This document shows positions 1 through 64,000 of a stretch of DNA of 64,000 nucleotides, in pieces (the stretch's first letter is position 1; every line of letters begins with the position of its first letter). The translations under genes and the position numbers were made by a program. The notes beneath the pieces were generated by a model, which saw nothing but the letters and a program-made list of their open reading frames with translations, was not told where the DNA came from and searched no databases. Location: contig NZ_JACIDJ010000001.1 of NCBI RefSeq assembly GCF_014196305.1, forward strand, positions 647,683-711,682, given 5' to 3'. Source of the DNA: Roseococcus suduntuyensis. GTDB taxonomy: Bacteria > Pseudomonadota > Alphaproteobacteria > Acetobacterales > Acetobacteraceae.

Positions 1-1
1 C

Positions 2-331
2 CCGGAGCGCCTTGGCAAGATCCACTTCTGGCTGACCTTCGTGGGCGTGAACCTGACCTTCTTCCCCATGCACTTCCTGGGCAACCAGGGCATGCCGCGG
101 CGCTACCCGGATTATCCGGATGCCATGACGGGGTGGAACATGGTCGCCTCAGTGGGCTCCTACATCGCGATCGCCAGCTTCCTGTTCTTCTTCTACGTCA
201 TGTGGGTCACGCTGCGCCGTGGCGAGCAGGCGGCGCCCAACTACTGGGGCGAGGGTGCCACCACCTTGGAATGGCAGGTCAGCAGCCCGCCGCCCTTCCA
301 CACGTTTGACGAACTGCCCCGCATCCGCTGA
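2..331 (+). CDS. ctaD: Cytochrome c oxidase subunit I, C-terminal end (partial)
   Basis: Last 109 residues of the haem-copper oxidase catalytic subunit, the membrane protein that reduces O2 and pumps protons. The visible part has the conserved subunit I run [20 protein letters not shown] followed by the final transmembrane helix ([17 protein letters not shown]) and a short polar tail. The start lies outside the window; the frame is open to base 2. It is followed 28 nt later by ctaB, as in most alphaproteobacterial aa3 oxidase loci. Subunit identity is clear from the conserved run. The exact oxidase subtype (aa3 versus a bo-type quinol oxidase) is inferred from the neighbouring haem O synthase, CtaG and subunit III genes. 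Confidence 0.93.
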
Positions 332-359
332 GCGGGGGAACTGAAACCGGGACCCCGCC

Positions 360-1337
360 ATGAGCGATGCGACCATGAGCCGAACGGGGGGGGCGAAAGC
401 CCCCCTCGCCATATCAGCGCCCGCCGCCGACGACCTCATGGGCTCCGAGGTGCGGGACTGGATCACGCTGCTCAAGCCGCGGGTCCTGTCGCTGGTGGTG
501 TATTCGGGCGTGGCCGGGCTGCTGGTGGCGCCGGGCGTTGGCGAGATGCCGCTGGTGCTGGCGCTGACGGCCGTCCTCTGCATCACCATCGCCGCCGGCG
601 CGGCGGGCGCCATCAACATGTGGTATGACCGCGACATTGATGCGGTGATGCGGCGCACGCAGAAGCGGCCCATCCCCTCGGGCCGCATCAGCGCCGATGG
701 CGCGCTGGCCTATGGCGTACTGCTGGCGGTGGGTTCGGTCGCGCTGATGGGGCTGGCCACGAACTGGCTGGCCGCCGCGGTGCTGGCGGGGTCCATCCTG
801 TTCTATGTCGTGATCTACACGATGTGGCTGAAGCGTCGTACGCCGCAGAATATCGTCATCGGCGGCGCGGCGGGCGCCTTCCCGCCGCTCATCGGCTGGG
901 TGGCGGTGACGGGCAGTGTCGAGGCGCTGCCACTGGTGCTCTTCGCCATCATCTTCATGTGGACGCCGCCGCATTTCTGGGCGCTCTCGCTCTGGGCCCA
1001 TCAGGACTACCAGCGGGCCGGCGTTCCCATGCTGCCGGTGGTCTCGGGCGCGCGGGAAACCCGGCGCCAGGTCGTGATCTACACCGTTCTCCTGGTGCCG
1101 CTGACGCTGGTGCCCTGGCTGATGGGCTTCAACTCCTGGGCCTATGGGCTTGCGGCGGCGGTGCTGGGGGCCAACTTCCTCCGCCACGCCTGGGCCGTCT
1201 GGCGCGATGCGCAGGATGCGGCGGGCGTGTCCCAGACGCAGGACATGCCGGCCAAGCGCTGCTTCAAATACAGCATCTCCTACCTGTTCCTCCTGCTCGG
1301 CGCCCTGGTGGTGGACCGGCTGTGGCTGGTGGCATGA
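360..1337 (+). CDS. ctaB: Protohaem IX farnesyltransferase (haem O synthase)
   Basis: 325-residue UbiA-superfamily membrane prenyltransferase that adds farnesyl to haem b to make haem O for the oxidase. The first polyprenyl-diphosphate/Mg2+ motif is at residues 86-94 (NMWYDRDID) followed by RTQKRPIPSGRI, a CtaB hallmark. The second motif region is around D216 (HQDYQRAGVPMLPVV). About nine hydrophobic segments can be seen. The N-terminus carries roughly 28 extra residues before the conserved VRDWITLLKPRV; a second Met at codon 5 or the one before GSE could also serve as start. The stop overlaps the next ATG (ATGA), which suggests translational coupling within the cta operon. Confidence 0.95.
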   Translation: MSDATMSRTGGAKAPLAISAPAADDLMGSEVRDWITLLKPRVLSLVVYSGVAGLLVAPGVGEMPLVLALTAVLCITIAAGAAGAINMWYDRDIDAVMRRTQKRPIPSGRISADGALAYGVLLAVGSVALMGLATNWLAAAVLAGSILFYVVIYTMWLKRRTPQNIVIGGAAGAFPPLIGWVAVTGSVEALPLVLFAIIFMWTPPHFWALSLWAHQDYQRAGVPMLPVVSGARETRRQVVIYTVLLVPLTLVPWLMGFNSWAYGLAAAVLGANFLRHAWAVWRDAQDAAGVSQTQDMPAKRCFKYSISYLFLLLGALVVDRLWLVA

Positions 1338-1483
1338 CCGCGCCGCTTGACCGGCCGATGACGCCGGAGGAGCGCGCGGTGTTCGACCGCCGCCGCCGTG
1401 CGCGGAACTGGGCCATCCTGGCGGCCCTGATGGGGTTGGTGGTGCTGTTCTTCTTCATCTCGACCGCAAGGCTGCTGCGCTGA
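1334..1483 (+). CDS. Small CoxF-like cytochrome oxidase locus protein
   Basis: 49-residue protein with a charged N-terminal half (RAVFDRRRRARNW) and one transmembrane helix (AILAALMGLVVLFFFIST). The start ATG overlaps the ctaB stop by four bases, and its TGA overlaps the ctaG start (TGATG), so it is clearly an operon member. A tiny single-helix protein at exactly this position is common in alphaproteobacterial cta operons and is usually labelled CoxF; its biochemical role is not established. The call rests on position, size and topology rather than on a diagnostic motif. Confidence 0.7.
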   Translation: MTAPLDRPMTPEERAVFDRRRRARNWAILAALMGLVVLFFFISTARLLR

Positions 1484-2118
1484 TGCGAATCGAACGCCCC
1501 GACCCCGCCATCCTCGCGCGGAAGAACAAGCGCCTCGCCGTGGCCTCCTTTGGCTTCGTGGCCTTCATGGTGGGCGTCTCCTTCGCCGCCGTGCCGCTCT
1601 ATGACCTGTTCTGCCGGGTCACGGGCTTCGGTGGCACGCCCATGATCGGCCAGGCCGCACCCGCCGCCCCGGGCGAGGCCACCATCACGGTGCGGTTCAA
1701 CGCCAACACCCAGCCCAACCTGCCCTGGCAGTTCGCCGCCGAGACGCGCGCCATGACGCTGCGCGTGGGCGAGGAGGGCCTGGCCTTCTACACCGCCCGC
1801 AACACGGCGGATCGGCCCGTCACCGGCATCTCGACCTACAACGTGACGCCCGAGATCGTGGGCCGCTACTTCCACAAGACCGCCTGCTTCTGCTTCGAGG
1901 AGCAGACGCTGGAGCCCGGCCAGCGGGCGGACATGCCGCTGACCTTCTGGGTGGACCCGCGCATCGCCGAGGACCCCGCGACGCGCGACATCCGCACCAT
2001 CACGGTCAACTACACCTTCTTCCGCAGCCTGCATGATGCCGAGCGTGCCGGAGCCCTGGCGAATGCCGGCCCGCATGTCGGGCCCCAAGGCGGAGCGAGG
2101 ACCACCACCACCCGCTGA
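1483..2118 (+). CDS. ctaG: Cytochrome c oxidase copper-assembly protein CtaG/Cox11
   Basis: 211-residue Cox11 family protein that delivers copper to the CuB site of subunit I. It has one N-terminal transmembrane helix (about 18-40) followed by a periplasmic domain. The copper-binding CFCF motif is at residues 135-138, preceded by YFHKTA and followed by EEQTLEPG, as expected. NYTFF near the end is also typical. The start is fixed by the 1-nt TGATG overlap with the upstream small gene. A tail of about 30 residues rich in Gly, Ala and Thr is not conserved. A hairpin with a T-run follows directly. Confidence 0.95.
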   Translation: MRIERPDPAILARKNKRLAVASFGFVAFMVGVSFAAVPLYDLFCRVTGFGGTPMIGQAAPAAPGEATITVRFNANTQPNLPWQFAAETRAMTLRVGEEGLAFYTARNTADRPVTGISTYNVTPEIVGRYFHKTACFCFEEQTLEPGQRADMPLTFWVDPRIAEDPATRDIRTITVNYTFFRSLHDAERAGALANAGPHVGPQGGARTTTTR

Positions 2119-2124
2119 AGCCCG

Positions 2125-2152
2125 GCCGCGGACTTGATCTTCCGCGGCTTTT
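2125..2152 (+). terminator. Intrinsic terminator-like hairpin between ctaG and ctaE
   Basis: Perfect 8-bp stem GCCGCGGA / TCCGCGGC (2125-2132 and 2141-2148) with an 8-nt loop, followed by TTTT. It sits 7 nt after the ctaG stop and 63 nt before ctaE, inside what is normally one operon, so it may attenuate rather than fully stop transcription. Confidence 0.6.
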
Positions 2153-2214
2153 CCGGGATTGATGCGGACCATCCAGCGCGGGAACAAACCCGCCGAACGG
2201 GTCAGGATTGAGCG

Positions 2215-3051
2215 ATGGCAAGCACCGGCCAGGGCGGCAGCCCTTACAAGCACCCCTACCACCTGGTGGACCCTTCGCCGTGGCCGCTGCTGGCGGCCTT
2301 CGCGGCCGGCCTGCTCGTCACCGGCATCATTCTCCAGGCCCATTACGGCATGGTGTGGCCCCTGGTGCTGGGCGCGGCGGGCACGCTGGTCTGCATGTTC
2401 GGCTGGTGGCGCGACGTTCTCAAGGAAAGCATGACCCCGGGCATGCACACCTCCGTGGTGCGGCTGGGCATGCGCTACGGCATGATCCTGTTCATCGCCT
2501 CCGAGGTGATGTTCTTCGTGGCGTTCTTCTGGGCCTATTTCCACTTCGCGCTGTATCCGGAGCATGTCTCGGGCGCCACGCAGGCCATCTGGCCGCCCCA
2601 GGGCATCAAGACCTTCGACCCGTTCCACCTGCCCTTCCTCAACACCATGATCCTGCTGCTCTCGGGCTGCACGGTGACCTGGGCGCACCACGCGCTGCTG
2701 CATAATGACCGCAAGGGGCTGATCGTCGGCCTCGCGCTCACGGTGCTGCTGGGCATGATCTTCACCGGGCTGCAGGCCTGGGAATACGCGGTGGCGCCCT
2801 TCCCCTTCGTGGATGGCGGCGTCTATCCCTCCACCTTCTACCTCGCCACCGGCTTCCATGGCTTCCACGTCATCGTGGGCACCATCTTCCTCGCGGTCTG
2901 CCTGTTCCGCGCCATCGCCGGCCACTTCACGCCGGAGAAGCATTTCGGCTTCGAGGCGGCCGCCTGGTACTGGCACTTCGTGGACGTGGTGTGGCTGTTC
3001 CTCTTCGTCTCCATCTACTGGTGGGGCGCGGGCGAGATCGCGCCGCATTGA
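2215..3051 (+). CDS. ctaE: Cytochrome c oxidase subunit III
   Basis: 278-residue integral membrane subunit of the aa3 oxidase with about seven hydrophobic segments. Diagnostic stretches are KHPYHLVDPSPWP at the N-terminus, the SEVMFFVAFFWAYFH helix, the GFHGFHVIVGTIFL helix, and the C-terminal YWHFVDVVWLFLFVSIYWWG. Full length for the family. It is separated from ctaG by about 96 nt containing a terminator-like hairpin and is followed by a second hairpin, so it may be transcribed partly on its own. Subunit III stabilises the catalytic core and the proton-uptake pathway (family knowledge). Confidence 0.96.
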   Translation: MASTGQGGSPYKHPYHLVDPSPWPLLAAFAAGLLVTGIILQAHYGMVWPLVLGAAGTLVCMFGWWRDVLKESMTPGMHTSVVRLGMRYGMILFIASEVMFFVAFFWAYFHFALYPEHVSGATQAIWPPQGIKTFDPFHLPFLNTMILLLSGCTVTWAHHALLHNDRKGLIVGLALTVLLGMIFTGLQAWEYAVAPFPFVDGGVYPSTFYLATGFHGFHVIVGTIFLAVCLFRAIAGHFTPEKHFGFEAAAWYWHFVDVVWLFLFVSIYWWGAGEIAPH

Positions 3052-3075
3052 TCGGCGCTTCGCGCACAATCCGGA

Positions 3076-3103
3076 CGGCGCGCCCTCACCGGCGCGCCGT
3101 TTT
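3076..3103 (+). terminator. Intrinsic terminator-like hairpin between ctaE and the SURF1 gene
   Basis: Perfect 9-bp stem CGGCGCGCC / GGCGCGCCG (3076-3084 and 3091-3099) with a 6-nt loop, followed by TTTT (3100-3103). It ends 6 nt before the SURF1 ATG, so the SURF1 gene depends on read-through or on a promoter inside ctaE. Confidence 0.65.
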
Positions 3104-3109
3104 CGGTTC

Positions 3110-3835
3110 ATGACCGGACGTCCCTGGCAGAGGCTCATCCTGCCCTCCTTCCTCGCTCTGCCGGTGCTGGCCCTGCTGCTGGGGCTGGGCAGCTGGCAGG
3201 TGCAGCGGCTGGCCTGGAAGAACGGGCTGCTGGCGGACCTCGCCGCCGCCCAGGCCGCCGCGCCCATCCCGGCCCCCCTGGCGCCAGAGCCCTTCGCCCA
3301 CATCATCGCCACCGGGCGCTTCCGCCCGGGCGCCGAGGCGCTGCTGGGCCTGGAGGTGCGCGGCCCCGTGCTGGGCGCCAGCCTGATCGCGGTGCTGGAC
3401 CGCGAAGGCGCGCCCCCGCTGCTGGTCGAGCGCGGCTGGGTGCCGATGGAAGGCGGCGCCATCGAGCGCCCGGAGGGCGAGGTCACCCTCACCGGCTTCG
3501 CCCGGCCCAGCGAGCGCCGTACCCTCTTCGCCGCCGCCGATGACGTGGCCGGCCGGCGGTTCCTGAACTTCGACGCGCCGGCCATCGCCACCGCGCTGGG
3601 CGTGCCGGAGGCGCCGCCCTACGCCCTGACCGTCATCCGCCCGGGCGCGCCGCGCGGGCCTTCGGGCTTTGGCGCCGCGCCGCCGCCCTCGCGCGGGCCG
3701 CTGCCCGAGGCCGCCACGGGTTTCCCCGCGCCCAACAACCCCCATCTGGGCTATGCGCTGACCTGGTTCGGGCTGGCCGCGGCCTGGGTCGCCATCTTCG
3801 CCCTCTGGGCCAGCCGTCGCATGAGGTCCCCATGA
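3110..3835 (+). CDS. SURF1 family cytochrome oxidase assembly protein
   Basis: 241-residue SURF1/Shy1 homologue that assists haem a insertion into subunit I. Topology is the family's: one N-terminal transmembrane helix (about 10-29, LPSFLALPVLALLLGLGSWQ) with the conserved GSWQVQRLAWK just after it, a soluble domain of about 170 residues with VERGWVP (usually V.RGW.P), and one C-terminal helix (GYALTWFGLAAAWVAIFALW). I placed the start at the ATG right after the hairpin; a longer upstream reading would run through the terminator and ctaE in another frame. The stop overlaps the M32 peptidase start (ATGA). Confidence 0.9.
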   Translation: MTGRPWQRLILPSFLALPVLALLLGLGSWQVQRLAWKNGLLADLAAAQAAAPIPAPLAPEPFAHIIATGRFRPGAEALLGLEVRGPVLGASLIAVLDREGAPPLLVERGWVPMEGGAIERPEGEVTLTGFARPSERRTLFAAADDVAGRRFLNFDAPAIATALGVPEAPPYALTVIRPGAPRGPSGFGAAPPPSRGPLPEAATGFPAPNNPHLGYALTWFGLAAAWVAIFALWASRRMRSP

Positions 3836-5310
3836 ACGCCGCCTATCAGCGCCTGGCCGCCCGCGCCGCCCGCCTCGCCGCCCTGGGCGAGGCGCAGTCC
3901 ATCCTGCACTGGGATGCCAGCACCATGATGCCGCGCGGCGGTGGCGCGGCGCGTGGCGAGCAGCTGGCGGCGCTGGCCGGCCTTGGCCATGAGATGATGA
4001 CGGCACCGGATGTGGCCGAGGACCTTGCCGCCGCCGAGGCTGAGGGCGAATGGGCCAGCGCCAATCTCGCCCTGATGCGCCGCGCCCATCGCCGCGCCAC
4101 TGCCCTGCCCACCGCCCTGGTGGAGGCCACCACCCGCGCCAACGCCGCCTGCGAGAAGGTGTGGCGCGACGCCAAGGCGGCCTCCGACTTCGCCCTGGTC
4201 CGCCCCTTCCTGGAGGAAGTGCTGCGCCTCCAGCGCGAGACCGCCCAGGCCTACGCCGCCGCCACCGGTCTCAGCCCCTATGACGCGCTGATGGAAGGCT
4301 ACCAGCCCGGCGTGACGGCGGCGGAGGTGGAGCCCGTCTTCACCGCCTACGAAGCCTGGCTGCGCGAGGCCCTGCCGCGTGCGGAAGAACTCCAGGCCCG
4401 TCGCGGCGCGCCCATCCCCCTGCCGGGCCCCTTCCCCGTTTCGGCCCAGCGCGACCTCTGCCGGCGCCTCTCCCTGCGTGTGGGGCTGGAGGCGGAGCAT
4501 TCGCGCCTCGACGAAAGCCTGCACCCCTTCTGCGGCGGCACGCCCACCGATGTCCGCATCACCACCTTCTACAGCGACAAGGACCCCGCCAAGGCGCTGC
4601 TGGGCGTGCTGCACGAGACGGGCCACGCTCTCTACGAGCGCGGCCTGCCCGCCGCCCATGCCCGCCAGCCCGTGGGTGAGAGCGCCGGCATGGCCGCCCA
4701 TGAATCGCAAAGCCTGATCGTGGAGATGCAGGCCTGCCGCTCCGACGCCTTCCTGGCTTTCCTCGGGCGCGAGCTGCACAAGGCCTTCGGCGGTGACCCC
4801 GCGCCCTATGCGGCGGGGAACCTGGCCAAGCTGTGGCGGCGCGTGTCACGCGGCTTCATCCGCGTGGATGCGGACGAGATGACCTATCCCGCCCATGTCA
4901 TCCTGCGCTTCCGGCTGGAACGCGCCATGATCGGCGGCGACCTGGCGGTGGCCGACCTGCCCGGCGCCTGGGCCGAGGGGCTGAAATCCCTGCTGGGCAT
5001 CACCCCGCCCGACGACGCCCGCGGCTGCCTGCAGGACATCCACTGGCATGACGGCGCCTTCGGCTATTTCCCCAGCTACACCCTGGGCGCCATGGCGGCC
5101 GCGCAGCTCATGAAGGCGGCGCGCAAGGCCGAGGCGGGGCTGGATGCGGCGTTGGAGCAGGGCGACCTGTCACCCCTGCTGCGCTTCCTGCGGGCGAATG
5201 TGCACGCCCATGGCGCGCGTCTGGGCTTCCAGGACCTGATGCGGGCCGCCACGGGCAAGCCGCTCGACCCCGCCGATTTCACCGAACACCTGACCGCGCG
5301 CTACCTGTAG
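3832..5310 (+). CDS. M32 family metallocarboxypeptidase
   Basis: 492-residue zinc carboxypeptidase of the thermostable carboxypeptidase (Taq) family, likely cytoplasmic since no signal peptide is present. The HEXXH zinc motif HETGH is at residues 261-265, followed by ALYERGLP and then ESAGMAAHESQSL, whose glutamate supplies the third ligand in the family. Length matches M32 enzymes (about 490-510). It overlaps the SURF1 gene by four nucleotides. It removes C-terminal residues with broad specificity and has no known link to oxidase assembly, so the association is probably positional. Confidence 0.93.
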   Translation: MNAAYQRLAARAARLAALGEAQSILHWDASTMMPRGGGAARGEQLAALAGLGHEMMTAPDVAEDLAAAEAEGEWASANLALMRRAHRRATALPTALVEATTRANAACEKVWRDAKAASDFALVRPFLEEVLRLQRETAQAYAAATGLSPYDALMEGYQPGVTAAEVEPVFTAYEAWLREALPRAEELQARRGAPIPLPGPFPVSAQRDLCRRLSLRVGLEAEHSRLDESLHPFCGGTPTDVRITTFYSDKDPAKALLGVLHETGHALYERGLPAAHARQPVGESAGMAAHESQSLIVEMQACRSDAFLAFLGRELHKAFGGDPAPYAAGNLAKLWRRVSRGFIRVDADEMTYPAHVILRFRLERAMIGGDLAVADLPGAWAEGLKSLLGITPPDDARGCLQDIHWHDGAFGYFPSYTLGAMAAAQLMKAARKAEAGLDAALEQGDLSPLLRFLRANVHAHGARLGFQDLMRAATGKPLDPADFTEHLTARYL

Positions 5311-5319
5311 CGCGGGGGG

Positions 5320-5997
5320 TCAGCCCTCGTTGCGGACTTCCACCAGGGTGAAGAGCGCGATGGGGGGGCAGGCCTCCATCCGCTCGATCTGCGTCTCCGG
5401 CGTGAAGATGTCGGACAGCTTGAAGTCCGGGTGCCAGCCCAGGATGCGCGCCAGCGGCGAGGTGGTGCGCTCCAGCCACCAGCGGAACCCGTCATCGGCG
5501 GCGAAGTGGTTCACGAAGAGCAACTGCCCGCCAGGTCGCACCACGCGCGACATCTCGGCGAACAGCTTCTTCGCGTCCGGCACCACCGAGGCGGTGTACA
5601 TGGCCACCGCGATGTCGAAGCTGTCATCGGCGAAGGCCATGGACTCCGCGTCCATCTCCATCAGCCCATGGACGGCGGAGAGCTTCTCCTCCGCCACCCG
5701 CTTCTTCGCCTTGAGCAGCATGTCGCGCGAGAGGTCGATGCCGACCACCTCCAGCTCAGGCTTGTAGTCGGGCAGGGCGAGGCCCGTGCCCACGCCGACC
5801 TCCAGCACCCGCCGCCCCGCCGTCTGGGAGAGGCGGTTGACGGCGGCCACGGCGCGGCGACGGCCAGGCGCGGAGACGCCACCGAACACCACGTCATAGA
5901 TACCGGCCCATCGGCGATAGGCATCGCGGACGGAGGCGGCATCAAGCGCGGCGCGGGGGTGGGCGCGATCGCCTTCGGACATTCCCAAGCTGGACAT
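5320..5997 (-). CDS. Rhodobacter-type PmtA-like phospholipid N-methyltransferase
   Basis: 225-residue class I SAM-dependent methyltransferase. Motif I is LEVGVGTGLALPDY, followed by VVGIDLSRDML and the post-motif FDIAVAMY and RVVRPGGQLLFVNH. The N-terminal YRRWAGIYDVVFGGVSAPGRRRAVAAVN and the C-terminal GWHPDFKLSDI resemble the Rhodobacter-type phosphatidylethanolamine N-methyltransferase, which makes phosphatidylcholine. I chose the ATG at 5997; an in-frame ATG 20 codons upstream and one at 5982 are alternatives. It is convergent with the M32 gene, with only 9 nt between. If it is not PmtA, it is at least a UbiE/COQ5-like methyltransferase. Confidence 0.75.
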   Translation of the reverse strand: MSSLGMSEGDRAHPRAALDAASVRDAYRRWAGIYDVVFGGVSAPGRRRAVAAVNRLSQTAGRRVLEVGVGTGLALPDYKPELEVVGIDLSRDMLLKAKKRVAEEKLSAVHGLMEMDAESMAFADDSFDIAVAMYTASVVPDAKKLFAEMSRVVRPGGQLLFVNHFAADDGFRWWLERTTSPLARILGWHPDFKLSDIFTPETQIERMEACPPIALFTLVEVRNEG

Positions 5998-6078
5998 CGT
6001 GGCGCGGGCGCCTTCTGGTGGAATGGGGGGGTTAACCCGCCCCGTGCCACAGCGCAAGGCAGAGATGACGGCCGCGTT

Positions 6079-6864
6079 TCATTCTTGGGAAGGTTTCCAG
6101 ACGGGCTCGGGCGTCGTCCAGAGCACCGGGTCGCGCATGGCGGCGGCAATTCGGGCCGCCAGCGCCGCCATCATGGCCTTGCCCTTCTCGGCCGTGGCGG
6201 CGCGCGGGTCGCCGCGGACGCCGGTGCGCGGGGCGCGTTCGGCGAAGGAATAGAAGCGCGAGAAGCCGGGCGGAGCCTGCACGCCCTCATTGTTCGCGCC
6301 GGCGGCTTCCTCCAGCCGGTCCATCCGCACCTGGGCGGGGTCGAGTGCCATCCACAGCGCCGTCTCGCCCTCGCAGGCGTGCATGATGCGCGGCTGGGTG
6401 GTGAGGATGGCGGCGATCTCGGCCGGCGCGGCCTGGGGCCAGGTGGTGGTCACGACGGGCATGCCGAATTCATGCGCCAACTCGCGCACGGAGACGCCCA
6501 GCGGCTCGATATTGCCGCCATGCCCGTTCACGATCAGCAGCCGCTGGAAGCCCTGCGCCTTCAGGCTGCGGACCACGCAGCGCAGCACGGCGTGGAAGGT
6601 GGCGTAGTCCAGCGTGATGGTGCCGCCGAAGGGCAGATGATGCTCCGACAGCCCGGTCCAGAGCGGCGGCAGCACCAGCGCCGGCACATCCGTGGCACTT
6701 TCCGCCGCCGCCACGGCCACCTGATGCGCGATGAAGCTGTCGGTCCAGACGGGCAGATGCGGCCCGTGCTGCTCCAGGCTGCCGATGGGCAGGATGGGCA
6801 GCGCGCCCTCCGCCGCGCGGGCCTTCAGTTCGGGGCCGGTGAGCTTCTCCCAGCGGACTTCCAT
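6079..6864 (-). CDS. Creatininase family amidohydrolase
   Basis: 261-residue member of the creatininase/creatinine amidohydrolase family (metal-dependent hydrolases that include MftE-like and FAPy-lyase enzymes). Metal-ligand motifs visible are GSLEQHGPHLPVWTDS near residue 28, LIVNGHGGN near 110, and HACEGETALWMALDP near 160. A good Shine-Dalgarno (AGGAGG) lies about 10 nt before the ATG at 6864. It is divergent from the photolyase gene. The substrate is unknown; most environmental members do not act on creatinine. A paralogue is encoded at 62213-63022. Confidence 0.88.
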   Translation of the reverse strand: MEVRWEKLTGPELKARAAEGALPILPIGSLEQHGPHLPVWTDSFIAHQVAVAAAESATDVPALVLPPLWTGLSEHHLPFGGTITLDYATFHAVLRCVVRSLKAQGFQRLLIVNGHGGNIEPLGVSVRELAHEFGMPVVTTTWPQAAPAEIAAILTTQPRIMHACEGETALWMALDPAQVRMDRLEEAAGANNEGVQAPPGFSRFYSFAERAPRTGVRGDPRAATAEKGKAMMAALAARIAAAMRDPVLWTTPEPVWKPSQE

Positions 6865-6930
6865 GGCGTGCCTCCTCTTGCGATCCGGCCGCAAGCTGAC
6901 ATGTCCGGGCGTGATGATCGAGCCAGCGTC

Positions 6931-8463
6931 ATGATCGAAGTCGTCTGGTTCAAGCGGGATCTGCGCGTGGAGGACCACGCGGCGCTGGCCTCCGCCCAGG
7001 GGCCGGTGCTGCCGCTCCATGTCGTGGAGCCCGAGTATTGGCGCGGCGAAGACGCCTCCCCCCGGCAATGGCGCTTCACGCGCGATGCGCTGCTCGATCT
7101 GCGCGCGGCGCTGGCGGGCATCGGCCTGCCGCTGGTGGTGCGGGTGGGCGATGTGGTGGAGGTGCTGGCCGACCTCCATGCGCGCCATGGCATCCGCGCC
7201 CTGCACAGCCATGAGGAGACGGGCAACCTCTGGACCTATGCGCGCGACCGCGCGGTGGGCCGCTTTTGCCGCGCCCATGGCATCGCCTGGACCGAGCACC
7301 GGCAATTCGCCGTCTTCCGCCGCCTGGACAGCCGCGACCGCTGGGCCGCCCGCGCCGCCGCGCACCATGCCGCACCGCTGATCCCGGCGCCGCGAGGACT
7401 GATGGCGGTGCCGGAGGTGGCCGAGGGCGCCATCCCGGACCAACCCCGCGCCTGGAACCCCGAGGATGGGCTGCTCCGCCCCCAGCCTGCCGGGCGCGCC
7501 GCCGCGCTCTCCCTGCTGGACGGTTTCCTCGCCGGGCGCGGGGCGGATTACCGGCGCGGCATGTCCTCGCCCCGCACGGCCCCGCGCGCCTGCTCGCGCC
7601 TGTCGCCGCATTTGGCCATGGGCAGCGTTTCCATGCGGGAGGTGATGCAGCGCCTCGCCGCCGCCCGGCAGGACCTGGCGGCCATGGACCCACGCGAGCG
7701 CCCCATCCCGCTGGGCGCCGCCGATTCCCTGGCATCGCGCCTGCATTGGCACTGCCACTTCATCCAGAAGCTGGAGAGCGAGCCCGAACTCGAACGCCGC
7801 GCCGCCCACCCCGCCGCCGAGGCCGCCCGCCGCCCCACCGCCCCCGACGACCCGCTGCTGCTGGCCTGGGCCGAGGGCCGCACCGGCCTGCCCTTTCTCG
7901 ACGCCTGCATGCGCAGCCTGATCGCGACCGGCTGGCTGAACTTCCGGATGCGCGCGATGGTCCAGGCCGTCGCCAGCTATCACCTGGCGCTGGACTGGGC
8001 CGCCAGTGGGGCGCGGCTGGCGCGGCTGTTCACCGACTACGAACCCGGCATCCATTGGCCCCAGGTGCAGATGCAGTCCGGCGCCACGGGCATCAACACC
8101 CCGCGCATCTACAACCCGGTGAAGCAGGGGCTGGACCAGGACCCGGAGGCCAAATTCATCGCCCGTTGGGTGCCGGAGGTGGCGCACCTGCCCTCCGCCC
8201 TGCGTCACATGCCCTGGAAGTTGGACGCACCGCCGCCAGGCTACCCCCCGCCCGTGGTGGACGTCACCGCCGCCATGCGCGCGGCCCGCGACCGGCTGAC
8301 CACGCTGCGCGCCACGCCGGGCTTCGAGGCCGCCGCGCGCGGCGTCTATCGCAAGCATGGCAGCCGCGCCCGCCGCTTCCGCCAGGACGACCCCGCCAGC
8401 GAACGCGCCAAGGCCGCCGCCCGTGCCGCCAAGGCGGGGCGTCAGTTGCGGCTGGACGTGTGA
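6931..8463 (+). CDS. Photolyase/cryptochrome family flavoprotein
   Basis: 510-residue protein with an N-terminal Rossmann-like photolyase domain starting VVWFKRDLRVEDHAAL and a C-terminal FAD-binding helical domain. In the FAD domain the runs LPFLDACMRSL, GWLNFRMRAM and WPQVQMQSGATGINTPRIYN are recognisable counterparts of the canonical photolyase motifs, with QMQSGATG in place of the usual W.AGTG. It ends in a basic tail (SRARRFRQDDP...). Likely roles are light-driven repair of pyrimidine dimers or blue-light sensing; the altered FAD motif makes the substrate class uncertain. The start ATG lacks a strong Shine-Dalgarno. It is divergent from the creatininase gene across 66 nt. Confidence 0.85.
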   Translation: MIEVVWFKRDLRVEDHAALASAQGPVLPLHVVEPEYWRGEDASPRQWRFTRDALLDLRAALAGIGLPLVVRVGDVVEVLADLHARHGIRALHSHEETGNLWTYARDRAVGRFCRAHGIAWTEHRQFAVFRRLDSRDRWAARAAAHHAAPLIPAPRGLMAVPEVAEGAIPDQPRAWNPEDGLLRPQPAGRAAALSLLDGFLAGRGADYRRGMSSPRTAPRACSRLSPHLAMGSVSMREVMQRLAAARQDLAAMDPRERPIPLGAADSLASRLHWHCHFIQKLESEPELERRAAHPAAEAARRPTAPDDPLLLAWAEGRTGLPFLDACMRSLIATGWLNFRMRAMVQAVASYHLALDWAASGARLARLFTDYEPGIHWPQVQMQSGATGINTPRIYNPVKQGLDQDPEAKFIARWVPEVAHLPSALRHMPWKLDAPPPGYPPPVVDVTAAMRAARDRLTTLRATPGFEAAARGVYRKHGSRARRFRQDDPASERAKAAARAAKAGRQLRLDV

Positions 8464-8492
8464 GGGCTGGTTTTCCTGGACCCTCTTGCCCA

Positions 8493-8515
8493 TTTGAGCA
8501 TAGAGTTTGCTCAAA
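8493..8515. promoter_or_regulatory. Palindromic operator upstream of the toxin-antitoxin pair
   Basis: Perfect inverted repeat TTTGAGCA-N7-TGCTCAAA just before the Shine-Dalgarno (AAAGGAG) of the antitoxin gene. Its position over the likely promoter or leader fits autorepression by the antitoxin-toxin complex, as is usual in this family. No convincing -35/-10 pair was found. Confidence 0.5.
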
Positions 8516-8525
8516 GGAGCCGACC

Positions 8526-8951
8526 ATGACCTACGCCGCCATCTACCACGCGCCCGTGACGGCCCGCATCGGCCGCATCCGCGAGGGCGTGGCCGCGACC
8601 GAGGCGAAGGATTGGCTGGACCTGCCCGACCTCGGCCGCAACGCCACCCTCAAGGCACTGGACCTGGCCGTGGCCACCTTCAACCGGAAGGTGAAGGAGC
8701 GCGCCAACCTCTCCCCGGCCGAGAGCGAGCGCGTGCTGGGCCTGGCGCGGCTGGTCGGCCAGGTGGAGGCCATGGTGCGCGACGCCGGCGGCCCGGCGGA
8801 TTTCGACGCCCGCGCCTGGCTCTCCCGCTGGCTGCAGGAGCCGCTGCCCGCGCTGGGCCATGCCCGCCCGCTGGATTTCTTGAACACCATGGAGGGCCAG
8901 CGCCTGGTCTCCGACACCCTCGCGAAGGCAGTCAGCGGCGCCTACGCGTGA
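8526..8951 (+). CDS. MbcA/ParS/Xre-type antitoxin (DUF2384)
   Basis: 141-residue protein of the Xre/MbcA/ParS antitoxin family. The N-terminal part (GRNATLKALDLAVATFNRKVKERANLSPAESERVLGLARL) is the helix-turn-helix-like region. The C-terminal part with WLSRWLQEPLPALGHARPLDFLNTMEGQ is the DUF2384 toxin-binding region, where G.ARPLDFL.T..G is the family hallmark. It is preceded by a strong Shine-Dalgarno and an inverted repeat, and its stop overlaps the toxin's GTG start (GTGA). It should neutralise the RES toxin and repress its own operon (family knowledge). Confidence 0.9.
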   Translation: MTYAAIYHAPVTARIGRIREGVAATEAKDWLDLPDLGRNATLKALDLAVATFNRKVKERANLSPAESERVLGLARLVGQVEAMVRDAGGPADFDARAWLSRWLQEPLPALGHARPLDFLNTMEGQRLVSDTLAKAVSGAYA

Positions 8952-9430
8952 GCGTCACGGCCTGGCGCATCGCCAGCGACACGCGCGGCTGGGCGGCGGA
9001 TGACCTTTCGGGCGCCGGCGCCGACGCGACCGGGGGGCGCTGGAACCCGCCGGGGCAGGCGGTGGTCTATGCGTCCATGAGCCGGGCGCTGGCCTGCCTG
9101 GAGACGGTGGTGCACCTGAACGCGGGCGGGCTGCCGCTGAACCGCTATCTGGTGGAACTCACCATCCCCGACGCGCTGTGGAAGGCCGCGCGGCGCGAGA
9201 CGCCGGACAGCCTGCCCGTGGGCTGGGACGCGGAGCCGGCCAGCGCGACCAGTGAGCGCCTGGGCGGGGAATGGCTCTCGGGCGGGGCGAGCGCGCTGCT
9301 GCTGGTGCCCTCGGTGGTGGTGCCGGAGGAGTGGAACCTGTTGCTGAACCCGCGCCATGCCGGGACGGCGGGGGTGAAGGCGCGGAAGGTCAGGAAGTGG
9401 CTGTATGACCCGCGGCTGCGAAGGGCTTGA
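8948..9430 (+). CDS. RES domain toxin
   Basis: 160-residue RES-domain protein, the toxin partner of DUF2384 antitoxins; characterised members degrade or ADP-ribosylate using NAD+. The family's conserved Arg (AWRI), GGRWNPPG with the RWN motif near residue 31, VVYAS, and a glutamate in ALACLETVVHL are all visible, as is the usual Ser-containing ASALLLVPSVVVPEEWNLLLNP. The start is a GTG overlapping the antitoxin stop by four bases. The gene ends 37 nt before a tRNA-Gly gene. It appears intact. Confidence 0.9.
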   Translation: MSVTAWRIASDTRGWAADDLSGAGADATGGRWNPPGQAVVYASMSRALACLETVVHLNAGGLPLNRYLVELTIPDALWKAARRETPDSLPVGWDAEPASATSERLGGEWLSGGASALLLVPSVVVPEEWNLLLNPRHAGTAGVKARKVRKWLYDPRLRRA

Positions 9431-9467
9431 GGTGGCGCGGCTGCTCCGGTATCCATGTGCCCCAGGC

Positions 9468-9542
9468 GCGGGCGTAGTTCAGAGGTAGAACGTCAGCTTC
9501 CCAAGCTGAATGTCGTGGGTTCGATTCCCATCGCCCGCTCCA
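9468..9542 (+). tRNA. tRNA-Gly (anticodon CCC)
   Basis: 75-nt cloverleaf: 7-bp acceptor GCGGGCG/CGCCCGC, D arm GTTC-GAAC, anticodon stem TCAGC/GCTGA with loop TTCCCAA (anticodon CCC, reads GGG), T arm GTGGG-TTCGATT-CCCAT, discriminator T and encoded CCA. All stems are perfectly paired. Confidence 0.96.
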
Positions 9543-9714
9543 CTCTGCTGAAGCCGTAAATGGTTTTAGGAGCGTTTATCGGCGGGCTCGAACGCCAGTC
9601 ACTAGTGTAATCGTGCGGACGTACCCAGTGACGCGGTGCAATCGCATTTGCGACTAGTTTGGCGTAATCTGCGGGTTACGTTAGTCTGATGCTGGCATCG
9701 TGCAGCAGTCAAGA
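9543..9714. other. AT-richer non-coding stretch after the tRNA-Gly gene
   Basis: About 170 nt with clearly lower GC than the surroundings, directly abutting the tRNA 3' end and leading into an equally AT-rich gene. No ORF, hairpin or tRNA 3'-end duplication could be recognised. It probably marks the left edge of a small acquired segment. Confidence 0.5.
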
Positions 9715-10515
9715 ATGGCAAACACCCCGGATCATTGGCGTGAGTGGGTCACTCGGCTCCCAGCGTGGATATGTCCTCGCTGCAAGGAAGGCCGGCTAAA
9801 GCCGGCAGAAAATGCCCCGGTTGAGGTGCCTACTGCATCCACGAAGGCAGGCCGGCAAAGCCCCGATTGGGAGCCGGATTGGGATGAGGGCGTTTTTTCG
9901 GCCATAATGATTTGCGACAATGAAAAGTGCGCTGAAGCTGTAACTGTCTCAGGGCGCACTTCTGTTGATGTGGATTTTAATCACGAAGGGCATCCTTTTT
10001 TAAGTACGTACTATAAGATTTTATTTGCATTTCCCTCGCCCGTGCCAATTTCTATGCCAATACATACGCCAGATGGAGTGAAGTCGGCATTAATCGCAGC
10101 AGCAGGTCTTCTTTGGGCGACGCCTGACGCCGCAATGAATAAGTTGCGACAGGCTGTTGAGGCGTTCCTTTCGGCTGAGAAGATTCCATCAACGACAACA
10201 AAAAAGCCACGCGGGCGAGTTAGGTTAAGTTTACATTGCCGAATCACTCGATACGGCGAGACTCCAAAGGGTCTGCCGTTGGCGTCGGCTTTACTCGCAG
10301 CTAAATGGCTAGGAAATGCTGGCAGCCACGATGATGGAAGCGCCTCGGTGACTCGCGATGACGTGCTTCTTGCATTTCAGGTTGTGGAGCATGTCCTTGA
10401 CGAACGTTATTCTGATCGCCGTCAGAAATTGCTCCAACAAATAACAGCAGTGAACAAGAAGAAGGGTCCAGTTCGCCCAACAAGGAGAAAGACGAGGGTG
10501 AAGCCGCCCTTCTAA
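9715..10515 (+). CDS. DUF4145-like protein, probably horizontally acquired
   Basis: 266-residue protein. An N-terminal zinc-ribbon-like arrangement (CPRC at 20-23 and CDNEKC at 67-72) is followed by a helical region. The C-terminal part contains WLGNAGSHDDGSASVTRDDVLLAFQVVEHVLDERY, the typical signature of DUF4145 proteins. It ends in a Lys/Arg-rich tail. Codon use is far more AT-rich (runs such as TTTTAATCACGA) than in any neighbour, and it sits immediately downstream of a tRNA gene, a common integration site. A GTG five codons upstream (9700) is an alternative start. Function unknown; DUF4145 domains occur alone or fused to restriction enzymes, so a defence role is possible but unproven. 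Confidence 0.65.
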   Translation: MANTPDHWREWVTRLPAWICPRCKEGRLKPAENAPVEVPTASTKAGRQSPDWEPDWDEGVFSAIMICDNEKCAEAVTVSGRTSVDVDFNHEGHPFLSTYYKILFAFPSPVPISMPIHTPDGVKSALIAAAGLLWATPDAAMNKLRQAVEAFLSAEKIPSTTTKKPRGRVRLSLHCRITRYGETPKGLPLASALLAAKWLGNAGSHDDGSASVTRDDVLLAFQVVEHVLDERYSDRRQKLLQQITAVNKKKGPVRPTRRKTRVKPPF

Positions 10516-10555
10516 GGCCCGTGAGTGGTTTGTCTCGCTTTGCCACTTAATCCCC

Positions 10556-13500
10556 TCACCCCTCCGCCATCGCCACCGCCTCCCCCAAATCCACGCTCAA
10601 CAACCGCGACACCCCGCGCTCCTGCATCGTCACGCCGAACAGCCGGTGCATCCGCGCCATGGTCAGCGCGTGGTGGGTGATGATGAGGAAGCGCGTCCCC
10701 CCCGCCACCCGCGTCTCGCCATCCGCCGCGTCGTCATCCACCTCGGGCGGGCGTGACATCACGTCCAGCAGGTCGCACAGCCGCTCCACATTCGCGTCGT
10801 CCAGCGGTGCGTCCACCTCGTCCAGCACGCAGACGGGCGCGGGGTGGCAGCGGAACACGGCGAAGATCAAGGACAGCGCCGTCAGCGCCTGCTCCCCGCC
10901 CGACAGCAGCGACAGCGCGGACAGCTTCTTCCCCGGCGGCTCCGCGTAGATTTCGAGGCCGCCTTCCAGCGGGTCCTCGCTGCCCACCAGCGCCAGATGC
11001 GCCCGCCCGCCCCCGAACAGCCGCGTGAACAGCGCCCGGAACTCCCGGTCCACCTGGTCGAAGGTGGCGCGCAGCCGTTCCCGCGCCTCGCGGTTGAGGT
11101 GCCCGATCGAGCCGCGCAGCTTCGCGATGGCGGCGCCGATCTCCTCGCGCTCGCGCAGCAGGGTGGCGATGCGGGCGTCCAGCTCCTCCAGCTCCACCTC
11201 GGCGCGGAGGTTCACCGGCCCCATCTCCTCGCGTTCACGGGCCAGGCGCTCCGCCTTGCGGCGCGCGCGGTCCTCGGCGGCGTCGGAGAGGTCTTCGGGC
11301 GGGTCGGGCAAGGCCGGCTCCTCGCCCAGCCGTTCGGTGATGCGCTCGGCCAGCGCCGCACCGGCGCGCAGCGCGGCCTCGCGCGCCGCTTCGGCCCGCA
11401 GCGCGGCCTCGCGCGCGGAAGCCAGCGCCATATCGGCCGCGCGCCGCGTCTCCTCCGCCGCGCGGGCGCGGCTGGAGGCCATCTCCAGCGCCGCCACCGC
11501 CGCCACATGGGCCGCCTCCGCGGCGGCGAGGCGTGTGGCGGCTTCCTCGGTCAGCCGCGCCGCCTCCTCGGGGCGGCGGGCCAGTGCCTCGCGGCGTGCG
11601 GCGGCCTCGGCCACGCGGGCTGTCAGGGCCTCGCGGCGGGTGGTGGCCTCCGACAGGCGCTGCGCCCAGGCAGCGCGTTCCGCCAGCGCGGCCTCGCGGC
11701 GCGCGGCAAGCCCCTCGCGCTCGGCCCGCAGCCCGGCGGCGCGGCCGCGCGCTTCCGCTTCGCGGCCCCGCACATCCGACAGCGCAAGCCGGGCCGCGTC
11801 CACCCCGGCCCGCGCCTCCACCAGGTCCGGCAGGGCGGCCCGCGCGGCGCGGGCGGTAGCGAGCGCGGCCTCGGCCTCCGCCAGTTCCGCGCCCAGCCTT
11901 TCCTCCTGCGGTGCCAGCGCGGCAAGCTGCGCGGCGGCGGCGGCCTGGCGTTCGGTCAGGCGCTGCAATTCGGTGCGGCGGTTGGCCAATTCGCCCTCGG
12001 CCGCGGCTCGGGCGCGGCGGGCGGCCTGTTCGGCGGCCTCGGCGCGAGAGGCGGCGGCGGCTTCATCTGCGGCGCCGCGCGGGGCGGGCAGGGCGGCCAG
12101 CGCGGCTTCGGCCTCGCGCAGGGCGGCTTCGGCTTCGTCGCGCTCGGCCTTGGCCCGGCCGGCCTGGGCGGCGGTTTCCGCGAGGCGGCGTTCGGCGGCG
12201 TCGAGGTTGGCGGCGAGGCGCGCGGCGCGGGTCTCGGCCTCGCGCGCCTGTGCCTCGGCGACATTTCGGGCGCGGCGGGCGGTTTCCTCGGCGGATTGCG
12301 CGGCGCGGTCGGCGGCGACGGCCTCGGCGCGCGCGGCCTCCGCGGCGCGGGCGAGGGGCGCGGTCTCGGCCAGCTTCGCCTCGGCCTGGCGCAGCCGGGC
12401 CAGCGCCTGCAGCCGCGCCGCCCCGGCCTGCGCCCCGCCCGGGGCCAGCACATAGCCATCCCAGCGCCACAGCGCCCCGCCGCGCGAGACCAGCGCCTGG
12501 CCCGGGCGCAGCGCCGCCTGGTGGGGCGCGCCATCCTCCGCCAGCCCGATCTGCGACAGCGCACGGGCGAGTTCCGGCGGCGCCTCGACCAGGCCGGCCA
12601 GTGACGTGACACCGGAAGGCAAGGGCGGCGCCTCGGCCAACGGCGGCAGGGTGCGCCAGAAGCGGTTGCGCCCGCTGCCGCGCCCACCCTCCAGGCCTTC
12701 GCCCAGCGCGGCCCCCAGCGCGGCTTCCAGCCCGGCGGGGACGCGCAGGGTGCGGGCGATGGGGTTCGCCTCGGTGGTATCACCCGTGGCGGCCTCCAGG
12801 CCTTGAAGCTCGGCCTTCAGGCGGGATTCGGCGGCCAGCGCGGCGGTTTCGGCGGCGCGGGCCTCGGTGGCGCGACGGGTGGCGGCCTCGCGGGCGGGCA
12901 GGGCTTCGGCCAGGGCCGCCTCGGCGGCGCGCAGCTTCGCGGCGGCGGTCTCGGCGGCCTCGCGCGCCTGGGCGGCTTCGCCAGCGTCGGGGCGCGCGGC
13001 GTCGAGGCGCGCCTGTTCTCCCCGCGCCGCATCGTCACGCGCGCCGGCGGATTGGGCGCGGCTGGCGGCGGCGGCGCGGGCGCGTTCGGCGGCGGCGCGC
13101 TCGATCTCGGCGGCGCGGGCGGCGCGGCTGGCTTCGGCCGCCTGTTCGGCGGCGTGGCGGCGGGCGCGTTCGGCGGCCTCCAGCGCGGCGCGGGCCTCGG
13201 CCAGGGCGGTTTCGGCGGCGGACAGCGCCTCGGCCGCGGCGGCGCGGAGGGGTTCGGGGACGGATTGCGCCTCGGCGGCCTTCCGCTGGGCATCCAGTTG
13301 CGCGCGCTGCTCCTGCAGGCGCCGCGCCCGCTGCTCCGCGAAGTTCAGTTCGGAAGCGAGCTGGTTGGCCCGCGCAGCCAGTTGCGCCGCCGCCTCCGTC
13401 GCCTCCTGCAAGCGGACCTCGCTGGTGGCGACCTCGGCGGCGAAGGCATCCGCACCCGCTTCCGCCTCCGCGATGCGGGCGGGAAGCTGGCCCTCGGCGC

Positions 13501-14671
13501 CGGCCAGCCCGGCGGCCTCGCGTCCGGCACGGGTTTCGGCGGCGCGGGCGTCCTCTTCCAGCTTTTCCGCATCGGCCACGTCGGCCCGAAGCTGGGCGAG
13601 GTTGGCCTCGGCCTCGCGCAGCGCCTCGGCGGCGCGGGCGGATTCGGCGGCGAGATTTTCCGCCTCGACGCGCCGGCGTTCCAGCAGGGTGCGGGCCAGG
13701 CCTTCCTCGGCGCGGGGCGCCTCGACAGCGGCGGAAAGCGTCTCGGCGGCGCGGGTGGCCTGGCTGGCCTCCGCCTCGGCCCGGCGCAGGGCGTCGCCGC
13801 GCTCCTCCAACGCTGCGCTGGCCTGCTGGATGGCGGCCTCGGCACGTGCGACGAGCAGGGCGAACCAATCCCCCTCCGCATCCCGCACCAGGCCCGAGAG
13901 GTTGCGGTAGCGCGCCGCCTGCCGCGCCTGCTTCTTCAAGGATTCCTGCTGGGTGGTCAGGCTGCCGAGCAGATCCTCGCTGCGGGCCAGGTTGTTCTCC
14001 GCCTGGCGCAGCTTCAGCTCCGCCTCGTGCCGGCGGGCGCGCAGGCCGGCGATGCCCGCGGCCTCCTCCAGCACCGAGCGCCGTTCCTCGGGCTTGGCGC
14101 CGATCAGCAGCGCCACCCGCCCCTGGCTGACCATGCCCGAGGCGCGCGGGCCGGAGGCGAGGTCGGCGAACATGGTGTTCACGTCCCGCGCCCGCACCTC
14201 GCGCCCATTGATGCGGTAGGAACTGCCCGAGCCCCGCTCGATTCGGCGGATCACCTCCAGATCGGCCGCGCGGTCCATGGGGGCGGGGGCCACGCCCAGC
14301 GCGTCCTCCAGGCGCAGCACCACCTCGGCCAGGTTGCGGGCGGGGCGGGTGGCGGTGCCCGCGAAGATGACGTCGTCCATCTCGCCGCCGCGCAAGGACC
14401 GCGCGTTGCTCTCGCCCATGGCCCAGCGCAGCGCCTCGACCACGTTGGATTTGCCGCAGCCATTGGGGCCGACAATGCCCGTCAGCCCGGGCAGGACGGG
14501 GACCTGCACCGGCTCGGCGAAGCTCTTGAAGCCGGCGATGGAGATGCCCGTGAGCGTGGCGGAGAGGCGCCGCCGCCCCTCCTCCACCGCTCCCGGTTCA
14601 GGCGTGTCGGGTCCGGGCGTTTTTGGCCCAGGCGTTTCTGGCCCAGCCGTTTCAGGCGTGGTCTCGCTCAC
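10556..14671 (-). CDS. smc: Chromosome segregation ATPase SMC
   Basis: 1371-residue SMC protein, the core of bacterial condensin. The N-terminal head has Walker A GPNGCGKSN at about 68-76. It is followed by a very long Ala/Glu/Arg coiled coil, a hinge in the middle (around NPIARTLRVPAG...GGALWRWDGYVLAPGG), a second coiled coil, and the C-terminal head with LSGGEQALTALSL and Walker B VCVLDEVDAPLDD near 1280. It is longer than most SMC proteins (about 1150-1200). It starts with about 30 extra residues rich in Pro, Gly and Thr, and carries an acidic insertion of about 20 residues before FLIITHH. The GTG start overlaps the dsbA-like stop (GTGA), so the two genes are coupled. Confidence 0.95.
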   Translation of the reverse strand: MSETTPETAGPETPGPKTPGPDTPEPGAVEEGRRRLSATLTGISIAGFKSFAEPVQVPVLPGLTGIVGPNGCGKSNVVEALRWAMGESNARSLRGGEMDDVIFAGTATRPARNLAEVVLRLEDALGVAPAPMDRAADLEVIRRIERGSGSSYRINGREVRARDVNTMFADLASGPRASGMVSQGRVALLIGAKPEERRSVLEEAAGIAGLRARRHEAELKLRQAENNLARSEDLLGSLTTQQESLKKQARQAARYRNLSGLVRDAEGDWFALLVARAEAAIQQASAALEERGDALRRAEAEASQATRAAETLSAAVEAPRAEEGLARTLLERRRVEAENLAAESARAAEALREAEANLAQLRADVADAEKLEEDARAAETRAGREAAGLAGAEGQLPARIAEAEAGADAFAAEVATSEVRLQEATEAAAQLAARANQLASELNFAEQRARRLQEQRAQLDAQRKAAEAQSVPEPLRAAAAEALSAAETALAEARAALEAAERARRHAAEQAAEASRAARAAEIERAAAERARAAAASRAQSAGARDDAARGEQARLDAARPDAGEAAQAREAAETAAAKLRAAEAALAEALPAREAATRRATEARAAETAALAAESRLKAELQGLEAATGDTTEANPIARTLRVPAGLEAALGAALGEGLEGGRGSGRNRFWRTLPPLAEAPPLPSGVTSLAGLVEAPPELARALSQIGLAEDGAPHQAALRPGQALVSRGGALWRWDGYVLAPGGAQAGAARLQALARLRQAEAKLAETAPLARAAEAARAEAVAADRAAQSAEETARRARNVAEAQAREAETRAARLAANLDAAERRLAETAAQAGRAKAERDEAEAALREAEAALAALPAPRGAADEAAAASRAEAAEQAARRARAAAEGELANRRTELQRLTERQAAAAAQLAALAPQEERLGAELAEAEAALATARAARAALPDLVEARAGVDAARLALSDVRGREAEARGRAAGLRAEREGLAARREAALAERAAWAQRLSEATTRREALTARVAEAAARREALARRPEEAARLTEEAATRLAAAEAAHVAAVAALEMASSRARAAEETRRAADMALASAREAALRAEAAREAALRAGAALAERITERLGEEPALPDPPEDLSDAAEDRARRKAERLAREREEMGPVNLRAEVELEELDARIATLLREREEIGAAIAKLRGSIGHLNREARERLRATFDQVDREFRALFTRLFGGGRAHLALVGSEDPLEGGLEIYAEPPGKKLSALSLLSGGEQALTALSLIFAVFRCHPAPVCVLDEVDAPLDDANVERLCDLLDVMSRPPEVDDDAADGETRVAGGTRFLIITHHALTMARMHRLFGVTMQERGVSRLLSVDLGEAVAMAEG
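14598..14660. repeat. Degenerate short tandem repeat encoding the Pro/Gly/Thr tail of SMC
   Basis: Four imperfect copies of a unit of about 15 nt, encoding repeats of the type GPETP, GPKTP, GPDTP at the SMC N-terminus. Coordinates are approximate. Likely a slippage-prone expansion in a non-conserved tail. Confidence 0.5.
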
Positions 14672-15279
14672 GTGCGCGGGGCGCTGCGGACCTGCCGTTC
14701 GAACTCCGCGAAGGACAGTCCGCCCGTGTGCAGCCGCCCGTTGAAGGTGAAGCTGGGCGTGGCGCGGATCTGGTATTGCTGCTCCGCCGCCAGGCGCTGG
14801 GACAGGATGCCGCGATGGAATTCCTGGTCGGTGGCGACGGCATTGAAGGCCTCGCGGTCCATGCCGGCCAGGGCCGCGATGCGCGCCAGCTCCTCCGCCT
14901 GGCGGCCCTGGGCGAAGGCCCAGCGCGCCTGGGTCTGGAACAGGGCGGTCAGGAAGGCCTCGTAGCGGTCGGCCGGCATGGCGCGCGCCACGGCGGAAGC
15001 GAGCAGCGCGATGCCGTCCAGGGGGAAGTCCCGCCACACCATGCGGATCTGCCCCGTCTCGACCAGCTGGCGGCGCACTTGGGGCCAGATGTCATTGTGG
15101 AAATTGGCGCAATGCCCGCAGGTGAGGGAGAAGAATTCCTGCACCACCACGGGGGCGTTGGCCTGGCCCGTGCTCCGTTCCGCGAGGCGCGGGTCGGTGG
15201 GGGCGGGGGTTTGGGCGAAAGCCGGCGTGGCAAGGACGCCGCCGCCCAGCACGCCCAGATGACGACGCGAAATCCGCAT
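14668..15279 (-). CDS. DsbA-like thioredoxin-fold protein, exported
   Basis: 203-residue periplasmic thiol oxidoreductase of the DSBA/thioredoxin_4 type. It has a Tat-like leader (RISRRHLGVLGGGVLATPAFA), the redox motif CGHC at 54-57 (FFSLTCGHCANFH), and a cis-proline loop near the end (IRATPSFTFNGRL). It likely introduces or shuffles disulfides in exported proteins. It is coupled by a 4-nt overlap to smc downstream, an arrangement also found in other alphaproteobacteria; the functional reason is unknown. Confidence 0.9.
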   Translation of the reverse strand: MRISRRHLGVLGGGVLATPAFAQTPAPTDPRLAERSTGQANAPVVVQEFFSLTCGHCANFHNDIWPQVRRQLVETGQIRMVWRDFPLDGIALLASAVARAMPADRYEAFLTALFQTQARWAFAQGRQAEELARIAALAGMDREAFNAVATDQEFHRGILSQRLAAEQQYQIRATPSFTFNGRLHTGGLSFAEFERQVRSAPRT

Positions 15280-15369
15280 GGAACCAGGTCTCCTGATGCT
15301 TTGGGCGGAGTTTACCCGCCGCCGCGCCTGGGCACAAAGCGTCGGCGTGGTGTGAGACAGATTGTGACA

Positions 15370-15984
15370 TTAACCCGTGACGACCGGACCTCGCAGCCGG
15401 ACGGCACTGGGCGGCCGGCGGTAGGCGGCCGCGAAGGCGGCGTTGAAGCGGCGCAGGCTGCCGAACCCCGCCTGCGCCGCGATGTCCGTCATGGGCAACG
15501 TCGTCGTGTCGAGCAATCGCTGCGCGCGCCGGAGGCGGGCCGTGCGGGCGGCCTGCGCCGGCGAGGCACCGACATGACGCGCGAACAGCCGGGCCAGATG
15601 CCGCGCGCCGACGCCGAGGCGCGCGGCCAGCGCCCCCACCGTCGCGCCCTCGCCATCCAGCGCCCCCTCCTCGATCAGCCGCAGGGCACGCGCGACCGTC
15701 GTGGCCGAACCATTCCAGGCCGGGCCGAAGGGCGCCGTCTCCGGGCGGCAGCGGAGGCAGGGGCGGTAACCCGCGGCCTCGGCCGCCGCCGCGGAGGCCG
15801 CGAAGCGCACATTCTTTCGCAGAGGCAGGCGCACCGGGCAGACGGGCCGACAATACACGCCGGTCGTGCGCACCAGGATGAAGAACCGCCCGTCATAGGC
15901 CGGGTCGCGCGCCAGCCACGCGCGCTCGCATTCGGCGTCATCGAGGGGGAGGACGGAGTCCGGTTCCGGCGAGCGGGAGGGCAC
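15370..15984 (-). CDS. Ada-type zinc/methyl-acceptor domain fused to AraC helix-turn-helix, stand-alone
   Basis: 204 residues corresponding to the N-terminal half of Ada or Ada-AlkA proteins. The Ada metal-binding domain has Cys at 45, 49 (YCRPVCP), 76 and 79 (CLRC), the four zinc ligands, of which the first acts as methylphosphotriester acceptor in Ada. Residues about 90-200 form an AraC-type DNA-binding domain with LAARLGVGARHLARLFARHVG and the second helix pair ending AAYRRPPSAVR. No O6-methylguanine methyltransferase or AlkA glycosylase domain follows; the next gene is dsbA-like. It is either a genuine stand-alone methylation-damage sensor or a truncated Ada. It is divergent from an EamA exporter 23 nt away. 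Confidence 0.85.
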   Translation of the reverse strand: MPSRSPEPDSVLPLDDAECERAWLARDPAYDGRFFILVRTTGVYCRPVCPVRLPLRKNVRFAASAAAAEAAGYRPCLRCRPETAPFGPAWNGSATTVARALRLIEEGALDGEGATVGALAARLGVGARHLARLFARHVGASPAQAARTARLRRAQRLLDTTTLPMTDIAAQAGFGSLRRFNAAFAAAYRRPPSAVRLRGPVVTG

Positions 15985-16007
15985 GGCGCGACGCTATCCC
16001 ACAGCCC

Positions 16008-16952
16008 ATGCGCGATGTGAACGCAAAAGCGATGGGCCCTGTGGAGTGGGCCATGCTCCTTGGCCTCTCCATTCTCTGGGGCGGGTCGTTCTTCTTCGCC
16101 AAGATCGCGGTCGCCGAGCTGCCGCCGCTCACCCTCGTCCTCGGCCGCGTCGCCCTGGCCGCGCTCGCGCTGCATGTCGTGGTGCTTCTGTCCGGGCGGC
16201 GCATGCCCATCACCCGGGAGGCGCTGCTCGCCTTCGCCGTCATGGGGGTGCTGAACAACCTCATCCCCTTCGCGCTCATCTTCTGGGGGCAGACGCGCAT
16301 CGCCAGCGGCGTCGCCTCCATCCTCAACGCCACCACCCCGCTGTTCACCGTCATCGTCGCCCATCTCCTGACGCGCGAGGAGAAGGCCAGCGGGGGGCGC
16401 CTCGCGGGGGTGCTGCTCGGCATCGGCGGCGTCGCCGTGATGATAGGGCCCGGGGCGATCGGATCACTCGGCCGGGATGGCGCTGCGTGGGGTGAGCTGG
16501 CGGTGCTTGGTGCCGCGCTCTCCTATGCCTTCGCCGGCGTCTGGGGGCGCCGTTTCCGCGCTTTGGGCCTGGATCCGCTTGTGTCGGCCTGCGGCCAGCT
16601 TTCGGCCAGCGCGCTGCTGGCCCTGCCGGTCATCCTCCTGGTGGATGCGCCCTGGACGCTGCCGCCCCCGGGTGGGGCCACCTGGATGGCGCTCCTGGCG
16701 CTCGCCCTTGCCAGCACGGCGCTCGCCTACGTCATCTTCTTCCGTGTGCTGGCGGTGGCGGGGGCTACCGGTATTTCCCTGGTGACGTTCCTCATTCCTG
16801 TCAGCGCGATTCTTCTTGGCTTCCTCTTCCTGGGCGAGCGCCTGGAGGGGCCGCATGTCGCGGGCATGGCGCTGATTGGCCTCGGCCTCACCGCCATTGA
16901 CGGCCGGCCATGGCGCCTGCTGCGGGCTAGGTGGGCGGGGCCTCCCGCCTGA
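16008..16952 (+). CDS. EamA/RhaT family drug-metabolite transporter
   Basis: 314-residue ten-helix DMT superfamily exporter with two tandem EamA repeats. The first repeat begins WAMLLGLSILWGGSFFFAKIAV and contains RIASGVASILNATTPLFTV. The second begins ELAVLGAALSYAFAGVWGRR and ends with ATGISLVTFLIPVSAILLGFLFLGERL. The conserved Pro and Glu of both repeats are present. Substrate unknown (amino acids, metabolites or drugs in characterised relatives). It shares a 23-bp gap with the divergent Ada-type regulator, which might control it. Confidence 0.92.
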   Translation: MRDVNAKAMGPVEWAMLLGLSILWGGSFFFAKIAVAELPPLTLVLGRVALAALALHVVVLLSGRRMPITREALLAFAVMGVLNNLIPFALIFWGQTRIASGVASILNATTPLFTVIVAHLLTREEKASGGRLAGVLLGIGGVAVMIGPGAIGSLGRDGAAWGELAVLGAALSYAFAGVWGRRFRALGLDPLVSACGQLSASALLALPVILLVDAPWTLPPPGGATWMALLALALASTALAYVIFFRVLAVAGATGISLVTFLIPVSAILLGFLFLGERLEGPHVAGMALIGLGLTAIDGRPWRLLRARWAGPPA

Positions 16953-16976
16953 CCTGTGCTCGGCGACGGCGCCCCG

Positions 16977-17459
16977 TCACCCTTTGGCGAAGACGCCCTG
17001 TGCCATGCGCTCCAGCGCGGCGCGCAACTCGCCCTCCGGCAGGGTGTCGAGCCGCGCGACGGTGCCCTGGGGCAGTTCGGCGGGCGGGGGCGCGGGTTTG
17101 CGGGCGGGCAGGGCGCGCGGGGCGCGCTGGCGGAAGGACAGGCGGCTGACGGCCACCCGGCCCAGATGGGCGTTCACCCGGTCCATCACCACCGGCCCCA
17201 GAAGGCTGAGTTCCATGGCCGCCGGCCCGGTGCAGGCGAGCGTCAGCGTGCCGGCCGAGAGCTTCACCGGCTCGGCCATCGCGGCCAGCTCGGGCCCCAT
17301 GATGGCGGGCCAGTCGGCGATGATCTGGGCCGCGGCGGCGCTGCGGCGGCGGAAGGCCGGGCGGGCCAGGCGCGGGATCAGCGCGCCCAGCTCATGCGGG
17401 CCGCGATATGCGGGCGCCGGGCTGGACAGCGGCGCCGGCGCCCCTTCCTTCTTCGTCAT
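16977..17459 (-). CDS. DUF721 (DciA-like) protein
   Basis: 160-residue DUF721 protein. The recognisable part is FRRRSAAAAQIIADWPAIMGPELAAMAEPVKLSAGTLTLACTGPAAMELSLLGPVVMDRVNAHLG, where W..I.G...A....P..L..G.L.......A..L......I..R.N...G is the family pattern. Some DUF721 proteins (DciA) load the replicative helicase. The start chosen at 17459 gives MTKKEGAP; its initiation codon overlaps the possible first ATG of the divergent mutY gene, so the two genes have no space between them. DUF721 next to mutY is conserved in many alphaproteobacteria. Confidence 0.85.
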   Translation of the reverse strand: MTKKEGAPAPLSSPAPAYRGPHELGALIPRLARPAFRRRSAAAAQIIADWPAIMGPELAAMAEPVKLSAGTLTLACTGPAAMELSLLGPVVMDRVNAHLGRVAVSRLSFRQRAPRALPARKPAPPPAELPQGTVARLDTLPEGELRAALERMAQGVFAKG

Positions 17460-17460
17460 G

Positions 17461-18501
17461 ATGAAAGCCTCCGCCCAGGACCTGCTGGATTGGTATGACC
17501 GTGGCGCCCGCCGCCTGCCCTGGCGCGGCACGGCCGACCCATACCGCATCTGGATCAGCGAGGTCATGCTGCAACAGACGACGGTGGCGGCGGTCGGGCC
17601 ACGTTATGCGCGTTTCCTGGCGCGCTTCCCCGATGTGGCGGCGCTGGCGGCCGCCGAATGGGCGGAGCTGGCCGAGGAATGGGCGGGCCTTGGCTACTAT
17701 GCCCGCGCGCGCAACCTGCACGCGGCGGCGCGCGCCATCATGGCCGGCGCAATACCCGCAACGGTGGAGGGCTGGCGCGCCCTGCCGGGCATCGGCCCCT
17801 ATACGGCGGCGGCCATCGGCGCCATCGCGCTGGGCGCGCCGGTGGTGCCGATGGATGGCAATGTGGAACGCGTTGTGGCCCGGCTGCACGCGGTGGAGGC
17901 GCCGCTGCCGGGCGCGCGGGCGGAGCTGGCGCGGCTGGGCCAGCTTTTCACCACCCAACCCGCCATGCGCGCCAGGCCGGGCGACTTCGCCCAGGCGCTG
18001 TTCGACCTGGGCGCCACCATCTGCACCCCCCGCAACCCCGCCTGCGCGCTCTGCCCTTGGCGCGAGGCCTGCCGGGGCTTCGCGCTGGGCCTCGCACCCA
18101 GCCTGCCGCGCAAGGCGCCGAAAGCCGCGCGGACGCAACTTCATGGGGTGCATTTCGCGCTGCTGGACGGGCAAGGCCGCCTGCTGCTGCAACGCCGGCC
18201 GGAAAGCGGCCTGCTGGGCGGCATGCTGGCCCTGCCCGGCACCCCCTGGCGCGCGCAACCCTGGACCGCCGAGGAGGCCTCGCCCCACGCCCCCCTGGCC
18301 GGGGTGAACTGGCGCCCCCTGCCGGGCGAGGCGCGCCATGGCTTCACCCATCGCGACCTGACCATGACGCTCTGGGCCGCCCGCACGCCCCGCCTGCCCG
18401 AGGGCGCGGAGGCCCTGCCGCTGGAGGAAGCCCTCCGCCACATGCCGAGCGCCATGCGCAAGCTGCTGGCGCTGCTGGGCCCGGGATTCACGGCCCCTTA
18501 A
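17461..18501 (+). CDS. mutY: A/G-specific adenine glycosylase MutY
   Basis: 346-residue base-excision repair glycosylase that removes A opposite 8-oxoG. The catalytic Glu is at 34 in ISEVMLQQT, the helix-hairpin-helix is ALPGIGPYTAAAIGAIALG with catalytic Asp at 132 (PMDGNVERV), and the 4Fe-4S cluster cysteines are at 188, 195, 198 and 204 (C-x6-C-x2-C-x5-C). The C-terminal third (GVHFALLDGQGRLLLQRRPESGLLGGMLALPG) is the NUDIX-like 8-oxoG recognition domain. I use the second of two adjacent ATGs, which matches the family N-terminus (MKASAQDLLDWYD). Confidence 0.97.
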   Translation: MKASAQDLLDWYDRGARRLPWRGTADPYRIWISEVMLQQTTVAAVGPRYARFLARFPDVAALAAAEWAELAEEWAGLGYYARARNLHAAARAIMAGAIPATVEGWRALPGIGPYTAAAIGAIALGAPVVPMDGNVERVVARLHAVEAPLPGARAELARLGQLFTTQPAMRARPGDFAQALFDLGATICTPRNPACALCPWREACRGFALGLAPSLPRKAPKAARTQLHGVHFALLDGQGRLLLQRRPESGLLGGMLALPGTPWRAQPWTAEEASPHAPLAGVNWRPLPGEARHGFTHRDLTMTLWAARTPRLPEGAEALPLEEALRHMPSAMRKLLALLGPGFTAP

Positions 18502-18553
18502 CCGGCCGGCGGCAGGATGCCCGCGCGGCAGAAGGCCGCGGACGGGGATCATC

Positions 18554-19615
18554 TTGGCCAAGCGCGGCAAGGACAAGGGCGGCACGATCGTCATCAAGAA
18601 GATCGAGGAAGGCGGCCATGGGCATCATGGCGGCGCCTGGAAGGTCGCCTACGCCGATTTCGTGACCGCCATGATGGCCTTCTTCCTGCTGATGTGGCTG
18701 CTGAACGCGACCACCGAGGAACAGCGCCGCGGCCTGGCGGATTTCTTCAACCCATCCAATGCCCTGGCAACCGGCCAATCGGGCATCGGCATGCCCTTCG
18801 GCGGCATGACACCGCACAGCGTCGGACAGATGACGGCCGATACGGGCTCGGTCCGGATCGAGCGCGGGCCCCGCCCCACCCAGTCCGATGCCGATGAGGA
18901 CCAGGAGGAAGTCATCCCGCCCATCGCCGACCAGTCCAACCCCAACGCCCCGCCCGGCGAGGAGAACAGCGCGCCCCCGCGCCGCGTGGCGGAGGGCGAG
19001 GCTGGCAGCATCGAGGGAACGGCCGAACCGGGCGCCGGCCCCATCACCGAACTGGGCACGCCCGGCACCGATGGCGCGATGGGCGAGGCCGCCGCCGCCG
19101 CGCGCGAACGTCAGATCGCCGCCGTGGAGGCCGAGCAGGTGTCGCTGGAGGAAGCCGCCGACGCCCTGCGCGCCGCCTTCACCGCCGACCCGGCGCTGGC
19201 GGAACTGGCCCGGCAGATGCTGGTCGAGATCGTGCCCGAGGGGCTGCGAATCCAGATGCTGGAGAGCGACGGCACGCCCATGTTCGGCACCGGCGGCGCC
19301 ACGCCCAATGACCGCACGCGCCGCGCCATCCGGGCCGTGGCGGAAGCGGTGGCGGCCCTGCCCAACCCGCTGACCGTGACGGGCCATACCGACAGCACGC
19401 CCTTCCGCGGCGGCACCCGCACCAACTGGGACCTTTCCGCGGACCGCGCCAACGCCACCCGCCGCCTGTTGATGGAGGGCGGCGTGGCCGAGGCGCGGCT
19501 GCGCGGCGTGATCGGCATGGCCGACCGCGAGCCCCTCCTCCCCGAGGATCCCCGTGCGGCGGGCAACCGTCGCGTGTCCGTCACCCTCCTGCGCCAGGCG
19601 GAGATGCCGCGATGA
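18554..19615 (+). CDS. motB: Flagellar stator protein MotB
   Basis: 353-residue MotB with a short basic cytoplasmic N-terminus, the single transmembrane helix containing the proton-binding Asp at 35 (AWKVAYADFVTAMMAFFLLMWLL), the plug region, a long acidic/Pro-rich linker (about 100-190) and a C-terminal OmpA-like peptidoglycan-binding domain with TVTGHTDSTPF and LSADRANATRRLL. The start is a TTG with a GGGGA Shine-Dalgarno about 9 nt upstream; the nearby ATG at 18517 is in another frame. It overlaps motA by four bases. Gene order is motB-motA, the reverse of the enterobacterial order, and no other flagellar gene is nearby. Confidence 0.95.
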   Translation: MAKRGKDKGGTIVIKKIEEGGHGHHGGAWKVAYADFVTAMMAFFLLMWLLNATTEEQRRGLADFFNPSNALATGQSGIGMPFGGMTPHSVGQMTADTGSVRIERGPRPTQSDADEDQEEVIPPIADQSNPNAPPGEENSAPPRRVAEGEAGSIEGTAEPGAGPITELGTPGTDGAMGEAAAAARERQIAAVEAEQVSLEEAADALRAAFTADPALAELARQMLVEIVPEGLRIQMLESDGTPMFGTGGATPNDRTRRAIRAVAEAVAALPNPLTVTGHTDSTPFRGGTRTNWDLSADRANATRRLLMEGGVAEARLRGVIGMADREPLLPEDPRAAGNRRVSVTLLRQAEMPR

Positions 19616-20478
19616 CCACGATCGGTGGCTTCATCTTCCTGCTCATCATGGTGTTCGGCGGATATCTGATCGCCGGCGGGAAGTTCGACATCATCATCAA
19701 GGCGCTGCCCTTCGAGATGATGATGATCGGCGGCGCCGCCGTCGGTTCCTTCCTGATGGCCAACTCGATGCACGACGTGAAGCACACGCTGGGTGGCATC
19801 GGGAAGATCATCAAGGGCGGCAAGTTCAAGAAGCAGGACTACACGGACCTGCTTTCGCTTCTCTACTTCTTCGTGCGGCTGGCCCAGACCAAGGGCGCGA
19901 TGGCGCTGGAGCCGCATATCGAGAAGCCAAGCGAAAGCGCCGCTTTCGCCAAGTTTCCGCGCATCCTGGCCGATCACCACGCCACCGATCTGATCTGCGA
20001 CTACCTCCGCATGGTGGGCATGAATGCCGATGACCCGCACCAGATCGAGGACACCATGTCGCGGGAGCTCAAGAAGATCAAAGAGGAGGAACTGCACTCC
20101 TCCCACGCGCTCCAGAGCGTGGCCGATGCCTTCCCGGCGCTGGGGATCGTCGCGGCCGTGCTGGGCGTCATCAAGACCATGGCCTCCATCGACCAGCCCC
20201 CCGCGGTGCTCGGCAAGATGATCGGCGGCGCGCTGGTCGGCACCTTCCTGGGCGTGCTGCTGGCCTATGGCCTGACCGGCCCCATGGCCTCGCGGCTGAA
20301 GGGCGTGGTCGAAGAGGAGTCCTACTATTACGAGGTGATCCGCGCCGTCATCGTCGCCCACCTGCACGGCAATGCCCCGCAGGTCTCGGTGGAGACGGGC
20401 CGCAAGGTCGCTCCCACCCAACACATGCCCAGCTTCGCGGAAATGGATGCCGCCCTTCAGGAACTGACCATCACTTGA
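19612..20478 (+). CDS. motA: Flagellar stator protein MotA
   Basis: 288-residue MotA with four transmembrane helices. The N-terminal helix pair starts TIGGFIFLLIMVFGGYLIAGG. The cytoplasmic loop has the charged torque-generating region (LLYFFVRLAQTKGAMALEPHIEKP). Helices 3-4 carry the conserved prolines in AFPALGIVAAVLGVIKTM and AYGLTGPMASRL. Full family length. It forms the proton-conducting stator with MotB. Coupled to motB by ATGA. Confidence 0.96.
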   Translation: MTTIGGFIFLLIMVFGGYLIAGGKFDIIIKALPFEMMMIGGAAVGSFLMANSMHDVKHTLGGIGKIIKGGKFKKQDYTDLLSLLYFFVRLAQTKGAMALEPHIEKPSESAAFAKFPRILADHHATDLICDYLRMVGMNADDPHQIEDTMSRELKKIKEEELHSSHALQSVADAFPALGIVAAVLGVIKTMASIDQPPAVLGKMIGGALVGTFLGVLLAYGLTGPMASRLKGVVEEESYYYEVIRAVIVAHLHGNAPQVSVETGRKVAPTQHMPSFAEMDAALQELTIT

Positions 20479-20510
20479 CGGAAGGGCGGGCCGCCCCTCC
20501 CCTTCCGGCC

Positions 20511-20969
20511 ATGGACCTGCCCGAACATTTCCGCGCCCAGGCGCATTCCCCCTTCCATGACCTGCTCGGCATCGAGATCATCCTCTGGGAGGAGGGGCTG
20601 GCGCGGCTGCGCTGCATCCCCGGCCCCATGCACGGCAACCGCTCCGGCATCGTGCATGGCGGGGTGATGCTGGCCCTGCTGGACCAGGCCAATGCCTTCG
20701 CCGGCCTGTTCTGCCCCGCCCCGGGGCGCAAGCGCCATGCCGTGACGCTCGACCTCGACACGCGCTTCACCGGGCAGGGGCGACTGGGCGTGCCACTGAT
20801 CGCGGAGGGGCGGCTGGTCACGGCCGGGCGCAACGTCTTCTTCGCCCGCGGCGAGGTGCGGGACGAGGGGGGCACGCTGGTGGCTTTTGGCGCCTCCACC
20901 CACCGCTACCGCGCCGGCAGCCACGCCCTGGAAGGCGTGCCGGCAATGGGGGCCGACGGCGACGCTTGA
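20511..20969 (+). CDS. PaaI-type hotdog-fold thioesterase
   Basis: 152-residue single-domain hotdog protein. The active-site region is NRSGIVHGGVMLALLDQANAFAG (HGG motif plus the acidic residue six to seven positions later), followed by a strand pair with AVTLDLDTRFTGQGRLG. It likely hydrolyses acyl- or phenylacetyl-CoA thioesters; the specific substrate cannot be read from sequence. The start is uncertain: I use the ATG at 20511, but a TTG at 20475 overlapping the motA stop (TTGA) would add 12 residues. The gene may be carried on the mot transcript. Confidence 0.85.
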   Translation: MDLPEHFRAQAHSPFHDLLGIEIILWEEGLARLRCIPGPMHGNRSGIVHGGVMLALLDQANAFAGLFCPAPGRKRHAVTLDLDTRFTGQGRLGVPLIAEGRLVTAGRNVFFARGEVRDEGGTLVAFGASTHRYRAGSHALEGVPAMGADGDA

Positions 20970-21028
20970 CGCTGGGGGGCAAGTTATGCGGATTGTCATG
21001 GACATCCCTCCATGACGGACGCGAGCCC

Positions 21029-22636
21029 ATGATGCCGAGCCTTCCCAAGCGCGCCCTTCTCACTGGCGGTGGCGCCGCCCTGGCCGCCGCCGCCCTGCCC
21101 GGCGCGCGGGAGGCGCAGGCCCAGACGCCGCGCACCGCGCTGGTGATCGCGGCCCAGATCGACGATCTGGTGGCGCTGGACCCGCACCACTCCTTCGAGG
21201 TGACGGGCAGCGACCTGCTGAAGAACGTCTATGACCAGCTCTTCGTCCTGGACCCGACCAAGGACACCGCCGAGCTGCAGCCCGGCATCGCCGAGAGCTT
21301 CACCGTCAGCGAGGACGGCAAGACCTACACCTTCCGCATCCGCCAGGGCGTGCGCTTCCATTCGGGCAACGCGCTGACGGCGGCCGACGTGGTCTATTCG
21401 CTGCGCCGCCCGCTGATGATCAACCGCACGCCCGCCTTCATGTTCCGCAGCGTGGGTCTCACGCGCGACAATGTGGAGCAGAACGTCCGCCAGACCGGCG
21501 ATTTCGAGGTCCAGGTCACCTTCAACCAGGCCTATGCGCCCACGCTGATCCAGAACCTGTTCACGGCCAACATCGCCTCGGTGCTGGACAGCCGTCTGGT
21601 GCAGCAGAATGCCGGCGACGACATGGGCAATGCCTGGCTGAACCGCAACTCCGCGGCGTCGGGCGCCTATCGCCTGGTGCGCTACCAGCCCAATGAAAGC
21701 TACACGCTGGAGCGCAACGACCAGTGGTGGCGTGGCCGCGCCAACCTGCAGCGCGTCATTGTCCGCCATGTGCCCGAGGCCGCGACGCAGCGCCTGCTGC
21801 TGGAGCGCGGCGACGTGGACGTGGCGCGCAACCTGACGCCGACCGACATCACCGCGCTGCGCGGCCGGCCCAACATCAGCCTCGCGGAATTCCCCCGCGG
21901 CACCATCCAGTATTTCAGCGCCAACCTGACCTTCCCGCTGCTGCAGAACCCGAAGGTGGTCGAGGCGCTGAAGTATCTCGTGGACTATGACGGGATCGCG
22001 AACAACCTGCTGCCGGGCCAGGTCTTCCCGCACCAGAGCTTCATCCCCCGCGCCATCCTGGGCGCCGTGGACACGCGGCCCTACACCTATGACCCCGACC
22101 GCGCGCGCCGCCTGCTGGCCGAGGCCGGGCACGCCAACGGCATCGCGCTGACCATTGATACGGCGAACAGCTTCCCCTCGCTGGACGTGGCGCAGACGCT
22201 CCAGGCCAGCATGGCCCGCGGCGGCGTGCGGCTGGAGGTGCTGCCGGCCACGGGCGCCCAGGTGCTGGCCAAGTTCCGCGCGCGGAACCACCAGCTCTTC
22301 ATCGGCATCTGGGGCCTGGGCTATCCGGACCCGCACTACAATGCGGACAGCTTCAGCAGCAACCCGCCGGGCACGGACAACCCGGGCAAGCTCACCTGGC
22401 GCAATGGCTGGGACATTCCCGAGCTGACCCGGCGCACCGAATCCGCGATGACCGAGCGCGACCAGAACGCCCGCGCCGCCATCTACCGCCAGATCCAGGA
22501 GGAGTTCATGAACACCTCCCCCTTCGCGATCTTCGCGCAGCAGCAGGTGCAGGTGGCGCACCGTTCCAACCTGCGCGGCTACATGGCGAGCTCGCCGGGG
22601 CTGTCGGCCATCTACTGGCTCGCGAACAAGGGCTGA
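21029..22636 (+). CDS. ABC peptide/opine-type solute-binding protein (SBP family 5)
   Basis: 535-residue extracellular binding protein of the DppA/OppA family. The export signal is PKRALLTGGGAALAAAALPGAREAQAQ. Characteristic regions are LDPHHSFEVTGSDLLKNVYDQLF, the conserved GIAESFTVSEDGKTYTFRIR...VRFHSGNALTAADVVYSLRR, and ASGAYRLVRYQPNESYTLERN. It is followed by two permease and two ATPase genes, which completes an importer. Two adjacent ATGs (21029 and 21032) are possible starts; a longer form from 20966 would bury the signal peptide. The substrate may be peptides, opines or other small solutes. Confidence 0.93.
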   Translation: MMPSLPKRALLTGGGAALAAAALPGAREAQAQTPRTALVIAAQIDDLVALDPHHSFEVTGSDLLKNVYDQLFVLDPTKDTAELQPGIAESFTVSEDGKTYTFRIRQGVRFHSGNALTAADVVYSLRRPLMINRTPAFMFRSVGLTRDNVEQNVRQTGDFEVQVTFNQAYAPTLIQNLFTANIASVLDSRLVQQNAGDDMGNAWLNRNSAASGAYRLVRYQPNESYTLERNDQWWRGRANLQRVIVRHVPEAATQRLLLERGDVDVARNLTPTDITALRGRPNISLAEFPRGTIQYFSANLTFPLLQNPKVVEALKYLVDYDGIANNLLPGQVFPHQSFIPRAILGAVDTRPYTYDPDRARRLLAEAGHANGIALTIDTANSFPSLDVAQTLQASMARGGVRLEVLPATGAQVLAKFRARNHQLFIGIWGLGYPDPHYNADSFSSNPPGTDNPGKLTWRNGWDIPELTRRTESAMTERDQNARAAIYRQIQEEFMNTSPFAIFAQQQVQVAHRSNLRGYMASSPGLSAIYWLANKG

Positions 22637-22640
22637 TTCC

Positions 22641-23681
22641 ATGAGTGCCTCCATGGGCGGGGCCGGCGCGCTGCGAGGCGCCCGCCGGGGGGGCGAATTC
22701 GTCCTCCAGGTGGCGCTGACGCTGCTGGGCCTGCTGGCCGTCACCTTCTTCATCGGCCGGGTCGTGCCCATTGATCCGGTGCTGGCCGTGGTGGGGGACC
22801 AGGCACCGCGCGACGTCTATGAGGCGGTGCGCGCGGAGCTGGGCCTCGACCAGCCGCTGTGGATGCAATTCTGGCTCTACGTCCAGAAGATGGCGGTGGG
22901 GGATTTCGGCACCTCGCTGGTGACCAACCGGCCGGTGCTGGACGACATCGCCCGCGTGTTCCCGGCCACGCTGGAGCTGGCCACCATCGCCACCATCATC
23001 GGCGTGGTGCTGGGCGTGCCCATGGGCATCGCGGGCGCGGTGTACCAGGACCGCTGGCCGGACCAGCTGGTGCGCGTGATCGGCCTGGTGGGCTATTCCG
23101 TGCCCATCTTCTGGCTGGGCATCATGGGGCTGCTGGTGTTCTACGGCATCCTGGGCTGGGTCGCGGGGCCGGGGCGGCTTGGTGTGTTCTTCGAGGACAT
23201 CGTGACGCCCATCACGGGCGTGATCCTGATTGACGCGGCCATCGCGGGCGAGTGGGAGGTGTTCTGGAACGCCGTCAGCCATGTGGTGCTGCCGGCGGCG
23301 GTGCTGGGCTATTTCTCCATCGCCTATATCGCGCGCATGACGCGGTCCTTCATGCTGGACCAGCTCAGCCAGGAATATGTCATCACGGCGCGGGCCAAGG
23401 GGCTGTCCGAGGCGCGCATCATCTGGGTGCACGCGCTGAAGAACATCTCAGTCCAGCTCATCACCGTGATCGCGCTGTCCTATGCGCGGCTGCTGGAAGG
23501 CGCGGTGCTGACCGAGACGGTCTTCGCCTGGCCGGGCCTCGGCCGCTACCTCACCACCGCGCTGCTGGCGGCCGACATGAACGCGGTGCTGGGCGGCACG
23601 CTGGTGGTGGGCGCCGTCTTCGTGGGACTGAACCTGCTGTCCGATGCGCTCTACAAACTCATGGACCCGAGGGCCCGATGA
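22641..23681 (+). CDS. ABC importer permease, DppB type
   Basis: 346-residue inner-membrane permease with about six helices. Family features are RAELGLDQPLWMQFWLYVQKMAVGDFGTSL after the first helix, the TLELATIATIIGVVLGVPMGI helix, and the EAA loop YVITARAKGLSEARIIWVHALKN that contacts the ATPase. It begins 4 nt after the binding-protein stop and overlaps the next permease by ATGA. Confidence 0.94.
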   Translation: MSASMGGAGALRGARRGGEFVLQVALTLLGLLAVTFFIGRVVPIDPVLAVVGDQAPRDVYEAVRAELGLDQPLWMQFWLYVQKMAVGDFGTSLVTNRPVLDDIARVFPATLELATIATIIGVVLGVPMGIAGAVYQDRWPDQLVRVIGLVGYSVPIFWLGIMGLLVFYGILGWVAGPGRLGVFFEDIVTPITGVILIDAAIAGEWEVFWNAVSHVVLPAAVLGYFSIAYIARMTRSFMLDQLSQEYVITARAKGLSEARIIWVHALKNISVQLITVIALSYARLLEGAVLTETVFAWPGLGRYLTTALLAADMNAVLGGTLVVGAVFVGLNLLSDALYKLMDPRAR

Positions 23682-24604
23682 ATAATCCGCGCACCTCCGG
23701 CGCGACGAGCAACTGGCGCGCGCAACTTCTCACCGACACCCCCGCCTCGCGCAATCAGGCGCGGCTGGGGCAGTTCTATCGCGGCTGGCTGCAGTTCAAG
23801 CGGAACAAGCTGGCGGTGCTTGGCCTGTTGATCGTGCTGCTGCTGATCGTCGTGGCCGCCTTCGCGCCCTGGATCGCGACGCATGACCCCTACGCCCAGG
23901 ACCTGTCGCGGCGCCTGCTGCCGCCGGGCACGCCGGGCAACTGGCTCGGCACCGACGAGTTCGGGCGCGACACCTTCTCGCGCCTGGTCTATGGCGCGCG
24001 CATCACGCTGATGATCGTGGTGCTGGTGGCGGCCATCGCGGCCCCCATCGGCCTGCTGGTGGGCACGGCGGCCGGTTATCTCGGCGGCTGGGTGGATGCG
24101 GTGCTGATGCGCCTCACCGACGTGTTCCTGGCCTTCCCCAGCCTGATCCTGGCGCTGGCCTTCGTGGCCGCGCTCGGGCCGGGCATCGAGAACGCCATCA
24201 TCGCCATCGCGCTGACCGCCTGGCCGCCCTATGCGCGCATCGCCCGTGCCGAGACCATCACCATCCGCAACAGCGACTACATCGCCGTGGCGCGGATGCA
24301 GGGGGCGCGGACGGCGCGCATTCTCTGGGCCTACATCATGCCGCTCTGCATCGCCTCGCTGGTGGTGCGGGTCACGCTGGACATGGCGGGGATCATCCTG
24401 ACCGCGGCCGGCCTGGGCTTCCTGGGTCTCGGCGCGCAGCCGCCCATGGCGGAGTGGGGCGCGATGATCTCGGCCGGGCGGCGCTATGTGCTGGACCAGT
24501 GGTGGGTCGCCACCATCCCCGGCATCGCCATCATCGTGGTCAGCCTCGCCTTCAACCTGCTGGGCGACGGGCTGCGCGACGTTCTGGACCCGCGCAAGTC
24601 ATGA
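23678..24604 (+). CDS. ABC importer permease, DppC type
   Basis: 308-residue partner permease. The N-terminal OppC_N region ([43 protein letters not shown]) and [24 protein letters not shown] are textbook DppC. The EAA loop is [23 protein letters not shown], and the C-terminal [20 protein letters not shown] is also typical. It is coupled by 4-nt overlaps on both sides, so all five importer genes form one operon. Confidence 0.95.
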
Positions 24605-25428
24605 GCACGCCGCTGCTGGAGGTCGAGGATCTCCGCGTCACCTTCCCCACGCCGACCGGGCCGTTCCGGGCGGTGCGGGGCGTGTCCTTCAGCCTGGGGC
24701 GGGAACGGCTGGGCATCGTGGGCGAAAGCGGCTCCGGCAAGTCGGTCACCGGCCGTTCGATCCTGCGCCTGCTGCCGCCGCACGCGCGGGTGGAGGCCAA
24801 ACGCCTCAGCTTCGACGGCCGCGACCTGCTGACCGCCAGCCCGCGCGAGATGCGGGCCCTGCGCGGCAGCCGCATCTCGCTGGTCATGCAGGACCCGAAA
24901 TACTCGCTGAACCCCGTGATGCGCGTGGGCGAGCAGATCGCCGAGGCGGTGCGCGACAAGGGCGCCGGCGCCCGCCGCCGCGCGATGGAGATGCTGGAGG
25001 CCGTCCGCATCCGCGACCCGGAGCGCGTCTTCAACCTCTACCCGCACGAGGTCTCGGGCGGCATGGGCCAGCGCATCATGATCGCGATGATGCTGGCGCC
25101 GGAACCTGACTTGCTGATCGCGGACGAACCCACCTCCGCCCTCGACGTCACGGTGCAGATGCAGGTGCTGGCCATCCTGGACGACCTGGTGGCCAAGCGC
25201 GGCATGGGGCTGATCTTCATCAGCCACGACCTCGACCTCGTCTCCTCCTTCTGCGACCGCGTGCTGGTGATGTATGGCGGCCGGGTGATGGAGGAACGCC
25301 ACGCGCGCGACCTGCGCCAGGCCACCCACCCCTACACCCAGGGCCTGCTGGACAGCCTGCCCCGCATTGATGACGACCGCGCCGAGCTGCCCACGCTCAA
25401 GCGCGACCCCGCCTGGCTGAAGGACTGA
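24601..25428 (+). CDS. ABC importer ATPase, DppD type
   Basis: 275-residue ATP-binding subunit. Walker A is GESGSGKS, the Q-loop is in [13 protein letters not shown], the signature is [14 protein letters not shown] (a GGM variant common in DppD), Walker B is [12 protein letters not shown], and the H-loop is ISHDLDLV. The [11 protein letters not shown] region near the end matches the oligopeptide-transporter C-terminal domain, but it is short: the Cys-rich iron-sulfur tail of many DppD proteins is missing. It pairs with the DppF-like ATPase next to it. Confidence 0.94.
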
Positions 25429-25432
25429 CCGC

Positions 25433-26206
25433 ATGATCCAGGTGCGGAACCTCAACGTGACCTTCGGGCAGGGTGCGCAGGCGGTGCGGGCGGTGCGCGA
25501 CGTGAACTTCTCCGTGGCCGAGGGCGAGAGCTTCGGCCTGGTGGGCGAAAGCGGCTCCGGCAAGTCCACCGCGCTGCGCGTGCTGGCGGGGCTGAACCCG
25601 CACTGGACGGGCGACGCCGCGGTGGCCGGCGTGTCCGTGGGCCAGCGCGACGACCGCCTGCCGCGCCTGGTGCAGATGGTGTTCCAGGACCCCTATTCCT
25701 CGCTGCACCCCCGCCACACCGTGGACCGCGCGCTGAGCGAGCCGCTGGAAATCCAGGGCATCGGGGATGTGGGGCCGCGTGTGGAGCGCGCGCTGTCGGA
25801 TGTGGGCCTCGGCCCCGCCTTCCGCTTCCGCTACCCCAACCAGCTCTCGGGTGGCCAGCGGCAGCGCGTGGCCATTGCACGCGCCTTGATGCTGGAGCCC
25901 AAGGTGCTGCTGCTGGATGAGCCGACCTCCGCGCTCGATGTCTCGGTGCAGGCGGAAATCCTGAACCTGCTGCGGCGCCTGCGCCGGGCCCATAACCTGA
26001 CCATGCTGCTGGTCTCCCACAACCTCGCGGTCATCGCGCATATGTGCGACCGGCTGGCGGTGATGAACCGCGGCGCCATCGTGGAAGAGATGGACGTGGC
26101 TACCCTGCGCCGCCAGGAACCGCGCGAGGCCTATACGCGCCAGCTCCTGCTCGCGAGCCGTGGCTATGACCGCGAGGTGGCGGCGAACATCGTCACCTAC
26201 GACTGA
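25433..26206 (+). CDS. ABC importer ATPase, DppF type
   Basis: 257-residue second ATPase subunit. Walker A is GESGSGKST, the Q-loop is MVFQDPYSSLHPRHTV, the signature is LSGGQRQRVAIARAL, Walker B is [12 protein letters not shown], and the H-loop is VSHNLAVI. Like its partner it has almost no C-terminal extension. It starts 4 nt after the previous gene and ends the importer operon; the convergent glucokinase gene ends 37 nt away. Confidence 0.94.
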   Translation: MIQVRNLNVTFGQGAQAVRAVRDVNFSVAEGESFGLVGESGSGKSTALRVLAGLNPHWTGDAAVAGVSVGQRDDRLPRLVQMVFQDPYSSLHPRHTVDRALSEPLEIQGIGDVGPRVERALSDVGLGPAFRFRYPNQLSGGQRQRVAIARALMLEPKVLLLDEPTSALDVSVQAEILNLLRRLRRAHNLTMLLVSHNLAVIAHMCDRLAVMNRGAIVEEMDVATLRRQEPREAYTRQLLLASRGYDREVAANIVTYD

Positions 26207-26243
26207 GGGCGCGCCTTGTCGGCGCTCGGTCCTGTGGGCTGCT

Positions 26244-27179
26244 TTACGGCTGGCGCGCCACGTACCGCGCCAGCCCCATCAGCGCGGGCTGGTCATGGAT
26301 GATGACATGCACCGGGATGCGGGAGAGATAGGCCTGCATCTTGGGCTTGTCGCGGAAGCGGTTCAGGAAGGCCTCCACCGGCAGCAGGTCGAACAGCTTC
26401 TGCGCCGCACCGCCGGCGAGATAGACGCCGCCGCGCGCGCCCAGCAGCAGTGCCGCATCGCCGCAGAAGCCACCCAGCGCGCGCCAGAACATCCCCACCG
26501 CTTCCTGCGCCAGGATGTCGCCGCCGCGGGCGGCGTCGGCGATGGTGGCGGCGTTCTTCGGGCTGCGCGTGCCGCCGCGCATCGCGGCCAGCGCGGCATA
26601 GAGGCGGGGCAGGCCGCTGCCGGAGAGCAGATCCTCGTTCGAGACCGGCCCATGGGTGCCGCGCAAATGGGCCAGCAGCGCATCCTCCACAGCATCGCCG
26701 GGGGCGAAGGCGCTGTGCCCCGCCTCGGTGGCCAGCGCCTGGCCGGCGGCCATCGCCGCCATGCCCAGCCCCGTGCCCGGGGCCACCACCAGCAGCGGCG
26801 CGCCGGACACGGCCTCGCCCGCATGGAGGGTGCGAAGGTCATCCGCCACGAGGGCAGGCAGGGACCAGGCGGTGGCTTCCAGGTCGTTCAGGAATTCCAC
26901 CTGGCCGATGCCGAGTTCCTCGCGCAGTGCCTCGCGGTCGAGCACCCAGGGCGCGTTGGTCAGGCGGATGGGCCCGGCTTCGATGGGTGCCGCCAGCGCG
27001 CAGACCAGCCGCGCGAGCGGGCCATCATGCCCGAGGCGTTGCAGCGCCTGGCGGATGGCCGGGGCGGGGCCGTCATGTTCCTTCACGCGCAGGGCCATGA
27101 TGCGGCCATGCCGGCCGTCCTCGGCCAGGGCGAAGCGGGCATTTGTGCCCCCCAGATCGGCGATGAGGGTATGGGTCAT
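26244..27179 (-). CDS. glk: Glucokinase
   Basis: 311-residue bacterial glucokinase (ATP to glucose phosphotransfer, cytoplasmic). The N-terminal phosphate-binding motif is LIADLGGTNARFAL. The sugar-binding region is FLNDLEATAWSLPAL with LLVVAPGTGLGMA and ATEAGHSAFAP, and SNEDLLSGSGLPRLY follows. Length fits the GlcK/Glk family (about 320). It is divergent from the PhoX-like gene; the shared upstream region has short repeated elements. It probably feeds glucose into the Entner-Doudoroff or pentose phosphate routes usual in these bacteria (inference). Confidence 0.94.
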   Translation of the reverse strand: MTHTLIADLGGTNARFALAEDGRHGRIMALRVKEHDGPAPAIRQALQRLGHDGPLARLVCALAAPIEAGPIRLTNAPWVLDREALREELGIGQVEFLNDLEATAWSLPALVADDLRTLHAGEAVSGAPLLVVAPGTGLGMAAMAAGQALATEAGHSAFAPGDAVEDALLAHLRGTHGPVSNEDLLSGSGLPRLYAALAAMRGGTRSPKNAATIADAARGGDILAQEAVGMFWRALGGFCGDAALLLGARGGVYLAGGAAQKLFDLLPVEAFLNRFRDKPKMQAYLSRIPVHVIIHDQPALMGLARYVARQP

Positions 27180-27236
27180 GCCGCCACCCTGCCCCAGGGC
27201 GCGCCGTGACCCAAGCCATCCCCTTCCGCAAACACA

Positions 27237-27258
27237 TCATCACGCATTCGTCACGGAT
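27237..27258 (+). promoter_or_regulatory. Candidate PHO-box-like 11-bp direct repeat
   Basis: Two adjacent 11-bp units, TCATCACGCAT and TCGTCACGGAT, match at 9 of 11 positions, the repeat length used by PhoB. A further CGTCACGG lies at 27272-27279. It is located about 87 nt upstream of the PhoX-like start. The core is only loosely like the PhoB consensus (TGTCA), so this is tentative. Confidence 0.3.
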
Positions 27259-27344
27259 CCCGCAGCCCAACCGTCACGGTGGGCATGGATCAACGGCGCG
27301 AGGCGGGGCGCGTTGCCGCCGCCAGGCCAGGACGAGGCATCCCG

Positions 27345-29372
27345 ATGATCCACTCCCAGCACGACGCCCTTGTTGACATCGAAGCGGGTGACGAGCCGCT
27401 GTCCAACCGCTCCGCCAACCCCTTCTTCGCTGACATCGCGGCGCAGCGCGTGTCGCGCCGCGGCTGGATGGCGGGCGGCATGGCCGCCTTCATGACGGGT
27501 TTCCTGCCCGCCGGCTCGGCCGAGGCCTCAGCCACCGCCACCGGCCCGCAGCCCAGCATCGGCTTCCAACCCGTGCCCGTCGCGGTGCAGGACCGCATCA
27601 CCCTTCCGCCTGGCTATTCCGTGCAGGTGCTGATCCCGCAGGGCACGATGCTGGATGGCAGCACCGGCCGACCCCTGGTCGAAATGTCGGGTGAGGAACA
27701 GGGCCGCGCCATCGGCGCGCACCATGACGGCATGCACTTCTTCCCCATCGAGGGCCGGGCGCCGGACCAGGGCAGCAGCACCGAAGGCCTGCTCGTGCTG
27801 AACCACGAGTATGTGGAGCCGCGGTTCATGCATGCCCGCGCCGCCGGCCTTAGCCTCGGCGCAGGCCGCATGCCGCTGGAGGATGGCGCCCGCAACCCCG
27901 ACGAGGCGTTGAAGGAGATCAACGCCCATGGCGTCTCGGTCGTGCGTATCGCACGCGGCGCCGATGGTGCCTGGAACGTGGTGGCCGACTCGCGCAACCG
28001 CCGCGTCACCGCCGGCACGCCCATGGAGATCGCGGGCCCGGCGCGCGGCCACGCGTTGATGCGCACCAAGTACAGCCCGGACGGCACCCGCACCCGCGGC
28101 ACCCTCAACAACTGCGCGCATGGCGTGACGCCCTGGAACACCTACCTTACCTGCGAGGAGAACTGGGCGGGCTATTTCGTGAACCGCGTCCAGGCGGAAC
28201 AACGCCCGCGTGAGCAGGCGCGCTATGGCGTGCCGGTCCAGCAATCCCGCTACAACTGGGACCAGGCGCGTGGCGGGGCGGATGAATTCGTGCGCTTCAA
28301 CGCCACCATCCAGGGCGCCGACGCCACCGCCGATTACCGCAACGAGCCCAACGGCTTCGGCTGGGTGGTGGAGATCAACCCCTTCGACCCCGCCAGCACG
28401 CCGGTGAAGCGCACCGCGCTCGGCCGCTTCGCGCATGAGGGCGTGGTGTTCGGCCCGGTGGCCGAGGGCCGGCCGGTGGTGGCCTATTCGGGCGACGACA
28501 GCACCTTCGAGTACATCTACAAATTCGTGAGCCGCGCGCCGTTCCAGGCCGCCAGCGCGAGTGGCGCGCTGCTCGACGAGGGCACCCTCTACGCCGCGAA
28601 GTTCAACGCGGACGGCACCGGCGAATGGCTGCCGCTGGTGCATGGCCAGGGCCCGCTGACCGCCGCCAACGGCTTCGCCGACCAGGGCGAGGTGCTGGTG
28701 AACACGCGCCTGGCCGCCGACACGGTGGGCGCCACCAAGATGGACCGCCCGGAATGGGGCGCGGTGGACCCGGTGGATGGCCGCGTCTACTTCACCCTGA
28801 CCAACAACAGCCGCCGCACCGAGGCGCAGGTGGACGCCGCCAACCCGCGCTCGCGCAACGCCTTCGGCCAGATCGTGCGCTGGCGCGAGGAGGGCGACGA
28901 CCATGCCGCCACCCGCTTCGCCTGGGACCTCTTCGTGATCGCGGGGCCCGAGGACAACAGCCGCGTGGCCGGCGACGCGGCGCTGACCGCCGACAACACC
29001 TTCGCCTGCCCGGACGGGCTGTGGTTCGACGCGGACCGTCGCCTCTGGATCCAGACCGATATCGGCGAGAACGAACAGCTGCGGGGCGCGCTGGCGCCCT
29101 TCGGCAACAACGCCATGCTCTGCGCCAACCCCGTGACGGGCGAAATCCGCCGTTTCCTCACCGGGCCTGTCGGCCAGGAGATCACGGGCGTCGTCACCAC
29201 GCCGGACCGCCGCACCATGTTCGTGAACGTGCAGCACCCCGGCGCCACCACCACGGCGGCGGACTTCGCCGCGGGCCGCGTGAACAGCGCCTGGCCCGAT
29301 GGCGAGGGGCGGCTGCCCCGCTCGGCCACCATCGTCATCACCAAGAACGATGGCGGCGTGATCGGGACCTGA
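27345..29372 (+). CDS. PhoX family (DUF839) alkaline phosphatase-like protein
   Basis: 675-residue exported protein of the PhoX/DUF839 family. A twin-arginine signal (SRRGWMAGGMAAFMTGFLPAG) lies about 45 residues from the start, which is normal for PhoX. Recognisable stretches are LPPGYSVQVLIPQGTML, LLVLNHEYVEPRFMH, NNCAHGVTPWNTYLTCEENWAGYF, KRTALGRFAHEGVVFG, PDGLWFDADRRLWIQTDIGE and FLTGPVGQEITGVVTTPD. These cover the Ca/Fe-ligand motifs of the family. It likely releases phosphate from esters in the periplasm under phosphate limitation. The start is placed at the ATG with GACGAGG upstream. Confidence 0.88.
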   Translation: MIHSQHDALVDIEAGDEPLSNRSANPFFADIAAQRVSRRGWMAGGMAAFMTGFLPAGSAEASATATGPQPSIGFQPVPVAVQDRITLPPGYSVQVLIPQGTMLDGSTGRPLVEMSGEEQGRAIGAHHDGMHFFPIEGRAPDQGSSTEGLLVLNHEYVEPRFMHARAAGLSLGAGRMPLEDGARNPDEALKEINAHGVSVVRIARGADGAWNVVADSRNRRVTAGTPMEIAGPARGHALMRTKYSPDGTRTRGTLNNCAHGVTPWNTYLTCEENWAGYFVNRVQAEQRPREQARYGVPVQQSRYNWDQARGGADEFVRFNATIQGADATADYRNEPNGFGWVVEINPFDPASTPVKRTALGRFAHEGVVFGPVAEGRPVVAYSGDDSTFEYIYKFVSRAPFQAASASGALLDEGTLYAAKFNADGTGEWLPLVHGQGPLTAANGFADQGEVLVNTRLAADTVGATKMDRPEWGAVDPVDGRVYFTLTNNSRRTEAQVDAANPRSRNAFGQIVRWREEGDDHAATRFAWDLFVIAGPEDNSRVAGDAALTADNTFACPDGLWFDADRRLWIQTDIGENEQLRGALAPFGNNAMLCANPVTGEIRRFLTGPVGQEITGVVTTPDRRTMFVNVQHPGATTTAADFAAGRVNSAWPDGEGRLPRSATIVITKNDGGVIGT

Positions 29373-29384
29373 CCCCGCGAAGGT

Positions 29385-29409
29385 GCCGGCGCCCTGGGCG
29401 GGCGCCGGC
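29385..29409. terminator. GC hairpin between convergent phoX-like and Bug genes
   Basis: Perfect 10-bp stem GCCGGCGCCC / GGGCGCCGGC with a 5-nt loop, located between the two stop codons. There is no T-run on either side, so it is terminator-like by position and stem strength only. Confidence 0.45.
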
Positions 29410-29418
29410 CGTCTCGCC

Positions 29419-30378
29419 TCAGCCCGCGGTCAGGTTCGCGGTGCGGACGATCTGGGCATAGGTGGCCGTGTCGCTGCGGATGCGGTCCCGAAGCGCGTCC
29501 GGCCCCTGCGCCAGCACGTCGATGCCGATGGCACCCAGCCGCGCCTGCGTCTCCTGCCGCCGGATGGAGGTGAGGAAGGCGTTGGACAGCGCCTCGCGCA
29601 CCGCCGGCGCCGCGCCCTTGGGCATCACCACGCCATACCAGGTGTCGGAGAGAAGCTGCGGGAAGCCCAGCTCCGCGCAGGTGGGCACCTCGGGCAGCAT
29701 GGCGTGGCGCGTGGCATTGACGATGCCCAGCGCGACCAGGCGGCCGTCGCGCAGCCCGGGCAGCACGTCCGGCAGGTTGCCGATGGAGTAGTCCACCCGC
29801 CCCGCCAGCAGATCCACCAGCATGGGCGCCACGCCGCGATAGGGCACGTGCTCGGCGTTCAGCCCGGCCAGGATCTTCAGGTGCTCCAGCCCCATGTGCT
29901 GGCTGGTGCCCTGGCCATTGGTGCCGAAGCTGAGGCCACGGCCCGGCGCCCGCGCCTTCGCCAGGAAGCCCGCGAAATCCGACGCGACGGAGGGGTGACA
30001 GACCAGGACATGCGGCGTGTAGACCAGCAGGGCCAGCGGGTCGAAATCCGCCTCGGCGTCATAGGGGCGCGGCTGGTGCAGCGTCTGGTTCACGGTGAAG
30101 CTGTTGGCGACCATCAGCACCGTCTGCCCATCGGCGGGCATGGCCTTCACGGCCTGCACGGCGACCAGCGTGCCCGCGCCGGGGCGGTTTTCCACCACGA
30201 CATTCTGGCCGAGCAGGGAGGCCGCGCCCTCCGCCACCGCGCGCCCGACCGTGTCGAAGCTGGAGCCGGGCGGGAAGGGAACGACGTAGCGGACGGGCGA
30301 GGCGGTGCGCCACCCGCCCTGCGCCAGGGCGGGGGTGGCAATCAGGCCGGGCAGGGCCAGCAGGGAACGACGGCGCAT
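29419..30378 (-). CDS. Bug family tripartite tricarboxylate transporter binding protein (TctC type)
   Basis: 319-residue periplasmic binding protein. The signal peptide is RRRSLLALPGLIATPALA. Family hallmarks are VRYVVPFPPGSSFDTVGRAVAEG, VVVENRPGAGTLVAVQAVK and the middle GLSFGTNGQGTSQHMGLEHLK...VPYRGVAPMLVDLLAGRVD. No TctA/TctB membrane genes are nearby, as is common for the expanded orphan Bug proteins in these bacteria. Strong Shine-Dalgarno GGAGG before the ATG. The ligand (a carboxylate) cannot be predicted. Confidence 0.93.
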   Translation of the reverse strand: MRRRSLLALPGLIATPALAQGGWRTASPVRYVVPFPPGSSFDTVGRAVAEGAASLLGQNVVVENRPGAGTLVAVQAVKAMPADGQTVLMVANSFTVNQTLHQPRPYDAEADFDPLALLVYTPHVLVCHPSVASDFAGFLAKARAPGRGLSFGTNGQGTSQHMGLEHLKILAGLNAEHVPYRGVAPMLVDLLAGRVDYSIGNLPDVLPGLRDGRLVALGIVNATRHAMLPEVPTCAELGFPQLLSDTWYGVVMPKGAAPAVREALSNAFLTSIRRQETQARLGAIGIDVLAQGPDALRDRIRSDTATYAQIVRTANLTAG

Positions 30379-30403
30379 GAAACCTCCAGATGAAACAGGA
30401 ACC

Positions 30404-30438
30404 TGACCCGCAAGTGCGGGTCATGCTGCAATGCAGCA
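30404..30438. promoter_or_regulatory. Two abutting perfect inverted repeats upstream of the Bug gene
   Basis: TGACCCGCA-AG-TGCGGGTCA (30404-30423) directly followed by TGCTGCA-A-TGCAGCA (30424-30438), in the 91-nt gap between the formamidase-like gene and the Bug gene (both minus strand). It could be operator sites or a double hairpin ending the upstream transcript. Confidence 0.4.
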
Positions 30439-30469
30439 AATCCTGTGCCAGCCGGGGGCGGTCAGCGCC

Positions 30470-31420
30470 TCAGAACAGCAAGCCCTTCTTCAGCAGGCCA
30501 TGAACCCCCTTCTCGCCGTTCACGGTCTGCGTCACGTGGAAATCCACCGCCAGCGAGCAGAACTGGTAGGCATCGGCCGCGCTGAGGTTGGTGCGGCTGG
30601 TGATGAAGCCGATCATCTCGCGCAGCGCGCGCTTCATCGCTTCGTCCAGATCCTCGTGCATGCCCATGGAGATGAAGTGGGTGGCGGTCTCGGCGCGGGG
30701 GTATTTGAGGTCCATGCCCTTTTCGACCGTCAGGCGGAAATGCCCTGTCAGGCACATTTCCAGGGCGTTGATGCACACCTCGCCATCACCCTGCACGCCA
30801 TGGCCATCGCCCGCGCTGAACAGCGCGCCGGGGGCATGGACGGGCAGGAAGAGCGTGGCCCCCTCGCCGATCTCCTTGTTGTCGAGGTTGCCGCCATGGG
30901 CCCGCGGCTCCTTGGTGGAGATGGCGCCCCATTCGGCCGGGGGGGCCACGCCCATCACGCCGAAGAAGGGCGAGAGCGGCAAGGTGACTCCGGGGCCCAC
31001 CGGCACATGGCCCGTGCGCTTCTCGCGGTCCACCGGGATGTGCAGCATGCGCTTGTAGGGGAAGTCCTCGGGCAGGGTGCCGCCCAGGGGGCGGAAGCCG
31101 CAGAAGCCCCAGTCGCAGCCCAGCTCGATCTTCTCGATGTCCACGCGCAGCACGTCGCCCGGCATGGCGCCCTTCACGGCCACCGGCCCGGTCAGGATGT
31201 GCGGCCCGAGGCGGGGCGGGTTGCTGGCATGGATCGCGGCCAGGTGCGCCGGCACCTTCAGGCCCGAGGCCGGGTCCGGCATCACCTCCGGCCCGCCGGA
31301 GACGCATTCGAGGATGACGAGATCCCCGCTCTCCACCTCGACCAGCGGCTTGTAGCTGGCGTCGAAGGTGCCCCAGCGGATGGTCTCGGGCGTGGCGGAC
31401 AGGCGATGGGTGGCGGGCAT
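30470..31420 (-). CDS. Acetamidase/formamidase family protein
   Basis: 316-residue FmdA/AmdA family protein (short form). Family features are IRWGTFDASYKPLVEVESGDLVILE, HILTGPVAVKGAMPGDVLRVDIE, PFFGVMGVAP with NLDNKEIGEGATLFLPVHAPGALFSAGDGHGVQGDGEVC, and a terminal SLAVDFHVTQTVNGEKGVHGLLKK. The metal-binding acidic and His residues in GDGHGVQGDGE are intact. It likely hydrolyses short amides to ammonia and an acid; ring-amide substrates are also known in relatives. It lies between the MBL gene and the Bug gene on the same strand and may form a catabolic unit with them. Confidence 0.92.
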   Translation of the reverse strand: MPATHRLSATPETIRWGTFDASYKPLVEVESGDLVILECVSGGPEVMPDPASGLKVPAHLAAIHASNPPRLGPHILTGPVAVKGAMPGDVLRVDIEKIELGCDWGFCGFRPLGGTLPEDFPYKRMLHIPVDREKRTGHVPVGPGVTLPLSPFFGVMGVAPPAEWGAISTKEPRAHGGNLDNKEIGEGATLFLPVHAPGALFSAGDGHGVQGDGEVCINALEMCLTGHFRLTVEKGMDLKYPRAETATHFISMGMHEDLDEAMKRALREMIGFITSRTNLSAADAYQFCSLAVDFHVTQTVNGEKGVHGLLKKGLLF

Positions 31421-31459
31421 GCGCGGCTCTCCAGGGTTCCACCACCCTGTTGCCGAGAC

Positions 31460-31486
31460 GCGCGCGCGGGGTCAATCCGCGCGCGC
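31460..31486 (-). terminator. GC hairpin after the MBL hydrolase gene
   Basis: Perfect 10-bp stem GCGCGCGCGG / CCGCGCGCGC with a 7-nt loop, 10 nt beyond the MBL stop codon and before the formamidase-like start on the same strand. No T-run follows. Confidence 0.45.
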
Positions 31487-31495
31487 ATCGGGGGT

Positions 31496-32506
31496 TCAGG
31501 TGAACTGCGCCGGGCGGGGCACGTAGAGATAGCCCTCGCCATCCCGGATGATGCGGCCGAAGCCGGGCCAGGGCACATGCACGCCGCCCATCAGGATGCC
31601 CTCACTCGCCAGCATGTCGAGCGTGCGGACGCGGCTTTCCACCCCCGCATCGGCGTCCACGTCCACGCCCACGCGCCAGCGCGGCCGCGCGAGCTGGATG
31701 ACCATCTGGTGGGCGATGTCGCCCCAGATCAGCATGGTCTGGTTTTGCGAGGTCAGGCGAAAGCTGACATGGCCGGGCGTATGGCCGGGTGCGGGCTCCA
31801 TGAACACGCCGGGGATGACTTCGAGGCCCGCGCGCATCTCGACCGTGCGGATGCGGTTCGGATAGGGCGCGATGGCGCGGCGTGCGGCCTGGATGAAGCG
31901 CTGCCCCTGGGGCACGCGGCTTTCCATGCCGGGGTCGGTCCAGAACTGGTGGTCCACCTGCGTGACGACGATCTCGGCATTGGGGAAGTTGCGCGTGGTG
32001 CCGTCATAGCTGAGGCCCAGCGCATGCTCCGGGTGGATGTGCGTCAGCAGCACCGTGTCCACCTGCTCCGGGCTGTAGCCGGCGGCGCGCAGCGCATCGA
32101 GCGTCTGGCCCGTGGTGGGGATGAAGCTGGAATGCCCGCCGCAATCCACCAGCGCCAGGTTGCGGCCGGTGTTGAGCAGATAGGCGCCGACCGGCTGGTG
32201 CAGCCCGCCCGTCTCGCTGCGGAAGGCGCGTTCGCGCAGCGGGGCGATCTGCTCGGGCGTGCTGTCGGGGAAGAAGCGCTGGATGCCGTCGGGCTGGCCC
32301 TGCATGGCGCCGTCCAGCAGCGTGGTTACCTCCACATCGCCCACCTTCATGCGGTGGAAGCGGGGCGGCATGGGCCCTTGCTGGGGCGGCACGCTGCGGG
32401 CCGGCTGGGCCTGCTGTGCGGCGGCGGGGGTCGCGGTGGCGGTGGCCAGGCCGGCCGCGCCGAACAGCGCGGCGCGGCGGGCGAAGGAAAGCAGTTTCAG
32501 GTCCAT
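31496..32506 (-). CDS. Exported metallo-beta-lactamase-fold hydrolase
   Basis: 336-residue MBL-superfamily protein with a signal peptide (FARRAALFGAAGLATATATPAAAQQAQ). The metal motif is THIHPEHALG at the HxHxDH position, with Glu replacing the usual Asp. Further ligands come from APGHTPGHVSF and the GDIAHQMV run. The LLNTGRNLALVDCGG strand and SVPPQQGPMPPRFHRMKVGDVEVTTLLDG leader resemble secreted MBL hydrolases of the AHL-lactonase-like group. Substrate unknown. The start is the ATG at 32506 preceded by GGGAG; a longer form would bury the signal. Divergent from the MDR gene. Confidence 0.88.
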   Translation of the reverse strand: MDLKLLSFARRAALFGAAGLATATATPAAAQQAQPARSVPPQQGPMPPRFHRMKVGDVEVTTLLDGAMQGQPDGIQRFFPDSTPEQIAPLRERAFRSETGGLHQPVGAYLLNTGRNLALVDCGGHSSFIPTTGQTLDALRAAGYSPEQVDTVLLTHIHPEHALGLSYDGTTRNFPNAEIVVTQVDHQFWTDPGMESRVPQGQRFIQAARRAIAPYPNRIRTVEMRAGLEVIPGVFMEPAPGHTPGHVSFRLTSQNQTMLIWGDIAHQMVIQLARPRWRVGVDVDADAGVESRVRTLDMLASEGILMGGVHVPWPGFGRIIRDGEGYLYVPRPAQFT

Positions 32507-32608
32507 GGGGCCGTCTCCCGTTTCGTCTCGCGGGGGAATAGGGTGGGGGTCGGAACATGTCAGCCAGTTCATGATCTTCGACACAAAACGTTACAAGGGA
32601 AGCGCCCG

Positions 32609-33622
32609 ATGAAGGCCATCGCCTACACCCACTGCCTGCCCGTGACTGACGCCAACTCCTTGCAGGAGATGGACTTGCCGGACCCCGCGGCGCCCACCGG
32701 CCGGGATGTGCTGGTCGAGGTGCATGCTGTGTCGGTCAATCCGGTGGATGCGAAGCAGCGCGCCAAGTCCGACCCCAAGGGGACCCCGCGCATCCTGGGC
32801 TTCGATGGCGCGGGCGTGGTGCGCGCCGTGGGCCCTGACGCCGTGCTGTTCCAGCCAGGTGACCAGGTCTTCTGGGCCGGCGCCATCAACCGCCCAGGCA
32901 GCAACGCCGAGCTTCAGCTGGTGGATGAGCGCGTGGTGGGCCGCATGCCGTCCAGCCTGACTTTCGCGGAGGCTGCCGCCATGCCGCTGACCACCCTCAC
33001 CGCCTGGGAGGGGCTCTTCGACCGGTTGCGCATCGCGCGCGACCCCGCGCCGACGGGCGAGGCGGTGCTGATCGTGGGCGGGGCGGGGGGCGTCGGTTCC
33101 ATCGCCATCCAGCTCGCGCGGAAGCTTTCGGGCATGACGGTCATCACCACGGCCTCGCGCCCCGAGACGCGGGACTGGTGCATGGACCTCGGCGCGCACC
33201 ACGTCATTGATCACCGCGAGGACATGGCGGCGCAGGTGAAGGCGCTGAAGCTGCGCGTGTCGCGCATCTTCTCCACCACCAACACGGCCGCGAACTGGCC
33301 CGTGCTCTGCGCGCTGCTGGCGCCGCAGGGGATGATCTGCGCCATCGACGAGGGCAGCGCGCTGGACATGAGCCTGCTGCGCGCCAAATCCGCCGGGTTC
33401 CATTGGGAGGGGATGTTCGCGCGCAGCCTGTTCCAGACGCCGGACATGGAGGCCCAGCACCGCCTGCTGACCGAGGCGGCGGCCCTGCTGGATGCCGGCA
33501 CGCTGCGGACCACGCTGACGCGCCATCTCGGCCCCATCACCGCGGAAAACCTCCGCGCCGGGCATGCGCTGGTGGAGGGCGGCACGATGATCGGCAAGGC
33601 GGTCGCGGAAGGCTGGGTGTGA
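32609..33622 (+). CDS. Zinc-independent MDR alcohol dehydrogenase / quinone-oxidoreductase-like protein
   Basis: 337-residue medium-chain dehydrogenase/reductase. GroES-like N-domain with VLVEVHAVSVNPVDAKQR and LGFDGAGVV; NAD(P)-binding domain with VLIVGGAGGVGSIAIQLAR. No zinc-ligand cysteines are evident, so it fits the zinc-binding-ADH-like family 1 (YogA/quinone reductase group) rather than classical ADH. Shine-Dalgarno AAGGGA lies about 10 nt before the ATG. The stop overlaps the hrpB GTG start (GTGA). It likely reduces enals or quinones with NADPH (family inference). Confidence 0.9.
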   Translation: MKAIAYTHCLPVTDANSLQEMDLPDPAAPTGRDVLVEVHAVSVNPVDAKQRAKSDPKGTPRILGFDGAGVVRAVGPDAVLFQPGDQVFWAGAINRPGSNAELQLVDERVVGRMPSSLTFAEAAAMPLTTLTAWEGLFDRLRIARDPAPTGEAVLIVGGAGGVGSIAIQLARKLSGMTVITTASRPETRDWCMDLGAHHVIDHREDMAAQVKALKLRVSRIFSTTNTAANWPVLCALLAPQGMICAIDEGSALDMSLLRAKSAGFHWEGMFARSLFQTPDMEAQHRLLTEAAALLDAGTLRTTLTRHLGPITAENLRAGHALVEGGTMIGKAVAEGWV

Positions 33623-36036
33623 CCCTTCCCGTCGAGGAGGCGCTGCCCGCCCTGCGCCAGGCGCTGCGCGAGGGGTCGAGCGCGGTGCTGGTCGCGCCCC
33701 CCGGCGCGGGCAAGACCACACTGGTGCCCCTGGTGCTGCGCGAGGAACCCTGGGCGCAGGGCAGCAAGATCCTGGTGCTGGAACCCCGCCGCGTCGCCGC
33801 CCGCGCCGCCGCCCGCCGCATGTCGGAGATGCTGGGCGAAAGCCTGGGCCAGACCGTGGGCATCACCACGCGCCTGGACCGCGCGACCTCATCCGCCACG
33901 CGGGTCGAGGTGGTGACGGAAGGCCTGCTGGTGCGGCGCCTGCAATCCGACCCGGGGCTGGAGGGCGTGGCCGCCGTCATCTTCGACGAGGCGCATGAGC
34001 GGCATCTGGACACCGATCTCGGCCTCGCGCTGTGCCTCGACATCCAGCGCGGGCTGCGGCCGGAATTGCGGTTGTTAGCGATGTCCGCGACGCTGGACGC
34101 GCAGGGTTTCGCGGGCCTGCTGGGCGGCCCGCTGGTGGAAAGCGCCGGCCGCGCCTTCCCGGTGCGGGTGGAACACCACCGCCGCGACCTGACCGACCCG
34201 CGCGACCTGCCCGAGGCCATGGCGCAATCCATCCGCGCAGCCATGGCGCGCGAGCCGGGCGATGTGCTGGCCTTCCTGCCCGGCTGGGGCGAAATCCGCC
34301 GCACGGCCGAACGGCTTTCGGGCCTGGACGCCGATGTGCTGCCGCTGCACGGCGAACTCCCGCCCGCCGAACAGGACCGCGCTCTGACGCCGGGGCCACG
34401 TCGGCGGGTGGTGCTGGCCACTTCCATTGCGGAAACCTCGCTGACCGTGCCGGGCGTGCGGATCGTGGTGGATGGCGGCTTCCGCCGCACGCCGCGGCTG
34501 GATGGCGCGACGGGGCTGACGCGCCTGGTCACCGCGCGCATCAGCCGTGCTGCCGCTGAGCAGCGCGCCGGCCGCGCGGGCCGCACCGAGCCGGGGGTGG
34601 CCATCCGCCTGTGGAGCGAGGCGCTGCATCGCGGCCTGCCCTTGCAGGACCGGCCTGAGATCCTGGAGGCGGAGCTTTCCTCCCTGGTCCTGGATTGCGC
34701 CGCCTGGGGCGTGGCGCCGCGCGACCTGCCCTTCCTCGACGCCCCGCCCGAGGGCCAGGTGGCCGCCGCCCGCGCCCTGCTGACCAGCCTGGACGCGCTG
34801 GATGGCGAGGGGCGCATCACGGTGACGGGCAAGCGCATGGCCCGCATGGGCACGCATCCGCGCCTCGCCCGCATGATGTGCGCCGTGGCCGATGAGGGGG
34901 AGGCCGCCTTGGCCGCCGACCTGGCCGCGCTGCTGGAGGAACGCGACCCGCTGCGGGGCCGGGAGCCACCGGCCGACATCACCCTGCGCGTGGACGCCCT
35001 GCACGGCCATGGGCGAGAGGAGGCGGACGGCATCGCCTTGCGCAACATCCGTCGCACCGCCGCCCTGCACCGGCGGCGCCTGGGCGTCCATGGCAACACA
35101 CCGCCCGAGGGCGATGCCGGCGCGCTGCTGGCCGCCGGCTTCCCCGACCGGATCGCGCTGAAGCGCGGCACCATGGATGGCGCCTTCCGCATGGCCTCAG
35201 GGCAGGGGGCGCGCTTGTCTGTGGCGGACCCGCTGGCCAAGCAGACCCTGCTGGCCGTGGCGGATTTGGAACTGAAAGGCACCGAGGCGCGCATCCGCAT
35301 GGCGGCGCCCGTCAGCCGCGCCGTGCTGGAGGCGCGCTTCCCCGACCGCTTCCGCACGGTGGAAGGCGCCAGCTTCGACGCGCGCGCCGGCGCCGTGCTG
35401 GCCCGCAAGCGGTTGATGTTCGGCCCGCTGGTGCTGGAGGAATCGCCCCTGCCCGGCGCGGACCCTTCCGTGATCGCGGAGGCCCTGGCGGTCGCGGCGG
35501 CGGAACGCGCCTTCCGCGACCTGGACTGGGGCGAATCGGGCCGGCAGTTGCGCGCGCGGATCGCGCGGATGCACGCGCTGGAAGGCGCGCCCTGGCCCGA
35601 TGTGTCGGAGGCCGCGCTGGTGGCCACCGCGCGGGACTGGCTGGCGCCATATTGCGCGGGCATGTCGAAGCTGAGCGAGTTGAAGGGGGTGGATGTGGCA
35701 CAGGCGCTGCTGCCCGGTGACTTGCGCCGAAAGCTGGACGCCGCCTTGCCTGCGCGCCTCTCGCTGCCGAACGGGCGGAGTGCGGCGGTGGACTACACCG
35801 CCGAGACGCCCACCCTGGAAGCCCGCGCCCAGCACCTGTTCGGCCTGCGCGACATGCCGCAGCTGGCGGGGGGCCGGGTGAAGCTGCAGGTGGCGCTGCT
35901 CTCCCCCGCCGGGCGGCCCGTGGCCATCACGGCCGATCTGGCGGGGTTCTGGGCCTCGGGCTGGGCCGATGTCCGCAAGGACATGCGCGGCCGCTACCCG
36001 AAGCATGACTGGCCGGAGAACCCGGCTACAGCGTGA
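33619..36036 (+). CDS. hrpB: ATP-dependent helicase HrpB
   Basis: 805-residue DEAH-box helicase. Motif I is APPGAGKTTLVPL, motif II is DEAHERH, motif III is MSATLD, motif V is ATSIAETSLTVPGVRIVVD, motif VI is QRAGRAGRTEPG. Then follow the HA2 region and the HrpB-specific C-terminal domain (LDWGESGRQLRARIARMH, RLSLPNGRSAAVDY, FGLRDMPQLAGGRVKLQVALLSPAGRPVAITADLAGFW). Length is typical. The start is a GTG overlapping the MDR stop. Role in bacteria is poorly defined, possibly RNA-related. Confidence 0.96.
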   Translation: MTLPVEEALPALRQALREGSSAVLVAPPGAGKTTLVPLVLREEPWAQGSKILVLEPRRVAARAAARRMSEMLGESLGQTVGITTRLDRATSSATRVEVVTEGLLVRRLQSDPGLEGVAAVIFDEAHERHLDTDLGLALCLDIQRGLRPELRLLAMSATLDAQGFAGLLGGPLVESAGRAFPVRVEHHRRDLTDPRDLPEAMAQSIRAAMAREPGDVLAFLPGWGEIRRTAERLSGLDADVLPLHGELPPAEQDRALTPGPRRRVVLATSIAETSLTVPGVRIVVDGGFRRTPRLDGATGLTRLVTARISRAAAEQRAGRAGRTEPGVAIRLWSEALHRGLPLQDRPEILEAELSSLVLDCAAWGVAPRDLPFLDAPPEGQVAAARALLTSLDALDGEGRITVTGKRMARMGTHPRLARMMCAVADEGEAALAADLAALLEERDPLRGREPPADITLRVDALHGHGREEADGIALRNIRRTAALHRRRLGVHGNTPPEGDAGALLAAGFPDRIALKRGTMDGAFRMASGQGARLSVADPLAKQTLLAVADLELKGTEARIRMAAPVSRAVLEARFPDRFRTVEGASFDARAGAVLARKRLMFGPLVLEESPLPGADPSVIAEALAVAAAERAFRDLDWGESGRQLRARIARMHALEGAPWPDVSEAALVATARDWLAPYCAGMSKLSELKGVDVAQALLPGDLRRKLDAALPARLSLPNGRSAAVDYTAETPTLEARAQHLFGLRDMPQLAGGRVKLQVALLSPAGRPVAITADLAGFWASGWADVRKDMRGRYPKHDWPENPATA

Positions 36037-36059
36037 TCAAACTTGGTTGATCACGCTTT
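36030..36059. terminator. Terminator hairpin overlapping the hrpB stop codon
   Basis: Perfect 11-bp stem AGCGTGATCAA / TTGATCACGCT (36030-36040 and 36047-36057), 6-nt loop, then TT and C. The hrpB TGA lies in the left arm. It is located between convergent hrpB and terC and could act in both directions. Confidence 0.6.
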
Positions 36060-36104
36060 CGGACGTGCTGGGCGGCCGCTCGGAGCCTGGCCCGTGAAGG
36101 CCGT

Positions 36105-37118
36105 TCAGCTGGGCTGGGTCTTTTCCTCGCGCGTTTCGCCACGGGTCTTCCACAGCGAGAACAGCACGCCGCCCAGGATCAGCGCCAGCGTGACGCCGAG
36201 CGAGATGGCCGGGTCCATCTTGCCCACCAGGCTGTTCCAGAAAATCTTGAGCCCGATGAAGACCAGCACCATCGCCAGCGCATACTTCAGGTATTCGAAG
36301 CGGTGGACCATGGCGGCCAGGGCGAAATACAGCGCGCGCAGGCCCAGGATGGCCATGATGTTCGCCGTGTAGACGATGAAGGTGTCGGTCGTGATGGCGA
36401 AGATGGCCGGCACGCTGTCCACCGCGAAGATCAGGTCGGCGATGTTGATGACCACCAGCGCGACAAAGAGCGGCGTGGCGGCGCGCACCAGCTTGCCCGT
36501 CTTCTCGTCCACCTCGCGCACGAAGAACTTCTGGCCGTGCAGTTCCTTCGTCACGCGCATGCGCTTGTTCAGGAAGCGCACCACCGGGTTCTTGGACACG
36601 TCGGGGTCGGATTCCGGCACCACCAGCATCTTGACGCCGGTCGCGATGAGGAAGGCGCCGAAGAAATACAGCACCCAGCCATAGTTCTGCACCAGGGCGG
36701 CACCCACCGCGATCATTAGCCCGCGCAGTACGATGACGGCCAGGATGCCCCAGACCAGCGCGCGGTACTGATATTTCCGGGGAATGGCGAAGTAGCCGAA
36801 GATCAGGCTGATCACGAAGACATTGTCGATGGACAAGGCCTTCTCGATGAAGAAGCCCGTGAAATAGGCCATGCCGGCATGACTGCCGTCGCTGGTGGTG
36901 ATGACGCCGGCCTCATAGGCCCACCAGATGCCGCCGCCATAAAGAATAGCGAAGCCAATGTAGAAGACGGAGAGCAGCAGGCTCTGCTGGATCCCCATCT
37001 CCTTGTTCTCACGGTTGAGGACGCCGAGGTCGAAGGCGAGCAGGGCGAGGACGATGGCGACAAAGCCCGTCCACATCCACACAGGCTTCCCCAGCCATTC
37101 GAGGGCAATGAATTCCAT
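36105..37118 (-). CDS. TerC family integral membrane protein
   Basis: 337-residue TerC/Alx family protein with about nine helices. Hallmarks are AFDLGVLNRENKEMG near residue 30, EKALSIDNVFVISLIFGYFAIP, the conserved Asp/Glu in TPLFVALVVINIADLIFAVDSVPAIFAIT, and FIVYTANIMAILGLRALYFAL. Relatives export Mn2+ or affect tellurite resistance and metal loading of exported proteins; the substrate here is not determined. The start is the ATG at 37118 (MEFIALEWLG); ten upstream residues are unlikely. No manganese riboswitch was found in the leader. Confidence 0.92.
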   Translation of the reverse strand: MEFIALEWLGKPVWMWTGFVAIVLALLAFDLGVLNRENKEMGIQQSLLLSVFYIGFAILYGGGIWWAYEAGVITTSDGSHAGMAYFTGFFIEKALSIDNVFVISLIFGYFAIPRKYQYRALVWGILAVIVLRGLMIAVGAALVQNYGWVLYFFGAFLIATGVKMLVVPESDPDVSKNPVVRFLNKRMRVTKELHGQKFFVREVDEKTGKLVRAATPLFVALVVINIADLIFAVDSVPAIFAITTDTFIVYTANIMAILGLRALYFALAAMVHRFEYLKYALAMVLVFIGLKIFWNSLVGKMDPAISLGVTLALILGGVLFSLWKTRGETREEKTQPS

Positions 37119-37457
37119 GAACTTGGACCCCTGGCGTGACCCCGGCATGCGGGGCCGCGACGATGTTGGTGGAATGATCCGACATCACGGAGGGTGGCTG
37201 GCTGGGCAGGGCCCTGGACAACCACCGGCCGCCAGAGGGGCCCGGATCGCGGCGAGACATGCCGCAGCCGCGATCGTTTTGCAAGCACGATGTTGCGCCT
37301 CGTCCATGTGGATGGGCCCCCTGGATCGGTTCTGGGCATTGCCTCGGGGGGGCGGCCTCCCCACATCGTGATGGATCGGCGAACCGGTGTTTGCGCTCAA
37401 GCCGCGCGCGGACTAGGTTCCGCCCCACAGAGTTCCGATAGGGATCGAGGCGCGACG
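37119..37457. other. Long intergenic region between divergent terC and tatA
   Basis: About 340 nt with no convincing gene. It should hold the promoters and leaders of both genes. I looked for the yybP-ykoY manganese riboswitch core, for clear -35/-10 pairs and for strong hairpins, and saw none. Short GC-rich inverted repeats (GGGGCCC-type) near 37215-37235 and 37316-37323 are unremarkable at this base composition. Confidence 0.4.
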
Positions 37458-37733
37458 ATGGGTACCTTCAGCATCTGGCATTGGGTGGTTGTTCTTCTGG
37501 TCGTCCTGCTGCTGTTCGGCAGCGGCAAGATCAGCGGCCTGATGGGCGACCTCGCCACCGGCATCAAGTCGTTCAAGAAGAACATCAAGGACGACGACAA
37601 GCCCGCGGACGCCGCCATGACGGCCGACAGCGCGCCGCCGGCGGCGCCGCAGGGCAATATCCCGGGCCCGCAGCCCGCGGCGGCGACCCACACCGAGGCG
37701 CAGCAGCCCGCCGGCGGCCGCCCCGCCGCCTGA
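37458..37733 (+). CDS. tatA: Sec-independent translocase component TatA
   Basis: 91-residue TatA/E protein. It has one N-terminal helix ([19 protein letters not shown]) ending in the conserved FG, then the amphipathic helix [22 protein letters not shown] and a Pro/Ala/Gln-rich disordered tail. Shine-Dalgarno GAGG lies about 10 nt before the ATG. tatB and tatC are not adjacent. TatA builds the pore for folded, twin-arginine proteins; several such substrates (PhoX-like, lipase-like) are encoded in this window. Confidence 0.93.
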
Positions 37734-37739
37734 TGCGCC

Positions 37740-37762
37740 GCGCGCCGGCAAGCCCGGCGCGC
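37740..37762 (+). terminator. Hairpin between tatA and mtnB
   Basis: 9-bp perfect stem GCGCGCCGG / CCGGCGCGC with a 5-nt loop, 7 nt after the tatA stop, followed by CCTTC. It likely ends tatA transcription, but has no true T-run. Confidence 0.45.
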
Positions 37763-37773
37763 CCTTCGCCCCG

Positions 37774-38388
37774 ATGAGCCCCCTTCCTGCCGAGGCGGTG
37801 GAAACGATCCGCGCCGCCGGACGTCGCCTGGACCAACGCGGCTGGGTGCCGGCCACGGCCGGCAACATCTCGCTGCGCCTGGCGGATGGGCGCATCGCCA
37901 TCACTCGTTCGGGTTTTCACAAAGGCTTCATCCCGGAGGACGGGGCGATGGCGGTGGACCTGCATGGGCGGCCCGAGGCGTCCAATTTGCGCCCATCGGC
38001 CGAGACGGGGCTGCATTGCGGCATCTACCGTCGCTTCCCCGCCGCCCGCGCCGCGCTGCATGGCCATTCGGTGCCGGCCACGGTCCTGTCGCGCCGCGGC
38101 GGCGACCACCTGGAGCTGTCCGGCTACGAGCTGCTGAAGGCCTTCCCGGGCCTTCCCACGCATGAGGCCAGCATCCGCCTGCCCATCCTCGACAACGACC
38201 AGGACATCGCGCGCCTCCAGGCCCGCGTGGAGCAGGTCTGGGATGCAGCGCCCGATGTTCCTCCGGGCTACATCCTGCGCGGCCATGGCGTATATGTGTG
38301 GGGCGAGGACATGCCCGGCGCCCTGATGCGCCTGGAAGCCCTGGAATTCATGCTGGCCTGCGAGCTGGAAGCCGCGCGCCTGCCCTGA
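37774..38388 (+). CDS. mtnB: Methylthioribulose-1-phosphate dehydratase
   Basis: 204-residue class II aldolase-fold zinc enzyme of the methionine salvage pathway. Visible features are GWVPATAGNISLRLADGRIAITRSGFHKG, the zinc-ligand HGHSVPATVLSRR, and the later ligand in GYILRGHGVYVWGEDM, which discriminates MtnB from sugar aldolases. It is first of three pathway genes in a row (mtnB-mtnD-mtnC). It converts 5-methylthioribulose-1-P to diketo-5-methylthiopentyl-1-P. Confidence 0.94.
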   Translation: MSPLPAEAVETIRAAGRRLDQRGWVPATAGNISLRLADGRIAITRSGFHKGFIPEDGAMAVDLHGRPEASNLRPSAETGLHCGIYRRFPAARAALHGHSVPATVLSRRGGDHLELSGYELLKAFPGLPTHEASIRLPILDNDQDIARLQARVEQVWDAAPDVPPGYILRGHGVYVWGEDMPGALMRLEALEFMLACELEAARLP

Positions 38389-38413
38389 CCACCCTGCAAG
38401 GGAGTGACCCGCC

Positions 38414-38953
38414 ATGAGCCGCCTCACCATCTGGGACGCCGCCACCAAGGCCGAGCTCCAGCGCACCGAGAACCCGGACGAGATCGCCGCCGCCCTGCGC
38501 GAGGTCGGCGTGCGCTTCGAGCGCTGGCCGGTGGCGGACCTGCCGCCCAAGGCCCCGGCCGACGCCGTGCTGGCCGCCTACAAGCCCCGCCTGGATGCCT
38601 TCCTGGCTGAGACCGCCGCCGGCACCGCCGACGTCATCCAGCTCACGCCCGAGCACCCTATGAAGGACGCCCTGCGGGACAAGTTCCTGAAGGAGCACAT
38701 CCACACCGAGGACGAGGTGCGCTTCTTCCACGAGGGCGCCGGCAATTTCGTGCTGCACATCAATGGCCGCGTCTATGACGCCCATTGCACCCAGGGCGAC
38801 CTGATCAGCGTGCCGGCCAACACCCAGCACTGGTTCGACAGCGGCGACGCGCCGGACTTCACCGTGCTGCGCGTCTTCACCGACACGAGCGGCTGGACCC
38901 CCCACTACACCGGGACGGACATGGCGGAGCGCTTTCCCGTCCAGGTGGGCTGA
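38414..38953 (+). CDS. mtnD: Acireductone dioxygenase
   Basis: 179-residue cupin of the ARD family. Metal ligands are in HIHTEDEVRFFHEG (the HxHxxxxE pattern) and the later His in NTQHWFDSG. It oxidises acireductone to the keto-acid precursor of methionine (iron form) or to off-pathway products (nickel form). It lies 25 nt after mtnB, and its stop overlaps the mtnC start (TGATG). Confidence 0.96.
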   Translation: MSRLTIWDAATKAELQRTENPDEIAAALREVGVRFERWPVADLPPKAPADAVLAAYKPRLDAFLAETAAGTADVIQLTPEHPMKDALRDKFLKEHIHTEDEVRFFHEGAGNFVLHINGRVYDAHCTQGDLISVPANTQHWFDSGDAPDFTVLRVFTDTSGWTPHYTGTDMAERFPVQVG

Positions 38954-39642
38954 TGCCGCCCACCCACATCCTGACGGATATCGAGGGCACCACCACCGCC
39001 ATCGCCTTCGTCCACCGCAGCCTGTTCCCCTATGCGGCCGAGGCGCTGGAAGACTTCCTCGCCCGCCACGCCGCGCGCGCGGACGTGGCCGCCACCCTTC
39101 GCGACGTGCCGGGCGAGGACAAGCTCGCCACGCTGCGCGGCTGGATGGCGGAGGATGCCAAGGTCACGCCGCTCAAGGCGCTGCAAGGGCTGATCTGGCG
39201 CCAGGGCTATGCCGAGGGCGCGTTGCGCGGGCATCTCTGGCCTGATGTGGCGCCGGCGCTGCGGGAATGGCAGGCCTCCGGCCTCCGGCTGGCCGTGTAT
39301 TCCTCCGGCAGCGAGGAGGCGCAGCGCCTCCTGTTCCGCCATTCCGAGGCCGGCGACCTGGAGGGCCTCTTCGAAGGCTTCTTCGACACCCGCATGGGCG
39401 CCAAGCGCGAGGCTGCCAGCTATGCGCGCATCGCCGGCGCCTGGCGCGCGTCGCCGGGCGCCATCCTGTTCCTCTCCGACGTGGCCGAGGAGCTGGACGC
39501 GGCGCGGGAGGCGGGACTGTCCACCTGCCAGCTCGTCCGCCCCGAGGATGGCACGCGCCCTTCCGGCCGGCACCCCGAGGCCGCGGATTTCATCGGCGTG
39601 ACACCTTGCCTCCAGCGCTCCGAGGGCGTTGCCCACGGCTGA
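38953..39642 (+). CDS. mtnC: Acireductone synthase (enolase-phosphatase E1)
   Basis: 229-residue HAD-superfamily enzyme that enolises and dephosphorylates the MtnB product. The family's variant motif I is LTDIEGTTTAIAFVH, with LFPYA soon after. Motif II is AVYSSGSEEAQRLLF, then GLFEGFFDTRMGAKREAASYARIA with the catalytic Lys, and motif III is ILFLSDVAEELDAAREAG. The start is fixed by the 1-nt overlap with mtnD. The remaining salvage genes (mtnA, mtnK or mtnP) are not in the window. Confidence 0.95.
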   Translation: MPPTHILTDIEGTTTAIAFVHRSLFPYAAEALEDFLARHAARADVAATLRDVPGEDKLATLRGWMAEDAKVTPLKALQGLIWRQGYAEGALRGHLWPDVAPALREWQASGLRLAVYSSGSEEAQRLLFRHSEAGDLEGLFEGFFDTRMGAKREAASYARIAGAWRASPGAILFLSDVAEELDAAREAGLSTCQLVRPEDGTRPSGRHPEAADFIGVTPCLQRSEGVAHG

Positions 39643-39696
39643 TTTCTTCTCTACCGGCGGCTTCGGCCCCGCACCCTGCCTCAAGGAATCCGGTGG

Positions 39697-40671
39697 ATGC
39701 TGACAACCTTTGCCGTGCGTGACGGGTCCCTGCTGCGTGGGGAGAAGGCGGCACCCCTGAGCGGGGCCGTCTGGATCGACCTGCTGGACCCCACGCCCGA
39801 GGAGGAGCGGCTGGTCGAGGCGGCGGTCGGCTTCGAACTTCCCTCGCGCGAGGAGATGCAGGAAATCGAAAGCTCCTCGCGCATGTATCGCGAGGGCGAT
39901 GTGCTGTTTCTCACCGCCAACTTCCTGCATGGCGTGGAGGGCAGCGACTATGAGTCCACCCCCATCTCCTTCGTGCTGGCCCCCTCCGTGCTGGTCACGG
40001 TGCGGCATGCCACGCCCAAGGCCTTCTCCGTCTTCACCGCCCGTTGCCAGAAGACGCCGGAGGCGCTGCTGGGCAGCCCCGACGCGGTGCTGCTGCACCT
40101 GTTCGGCCAGATCGTGGACCGGCTGGCGGATATCCTGGAGCGGATCGGCCTCGACATCGACCGCGCCAACCAGGATGCCTTCCGCGCCGCCCGCAGCGCC
40201 AAGAAGGTGACGCAGAAGGACCAGGACCTGCGCTCGGTCCTGCTGACGCTGGGCCTGGTGGGCGACCTCACGGCCCGGACCACGGACACGCTGCTTGGCC
40301 TCACGCGCATCCTCACCTTCATGACCGCGGAGAAATCGGCGGTGCGCAAGGAGAACCAGCACCTCATCAAGACGCTGGTGCGCGACGTGCGAAGCCTGGT
40401 CGAGCACGGCAATTCCATGAACCACAAGGCGACCTTCCTGCTCGACGCCGTGCTGGGCATCATCAACGTCGAGCAGATGAACATCATCAAGACCTTCACC
40501 GTGGTGAGCGTGGCGCTGATGCCGCCCACCCTCATCGCCAGCATCTACGGCATGAACTTCCAGCACATGCCGGAGCTGGAATGGCCCATCGGCTACCCCC
40601 TGGCATTGCTGGCCATGGTGCTGAGCGCGCTGGGGCCCGTGCTCTACTTCAAGCGCAAGGGCTGGCTGTAG
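39697..40671 (+). CDS. corA: CorA family magnesium transporter
   Basis: 324-residue CorA-type channel. A long cytoplasmic alpha/beta and helical funnel domain is followed by two C-terminal transmembrane helices. The signature YGMNFQHMPEL sits between the helices, after FTVVSVALMPPTLIASI, and the protein ends with a basic tail (YFKRKGWL). Length is normal. It carries Mg2+ and possibly Co2+/Ni2+. It is followed by a strong hairpin that separates it from the Mrp operon, so it is probably transcribed independently. Confidence 0.94.
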   Translation: MLTTFAVRDGSLLRGEKAAPLSGAVWIDLLDPTPEEERLVEAAVGFELPSREEMQEIESSSRMYREGDVLFLTANFLHGVEGSDYESTPISFVLAPSVLVTVRHATPKAFSVFTARCQKTPEALLGSPDAVLLHLFGQIVDRLADILERIGLDIDRANQDAFRAARSAKKVTQKDQDLRSVLLTLGLVGDLTARTTDTLLGLTRILTFMTAEKSAVRKENQHLIKTLVRDVRSLVEHGNSMNHKATFLLDAVLGIINVEQMNIIKTFTVVSVALMPPTLIASIYGMNFQHMPELEWPIGYPLALLAMVLSALGPVLYFKRKGWL

Positions 40672-40675
40672 CCGG

Positions 40676-40712
40676 CGCGGCGTCCGGTTTTCCGGACGCC
40701 GCGTTCGGCTTT
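40676..40712 (+). terminator. Strong terminator-like hairpin after corA
   Basis: Perfect 12-bp stem CGCGGCGTCCGG / CCGGACGCCGCG with a TTTT loop, 5 nt past the corA stop; a broken T-rich stretch (TTCGGCTTT) follows. It isolates corA from the downstream sigma54-type promoter. Confidence 0.6.
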
Positions 40713-40718
40713 GCGAAC
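40703..40718. promoter_or_regulatory. Candidate upstream activator dyad
   Basis: Inverted repeat GTTCG-N6-CGAAC centred about 98 nt upstream of the predicted sigma54 start site, a usual distance for NtrC-family enhancer sites. It partly overlaps the terminator tail. Tentative. Confidence 0.3.
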
Positions 40719-40782
40719 AGGCGCTGACGTCAACCGGGCCGCCGCGCCGCGCCTTTCCGCGCTTTCCGCCGGGGCATGCGGT

Positions 40783-40798
40783 TGGCACGGCTGTTGCA
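40783..40798 (+). promoter_or_regulatory. Sigma54 (RpoN) promoter upstream of mrpA
   Basis: TGGCACG-N4-TTGCA, a perfect match to the -24/-12 consensus with the required GG-N10-GC spacing (GG at 40784-40785, GC at 40796-40797). The predicted transcription start is near 40809, two bases before the mrpA GTG. It is the only such match I found in the window's intergenic DNA. The operon it precedes encodes its own NtrC-family activator. Confidence 0.8.
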
Positions 40799-40810
40799 GC
40801 ATTCGCCACC

Positions 40811-43087
40811 GTGAACTGGATCCTCGCCCTCATCCCCTGCCTGGCGTTGCTGGCCGTTCCGGCGGTAGCGCTCGGCCTGCGCGCGCGACCCGCGCTCGCC
40901 CCCGCGCTGGCGCTGCTGCCGGCGACGCTCTTCGGCCTCATCCTGCTGCTGCCGCTGGGCGCCACCTTCCGCCTGGACTGGATGCCGGCCTTCGGCATCG
41001 GCTTCGGCTTCCGCCTGGATGGGCTTTCGCAGCTGATGGCGCTGCTCATCACCGGCATCGGCGCCGGCATCTTCCTGTTCTCGGGCAGCTACATGACCAG
41101 CTACCCGAAGCAGCACCGCTTCATGGCGGTGCTGACGCTGTTCATGGCGGCGATGCTGGGCGCGGTGCTGGCCGATGACCTGATCGTGCTGTTCATCTTC
41201 TGGGAGCTGACCAGCCTCGCCTCCTTCATGCTGATCGGCTTCGAGGCCCACAAGCCCGCCGCCCGTCGCGCCGCCCAGCAGGGCTTGCTGGTGACGGTCT
41301 CGGGCGGGCTCGCGATGCTGGCCGGCATCCTGCTGCTGGGCAGCGCGGCCGGCACCTTCACCATCTCCGAAATCCTGGCGAACCGCGCGGTGCTGGCCAC
41401 GCACGCCTTCACGCCCTGGATCATCGTGCTGGTGGCGATGGGCTGCTTCGCGAAGTCGGCGCAGTGGCCGCTGCACATGTGGCTGCCCAACGCGATGGCG
41501 GCACCCACCCCCGTCTCGGCCTACCTGCATTCCGCCACGATGGTGAAGCTCGGCGTCTATCTGCTGGCGCGGCTGAACCCCGCCTTCCAGGAATGGGCGC
41601 TGTGGCAGGGGCTGCTGACCGGCGCGGGCACGCTGACCATGCTGACCGGCGCCGTGCTGGCCCTGCGCGAGCGCGACCTGAAGCGCAAGCTCGCCTGGTC
41701 CACCGTGGTGGCGCTGGGCACGCTGGTGACGCTGATCGGGCTGGAGGAACCGCTGGCGGCCACCGCGGCCGTGGTGTTCCTGCTGGTGCACGCGCTCTAC
41801 AAGGCGAGCCTGTTCCTCGTGGCCGGCATCCTCGACAAGAAGGCCGGCACGCGCGACGCGCTGATGCTGCGCGGCCTCGGCCGGCACATGCCGCTCACCG
41901 CCATCGCGGCACTTCTGGCCGCGCTCTCCATGGCCGGCGCGCCGGGCTTCATCGGCTACATGGCCAAGGACCTGCTGTTCACCGTGCAGCTCGGCGTGCC
42001 GGGCCTGCTGCCCCTGGTGGCGCTGCTGGTCAACGCGGCCATGGTGGTGGTGGCCGGCGTGGTCGCGGTGCGCCCCTTCTTCGGCAAGCCCATGGAAATG
42101 GAGCGCCAGGCCAAGGACCCCGGCTTCACCATGCTGGCCGCGCCGCTGACCCTGGCCATCCTGGGTCTCGTCTTCGGCCTGGCGCCGGCCCTGATCTCGG
42201 TGAACCTGGTCGAGCCCGCGGCCGCCGCCATCCTGGGCGAGCCCACCGGCGTCGCGCTCGGCGACAAGCAGGCGACCGAGATCGTCTACTACCTCTCGCT
42301 CGTGGTGCTGGGGCTGGGCGTCATCGCCTTCCTCGCCTGGACGCGGTTGCAGCCGCGCCTGGCCGCGCAGACCTGGCTCGACGACTACGGGCCGGATGCC
42401 GCCTATGGGCGCATCCTGCGCGGCGTGTCCGTGATCTCCGGCGCGGTGACGCGCCGCGTGCAGACCGGCAGCCTGCGCTTCTACATCGGCGCCAGCGTGG
42501 TGCTGATGTTCGGCGGCACGCTGGTGCTGCTGGTGGCGGGCGGTGGCCTCGGCCTGCCCTCGGCCGACCCGTTGCCGCTGCCGCACCAGGCGGTGCTGGT
42601 GGGCCTCGTCATCGCGGGGGCGGTGGCCGCCTGCCGGCTGCAGATGCTGTTCGCGCAGGTGATGGCGGCGGCGGTGGTGGGCTTCGGCGTCGGCATCCTG
42701 TTCCTGACGCTGGGCGCGGCGGACCTCGCCTTCACCCAGTTCACCGTCGAGACCATCGCCATCGTGCTGCTGGTGGCCATCCTCGCGCGCCTTCCCTTCC
42801 GCGAGCTGGACGCGCGCCGGCGGGAGGAGCACCGCCGCGACGGCGCCATCGCCATCGGCGCGGGCGTGGTGGGTTTCCTCACGCTGCTGGCCGTGCTGTC
42901 GGTGCCCTTCGACACGCAGATGCCCGACTGGATGGGCGCCGCCGCCTGGCCCGAGGCCAAGGGCCGCAACGTCGTCAACGTCATCCTGGTGGATTTCCGC
43001 GCGCTGGACACGCTGGGCGAGATCGCGGTGCTGCTGATCGCGGCGCTGGCGGCCACGGTGCTGCTGCGCCGCGCGCGGGGGAAGTGA
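40811..43087 (+). CDS. mrpA: Mrp Na+/H+ antiporter subunit A
   Basis: 758-residue multi-helix antiporter subunit homologous to NuoL. The proton-channel core contains FRLDGLSQLMALLITGIGAGIFLFSGSYM, DDLIVLFIFWELTSLASFMLIGFE and FAKSAQWPLHMWLPNAMAAPTPVSAYLHSATMVKLGVYLLAR. The C-terminal MbhD/MbhE-like part is present (LFAQVMAAAVVGFGVGILFLTLGAADLAFTQFTVETIAIVLLVAIL and NVVNVILVDFRALDTLGEIAVLLIAALAA). The MrpB domain is not fused. The start is a GTG without Shine-Dalgarno, about 2 nt from the predicted sigma54 start site, so the mRNA may be leaderless. It is the first gene of a same-strand run to 53064. Confidence 0.95.
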   Translation: MNWILALIPCLALLAVPAVALGLRARPALAPALALLPATLFGLILLLPLGATFRLDWMPAFGIGFGFRLDGLSQLMALLITGIGAGIFLFSGSYMTSYPKQHRFMAVLTLFMAAMLGAVLADDLIVLFIFWELTSLASFMLIGFEAHKPAARRAAQQGLLVTVSGGLAMLAGILLLGSAAGTFTISEILANRAVLATHAFTPWIIVLVAMGCFAKSAQWPLHMWLPNAMAAPTPVSAYLHSATMVKLGVYLLARLNPAFQEWALWQGLLTGAGTLTMLTGAVLALRERDLKRKLAWSTVVALGTLVTLIGLEEPLAATAAVVFLLVHALYKASLFLVAGILDKKAGTRDALMLRGLGRHMPLTAIAALLAALSMAGAPGFIGYMAKDLLFTVQLGVPGLLPLVALLVNAAMVVVAGVVAVRPFFGKPMEMERQAKDPGFTMLAAPLTLAILGLVFGLAPALISVNLVEPAAAAILGEPTGVALGDKQATEIVYYLSLVVLGLGVIAFLAWTRLQPRLAAQTWLDDYGPDAAYGRILRGVSVISGAVTRRVQTGSLRFYIGASVVLMFGGTLVLLVAGGGLGLPSADPLPLPHQAVLVGLVIAGAVAACRLQMLFAQVMAAAVVGFGVGILFLTLGAADLAFTQFTVETIAIVLLVAILARLPFRELDARRREEHRRDGAIAIGAGVVGFLTLLAVLSVPFDTQMPDWMGAAAWPEAKGRNVVNVILVDFRALDTLGEIAVLLIAALAATVLLRRARGK

Positions 43088-43090
43088 GCC

Positions 43091-43489
43091 ATGAAGACCA
43101 GCTTCATCATGAACGCATCGGCCCGCTATGTGCTGTGGGCCTGTGTCCTCCTCTCCCTCTTCGTGCTGCTGCGCGGCCACAATGAGCCGGGCGGCGGCTT
43201 CATCGGCGGGCTGATCGGTGCGCTGGGCTTCGTCTTCCACGCGCTGGCGCGCGGGGCGGGGGCCACGCGCGCGGTGCTGCGGCTGCAGCCGCTGACCTGG
43301 GCGGGCATCGGCCTGCTGTTCGGCATCCTGGCCGGCCTGCCGGCGCTGCTGTTGTTCGGGGAGCCCTTCCTCACGCAGCAATGGCTGGGCGCCACCCCCA
43401 TCGGCACCACCGTGCTGTTCGACCTGGGCGTCTATCTCGTCGTGCTGGGCTTCGCGCTCGCCTTCGTGCTGCCCTTCATGGAGGCCTGA
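43091..43489 (+). CDS. mrpB: Mrp antiporter subunit B
   Basis: 132-residue four-helix MrpB/MnhB protein. The signature [27 protein letters not shown] is clear, and [20 protein letters not shown] closes the protein. It begins 3 nt after mrpA. A separate mrpB is the seven-gene arrangement; in many proteobacteria it is fused to subunit A. Confidence 0.95.
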
Positions 43490-43493
43490 GCCC

Positions 43494-43928
43494 ATGGAAT
43501 TCCTCCTGGCGCTCCTCTTCGGCGTGCTGCTCTCCGCCGCCATCTACCTGCTGATGGCGCGTTCCCTCGCGCGGTCCATCCTGGGCCTGCTGCTGCTGGG
43601 CAATGCGGCGAACATCGCGATCATCGCCAGCGGCCGCGTGCTGGGCTGGGCGCCGCCGCTCGTGGCGCCCGGCGCCAATGCCCTGGTGGCCGATGCCTCC
43701 AACCCGCTGCCCCAGGCGCTGGTGCTGACGGCCATCGTCATCTCCTTCGGCCTCACGGCCTATGTGATGGTGCTGAGCTGGGCGGTCTGGCGCGGCAAGG
43801 GCACGCTCGACACCGAGGCCCTGCGCGTCGCCGAACCGCGCGGCCTGCCCGCCGCCGATGCGCGTGAGGCCGCGGAGGCCGAGACTTTGGCCGCCGACCT
43901 GCTGCCCACCCGCACGGGAGCCCGCTGA
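43494..43928 (+). CDS. mrpC: Mrp antiporter subunit C (NuoK-like)
   Basis: 144-residue three-helix NuoK homologue. Conserved regions are SAAIYLLMARSLARSILGLLLLGNAANIAIIASGR, PLVAPGANALVADASNPLPQALVLTAIVISFGLTAYVMVL, with the NPLPQALVLTAIVI run diagnostic for MrpC. The cytoplasmic tail of about 45 residues is Ala/Glu-rich and not conserved. It is joined to mrpD by a 1-nt overlap (TGATG). Confidence 0.95.
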   Translation: MEFLLALLFGVLLSAAIYLLMARSLARSILGLLLLGNAANIAIIASGRVLGWAPPLVAPGANALVADASNPLPQALVLTAIVISFGLTAYVMVLSWAVWRGKGTLDTEALRVAEPRGLPAADAREAAEAETLAADLLPTRTGAR

Positions 43929-45442
43929 TGGCCACCCGCGCCGACTGGCTGCTCGCGCTGCCACTCCTCCTGCCGCTGCTGGCCTGCGCGGCCACGGCGG
44001 CGCTGCAATCCCGCCGTGACCTCCAGCGCGGCATCACGGCGGTGACGGCCGTGGGCCTGCTGCTGGCCTCCGCGGCCCTGGTGGCCGAGGTGATCGCGCG
44101 CGGCGTCATCGCCTCGCAGATGGGCCAGTGGCCCGCACCCTTCGGCATCACGCTGGTGGCGGACCTCTTTGCCGCCTCCATGGTCGCGATCACGGCGCTG
44201 ATGTACGCCGCCACCGCCCTCTACGCGCGCGGCGACACGGACGTGCTGGAGAACGAGGCGCTGTGGCACCCGCTGCTGGCCGCGCTGGCCCTTGGTGTCG
44301 GCGGCGCCTTCCTGGCGGGCGACCTGTTCAACCTCTACGTCTGGTTCGAGGTGATGCTCATCGCCTCCTTCGGCCTGATCGTGCTGGGCGGCGGGCGCGA
44401 GCAGCTGGATGGCGCGGTGAAGTATGCCATGCTGAACCTGCTGGCCACGACGGTGTTCCTGATTTCGGTCGGCATGATGTACGGGCTGACGGGCACGCTG
44501 AACCTGGCCGACATGGCCCGCCGCATCCCCGAGATCGAGAACCAGGGCGCGGTCGCGGCGGTGGCCTTCCTCATGCTGGCGGCCTTCGGCGCCAAGGCGG
44601 CGGTGTTCCCGCTGTTCTTCTGGCTACCGGCCTCCTACCACACGGCCATCGCGCCGGTGGCGGCCATCTTCGCCGCGCTGCTGACGAAGGTCGGCGTCTA
44701 CGCGCTGATCCGCATCGTCACGCTGCTGCTGCCCGAGGGCCATGCCTGGGTGGCGCCGCTGATGTGGTTCCTGGCCGCCGGCACCATGGTGGTGGGCGTG
44801 CTGGGCGCGGCGGCGCATTGGGAAATCCGGCGCATCCTGTCGTTCCACATCATCAGCCAGATCGGCTACATGATCGTGGGCATCGCCATCGCGACGCCCT
44901 TGGCGCTGGCGGGTGCCGTTCTCTACATGCTGCACCATATCGTGGTGAAGGCGAACCTGTTCCTGGTGGCGGGTGTGATCCGCCGCGCGGGCGGCACCTT
45001 CTCGCTGGCCACGCTGGGCGGGCTGTGGCGCCGCGACCCGTGGCTCGGTCTGCTGTTCGCCATTCCCGCGCTGTCGCTGGCCGGCATTCCGCCGTTCTCC
45101 GGCTTCTGGGCCAAGCTGTTCGTGTTGAAGTCGGGCTTCGACGCGGGGTGGTATGTGCTGGCGGGCATCGCGCTCGCGACGGGCATCCTCACCCTCTACT
45201 CCATGCTCAAGATCTGGATGGAGGCCTTCTGGAAGGAAGTGCCCGAGGGCACGCCCGAGCTGCCGCCCATCACCGGCGCCACGCGCTGGTTGCTGCTGGC
45301 GCCGGTCGCGGGGCTTGGCCTCATCACCATCACCATCGGGCTCTGGACCGAGCCCTTCGCCGCCTTCGCGCTGGCTGCCGGCGAACAGCTCGCCAGCCGG
45401 GAGGCCTACATCACCGCCGTGATGGGAGTGATCCGGCCATGA
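43928..45442 (+). CDS. mrpD: Mrp antiporter subunit D (NuoM/N-like)
   Basis: 504-residue NuoM/NuoN-like subunit with about 14 helices. Key runs are FLAGDLFNLYVWFEVMLIASFGLIVLGG (with the antiporter-essential Glu), FGAKAAVFPLFFWLPASYHTAIAPVAAIFAALLTKVGVYALIRI (with the conserved Lys), and HIISQIGYMIVGIAI followed by LYMLHHIVVKANLFLVAGVI. It is essential for ion exchange in Mrp complexes. Overlaps mrpE by four bases. Confidence 0.96.
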   Translation: MATRADWLLALPLLLPLLACAATAALQSRRDLQRGITAVTAVGLLLASAALVAEVIARGVIASQMGQWPAPFGITLVADLFAASMVAITALMYAATALYARGDTDVLENEALWHPLLAALALGVGGAFLAGDLFNLYVWFEVMLIASFGLIVLGGGREQLDGAVKYAMLNLLATTVFLISVGMMYGLTGTLNLADMARRIPEIENQGAVAAVAFLMLAAFGAKAAVFPLFFWLPASYHTAIAPVAAIFAALLTKVGVYALIRIVTLLLPEGHAWVAPLMWFLAAGTMVVGVLGAAAHWEIRRILSFHIISQIGYMIVGIAIATPLALAGAVLYMLHHIVVKANLFLVAGVIRRAGGTFSLATLGGLWRRDPWLGLLFAIPALSLAGIPPFSGFWAKLFVLKSGFDAGWYVLAGIALATGILTLYSMLKIWMEAFWKEVPEGTPELPPITGATRWLLLAPVAGLGLITITIGLWTEPFAAFALAAGEQLASREAYITAVMGVIRP

Positions 45443-45792
45443 CCGAGAAAGCCCCGACCCCACGCCCCTGGAACATCCTGGCCTGGCTCTGGCTGCTGGT
45501 GCTCTTCCTGCGGGAGCTGGTGCTGTCCGCCTGGGCCGTGATCAGCGCCACGCTGGCGCCCAATGTGCGCGCGCGCTCCGGCGTGGTGGCGGTGCCGCTG
45601 CGGCTGCGTTCCGCGGCCGGCATCACGCTGCTGGCCGACATGGTGACGCTGACGCCCGGCACCACCGCGCTGCATGTCTCGGAGGACCGCAGCATTCTCT
45701 ACGTGCATGTCATGGACATCGAGAGCCCCGAAGCCGTCCGCGCCAGCATCGCGCAACGGCTGGAGCGCCCGGCGATGCGGGTGTTGCGATGA
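45439..45792 (+). CDS. mrpE: Mrp antiporter subunit E
   Basis: 117-residue MrpE protein, shorter than many (about 160) because it retains essentially one N-terminal hydrophobic hairpin (ILAWLWLLVLFLRELVLSAWAVISATL) followed by the soluble domain RARSGVVAVPLRLRSAAGITLLADMVTLTPGTTALHVSEDRSILYVHVMD, which is the family signature. The start is the ATG overlapping the mrpD stop (ATGA). Confidence 0.93.
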   Translation: MTEKAPTPRPWNILAWLWLLVLFLRELVLSAWAVISATLAPNVRARSGVVAVPLRLRSAAGITLLADMVTLTPGTTALHVSEDRSILYVHVMDIESPEAVRASIAQRLERPAMRVLR

Positions 45793-46079
45793 GCTTCCTG
45801 ACCGTCGCCCTCATCTTCTCCGCCCTGATGGTCGCGGTGGCCGTGGGCCTGACCGGCTGGCGCATGCTGCACGGCCCGGGCATCGCCGACCGCGCGGTGG
45901 CCATGGACCTGCTGGGCCTGCTGGCCGTGGCGGCCACCGCGCTGGTGGCGCTGGGCGGCGGCTACCTCGCGCTGCTCGACATCGCGCTGGGGCTGGGCCT
46001 GGTGGGCTTCATCGGCGCCGTGGGTGTCGCCACCTTCATCAAGCGCGCATCCGAACCGCCGGAGGACCAGGATGTCTGA
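45789..46079 (+). CDS. mrpF: Mrp antiporter subunit F
   Basis: 96-residue three-helix MrpF. GWRMLHGPGIADRAVAMDLLGLLAVAATALVAL is the family hallmark (GP...DR..A.D), followed by LDIALGLGLVGFIGAVGVATFIKR. Overlaps mrpE by four bases and mrpG by eight. Confidence 0.95.
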   Translation: MSFLTVALIFSALMVAVAVGLTGWRMLHGPGIADRAVAMDLLGLLAVAATALVALGGGYLALLDIALGLGLVGFIGAVGVATFIKRASEPPEDQDV

Positions 46080-46812
46080 GATCGTCGCGGCGCTGCTGCT
46101 GCTGTCGGGCGCCACCATCTCGTTGATCGCGGCCATCGGCGTGGCGCGCCTGCCCGATGCCTTCCTGCGGATGCATGCCGCCACCAAGGCCGGCGTGGTC
46201 GGCGCGGGGCTGACGCTGCTCGGCGTCGCCTTCGCCTTCGACACGGGCGAGGCCTGGTTCCGCGTCACCCTCATCGTGGTCTTCCTGCTGGTGACGGTGC
46301 CCATCTCTTCCCACGCGCTGGGGCGCGCGGCCTATGTGGGCGGGGCGCCCATGTGGTCGGGCACGGTGATGGACGACCTCAAGGGCGTGCTGCCCCGCCA
46401 CGCGATCGACGCGGACCCCGAGGCGCAGCGCGCCATCGCCATGCCGGTGGGCGCGGCCGGCCCCGAGACCGGTGCCCGCCCCGCGCCGCATGCTGCTGGC
46501 CCTGGCCGATGGGGCGGGTGCCGCCGCCTCCCTGCGCGCCGCGCTGGAGGTGACCGCCGGCCCGCGCACCGAAGTGACGCTGCTGAGCCTGCTCTGCACG
46601 CCCAGCCTCAACCAGACCGGTCCCATGCCCGTGGGCGGCGCGCATTTCGGACGCCGCCTGGTGGAGGGCCGCTTCGCCAAGGCGCGCGAGGCCGCGGCTT
46701 CGCTCGCCACCCAGATGGAGACCTTCTGCCAGACCCAGGGCTACCATTTCCGCATGCGCCACGAGGAGGGCGATGCGGGCACCCTGCTGGGCCATGCCGC
46801 CGCGCATCATGA
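46072..46812 (+). CDS. mrpG: Mrp antiporter subunit G with an abnormal out-of-frame C-terminal extension
   Basis: The first 115 or so residues are a normal MrpG: three helices with LLLSGATISLIAAIGVARLPDAFLRMHAATKAGVVGAGL, VTVPISSHALGRAAYVGG and WSGTVMDDLKG. Beyond about residue 135 the frame stays open for a further 110 or so codons of Arg/Pro/Gly/His-rich sequence that is simply the shifted reading of the next gene (46472-47272). As read, the protein is 246 residues against about 110-130 normally. Likely the native stop was lost, or one base is wrong near 46460-46490. The conserved part is intact, so the subunit is probably functional. Confidence 0.8.
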   Translation: MSEIVAALLLLSGATISLIAAIGVARLPDAFLRMHAATKAGVVGAGLTLLGVAFAFDTGEAWFRVTLIVVFLLVTVPISSHALGRAAYVGGAPMWSGTVMDDLKGVLPRHAIDADPEAQRAIAMPVGAAGPETGARPAPHAAGPGRWGGCRRLPARRAGGDRRPAHRSDAAEPALHAQPQPDRSHARGRRAFRTPPGGGPLRQGARGRGFARHPDGDLLPDPGLPFPHAPRGGRCGHPAGPCRRAS

Positions 46813-47272
46813 CCTCACGGTGCTGCCGCGGGGCACCTGGTTCGACCACGCGCAGGCGCTGGAGGAGGGCTATGCCGCCCAGCGTTCGGCGCGCGTGTCG
46901 CTGCCCGGGCTGCTGCTGGCCGCGCCCGACTTCACCATGCCCGGCGCGCTGCACTTCCTGCATGAGGGCGACCTGGCCTCCAGCGAGGCGCTGAAGCGCT
47001 TCCTCGGCCTCTCTTTCCTCGCGCATCTGCCGTTGACCATCACGGGGCTCGACCTCGACGGCGCGGATGCGGCGCTGGAGGAGGCGGTGGCGCTGGCGGC
47101 GGCGCGCGAACGCCCGGTGCATCGCGGCCCCGCGCTGCTGCACCCGGATCGCCCGGTGCCGTTGCCGGCCTTCACGGGTGGGGCCTTGGCCATCATCCCC
47201 GCCCGCTCCTCTTCCGGGCGGACGGCGTGGCGCAGCCTGCGCGAGATGGAGGCCTCGGTCCTTCTCGCCTGA
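46472..47272 (+). CDS. Usp-like protein inside the Mrp operon
   Basis: 266-residue soluble protein that resembles tandem universal stress proteins: an N-terminal RRMLLALADGAGAAASLRAALEV start, a central DLTVLPRGTWF, and a C-terminal GALAIIPARSSSGRTAWRSLREMEASVLLA at the place where Usp domains carry their nucleotide-binding loop. The canonical G-2x-G-9x-G-S/T motif is not evident, so ATP binding is uncertain. The start is a GTG (46472) or the ATG at 46490; the first 341 nt overlap the extended mrpG frame. Its place between mrpG and the kinase suggests a regulatory or accessory role for the antiporter (inference). Confidence 0.65.
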   Translation: MPAPRRMLLALADGAGAAASLRAALEVTAGPRTEVTLLSLLCTPSLNQTGPMPVGGAHFGRRLVEGRFAKAREAAASLATQMETFCQTQGYHFRMRHEEGDAGTLLGHAAAHHDLTVLPRGTWFDHAQALEEGYAAQRSARVSLPGLLLAAPDFTMPGALHFLHEGDLASSEALKRFLGLSFLAHLPLTITGLDLDGADAALEEAVALAAARERPVHRGPALLHPDRPVPLPAFTGGALAIIPARSSSGRTAWRSLREMEASVLLA

Positions 47273-47285
47273 TTTCGCGGGCGGT

Positions 47286-47305
47286 CGGGGTGGCGGGCCG
47301 CCCCG
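47286..47305 (+). other. Hairpin in the 45-nt gap between the Usp-like gene and the kinase
   Basis: CGGGGTGG / CCGCCCCG arms (one G-U pair) around a 4-nt loop. It is the only gap longer than 20 nt within the 40811-53064 run and could be a processing or partial termination point. Confidence 0.35.
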
Positions 47306-47317
47306 GCCTGCCCCCAT

Positions 47318-48751
47318 ATGGACCGCATGCCGCTTCGCTACTCCCGTGCCTGGAACGCGCTGCCCATCGCGCTCAGCCTGCCGCTGCTGGCGGGGCTGGC
47401 GGCCTTCGCGGCGGCGCTGATCGTGGCGCAGGTGGCCACACGCTCATTGGAACGGGAATTCGCGCGGGAGGCGGCGCGGCTGGGCGATGTGTATCTCGAC
47501 GGCATCTCGGCGGCGCTGATCGAACCCCTCCGCGCGCGCGACCGCCGCGCCATCGAGGCCGCGATGCTGCGCGCCCTGGGGTTCCAGGAGGGCGTGCGGG
47601 AACAGCGGCTGGTCGTGGTGCCCGAGCCAGGCGCCGTGCCCATCGTGGTCGGCGCGCGCGAGGACCCGGCCCTGCCGCCCCCCTTCACCCAGGGCCGCCA
47701 AGGCGCATGGGAAGTGTCGCCCGATGCCCGCACCGCATGGGCGCAGCGCACTTTGCTGGTGGAGGGCGCGCCCCCCGCCCAGGTCGCCGCGCAGCTGGAC
47801 TTCGCGCGGTCGCTGGAACGGCGCGCGCAGCTTGGGCCGCTGCTGCTGGGGCTGGAGGGGATGCTCGCCGCCCTGGCCGGCATGCTGGTCGCGTTGCTGA
47901 CACGCCGGGCCTTGGCGCCGCTGCTGGCCGTCACCGAGGCGCTGGACCGCGCCGGCGCCGGCGATTTCCGCCCGAGCATTGCCGCGCAGCGCCCGCCCGC
48001 CGGCACCGAGGCCGCGCGCCTCATCGAGGCGGTGGACCTCATGTCCGCGCGCCTCGCGGAGCGCGAACGCCTCGCCGCGCGCCTCGCGGAACGCGCCCAG
48101 GCGGCGGAACTGGGCGACCTCGCGGCCACGGTGGCGCATGAGGTTCGGAACCCCCTGGCGGGCATGCTGACCGCGCTGGGCTCGGCCCGCCGCTTCGGCG
48201 AGAGCCGGGCGGCGCGCGAGGAGGCGCTCGATCTTGTGGAGCGGGGCCTCCGGCAAATCCAGCAGGTGGTGCAGACCACGCTGGACGTTCATCGCGGCAC
48301 CCTGGCCCCTCGCCCCCTGACGCGCGAGGATTTGGAGGATGTGGTGCGCCTGGTCCGCCCGGAGGCAGAGCGGCGCGGCCTGCGCCTGGAACTGGCTGGC
48401 GAACTGCCGGAACCCTTCCCCGCCGACGCGCTGCCGGTGCGTCAGGCGCTGCTGAACCTGCTGCTGAACGCGGTGGCGGCGACCGGCGCGGGCGGCGTGG
48501 TGTCCCTGGGTGTCAGGCGCGAGGCGGATGGCACGCTGCGCCTGGAAGTGGCCGATGAGGGCGGCGGCCTGCCCGAACCCGCCCTGCGCCAGATCGAGGG
48601 GGGAGCGCGCAGCGGGCCGGGCCTCGGGCTGTCGGTGGTGATGGCGCAGTTGGCGCGCCTCGATGGCCGCATCGAGGTGGACTCCCGACCCGGCGAGGCC
48701 ACGCACATCGCCCTCTTCCTCCCGCCCGCGCCGGAGGGGGCGGCGGCATGA
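47318..48751 (+). CDS. NtrB-like sensor histidine kinase
   Basis: 477-residue membrane histidine kinase. Two transmembrane helices (about 16-40 and 170-195) flank a periplasmic sensor of about 130 residues without a recognisable family. Then follow a HAMP-like linker (RRALAPLLAVTEALDRAGAGDF), a HisKA domain with the phosphoacceptor in TVAHEVRNPLAGML, and the ATPase domain with N-box LLNLLLNAVAAT, G1 VADEGGGLP and G2 GPGLGLSVVMAQL. HEVRNPL is the NtrB/sigma54-activator kinase type. It overlaps the response-regulator gene by ATGA, so they are a cognate pair. The stimulus may be ionic or pH stress, given its operon. Confidence 0.92.
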   Translation: MDRMPLRYSRAWNALPIALSLPLLAGLAAFAAALIVAQVATRSLEREFAREAARLGDVYLDGISAALIEPLRARDRRAIEAAMLRALGFQEGVREQRLVVVPEPGAVPIVVGAREDPALPPPFTQGRQGAWEVSPDARTAWAQRTLLVEGAPPAQVAAQLDFARSLERRAQLGPLLLGLEGMLAALAGMLVALLTRRALAPLLAVTEALDRAGAGDFRPSIAAQRPPAGTEAARLIEAVDLMSARLAERERLAARLAERAQAAELGDLAATVAHEVRNPLAGMLTALGSARRFGESRAAREEALDLVERGLRQIQQVVQTTLDVHRGTLAPRPLTREDLEDVVRLVRPEAERRGLRLELAGELPEPFPADALPVRQALLNLLLNAVAATGAGGVVSLGVRREADGTLRLEVADEGGGLPEPALRQIEGGARSGPGLGLSVVMAQLARLDGRIEVDSRPGEATHIALFLPPAPEGAAA

Positions 48752-50058
48752 GCGTCCCCGTGGTCATCATCGAGGATGACGAGGTGCTGGGCGGCGCCCT
48801 GGTGCAGCGCCTGCGGCTGGAGGGCTTCGCGCCGCGCTGGGCGCGCACCCTGGCCGAGGGCGAGGCGCTGCTGGCGCGCGGCCCCCGGCCACTCTGCGTG
48901 CTGTGCGACATGCGCCTGCCCGATGGCTCGGGCGAGGCGCTGCTGCTGCGGCTGATGCCAAGCCTGGGCGCCACCCCCGTCATCGCCATGACGGCCTATG
49001 GCGGGGTGGAGCAGGCGGTGCGCCTGGTGCGCGCGGGCGCCGATGACTACCTGACGAAACCCTTCGAGATCGAGGCGGTGCTGGCGCGGCTCTCGGCGCT
49101 GAGCCCGCTGGCCGAACCGCCCGCCCCCGCCGGGACGGTGGGCTGGCAGTCGCCCCCCATGCGCGCGCTGGAGAACGACCTCACGCGCCTCGCGCCCGCC
49201 CTGGCCCCGGTGCTGCTGCTGGGCGAGAGCGGGGCGGGCAAGGAGGTGGCCGCGCGCCGCCTGCACGCCATGGGCCCGCGCGCCGAGGCGCCCTTCGTCG
49301 CGCTCAACTGCGCCGCCATCCCGCGCGACCTGCTGGAAAGCGAGGTTTTCGGCCATGAGCGCGGCGCCTTCACCGGCGCCGCCGAACGCCGGCTGGGCGC
49401 CGCCGAGCGCGCCGGCGCCGGCACCCTGCTGCTGGACGAGGTGGCGGAGCTGGAACCTGCCCTTCAGGCCAAGCTGCTGCGCCTGCTGGAGGACCGGCGC
49501 TTCCTGCGCGTGGGTGGTGCGAAGGAAATCCCGCTGGAGGCGCGCGTGGTGGCGGCCACCAACGCGGACCTCGCCGCCCGTGTGGCGGAGGCGCGCTTCC
49601 GCGGCGACCTCTACTACCGCCTGGCCGTGGTGGAGCTGCATGTCCCGCCGCTGCGCGAACGCGCGGAGGACATCCTGCCGCTGGCCCGCGCCCTGCTGGC
49701 CGAAAGCGCCCGGCAGGCGGGGCGCGTTGATCTCTCGCTGACGCCCGAGGCCGAGGCGGCGCTGGAAGCCCATCCCTGGCCCGGCAATGTGCGGGAACTG
49801 CGCAACCGCATCGAGCGCGCGGCCCTCCTGGCCCCCGCCGCCGCGCTGACGCCGGCCGACCTGTTCCCCGGGGCTGTCGCGGCTCCCGCGCCGCAGACCC
49901 TGGCCGAGGCGCGCGACGCGGCCGAGCGCGCGCATATTCAACGCATCCTGGCGCGCTGCGGGGGCCGCATGGCCGATGCGGCGCGCCTGCTGGGCATTTC
50001 GCGCACCACGCTGTGGGAACGCGCGAAGCGCCTGGGCCTTTCCCCTCAAGAGGACTGA
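48748..50058 (+). CDS. NtrC-family sigma54-dependent response regulator
   Basis: 436-residue enhancer-binding protein with three domains. The receiver (1-115) has the acidic pocket EDDE, phosphoacceptor Asp at 53 (LCDMRLPDGSG), MTAYG and the Lys in YLTKPF. The AAA+ domain has Walker A GESGAGKE, the sigma54-contacting GAFTGA loop (HERGAFTGAAE), Walker B LLLDEVAEL and WPGNVREL. The C-terminal Fis-type helix-turn-helix is RILARCGGRMADAARLLGISRTTLWERAKRLGL. It is the expected activator for the sigma54 promoter in front of mrpA, 8 kb upstream in the same operon, which would create a positive feedback loop (inference). Confidence 0.95.
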   Translation: MSVPVVIIEDDEVLGGALVQRLRLEGFAPRWARTLAEGEALLARGPRPLCVLCDMRLPDGSGEALLLRLMPSLGATPVIAMTAYGGVEQAVRLVRAGADDYLTKPFEIEAVLARLSALSPLAEPPAPAGTVGWQSPPMRALENDLTRLAPALAPVLLLGESGAGKEVAARRLHAMGPRAEAPFVALNCAAIPRDLLESEVFGHERGAFTGAAERRLGAAERAGAGTLLLDEVAELEPALQAKLLRLLEDRRFLRVGGAKEIPLEARVVAATNADLAARVAEARFRGDLYYRLAVVELHVPPLRERAEDILPLARALLAESARQAGRVDLSLTPEAEAALEAHPWPGNVRELRNRIERAALLAPAAALTPADLFPGAVAAPAPQTLAEARDAAERAHIQRILARCGGRMADAARLLGISRTTLWERAKRLGLSPQED

Positions 50059-50067
50059 GACCTTCCC

Positions 50068-51051
50068 ATGGAACTCGCGCTCTGGCTGCTCGGCGGCCTG
50101 GTCATGCTGGTGCTCGGCGGCGAATTGCTGGTGCGCGGGGCGGTGCAGATCGCCGGGCGCCTGGGCATTTCGCCGCTGCTGGTGGGGCTGACGGTGGTGG
50201 CCTTCGGCACCTCCACGCCCGAACTCGTCACCAGCGTGCAGGCCTCGCTGGCCGGGTCGCCGGGCATCGCTTTGGGCAACATCGTCGGCTCCAACATCGC
50301 CAATGTGCTGCTGATCCTGGGGGTGGCCGCGCTGCTCTGCCCCGTCGCGGTCAATTCGCGCGCCCTGGCGCGGGATGGGGGCCTGGGCTTCCTGGCCGCG
50401 CTGGTGCTGCTGGCGGTGGGCCTGTTCTGGACGCTGGACCGCGTGGTGGGTGTGCTGCTGCTGCTGGGCCTCGTCGGCTACATCGTCTTTGCCTTCCGGC
50501 AGGAGCGCGTGGCGGAAGGCGCCGATCATGGCGCCGCCTATGACAAGGCCGAGGCCTTCGCCGCCGTGCAGCCCCCCGCCTTCCCTCTGTCGCGCGCGCT
50601 GGGCGGGCTGCCGGGCGCCATCCTGCAGCTGGTGGCGGGGTTGGGCCTGATCGTGGCCGGGGGCGCCGTGCTGGTGGACACGGCGGTGACGCTGGCGCGC
50701 GCGCTGGAGGTGTCGGAGGAGGTGATCGGTCTGACCATCATCGCGGTCGGCACCTCGCTGCCCGAGCTGGTCACCTCGGTGGTGGCCGCGCTGCGCCGGC
50801 AGGCGGATGTGGCGCTGGGCAATGTGCTGGGGTCGAACATCTACAACATCCTGGGCATCGCGGGCGCCACGGCCTTGATCGCGCCCACCGAGGTGCCGGC
50901 CGGCATCGCCCATTTCGACGCCTGGGTGATGGTGGCGGCCGCGCTGCTGCTGCTGGTGGTGGCGCGCACGGGCTGGCGGGTGGGTCGGCGCGAGGGCGGG
51001 GTTCTGCTCGCCTGCTATGCGGCCTATGTCTGGAGCGCCTGGCCCGCCTGA
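50068..51051 (+). CDS. CaCA family sodium/calcium (K+-independent) exchanger
   Basis: 327-residue ten-helix cation/calcium antiporter of the YrbG type. The two alpha repeats are plain: VVAFGTSTPELVTSVQASLAGSPGIALGNIVGSNIANVLLILG and IIAVGTSLPELVTSVVAALRRQADVALGNVLGSNIYNILGIAG, each with the ion-binding Glu (PELVTS) and GSNI. A short acidic loop links the halves. It probably extrudes Ca2+ using Na+ or H+ gradients, which fits with the Na+/H+ antiporter upstream. It starts 9 nt after the response-regulator stop. Confidence 0.94.
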   Translation: MELALWLLGGLVMLVLGGELLVRGAVQIAGRLGISPLLVGLTVVAFGTSTPELVTSVQASLAGSPGIALGNIVGSNIANVLLILGVAALLCPVAVNSRALARDGGLGFLAALVLLAVGLFWTLDRVVGVLLLLGLVGYIVFAFRQERVAEGADHGAAYDKAEAFAAVQPPAFPLSRALGGLPGAILQLVAGLGLIVAGGAVLVDTAVTLARALEVSEEVIGLTIIAVGTSLPELVTSVVAALRRQADVALGNVLGSNIYNILGIAGATALIAPTEVPAGIAHFDAWVMVAAALLLLVVARTGWRVGRREGGVLLACYAAYVWSAWPA

Positions 51052-51071
51052 GCCAGTCTGGAGGAACGCCA

Positions 51072-52403
51072 TTGGGGCGCACGCTGGCCCACCCCGCCCG
51101 CATCATCCCGCTGGGCTTCCTGGCGGCGATCCTGCTGGGCACCGCCCTGCTGATGCTGCCCGTCTCGCGCGCCGGGCCGGGGGGCGCGCCCTTCATCACG
51201 GCGCTGTTCACCGCGACCTCGGCCGTGTGCATCACCGGTCTCGCGGTGGTGGACACGGCCACCTACTGGTCGGGCTTCGGCCGCGGCGTGATCCTGGCAC
51301 TGTTCCAGCTGGGCGGCTTCGGCATCATGAGTGGCGCCACGCTGCTGGGCCTGCTGGTGGCGCGCCGGCTGCGCCTCGGCACGCGGCTGATCGCGCAGCA
51401 CGAGACGCGCAGCCTGGGGCTCGGTGATGTGAAGCAGGTGCTGTGGCTGGTGCTGGGCATCACCGTGGTGGTGCAGACGGCCGCCACGCTGGCGCTGGCG
51501 CTGCGGCTGCGCCTCGGCCACGGCATGGGCTGGGAGGATGCGCTGTGGCACGGGCTGTTCCATGCCGTCTCGGCCTTCAACAATGCGGGCTTCTCCACCT
51601 TCAGCGACAGCATGGTGGGCTTCGCGCGGGACCCGCTGGTGCTGGCGCCGGTGGGGCTCGCGGTGTTTATCGGCGCCATCGGCTTCCCCGTGGTGGCGGA
51701 TCTGCTGCGCGACCCCTGGCGGCCCGCGCGCTGGTCGCTGCACGCGAAGCTGACGCTGGTCGCCACGGGTATCCTGTTCGGCGCCGGCCTGCTGGCCCTG
51801 CTGGCCTTCGAATGGGACAACGCCGCCACCCTGGGCGCGCTGGAATGGCCGCACCGGCTGGTGAACGCCGCCTTCCATTCCGCCATGCTGCGCTCCGGCG
51901 GGCTGAACAGCGTGGATGTGGGGCTGATGCGCGACGAGACGCTGACCGTCAGCTACGCGCTCATGTTCGTGGGCGGCGGCAGCGCCGGCACGGGCGGCGG
52001 CGTGCGCGTCACCACGCTGGTCGTGCTGGCGCTGGTGGTCTGGGCGGTGGCGCGGGGCGAGCCGGATGCCAACATCCATGGCCGCCGCATCCCCATCGAG
52101 GTCCAGCGCCAGGCGCTGGCGGTGGTGATGCTGGCGCTCGCGCTCTGCGCCGGCGGCACGCTCGCGCTGCAAATCCTGACGGATTTCCCCCTGCGCGACG
52201 TGATGTTCGAGGTGATCTCGGCCACCGCCACGGTGGGCCTGTCCACCGGCATCACGCCCGACCTTCCACCGGCCGCGCAATTCGTGCTGTCGGTGTTGAT
52301 GTTCACGGGCCGGGTGGGCACCGTGACCGTCGTCACGGCCCTGGCCCTGCAACGCGGCCTGAACCCCTACCGCTATCCCGAGGAGCGCCCGATCGTTGGC
52401 TAG
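51072..52403 (+). CDS. ktrB: Ktr/Trk K+ uptake channel subunit, KtrB type
   Basis: 443-residue K+ translocating subunit with four pseudo-repeated M1-P-M2 units. Filter loops visible are SAVCITGLAVVDTATYW, AFNNAGFSTFSDSM, FHSAMLRSGGLNSVD and ATVGLSTGITPDLP, each with the central Gly. It is smaller than TrkH (about 480) and paired with a single-RCK partner, so KtrB is the better name. The intramembrane loop GGGSAGTGGGVRVTT is Gly-rich as in Ktr. The start is a TTG with a strong GGAGG 7 nt upstream. Overlaps ktrA by eight bases. Confidence 0.93.
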   Translation: MGRTLAHPARIIPLGFLAAILLGTALLMLPVSRAGPGGAPFITALFTATSAVCITGLAVVDTATYWSGFGRGVILALFQLGGFGIMSGATLLGLLVARRLRLGTRLIAQHETRSLGLGDVKQVLWLVLGITVVVQTAATLALALRLRLGHGMGWEDALWHGLFHAVSAFNNAGFSTFSDSMVGFARDPLVLAPVGLAVFIGAIGFPVVADLLRDPWRPARWSLHAKLTLVATGILFGAGLLALLAFEWDNAATLGALEWPHRLVNAAFHSAMLRSGGLNSVDVGLMRDETLTVSYALMFVGGGSAGTGGGVRVTTLVVLALVVWAVARGEPDANIHGRRIPIEVQRQALAVVMLALALCAGGTLALQILTDFPLRDVMFEVISATATVGLSTGITPDLPPAAQFVLSVLMFTGRVGTVTVVTALALQRGLNPYRYPEERPIVG

Positions 52404-53064
52404 GATCATCCCGCATGGCGATATCGTCGTCATCGGCCTCGGCCGCTTCGGCGGCGCGGTGGCGGCCGAACTCGCCAAGCTCGGCCATGACGTGCTGGGC
52501 GTGGACGAGAATGCCGAGCTGGTCCAATCCTGGTCCGACCGGCTGACCCATGTGGTGCAGGCCGACTGCACCAGCAGCGAGACGCTGCGCCGCCTGGGCA
52601 TCGCCGAGTTCAGCCACGCCGTGGTCGCCATTGGCACGGATCTGGAGGCTAGCGTGCTGACCGTGCTGGCGCTGAGCGAACTGGGCGTGCCCGACATCTG
52701 GGCCAAGGCGTTGGGCCCCAAGCACGGGCGCATCCTGGAACGCACCGGCGCGCACCACGTCGTCTATCCCGAGGCCGAGATGGGCGAGCGGGTGGCGCAC
52801 CTGGTCGTCGGCGGCAAGATGATGGACTTCATGGAGTTCGACGACGGCTTCGCCATCGGCAAGACCCGCGCGCCGCCTGAGGCCATCGGCAAGACGCTGA
52901 CCGAATGCGCGCTGCGCCGGAAGCATGGCGTGACGGTGGTGGGGGTGAAGCGCCCGCGCGAGGAATTCACCAACGCCACCCCCGACACGCTGATCCAGGC
53001 CGGCGACCTGCTGATCGTCTCCGGCCCCACCGATAAGGTGGAGGCCTTCGCCCGCATCACGTGA
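52396..53064 (+). CDS. ktrA: Ktr/Trk K+ uptake regulatory subunit, KtrA type
   Basis: 222-residue RCK protein: one nucleotide-binding domain (IVVIGLGRFGGAVAAELAKLGHDVLGVDEN, with Asp/Glu at the ribose site) and one C-terminal RCK_C domain (KHGVTVVGVKRP...IQAGDLLIVSGPTDKVEAFARI). TrkA proteins are about twice this size with two copies, so KtrA is preferred. It gates KtrB in response to ATP/ADP or NADH in relatives. The start is a TTG inside the ktrB end; no in-frame ATG is near. It is the last gene of the cation operon. Confidence 0.92.
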   Translation: MARIIPHGDIVVIGLGRFGGAVAAELAKLGHDVLGVDENAELVQSWSDRLTHVVQADCTSSETLRRLGIAEFSHAVVAIGTDLEASVLTVLALSELGVPDIWAKALGPKHGRILERTGAHHVVYPEAEMGERVAHLVVGGKMMDFMEFDDGFAIGKTRAPPEAIGKTLTECALRRKHGVTVVGVKRPREEFTNATPDTLIQAGDLLIVSGPTDKVEAFARIT

Positions 53065-53261
53065 TTCTTGGCCCTCAATCGCCGGGCGCCGCGCATCCGC
53101 GCGGCTTGGCTTCGCGGCACAGGCCGCGGGCCGCATTCGCGGCCTCGGCCCTACGGGCCGCAAGACCAAGCTTCACCCGACGTCGCACATCCATGTGACC
53201 CTGCCCCGCTTGCAGCCGCGCGCGGCGCGCCACATCCTGAAAGGGTTCCAGGAGACGCCCC
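53065..53261. other. Palindrome-rich intergenic region after ktrA
   Basis: About 200 nt without a gene. It holds at least two GC hairpins: GGCCGC...GCGGCC (53122-53144) and CGGCCC-TAC-GGGCCG (53146-53160), likely the transcription end of the cation operon. The Bug gene leader follows with a GGAG Shine-Dalgarno at about 53250. Confidence 0.5.
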
Positions 53262-54224
53262 ATGCTCAACCGCCGCAATGCCCTCGGGCTGGGCCTGGCC
53301 GCGCTCGCCGCGCCGGCCGCGGCCCAGGCCGGCTTTCCCGAACGCCCGCTCCGCTGGATCGTGGGCTATCCGCCCGGCGGCCCCTCCGACGCCTTCGCCC
53401 GGCTGATCGGCGCGCAGATGGCGCCGCGGCTGGGGCAGAACGTGCTCATCGAGAACCGGGTGGGCGGCGGCGCGGTGCTGGCCAGCGAGACGGCGGCCCG
53501 CGCCGCGCCCAATGGCTACACCTGGCTGCACGTGGACAATGGCATCCTCACCTACAACCCGGCGCTCTACGCCCGGCTGCCCTACAACCCGGACACGGAC
53601 CTGACCGGGGTGGGCTTCATCGGGCGCTTCCCCCTCTACATCGTGGTGCGGCGGGAGGGCGGGCCGGCCAGCTTCGCGGAATTCCTGGCCGCCGCGCGGA
53701 CCCGGGCGCCGACCTATGGCTCGCCCGCCGTCGCCTCGCCGCACCATCTGGCCATGGAGATGGTCCGCCGTCGCACCGGGCTCGACGCCACCCACGTCCC
53801 CTATCGCGGCGGGCCATCCGCCATGCAGGACCTGATGGGCGGTAGCGTGGACAGCGTGATGATCGACACCGCCACCGGCCTGCCCTTCATCCGCGACGGG
53901 CGGGTGCGCGCCCTGGCCGTGCTGAGCGAGGCGCGCAGCCCCCAGGCGCCCGACGTGCCCACCATGCGCGAACTGGGCCATGACGCCGTCGCCTTCGGCT
54001 GGCAGGGCATGAGCGTGCCCACCGGCACGCCCACCCCCATCATCGAGCGCCTGGCGCGGGACATGGCGGCGGCCATCCAGTCCGAACCCATCACCCAGCG
54101 CATGCAGGACCTGGGCATCCAATACCAGCCCTGGACGCCGGCCGAATTCAACGCCTTCGTCGCCGCCGAGAACGCGCAGTGGCGCCCGTTGATCCGGGAA
54201 CTGGGCATCCGCCTCGACAGTTGA
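53262..54224 (+). CDS. Bug family tripartite tricarboxylate transporter binding protein (TctC type)
   Basis: 320-residue periplasmic binding protein. Signal peptide NRRNALGLGLAALAAPAAAQA, then the family's LRWIVGYPPGGPSDAFARLIGAQ, NVLIENRVGGGAVLASE, THVPYRGGPSAMQDLMGGSVDSVMID and PTGTPTPIIERLARDMAAA. Second orphan Bug protein of the window, about as distant from the first as these proteins usually are. No tctAB genes are present. It may be co-transcribed with the lipase-like gene 8 nt downstream. Confidence 0.93.
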   Translation: MLNRRNALGLGLAALAAPAAAQAGFPERPLRWIVGYPPGGPSDAFARLIGAQMAPRLGQNVLIENRVGGGAVLASETAARAAPNGYTWLHVDNGILTYNPALYARLPYNPDTDLTGVGFIGRFPLYIVVRREGGPASFAEFLAAARTRAPTYGSPAVASPHHLAMEMVRRRTGLDATHVPYRGGPSAMQDLMGGSVDSVMIDTATGLPFIRDGRVRALAVLSEARSPQAPDVPTMRELGHDAVAFGWQGMSVPTGTPTPIIERLARDMAAAIQSEPITQRMQDLGIQYQPWTPAEFNAFVAAENAQWRPLIRELGIRLDS

Positions 54225-54232
54225 GAACACCC

Positions 54233-55570
54233 ATGAACATCACCCGCCGCGCCACTTTGGGCGCCTTCCTCGCCACGCCCTTCCTGGCCCGCGCCGCGCG
54301 CGCGCAGGACGGGCACACCCCCATCCTCATGGTCCATGGCAATGGCGACCACGCCGCGCTCTGGCTGACCACGCTGTGGCGCTTCGAGGCCAATGGCTGG
54401 CCGCGTGATCGCCTGCGGGCGGTGAACATGCCCGACCCCGTGGCGCGCGCGAATGACGCGGTGGCGCAGGAGCACCGCAGCTCCAGCGCCGAGCAGACCG
54501 AGCGCCTGGCCGCCATGGTGGCCGAGTTCCGCGCCCGCACGGGGGCCGGCAAGATCGCGCTCATCGGCAATTCGCGCGGCGGCTATCCCATCCGGGACTT
54601 CGTGGTGCACCAGGGCGGGCACGCGCAGGTCAGCCACGCCATCCTCTGTGGCACGCCCAACCGCGGCGTCTTCGACTGGGAGTTCAACCCGGGCAGCGAG
54701 TTCAACGCCCGCAGCCCCTTCCTGCAGCGGCTGAACGGTGGGGCGACGGATGTGGTGGAGGGCACCGCCTTCATGACCATCCGCTCGGACAATGACCTCT
54801 TCGCCCAGCCCGATGGCCGCTTCGTGGGGCGCGCCGGAACGCCCACCGGCATCACGCAGGACGGGCCGGCGCTGCGGGGCGCCACCAATATCCTGCTGCC
54901 CGGATTGGATCACCGCGAGGTCGCCTATCACTGGCGCGCCTTCCGCGAGCAGTTCCGCTTCATCGCGGGGCGGGAGCCCGCGCGGCTGGACGTGCCCGCC
55001 GATGCGCGGCCGGTGCTGAACGGGCTGGTGACGGGCCTGGCCGGCGGTGCCGCCACCAACCGCCCCGTGGCCGGCGCAGTCGTGGAGGTGTTCCGCACCG
55101 ACCCCGCGACCGGCGCCCGCATGGGCGAGGCGCTGCACCGCCGCGAGACCGGCGCGGATGGCGTCTGGGGCCCGGTCACGGTGGACAGCGCCTGGACGCT
55201 GGAGATCGTGCTGGCCGCGCCCGGCCACCCCATCGCGCATTACTTCCGCTCACCCTTCCCGCGCAGCACCGACGTGCTGCACCTGCGCCCACCCGCGCCG
55301 CTGAACGAGGCCGACCGCGCCGCCGCCTGCGTGGTGCGGATGACGCGGCCCCGCGGCTATTACGGCTGGCCGCGCGACGTGGTGCTGCTGGACGGGCGCG
55401 AGGCCGCCGAACGGCGCGAGGGCGTGGCGAGCCTGGCCGTCACCACCGCCCGCCTGCCGGCCGAGCGCGCCGGCACGCCCATCCAGGGCCTGTTCAACCA
55501 GGAGCGCGTCTCCGGCCGCGTGCTGCCGCTGGGTGAGAACCGCGTGGCCCTGCTGGAAATGACCTGGTGA
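54233..55570 (+). CDS. Tat-exported lipase-like alpha/beta hydrolase with C-terminal beta domain
   Basis: 445-residue exported hydrolase. The Tat-type leader is NITRRATLGAFLATPFLARAARA. The alpha/beta-hydrolase part has the oxyanion HGNGDH region, the nucleophile elbow GNSRGGYP and a plausible catalytic His in LLPGLDHREVAYH. Residues about 270-445 form a separate beta-rich domain (PVAGAVVEVFRTDPATGARMG, a carboxypeptidase-regulatory-like or archaeal-lipase-C-like fold), ending with SGRVLPLGENRVALLEMTW. The layout is like the Archaeoglobus AF1763 lipase (resemblance judged by eye). The substrate could be lipids or polyesters. Confidence 0.78.
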   Translation: MNITRRATLGAFLATPFLARAARAQDGHTPILMVHGNGDHAALWLTTLWRFEANGWPRDRLRAVNMPDPVARANDAVAQEHRSSSAEQTERLAAMVAEFRARTGAGKIALIGNSRGGYPIRDFVVHQGGHAQVSHAILCGTPNRGVFDWEFNPGSEFNARSPFLQRLNGGATDVVEGTAFMTIRSDNDLFAQPDGRFVGRAGTPTGITQDGPALRGATNILLPGLDHREVAYHWRAFREQFRFIAGREPARLDVPADARPVLNGLVTGLAGGAATNRPVAGAVVEVFRTDPATGARMGEALHRRETGADGVWGPVTVDSAWTLEIVLAAPGHPIAHYFRSPFPRSTDVLHLRPPAPLNEADRAAACVVRMTRPRGYYGWPRDVVLLDGREAAERREGVASLAVTTARLPAERAGTPIQGLFNQERVSGRVLPLGENRVALLEMTW

Positions 55571-56184
55571 CGCGCTGGATCGTCTTCGACGTGGGCGGCG
55601 TGCTGGTGGACGAGGCGCGGGTCTGGCGCGGCTGGGCCGAACTCGTGGGCCTGTCCGAACAGGCGTTCCGCGCGGCGCTGGGCGCGGGCATCCGCGCCGG
55701 CAAGGGCATCGGCGGCACGGTGCGGGAGTTGGCGCCGGGCCTCGACATCCGCGCGCACCGGCAGCGCCTGGCCGAGCTGGAAATCCCGCGCGAGGAGGAC
55801 CTCTACCCCGATGTGCGCCAGGCCCTGGCCGAACTGCGCGCGGCGGGCTTCGCCATCGGCATCGCGGGCAACCAGCCGGAAGGGGTGGCGGAGGCGCTGA
55901 CGGCATTGGACCTTGGCGCCAATTTCGTCGCGACATCGGCGCAATGGGGCATCTCCAAGCCTGAGGCCGGCTTCTTCGCCCGGGTGACGGAGGCCGCGCA
56001 GGCGCCCTCCGAGCGCATCGTCTATGTGGGCGACCGGCTGGACAATGACGTGGCCCCGGCGCGGGCCGCGGGGATGCGCCCCCTCTTCCTCCCGCGCGGC
56101 CCCTGGGGCGAGGCGCATGACGAAACCCCCCATGTGGCCGAGCGCGTGGAGAGCCTGCTGGACATCCGGGCAGCGCTGGGCTGA
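55567..56184 (+). CDS. HAD superfamily hydrolase
   Basis: 205-residue HAD hydrolase, variant 1-like. Motif I is IVFDVGGVLVDEARVW, which has Gly in place of the second catalytic Asp (DVGGV), as in some phosphatase subgroups. Motif II is IGIAGNQ, motif III is ISKPEAGFF with the Lys, and motif IV is IVYVGDRLDNDVAPA. It begins with a GTG overlapping the previous stop by four bases. Likely a small-molecule phosphatase or haloacid-dehalogenase-like enzyme; no context clue to substrate. Confidence 0.85.
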   Translation: MTRWIVFDVGGVLVDEARVWRGWAELVGLSEQAFRAALGAGIRAGKGIGGTVRELAPGLDIRAHRQRLAELEIPREEDLYPDVRQALAELRAAGFAIGIAGNQPEGVAEALTALDLGANFVATSAQWGISKPEAGFFARVTEAAQAPSERIVYVGDRLDNDVAPARAAGMRPLFLPRGPWGEAHDETPHVAERVESLLDIRAALG

Positions 56185-56212
56185 GCCGCCCTTGCCTTGG
56201 GCATGTTCAGGC

Positions 56213-56257
56213 TTGCAACCCGCCGCCCGGCACGGCATCCCTGCTGTTGCAACCCGC
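56213..56257. promoter_or_regulatory. Direct repeat upstream of the NMT1-type ABC importer
   Basis: Two identical copies of TTGCAACCCGC (56213-56223 and 56247-56257), 34 nt apart, in the 118-nt gap before the binding-protein gene. Candidate regulator sites. The TPP riboswitch sometimes found at such operons was looked for and is not recognisable. Confidence 0.35.
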
Positions 56258-56302
56258 GCCGGCGCCAACATGTCCGGTGCCCAGAATGGTCGGAGGCGGT
56301 AG

Positions 56303-57322
56303 ATGCGGACTCGCTACAGGATCGAACGGCGCGCGCTTCTTGGCGGCGGCACGGCACTCGCGCTGGCCGCGGTGCCCGGCGCGCGGGTGGGCGTGGCGCA
56401 AAGCCTCGACCGCGTCATCTTCCACACGGATTGGCGCGCCCAGGCCGAGCATGGCGGCTTCTACAAGGCGGTGGCCGACGGCATCTACCGCCGCCACGGG
56501 ATCGAGTGCGAAATCCGCATGGGCGGGCCGCAGCAGAACCCCGCGCAGCTTCTGCTGGCCGGGCGCGTGGACGCCATCATGGGCAACGGCTTCCAGGCGC
56601 TGAACTTCGTGCGGGAAAACATCCCCTTCCTCTGCGTCGGCGCCGTCTTCCAGAAGGATCCGCAGATCCTCATGACGCATGAGGGCAACGGCATCACCCG
56701 CTTCGAGGAGATGCGCGGCCGCCCGGTGCTGATCGGCGCCGCGGGCCGCGTCACCTTCTGGCCCTTCCTGAAGGCGCGGTTCGGCTTCACCGATGACCAG
56801 ATCCGCCCCTACACCTTCAACATCCAGCCCTTCCTGGCCGACCGCATGGCCATCCAGCAGGGCTTCCTGAGTTCCGAGCCCTTCAGCGCCATCCAGGCCG
56901 GTATCCGGCCGCGCGTCTTCCTCATCGCCGATGCGGGGTATGAGAACTACAACAACACCGTGCTGGTCAGCCGCCGCATGGTGGACACCCGCGGCGAGGT
57001 GCTGCAGCGCTTCATGACCGCCAGCATCGAGGGCTGGGCCGGCTACATGGCGGGGCGCGACAATGCGGCGGCCGATGCCGCCATCATCCGCGACAACCCC
57101 GAGATGAACGCCGAGCGCATCGCCTACGCCATCCGCGTGATGAACGAGATGGGCATCGTCATGAGCGGCGACGCCGAGCGCCTGGGCATCGGCGCCATGA
57201 CCGACGCCCGCTGGGAGAGCTTTTATAATTCCTGCCGCGATGCGGGCCTGTATCCGGCCGGGATGGATTTCAAGCGCGCCTATGACCTGCGTTTCGTGAA
57301 CCAGCGGGTGGGCCTGACCTGA
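56303..57322 (+). CDS. NMT1/THI5-like ABC transporter substrate-binding protein
   Basis: 339-residue exported binding protein of the ThiY/NMT1 family. The signal is RRALLGGGTALALAAVPGARVGVAQS. Then VIFHTDWRAQAEHGGFYKAVADGIYRRHGIE, the NMT1 hallmark of a pyrimidine-precursor or aromatic ligand site, and LLLAGRVDAIMGNGFQAL. A strong GGAGG precedes the ATG. It is followed by ATPase, permease and an amidohydrolase gene, so the ligand is probably a (hydroxymethyl)pyrimidine or a related N-heterocycle. Confidence 0.9.
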   Translation: MRTRYRIERRALLGGGTALALAAVPGARVGVAQSLDRVIFHTDWRAQAEHGGFYKAVADGIYRRHGIECEIRMGGPQQNPAQLLLAGRVDAIMGNGFQALNFVRENIPFLCVGAVFQKDPQILMTHEGNGITRFEEMRGRPVLIGAAGRVTFWPFLKARFGFTDDQIRPYTFNIQPFLADRMAIQQGFLSSEPFSAIQAGIRPRVFLIADAGYENYNNTVLVSRRMVDTRGEVLQRFMTASIEGWAGYMAGRDNAAADAAIIRDNPEMNAERIAYAIRVMNEMGIVMSGDAERLGIGAMTDARWESFYNSCRDAGLYPAGMDFKRAYDLRFVNQRVGLT

Positions 57323-58080
57323 GCGCGCCGCCTCTCGTTGCGCTGAAGGGCGTCGCCAAGCGCTACGGCACGGGCACGCTGGCCGTGCAGGCGGTGGACA
57401 TGGAACTGGCGCGCGGGGATTTCCTCGCGCTGCTGGGGCCGTCAGGCTGTGGCAAGTCCACGTTGCTGCGGATGATCGCGGGGCTGATCCCGCCCTCCGC
57501 CGGCGAGATCAGCTTCCCCGCCGACCCCGCCGCCCGCAAGGGCATCGGCTTCGTCTTCCAGGAGCCGACGCTGATGCCCTGGGCCACCGCCGCGCGCAAC
57601 GTGGCCCTGCCGCTGGAATTGGCGGGGATGAACCGGCGCGAGGCCCATGCGCGCGCCGTCGAGATGCTCGCGCGCGTGGAACTCGCGGGCTTCGAGGATG
57701 CCTATCCCCGCGCGCTGTCGGGCGGCATGAAGATGCGCGTCTCCATCGCCCGCGCGCTGGTGACCAGGCCGCGCCTGCTGCTGATGGACGAACCCTTCGC
57801 CGCACTCGACGAGATCACCCGGTTCCGCCTGAACAATGATCTGCTGAACCTCTGGCGGGATGAACGCTTCACCGTGGTCTTCGTCACCCATTCCATCTTC
57901 GAGAGCGTGTTCCTGGCCGAACGCGTCGTCGTCATGGCGCCCCGCCCCGGCCGCGTGGTGCGGGAGTTGCGCGTGCCCGCCGAGGACCGCGACACACCGG
58001 AATTCCGCACCTCGGCCAGCTACGCCGCGCATTGCCGCGAGGTGAGCCACGCGCTTGCCGCCGCCATGGAGGCGGCATGA
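57319..58080 (+). CDS. ABC transporter ATPase, NitT/TauT type, with probable CTG start
   Basis: 253-residue ATPase. Walker A GPSGCGKST, Q-loop FVFQEPTLMPW, signature ALSGGMKMRVSIARAL, Walker B LLLMDEPFAALDEITR, H-loop VTHSIFES. The conserved N-terminal strand LVALKGVAKRYGTG lies upstream of any ATG, GTG or TTG in frame; the only codon that retains it is CTG at 57319 (CTGA overlap with the previous stop) or CTG at 57343. Starting at the GTG at 57385 would remove the first beta strands. Preceded by GGGTGGG as a plausible Shine-Dalgarno. Confidence 0.85.
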   Translation: MSAPPLVALKGVAKRYGTGTLAVQAVDMELARGDFLALLGPSGCGKSTLLRMIAGLIPPSAGEISFPADPAARKGIGFVFQEPTLMPWATAARNVALPLELAGMNRREAHARAVEMLARVELAGFEDAYPRALSGGMKMRVSIARALVTRPRLLLMDEPFAALDEITRFRLNNDLLNLWRDERFTVVFVTHSIFESVFLAERVVVMAPRPGRVVRELRVPAEDRDTPEFRTSASYAAHCREVSHALAAAMEAA

Positions 58081-58120
58081 TGGGCGCCACCGCTTCACAC
58101 CTCCGGCGATCGGAGGCCGC

Positions 58121-58915
58121 ATGATCTCGCGCGCGCAGGCGCTGCGCTGGTTCGCCCCCGCGGTGCTGGGCTTCCTGGCCCTGGCCGCCTGGGAATGGGC
58201 CGTCTGGGCGCAGGGCATTCCCTCCTACATCCTCCCCGGCCCCGTGCAGATCGCGCAGACCCTCGCGCGCGACTGGGATTCACTCTCCGTCTCCCTGCTG
58301 GTGACGGTGCAGATCACCTTCGCGGCACTCGCCGTCGCGGCCTCGCTGGGGCTGCTGCTGGCCATCCTCTTCGCGCAGTCCCGCGTGATCGAGATGAGCC
58401 TCTTTCCCTATGCGGTGGTGCTGCAGGTGACGCCCATCGTGGCCATCGCGCCGCTCATCATCATCTGGGTGGATGATGTGCGGGCGGCGCTGCTGATCTG
58501 CGCCTGGATCGTCGCCTTCTTCCCCATCCTGTCCAACACCACGGTGGGGCTGCAAAGCACGGACCGGAACCTGCTGGACCTGTTCCGGCTGTATGGCGCC
58601 TCACGCTGGCAGGTGCTGTGGCGGCTGAAACTGCCCTCGGCCATGCCGTATTTCCTGGCGGGGCTGCGGATTTCGGGGGGTCTGGCGCTGATCGGCGCCA
58701 TCGTCGCGGAATTCGTGGCGGGGACGGGGGGCACGGCCTCGGGGCTGGCCTATCGCATCCTCGAATCCGGCTACCAGTTGCAGATTCCCCGCATGTTCGC
58801 GGCGCTGGTGCTCGTCTCCGGCACGGGCATCGCCATCTTCATGGCGCTGTCGCTGTTGTCCCACCTCCTTCTCCGGCGCTGGCACGAGAGCGCCGATACG
58901 GGTGAACACCGATGA
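58121..58915 (+). CDS. ABC transporter permease, NitT/TauT (SsuC/ThiX) type
   Basis: 264-residue BPD_transp_1 permease with about six helices. Features: WEWAVWAQGIPSYILPGPVQIAQTLARDW near the N-terminus, the SLLVTVQITFAALAVAASLGLLLAILFAQS helix, and the EAA loop LFRLYGASRWQVLWRLKLPSAMPYFLAGLRI. The start is the ATG with CGGAGG 7 nt upstream. It forms an importer with the two genes before it and overlaps the amidohydrolase gene by four bases. Confidence 0.93.
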   Translation: MISRAQALRWFAPAVLGFLALAAWEWAVWAQGIPSYILPGPVQIAQTLARDWDSLSVSLLVTVQITFAALAVAASLGLLLAILFAQSRVIEMSLFPYAVVLQVTPIVAIAPLIIIWVDDVRAALLICAWIVAFFPILSNTTVGLQSTDRNLLDLFRLYGASRWQVLWRLKLPSAMPYFLAGLRISGGLALIGAIVAEFVAGTGGTASGLAYRILESGYQLQIPRMFAALVLVSGTGIAIFMALSLLSHLLLRRWHESADTGEHR

Positions 58916-60249
58916 TGCAGGCATTGCGGGCCGCGCTGGCCGGGGCAGGGGCGCGCTACTGGCTGCGCGATGCGCGGGTGCCCGCTTCCTTGGTCGAGGG
59001 CGCGCCGGGTGCGCCGGACGCACAGGACCTGCTGCGGCTGGATGTGCGGGTGGAGGACGGGCGCATCGCGGCGCTGGCTCCTCTCGGCACCGCGCCGGAG
59101 GGGCCATCGCTTGATGGCGGGCAGCTCTGGCCCGGGCTGGTGGACGGGCACACCCATCTCGACAAGGGCCACATCTGGCCGCGCCGCCCCAACCCCACCG
59201 GGGATTTCGCGGGCGCCATCGAAAGCGTCATGGCCGACCGCGACGCGAATTGGTCCGCGCGCGACATCGCCGCCCGCGCGGATTTCGCGCTGCGCTGCGC
59301 CCACGCCCACGGGACGGTCGCCATCCGCACCCATCTCGACAGCTACATGCCCCATGCGCCCATCGCCTGGGAGGCCTTCCGCCGCCTGCGCGAGGCGTGG
59401 TCCGGGCGCATCACGCTCCAGATGTCCTCCATCTGCCCGCTGGACCGCTTCGCCAGCGCGGAGGGCGAGGAACTGGCCGATATCGTGGCGCGCACAGGCG
59501 GCGTGCTCGGCATGGTGACGCGGCTGACCGGCGGCGTGCATGACGACCTGCCGCCCGACTTCCAGCCCATGCTGGATCACTTCTTCGCGCTGGCCGAGGC
59601 GCGTGGCCTCGACCTTGACCTGCATGTGGACGAGAGCGGCGAGACCGGCGCCCGCGCGCTCCGCGAAATCGCACTCACCGCCCTGCGCCGCGGCTTCAAG
59701 GGACGCATCCAGTGCGGGCATTGCTGCTCGCTCTCACTCCAGCCGGAGGACTACGCGCGCGAGACCATCGCCCGCGTGGCCGAGGCCGGCATCTCCATCA
59801 TCGTGCTGCCCATGTGCAACATGTATCTCCAGGACCGGGTGGCGGGCCGCACCCCGCGCTGGCGCGGTGTGACGCTGGTGCATGAGATGCGGGCGGCCGG
59901 CGTGAACGTCTCCGTCGCCTCGGACAACACGCGCGATCCCTTCTATGCCTATGGCGACCTCGACATGGTGGAGGTGATGCGCGAGGCCACGCGCATCCTG
60001 CACCTTGACCACCCACCCACGGGCTGGGCGGCGGCGGCGGGCGTCAACCCGGCGCGCGCCATGGGCATCGCGGCGGGCGTGATCCGCGTGGGTGCGGTGG
60101 CGGACCTCATCGCCTTCCGCGCGCGCGGCCTGACGGAATGGCTCAGCCGCCCGCAGAGCGACCGCATCGTGCTGCGCGCCGGCCGCGTGCTGGACGCGAT
60201 GCCGCCCGATTACCGGGAGCTGGACGAGGCGCTGGGCCTACCAGGCTGA
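58912..60249 (+). CDS. Cytosine deaminase family amidohydrolase
   Basis: 445-residue metal-dependent hydrolase related to CodA. Metal ligands are in GLVDGHTHLDKGH (HxH), LDLHVDESGE (His, with catalytic Glu), CGHCCSLS (His) and ASDNTRDPFYAYGDLDM (Asp), all as in cytosine deaminases. An extra N-terminal region of about 70 residues precedes the barrel. Together with the pyrimidine-type importer it suggests uptake and deamination of a pyrimidine or related N-heterocycle. The start is the first of two ATGs in ATGATG. Overlaps the convergent NQO gene by 12 nt at their ends. Confidence 0.9.
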   Translation: MMQALRAALAGAGARYWLRDARVPASLVEGAPGAPDAQDLLRLDVRVEDGRIAALAPLGTAPEGPSLDGGQLWPGLVDGHTHLDKGHIWPRRPNPTGDFAGAIESVMADRDANWSARDIAARADFALRCAHAHGTVAIRTHLDSYMPHAPIAWEAFRRLREAWSGRITLQMSSICPLDRFASAEGEELADIVARTGGVLGMVTRLTGGVHDDLPPDFQPMLDHFFALAEARGLDLDLHVDESGETGARALREIALTALRRGFKGRIQCGHCCSLSLQPEDYARETIARVAEAGISIIVLPMCNMYLQDRVAGRTPRWRGVTLVHEMRAAGVNVSVASDNTRDPFYAYGDLDMVEVMREATRILHLDHPPTGWAAAAGVNPARAMGIAAGVIRVGAVADLIAFRARGLTEWLSRPQSDRIVLRAGRVLDAMPPDYRELDEALGLPG

Positions 60250-60819
60250 CAGCCGTGCCTTGACCTTCGCCAGGAAGCGCGCGCGGTCCGGTGCCTCGCG
60301 CGTGTCCATGCGCGTGAGGTAGAGCCAATCCATCGGGCAGCCCTTCGCGCAGAGCCGTCTTATGCCGCCCGCGATCACCCGCCGGTCCGGCCACAGCAGG
60401 AACAACAGCAGCCAGAGCGGCGAGCCATAGGTCGTCACCACTCCCATCCGCTTGATGTTGGTCAGCGCGGGCTGGATGGCGCTGTCGCTGAAGGTGAAGG
60501 TGACGCCCGGCACCCAGACCCGGTCGAACCAGCCCTTGAGCATGGCGGGCATGCCATACCACCAGGTGGGATAGACCAGCAGCAGGGCATCGGCGCGGCG
60601 CAGCTGCGCGATCTCGTGCTCGATGCCCGCCTGGTTCGCGCTCTCGTCATTGTAGACGCCGCGTTCCTCGGCGCTCAGCACCGGGTTGAAGCCCTCGGCG
60701 TAGAGGTCGCGCAGTTCGACCTCATGGCCGCGGGCCCGCAGCGCCTCCAGGGCCGTGTCGCGAAGAGCCGCGGAAAAACTGTCGGCGCGCGGGTGGCAAT
60801 AGACCATCAGGACGCGCAT
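60238..60819 (-). CDS. NAD(P)H dehydrogenase (quinone), flavodoxin-like
   Basis: 193-residue flavodoxin-like oxidoreductase of the KefF/NQO1/MdaB group. FMN-binding runs are VLMVYCHPRADSFSAALRDTA and LLLVYPTWWYGMPAMLKGWFDRVW, then GVVTTYGSP. It probably reduces quinones with two electrons. Third gene of an operon with the FAD-linked oxidase (1-nt overlap, TGATG) and a creatininase-family gene. Confidence 0.92.
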   Translation of the reverse strand: MRVLMVYCHPRADSFSAALRDTALEALRARGHEVELRDLYAEGFNPVLSAEERGVYNDESANQAGIEHEIAQLRRADALLLVYPTWWYGMPAMLKGWFDRVWVPGVTFTFSDSAIQPALTNIKRMGVVTTYGSPLWLLLFLLWPDRRVIAGGIRRLCAKGCPMDWLYLTRMDTREAPDRARFLAKVKARLSAW

Positions 60820-62216
60820 CAGTCGGCCTCGTCCTCGGCGGCGGGGAAGAGGTAGACCTTGCCGGGACGATCCGGCGTCCAGTCCGGATCGTCCCAGGCC
60901 AGCATCTTGCCAGGGTTGAGCAGGCCCAGCGGGTCGGCCTGGCGCTTGAAGGCGAGCTGGGCGGCGTCCACCTGCTTCATGCCGCCCTCCTCCAGCGTGA
61001 AGGCGTGCGGGTTGAAGATGGGCGCGCCCGCGTCCTCGTGGATGCGGATGATCTCATTCAGGCGCTCTTCCGTGGTGAAGCGCACCAGTTGCAGCCCGAA
61101 GCAGCACACGCGCCCGCCGAGCCGCACATATTCGAGGTGGATGGGCACCTCGTCGCCGAACTCCCGTTCCATCCGCGCGATCAGTGCCAGGTGGTCCGGC
61201 GCGGGGAACAGCGTCTGGAGGTAGGTGATGCTCCGGTCCACCTTCAGCGCCTGGAGCGTGGTGTGGTTCCAGGTGAACTCATAGGCGGGGACGGGCGCGT
61301 CCTCGGTGCGGATGCGCGCCACCTCGCGGCCCCAGTGCCGCGCCAGCAGTGGCACCAGCGCGTCGAGATAGGGTGGCGCCACCATGGCCAGCACCACCGC
61401 CTCGGTTTCGCCCAGTGCCGGGAAGCCCTTGAAATATTGCTGCGCGATGGGCGCGGCCAGCACACAGACCAGCTTCTTCACCACGCCGTCCATGCTGGCC
61501 AGCGCATCACCGAAGCGGGCGGCGTCCATCAGGCTGGGGAAGGCCAGCGTCAGGTCCAGCCAATCCTCGGAGGGCGCGAGTGGCATCTCCACCTCGGTGA
61601 TGATGCCGGTGGTGCCATAGGCGTGGTTGGCGAGGTCCAGCTCCGCCCCGCGCAGTTCCAGCACGCGCGGCGTTTCCTCCATCGTGACCACGCGCAGCCC
61701 CAGCACATTGCCCGGCTCGCGCAGGATGCCCCAGGTGCAGGAGCCGATGCCGGAAGACCCGCCGCCGATGAAGCCGCCGATGGTGGCGGTGCGCTTGGTG
61801 GAGGGGTGGAAGCGCAGCTCGCCCCCCACCGCCGCGCGGGTGTGGCGGTCCATGTCGATGATCTTCGCGCCGGCCTGGGCGCGCACCAGCCCCGGCTTCG
61901 CCCAGAGCACGGCGTCCATGGCCGACATGTCCAGCACCACGCCGCCCAGCAGCGGCATCGCCTGGCCGTAATTGCCCGTGCCCGCGCCGCGCGTGGTGAC
62001 GGGGATGCGCCGCGCGTGACATTCGGCCAGCAGGCGCACCACCTCTTCCTCGCTGCGCGGCACCGCCACCACATCGGCCCGCGCGCCGTTCAACTGGCGC
62101 TTCAGCACGGGGCTGTACCAGAAGAAATCGCGGCTCTTCTGGCGCACCAGGGCGGGGTCGGTGATCCAGTCGAGGCCGGGCAGGGCGGCCATCAGGCCCG
62201 TGATGTCATGGGTCAT
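60819..62216 (-). CDS. FAD-binding oxidase (GlcD/D-lactate dehydrogenase type)
   Basis: 465-residue FAD_binding_4 (PCMH-type) oxidase. The FAD domain starts AVPRSEEEVVRLLAECHARRIPVTTRGAGTGNYGQAMPLLGGVVLDMSAM with the pyrophosphate loop; RTATIGGFIGGGSSGIGSCTWG and YGTTGIITEVEMPLAPSEDW continue it. The C-terminal part ends HEDAGAPIFNPHAFTLEEGG...DPLGLLNPGKMLAW, typical of alpha-hydroxyacid dehydrogenases. It probably oxidises a hydroxy acid, passing electrons to the quinone pool. Its start overlaps the creatininase stop (ATGA). Confidence 0.92.
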   Translation of the reverse strand: MTHDITGLMAALPGLDWITDPALVRQKSRDFFWYSPVLKRQLNGARADVVAVPRSEEEVVRLLAECHARRIPVTTRGAGTGNYGQAMPLLGGVVLDMSAMDAVLWAKPGLVRAQAGAKIIDMDRHTRAAVGGELRFHPSTKRTATIGGFIGGGSSGIGSCTWGILREPGNVLGLRVVTMEETPRVLELRGAELDLANHAYGTTGIITEVEMPLAPSEDWLDLTLAFPSLMDAARFGDALASMDGVVKKLVCVLAAPIAQQYFKGFPALGETEAVVLAMVAPPYLDALVPLLARHWGREVARIRTEDAPVPAYEFTWNHTTLQALKVDRSITYLQTLFPAPDHLALIARMEREFGDEVPIHLEYVRLGGRVCCFGLQLVRFTTEERLNEIIRIHEDAGAPIFNPHAFTLEEGGMKQVDAAQLAFKRQADPLGLLNPGKMLAWDDPDWTPDRPGKVYLFPAAEDEAD

Positions 62217-63022
62217 GGCAATCCCTCCGGGGTCTGTTCGAGCCAGGCGGCGATGTCGCAGCGGCGCACCGCCTCCAGCAGCGAGACGAGGCGCGTGGCG
62301 CAATGGTCCAGGATCGCGGCGCCGGCCTCGGGTGTCGCGGCCGCAGCATCGCCCACCGCGCCGGCGGGGTTCAGGTCCTGCGCCTGCCAGGCCGGCGCCA
62401 CCCCGCTTCCAGGGGCGAGCGGCGCGTCGAGACCGGCCCAGGCCGAGCGGAAATCCCGCGCCTGTTCCATCCGCACCCGCGCGGGGTCCAGCGCCCGCAT
62501 CAGGCTGGTTTCCACGAAGCCCGCATGGATGCCGAAGCGGTCCTCCTCCGCGCCCACCAGCCCGGGCGGGTTCCCCATCCGCCCCGGATTGGCAGCCACC
62601 GCGAAGAGTCCCGCCCTGATCCGCAGCCGCCGCGCCAGGATTTCCATGATCTGCTGGTTGCCGCCATGGGTGTTCAGCAGCACCAGCCGCTTCACCCCGG
62701 CGCGCCCCACGCCCTCGCCGATCTCGGTCCAGAAGGCGAGCAGCGTCTCGACCGAGCCGGTGAGCGTGCCGGGGAAGCGGATATGCTCGACCGAGCAGCC
62801 GACGGCCTGCACGGGCAGCACCAGCACGGGGAAATCCTCGGGCAGCCGGGCCAGCGCCGCGTCCAGCACGCCCTCGTTGATGCGCGTGTCCACCGACAGC
62901 GGCAAATGCGGCCCATGCTGTTCGGTGGCGGCCAGCGGCAGCACGGCCACCGTGTCGGGCGGCAGGGCGGCGAAGTCGGTCCAGGCCAGGTCGGCCCAGC
63001 GGCGGGAGGGCAAGGGAGGCAT
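62213..63022 (-). CDS. Creatininase family amidohydrolase
   Basis: 269-residue paralogue of the protein at 6079-6864. Metal motifs are LAATEQHGPHLPLSVDTRINE near residue 32, VLLNTHGGNQQIMEILARRL near 115 and VETSLMRALDPARV near 170. It heads a three-gene operon with the FAD-linked oxidase and the quinone reductase, so the substrate is probably a heterocycle or amide metabolised by those enzymes (inference). Start at the ATG at 63022. Confidence 0.88.
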   Translation of the reverse strand: MPPLPSRRWADLAWTDFAALPPDTVAVLPLAATEQHGPHLPLSVDTRINEGVLDAALARLPEDFPVLVLPVQAVGCSVEHIRFPGTLTGSVETLLAFWTEIGEGVGRAGVKRLVLLNTHGGNQQIMEILARRLRIRAGLFAVAANPGRMGNPPGLVGAEEDRFGIHAGFVETSLMRALDPARVRMEQARDFRSAWAGLDAPLAPGSGVAPAWQAQDLNPAGAVGDAAAATPEAGAAILDHCATRLVSLLEAVRRCDIAAWLEQTPEGLP

Positions 63023-63040
63023 GCGTCCGCTTACCGCGGA

Positions 63041-64000
63041 TCAACCAGGGCGTGCCAGTTCCCGCGCGCCCTCCGGTGCCACAAGGCCGAGCCAGCCCAG
63101 CACCCACAGGATCAGCAGCCCGTCGCCCCGCAGCAGCGCGGCCTCGGTATTGGCATGGATGACGCCCACCAGCAGCAGGACCAGCACCCAGTAGCCCAGC
63201 GCGCGCCGCGGCCCCGCAAGCCGCCACAGCGCCACGGCCAGGCTCAGCGCCGCCGCCGCCGCCAGCACCGCGAAGCCCACCCAGCCCAGTTGCAGCACCA
63301 CCTCGCGCCAGCCGCTGTGCGAATCGGGCGCGGGCCATTGCAGGTCGAGCCAGATGAGCTCGGCCGGCGTCAGCCCCTGGAGCCAGAAGGCGGCGAAGCC
63401 GTGGCCCAACAAGGGGCGCTGCGCGATGGCGCGGTCCACGCTGGCCCAGATGTCGGTGCGGCCGGTCAGCGTTTCCTCCTTGCCCAGCAGGTCGAAGAAA
63501 CCCTCCGTGCCGAAGGCGCCGGCGAAACCCAGCGCGGCGGCGGTGAACCCGCCCACCCCCAGCAGCAGCAGCGCCAGCCAGGCGCCGCCCGCCCGCGCGG
63601 CCAGCCAGGCCAGGGTCAGCCCCAGCACCAGCAGCGCGAGCACCAGTGCGGTCGAGGACCGCGCCAGCACCAGCATCACCAGCAGCAGCAGCGCGATGGC
63701 CATGTGCCGCCCCGTCAACCGTCCGGCGGCCAGCATCAGGAAGCTCAGCGCCAGCATCCCGTGCAGCAGCGCCGTGCCGAAGCCGTTCTTCTGGAGGAAC
63801 ACCCCGCGGATGGCGTTGCTGTAGAAGCCCTCGTCGAAGCCGATGGCGGGCCGCAGCAGGGCTTCCAGCAACCCCAGCGCCACCGTCAGCAGCACCACGC
63901 CCAGGAAAAAGCGCATCGCCCGGTGCAGGCCCAGCCCGCTGAACATCAGGAAGAGGAACAGCATCTGCGCCGCGACGGCGACACTGCGGCGCAGGCTCTG
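63041..64000 (-). CDS. O-antigen ligase-like membrane protein (N-terminal part missing)
   Basis: At least 319 residues of a multi-helix membrane protein, open to the window edge (the frame remains open from 63964 to 64000, so the start is outside). The signature is the Wzy_C/WaaL-type loop TLTGRTDIWASVDRAIAQRPLLGHGFAAFW...PDSHSGWREVVLQLGWVGFAVL, where GR..IW......P.LG.G and H......L...G are family features. The flanking helices are strongly hydrophobic. Likely ligates or polymerises O-antigen or another surface polysaccharide. Minus strand, ends 18 nt before the creatininase start. Confidence 0.85.
   Translation of the reverse strand, partial: QSLRRSVAVAAQMLFLFLMFSGLGLHRAMRFFLGVVLLTVALGLLEALLRPAIGFDEGFYSNAIRGVFLQKNGFGTALLHGMLALSFLMLAAGRLTGRHMAIALLLLVMLVLARSSTALVLALLVLGLTLAWLAARAGGAWLALLLLGVGGFTAAALGFAGAFGTEGFFDLLGKEETLTGRTDIWASVDRAIAQRPLLGHGFAAFWLQGLTPAELIWLDLQWPAPDSHSGWREVVLQLGWVGFAVLAAAAALSLAVALWRLAGPRRALGYWVLVLLLVGVIHANTEAALLRGDGLLILWVLGWLGLVAPEGARELARPG

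Follow-up and report, generated by a model that had tools for sequence, protein, structure and literature searches.

A candidate sigma54 promoter abutting the mrpA start codon and a kinase-activator pair inside the same Mrp antiporter gene array

The locus analysed here raises the question of whether a sigma54-type sequence just upstream of mrpA is a promoter for the Mrp antiporter genes and, if so, what activates it and whether the message begins at the start codon itself. The window, meaning the whole 64,000-nt stretch of DNA that was analysed, carries TGGCACG and TTGCA separated by GCTG at 40783-40798 on the + strand, with GG at 40784-40785, GC at 40796-40797 and 10 bases between them. In the sigma54 consensus a GG and a GC element are separated by ten bases within a TGGCAYG-N4-TTGCW context, and the initial annotation had called the site an exact match to it with GG-N10-GC spacing, which it is.

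40783 to 40798, + strand: putative sigma54 -24/-12 promoter core, TGGCACGGCTGTTGCA, from the motif match and its retention 5' of mrpA in relatives

When both strands of the 64-kb window were searched this was the single exact match, and 100 shuffles gave a mean of 0.02 matches, in line with the original estimate that well under one would be expected by chance in a window of this size. There are two exact matches in the 4.14-Mb genome. When up to one mismatch was allowed, 16 matches were found genome-wide compared to 13 for a reversed control pattern; because these counts scarcely exceed the control, the match is no proof of a promoter and, taken by itself, the sequence is only suggestive. The pattern TGGCAYN5TTGC gave 16 matches versus 4 for its reversed control, and the genome has one match for rpoN (Sigma54_DBD, 227.9 bits). 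Another site of sigma54 type in the window, TGGCACAGGATTTGCT at 30435-30450 on the - strand, lies 72 nt 5' of the start codon (ATG) of a gene for a TctC-family receptor (29422-30378, - strand). The evidence that argues convincingly for a promoter before mrpA is comparative.

Mrp subunits A to G are all present and in order downstream of the motif, as in known Mrp/Mnh/Sha antiporter operons. They are followed by a tandem universal-stress-protein-like (USP-like) part, a sensor kinase, an NtrC-type response regulator (bEBP) and an exchanger, with array neighbours overlapping or lying no more than about 45 nt apart.

40811 to 43087, + strand: mrpA, 758 aa, GTG start (Pfam Proton_antipo_M, Proton_antipo_N, MbhD, MbhE)
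43091 to 43489, + strand: mrpB (Pfam MnhB)
43494 to 43928, + strand: mrpC (Pfam Oxidored_q2)
43928 to 45442, + strand: mrpD (Pfam Proton_antipo_M)
45439 to 45792, + strand: mrpE (Pfam MNHE)
45789 to 46079, + strand: mrpF (Pfam MrpF_PhaF)
46072 to 46812, + strand: mrpG reading frame (Pfam PhaG_MnhG_YufB)
46472 to 47272, + strand: USP-like part, in a different frame from mrpG (fold comparison)
47318 to 48751, + strand: membrane sensor histidine kinase (HisKA, HATPase_c)
48748 to 50058, + strand: NtrC-type response regulator (bEBP) with receiver, AAA+ and Fis-type HTH (Sigma54_activat, GAFTGA at residue 206)
50068 to 51051, + strand: sodium/calcium exchanger family protein, likely the last array gene (Pfam Na_Ca_ex, 214.7 bits)

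A Pfam search of the USP-like part returned no match, and its assignment comes from an AlphaFold2 model (mean pLDDT 78.4) whose best Foldseek hit was 3ab8, a tandem-type USP (E 9.5e-8). The mrpG frame of the window is short (246 codons) because the frame changes near 46500, either through a real change or through a sequencing error; in relatives a single frame spans mrpG and the USP-like part.

The mrp array thus contains a kinase and a GAFTGA-bearing sigma54 activator of its own (47318-50058). Systems of NtrC-type sigma54 control such as NtrBC, ZraSR and AtoSC combine a membrane kinase, a REC-AAA+-Fis regulator, tandem upstream dyads and a -24/-12 promoter. All four features have counterparts here, the dyads and the promoter as candidates. 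What differs is that the genes to be controlled would be those of an Mrp antiporter, that kinase and regulator are encoded within the array and that the promoter abuts the start codon. The GAFTGA motif was present in 20 of 21 bEBP orthologues, with GAFTSA in L192. The nearest NCBIfam models were AtoS and ZraS for the kinase and PEP_resp_reg, ntrC and AtoC for the regulator, and both proteins fell below the curated cut-offs of the best 25 models for each. An alignment of 14 kinases and a predicted model with a pTM of only 0.39 show two hydrophobic helices with some 125 residues between them, which is consistent with sensing outside the inner membrane. At L053 13275-14704, in a close relative (G004), the kinase frame ends after 193 codons.

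For the comparison, 42 mrpA loci were used: 10 from the genus, 24 more from the family, six from other families of the class and two MAG loci labelled Methylobacterium and Burkholderiaceae. The family set filled 27 of 28 places (three were already in the genus set); G273 was dropped, its contig beginning inside mrpA. L038-L047 were outside the compared set. Kinase and bEBP follow mrpG in 19 loci, 16 complete loci lack them and seven are cut by contig ends (L022, L048, L050, L168, L194, L197, L200) and were left out of the Fisher counts. Eighty further loci were also considered: L058 duplicates L049, L059 and L060 were moved to the main set, and 77 served as outside controls. The core motif was defined as GGCAYG-N4-[TGA]TG between 160 bp 5' of the gene and 20 bp inside it.

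Conservation of GG-N10-GC before orthologous mrpA genes, on which the initial annotation had made its promoter reading depend, was found to follow the kinase-bEBP pair. The core was present in 16 of the 19 loci with the pair and in none of the 16 complete loci without it (Fisher 3e-7), and a stricter form ending in TTGC gave 10/19 versus 0/16 (Fisher 5e-4), these p-values being guides only because the relaxed motif and dyad patterns postdate viewing of the sequences and the rows are related. The core was also seen in three of the seven contig-cut loci. Two candidate activator sites of 16 bp each were identified further upstream in the window, about 98 and 119 bp 5' of the expected start:

40682 to 40697, no strand assigned: candidate upstream activator dyad 1, GTCCGGTTTTCCGGAC (inverted-repeat pattern)
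40703 to 40718, no strand assigned: candidate upstream activator dyad 2, GTTCGGCTTTGCGAAC (inverted-repeat pattern)

At least one such dyad precedes mrpA in all 19 pair-bearing loci versus 0/16 without the pair, and two or more occur in 10/19 versus 0/16. None of the 77 outside-control loci has either form of the motif or two dyads. Promoter motif, dyads and pair therefore co-occur and are jointly absent at mrpA. A chance match was rejected on the co-occurrence with the pair, though the genome-wide counts alone would not have rejected it, and with rpoN in the genome the proposal of a sigma54 promoter 5' of mrpA is supported by this comparison. The pair label changes six times on the tree, with at least four changes forced by well supported branches. 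In L049 and L164 the pair, promoter and dyads are jointly absent; these two fall in a supported group in which the four remaining rows keep the core. The next gene detected after mrpG in these two loci is the exchanger, as if the block of USP, kinase and bEBP had been lost.

Some variation was seen within this pattern. The -12 C is replaced in six pair-bearing loci (L059, L172, L173, L190, L191, L193), and the core pattern is wholly absent in pair-bearing L174, L192 and L193. G013 (75% MrpA identity) keeps the core; the gene just 5' is not corA and the contig ends before any pair. L027 has TGGCAC and TTGCA at the wrong spacing and was not accepted. The mrpG frame also differs between the groups, with 384-441 codons in 17 of the 19 pair-bearing loci (136 in L060) versus 119-157 codons in the 16 pair-less loci except L165 (385). 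The extension is the USP-like part in close relatives, and similarity is weak or sub-threshold in more distant loci. Unlike known Mrp/Mnh/Sha operons, then, these loci combine a predicted sigma54 promoter and cognate bEBP with, in 17/19, an extended mrpG frame.

The position of the motif bears on how mrpA would be translated. In sigma54 promoters +1 lies about twelve nt after the C of the GC element. Twelve nt past that C is 40809, and the GTG at 40811 would therefore receive a 2-nt leader, so that the mrpA message would be leaderless or almost so, with 0-3 nt predicted from geometry.

40808 to 40811, + strand: predicted transcription start region giving a 0-3 nt leader, from sigma54 geometry and the kept promoter-to-start-codon distance

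The GTG lies 28 nt after the -26 base, and as first remarked no Shine-Dalgarno sequence was seen before it. The 62 open codons 5' of the GTG include no ATG, GTG or TTG and one CTG (40724). A later start was not favoured: the first in-frame alternative in the window, a TTG, comes 36 nt later and would cost the first 12 residues. Distances were determined in 22 motif-bearing loci, in all but L174 and L193 with a looser motif pattern, which was also matched in two pair-less loci, at -30 in L199 and within the coding sequence in L178. In 17 of the 22, an mrpA-frame start codon was located 27-30 nt past the -26 base; in five (L059, L174, L191, L192, L193) the start codon fell outside this range, and L022, L054 and L060 have an additional in-frame GTG at 19-21 nt. 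GTG is the start in the window and six other loci, and ATG is used in, for example, L051, L055, L167, L170, L172 and L173.

The other exact motif in the genome (G000:C4:143080; L003 1501-1530) sits 29 nt 5' of the ATG of a gene whose transglycosylase SLT domain scores just over the Pfam cut-off (22.3 versus 21.3 bits). Among 20 loci of this gene from 17 selected genomes, the window's genome included, the motif is found 5' in 17 and the start at 27-29 nt in 15; the three loci without the motif (L242-L244) are less similar second copies. Because the same geometry is found at mrpA and at the transglycosylase gene, sigma54 messages with almost no leader appear to be a recurrent arrangement. By contrast, the nearest plausible start codon follows other sigma54-like sites of the genome (L245, L251, L256, L257, L259) at about 61-107 nt, and the remaining sites of the 16 are inside frames or unassignable, in an assignment whose frame filter missed the transglycosylase gene itself. 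With moderate confidence we favour a broader proposal, namely that this alphaproteobacterial group has a class of sigma54 leaderless messages in which a set promoter distance fixes the codon at +1 (mrpA, lytic transglycosylase). At mrpA this would couple an activator-dependent switch to Shine-Dalgarno-free translation of an Mrp system whose MrpG, in relatives, carries a USP-like part.

A different possibility is that sigma54/bEBP control is real but the main start lies elsewhere or a second promoter gives a leadered transcript. Some data point this way: the fixed distance is missing in the five loci named above, and in the available portion of one report (PMC3616915) non-AUG leaderless starts such as GTG are inefficient in E. 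coli and the 171 mapped leaderless starts of S. meliloti are all AUG. However, the distance of 27-30 nt is kept in 17/22 diverged mrpA loci and one of 27-29 nt in 15/20 loci of an unrelated gene, and besides the missing Shine-Dalgarno a simple scan of 40600-51200 found no sigma70-like promoter. A leadered message thus seems rather unlikely, and a leaderless or nearly leaderless one is preferred.

It could also be that the pair acts chiefly on another target and that the mrpA motif is a relic. The same genome has a paralogous kinase-bEBP pair (L222 11720-14462, - strand; G000:C7) whose bEBP is 54% identical and has GAFTHA in place of GAFTGA. This pair adjoins a molybdopterin oxidoreductase gene that is accompanied by similar dyads and a site of sigma54 type, and that gene has an ordinary leader with a GGAGG-like site. 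Orthologues of the bEBP at about 73-75% were found in G010 and G002; in G002 the orthologue adjoins mrpG on another contig, and in G010 it is on another contig with no mrp genes beside it. In G079 and G229, which have no pair at mrp, the rest of the genome yielded no close orthologue (top values 47% and 51%, partial query coverage). A close orthologue was likewise not found in G013 (74% complete), though its mrpA has the motif, and in the genome of L022 mrpF, mrpG, USP, kinase, bEBP and exchanger are on another contig. The paralogous pair and the G010 case give the idea of another target some substance, but motif, dyads and pair are present together and absent together at mrpA, which makes it improbable.

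The arrangement of the dyads was also examined. The pattern GTYCGGN4SCGRAC was matched at 12 genomic places, with 17 matches counted by strand compared to 38 for the reversed control, i.e. no enrichment. The mrpA dyads are the only close-together pair among these places, and another of the places is beside the paralogous pair on contig C7. Across loci the distance from dyad start to the -26 base is 57-113 bp, with most values close to 57, 69, 80, 89, 101 and 111; those of L022 (63, 93) depart from these positions. The strongest spacing period between 5 and 20 bp was 10.8 bp (R 0.78; 33 sites in 20 loci, excluding L053 and L054 as near-copies of the window), and it was reached by 0/2000 random placements within 55-115 bp and by 0/5000 with one site per locus, kinship being left in throughout. 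The search pattern did not impose this phasing, which is compatible with a looping activator that contacts a single face of the DNA. That the dyads are merely RNA hairpins, for example one terminating corA, and that the promoter match is a product of chance is hardly credible: dyad 1 does lie within a perfect 12+4+12 inverted repeat directly 3' of corA, and neither motif matches with up to one mismatch nor dyad matches show genome-wide enrichment, but no T-run terminator was called at the dyads, L050 keeps its dyads despite a different upstream gene, the dyads are helically phased to the promoter and the motif is kept in relatives. With no T-run and with the dyads of L050 kept, a terminator reading was not favoured.

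We consider it highly probable that the sigma54 promoter at 40783-40798 drives the array, that the array's own kinase and bEBP act on it through the dyads and that the mrpA message is leaderless or nearly so. Under this model an RpoN-dependent transcript would carry mrpA to mrpG, the USP-like part, the kinase, the bEBP and the exchanger as a single operon. The kinase may sense an envelope, ion or pH signal and phosphorylate the bEBP, which would bind both dyads and, as an AAA+ oligomer, open the sigma54 polymerase complex. Since kinase and bEBP are encoded within the array, they would boost their own expression, a proposed self-amplification. The message would begin 0-3 nt before the GTG, and translation of mrpA would start from that end with little or no leader. 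Four points go beyond the initial annotation: the activator encoded in the array, the dyads, a further gene that shares the geometry and the MrpG-USP fusion of relatives.

Its remark that it knew of no described sigma54 control of an Mrp operon agrees with the literature searched, which covered few subscription papers. In the parts of these sources that were available, Mrp genes are described in Nitrospira with sigma54 appearing solely in a reference title (PMC12516955), mrp genes and rpoN are named separately and unconnected (PMC2700814, PMC6754898), and a term search of the available text of PMC12316311 did not return antiporter, Mrp or leaderless. Nor did the same searches turn up a report that combines sigma54 promoters with leaderless translation. 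With its predicted 5' end on or close to the initiation codon, the mrpA message resembles the leaderless mRNAs of other Alphaproteobacteria, S. meliloti and B. japonicum. For B. japonicum, the available text of one study gives 320 starts within 0-10 nt, 192 of them exactly at the start codon, and its authors state that no specific promoters had been described for leaderless genes (PMC4842269). According to the portions available, however, the leaderless genes of B. japonicum have an extended -10 type motif (PMC4842269) and those of C. jejuni follow sigma70 -10 sequences (PMC3847290), unlike the sigma54 promoter predicted here.

Because pair, dyads and promoter are present together or missing together, these loci provide natural controls. 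If the model is true, Mrp antiporters would gain a dedicated signal-driven regulator with an input accessible to genetics, and mrpA and the transglycosylase gene would be two natural, kept cases that join sigma54 promoters to leaderless translation.
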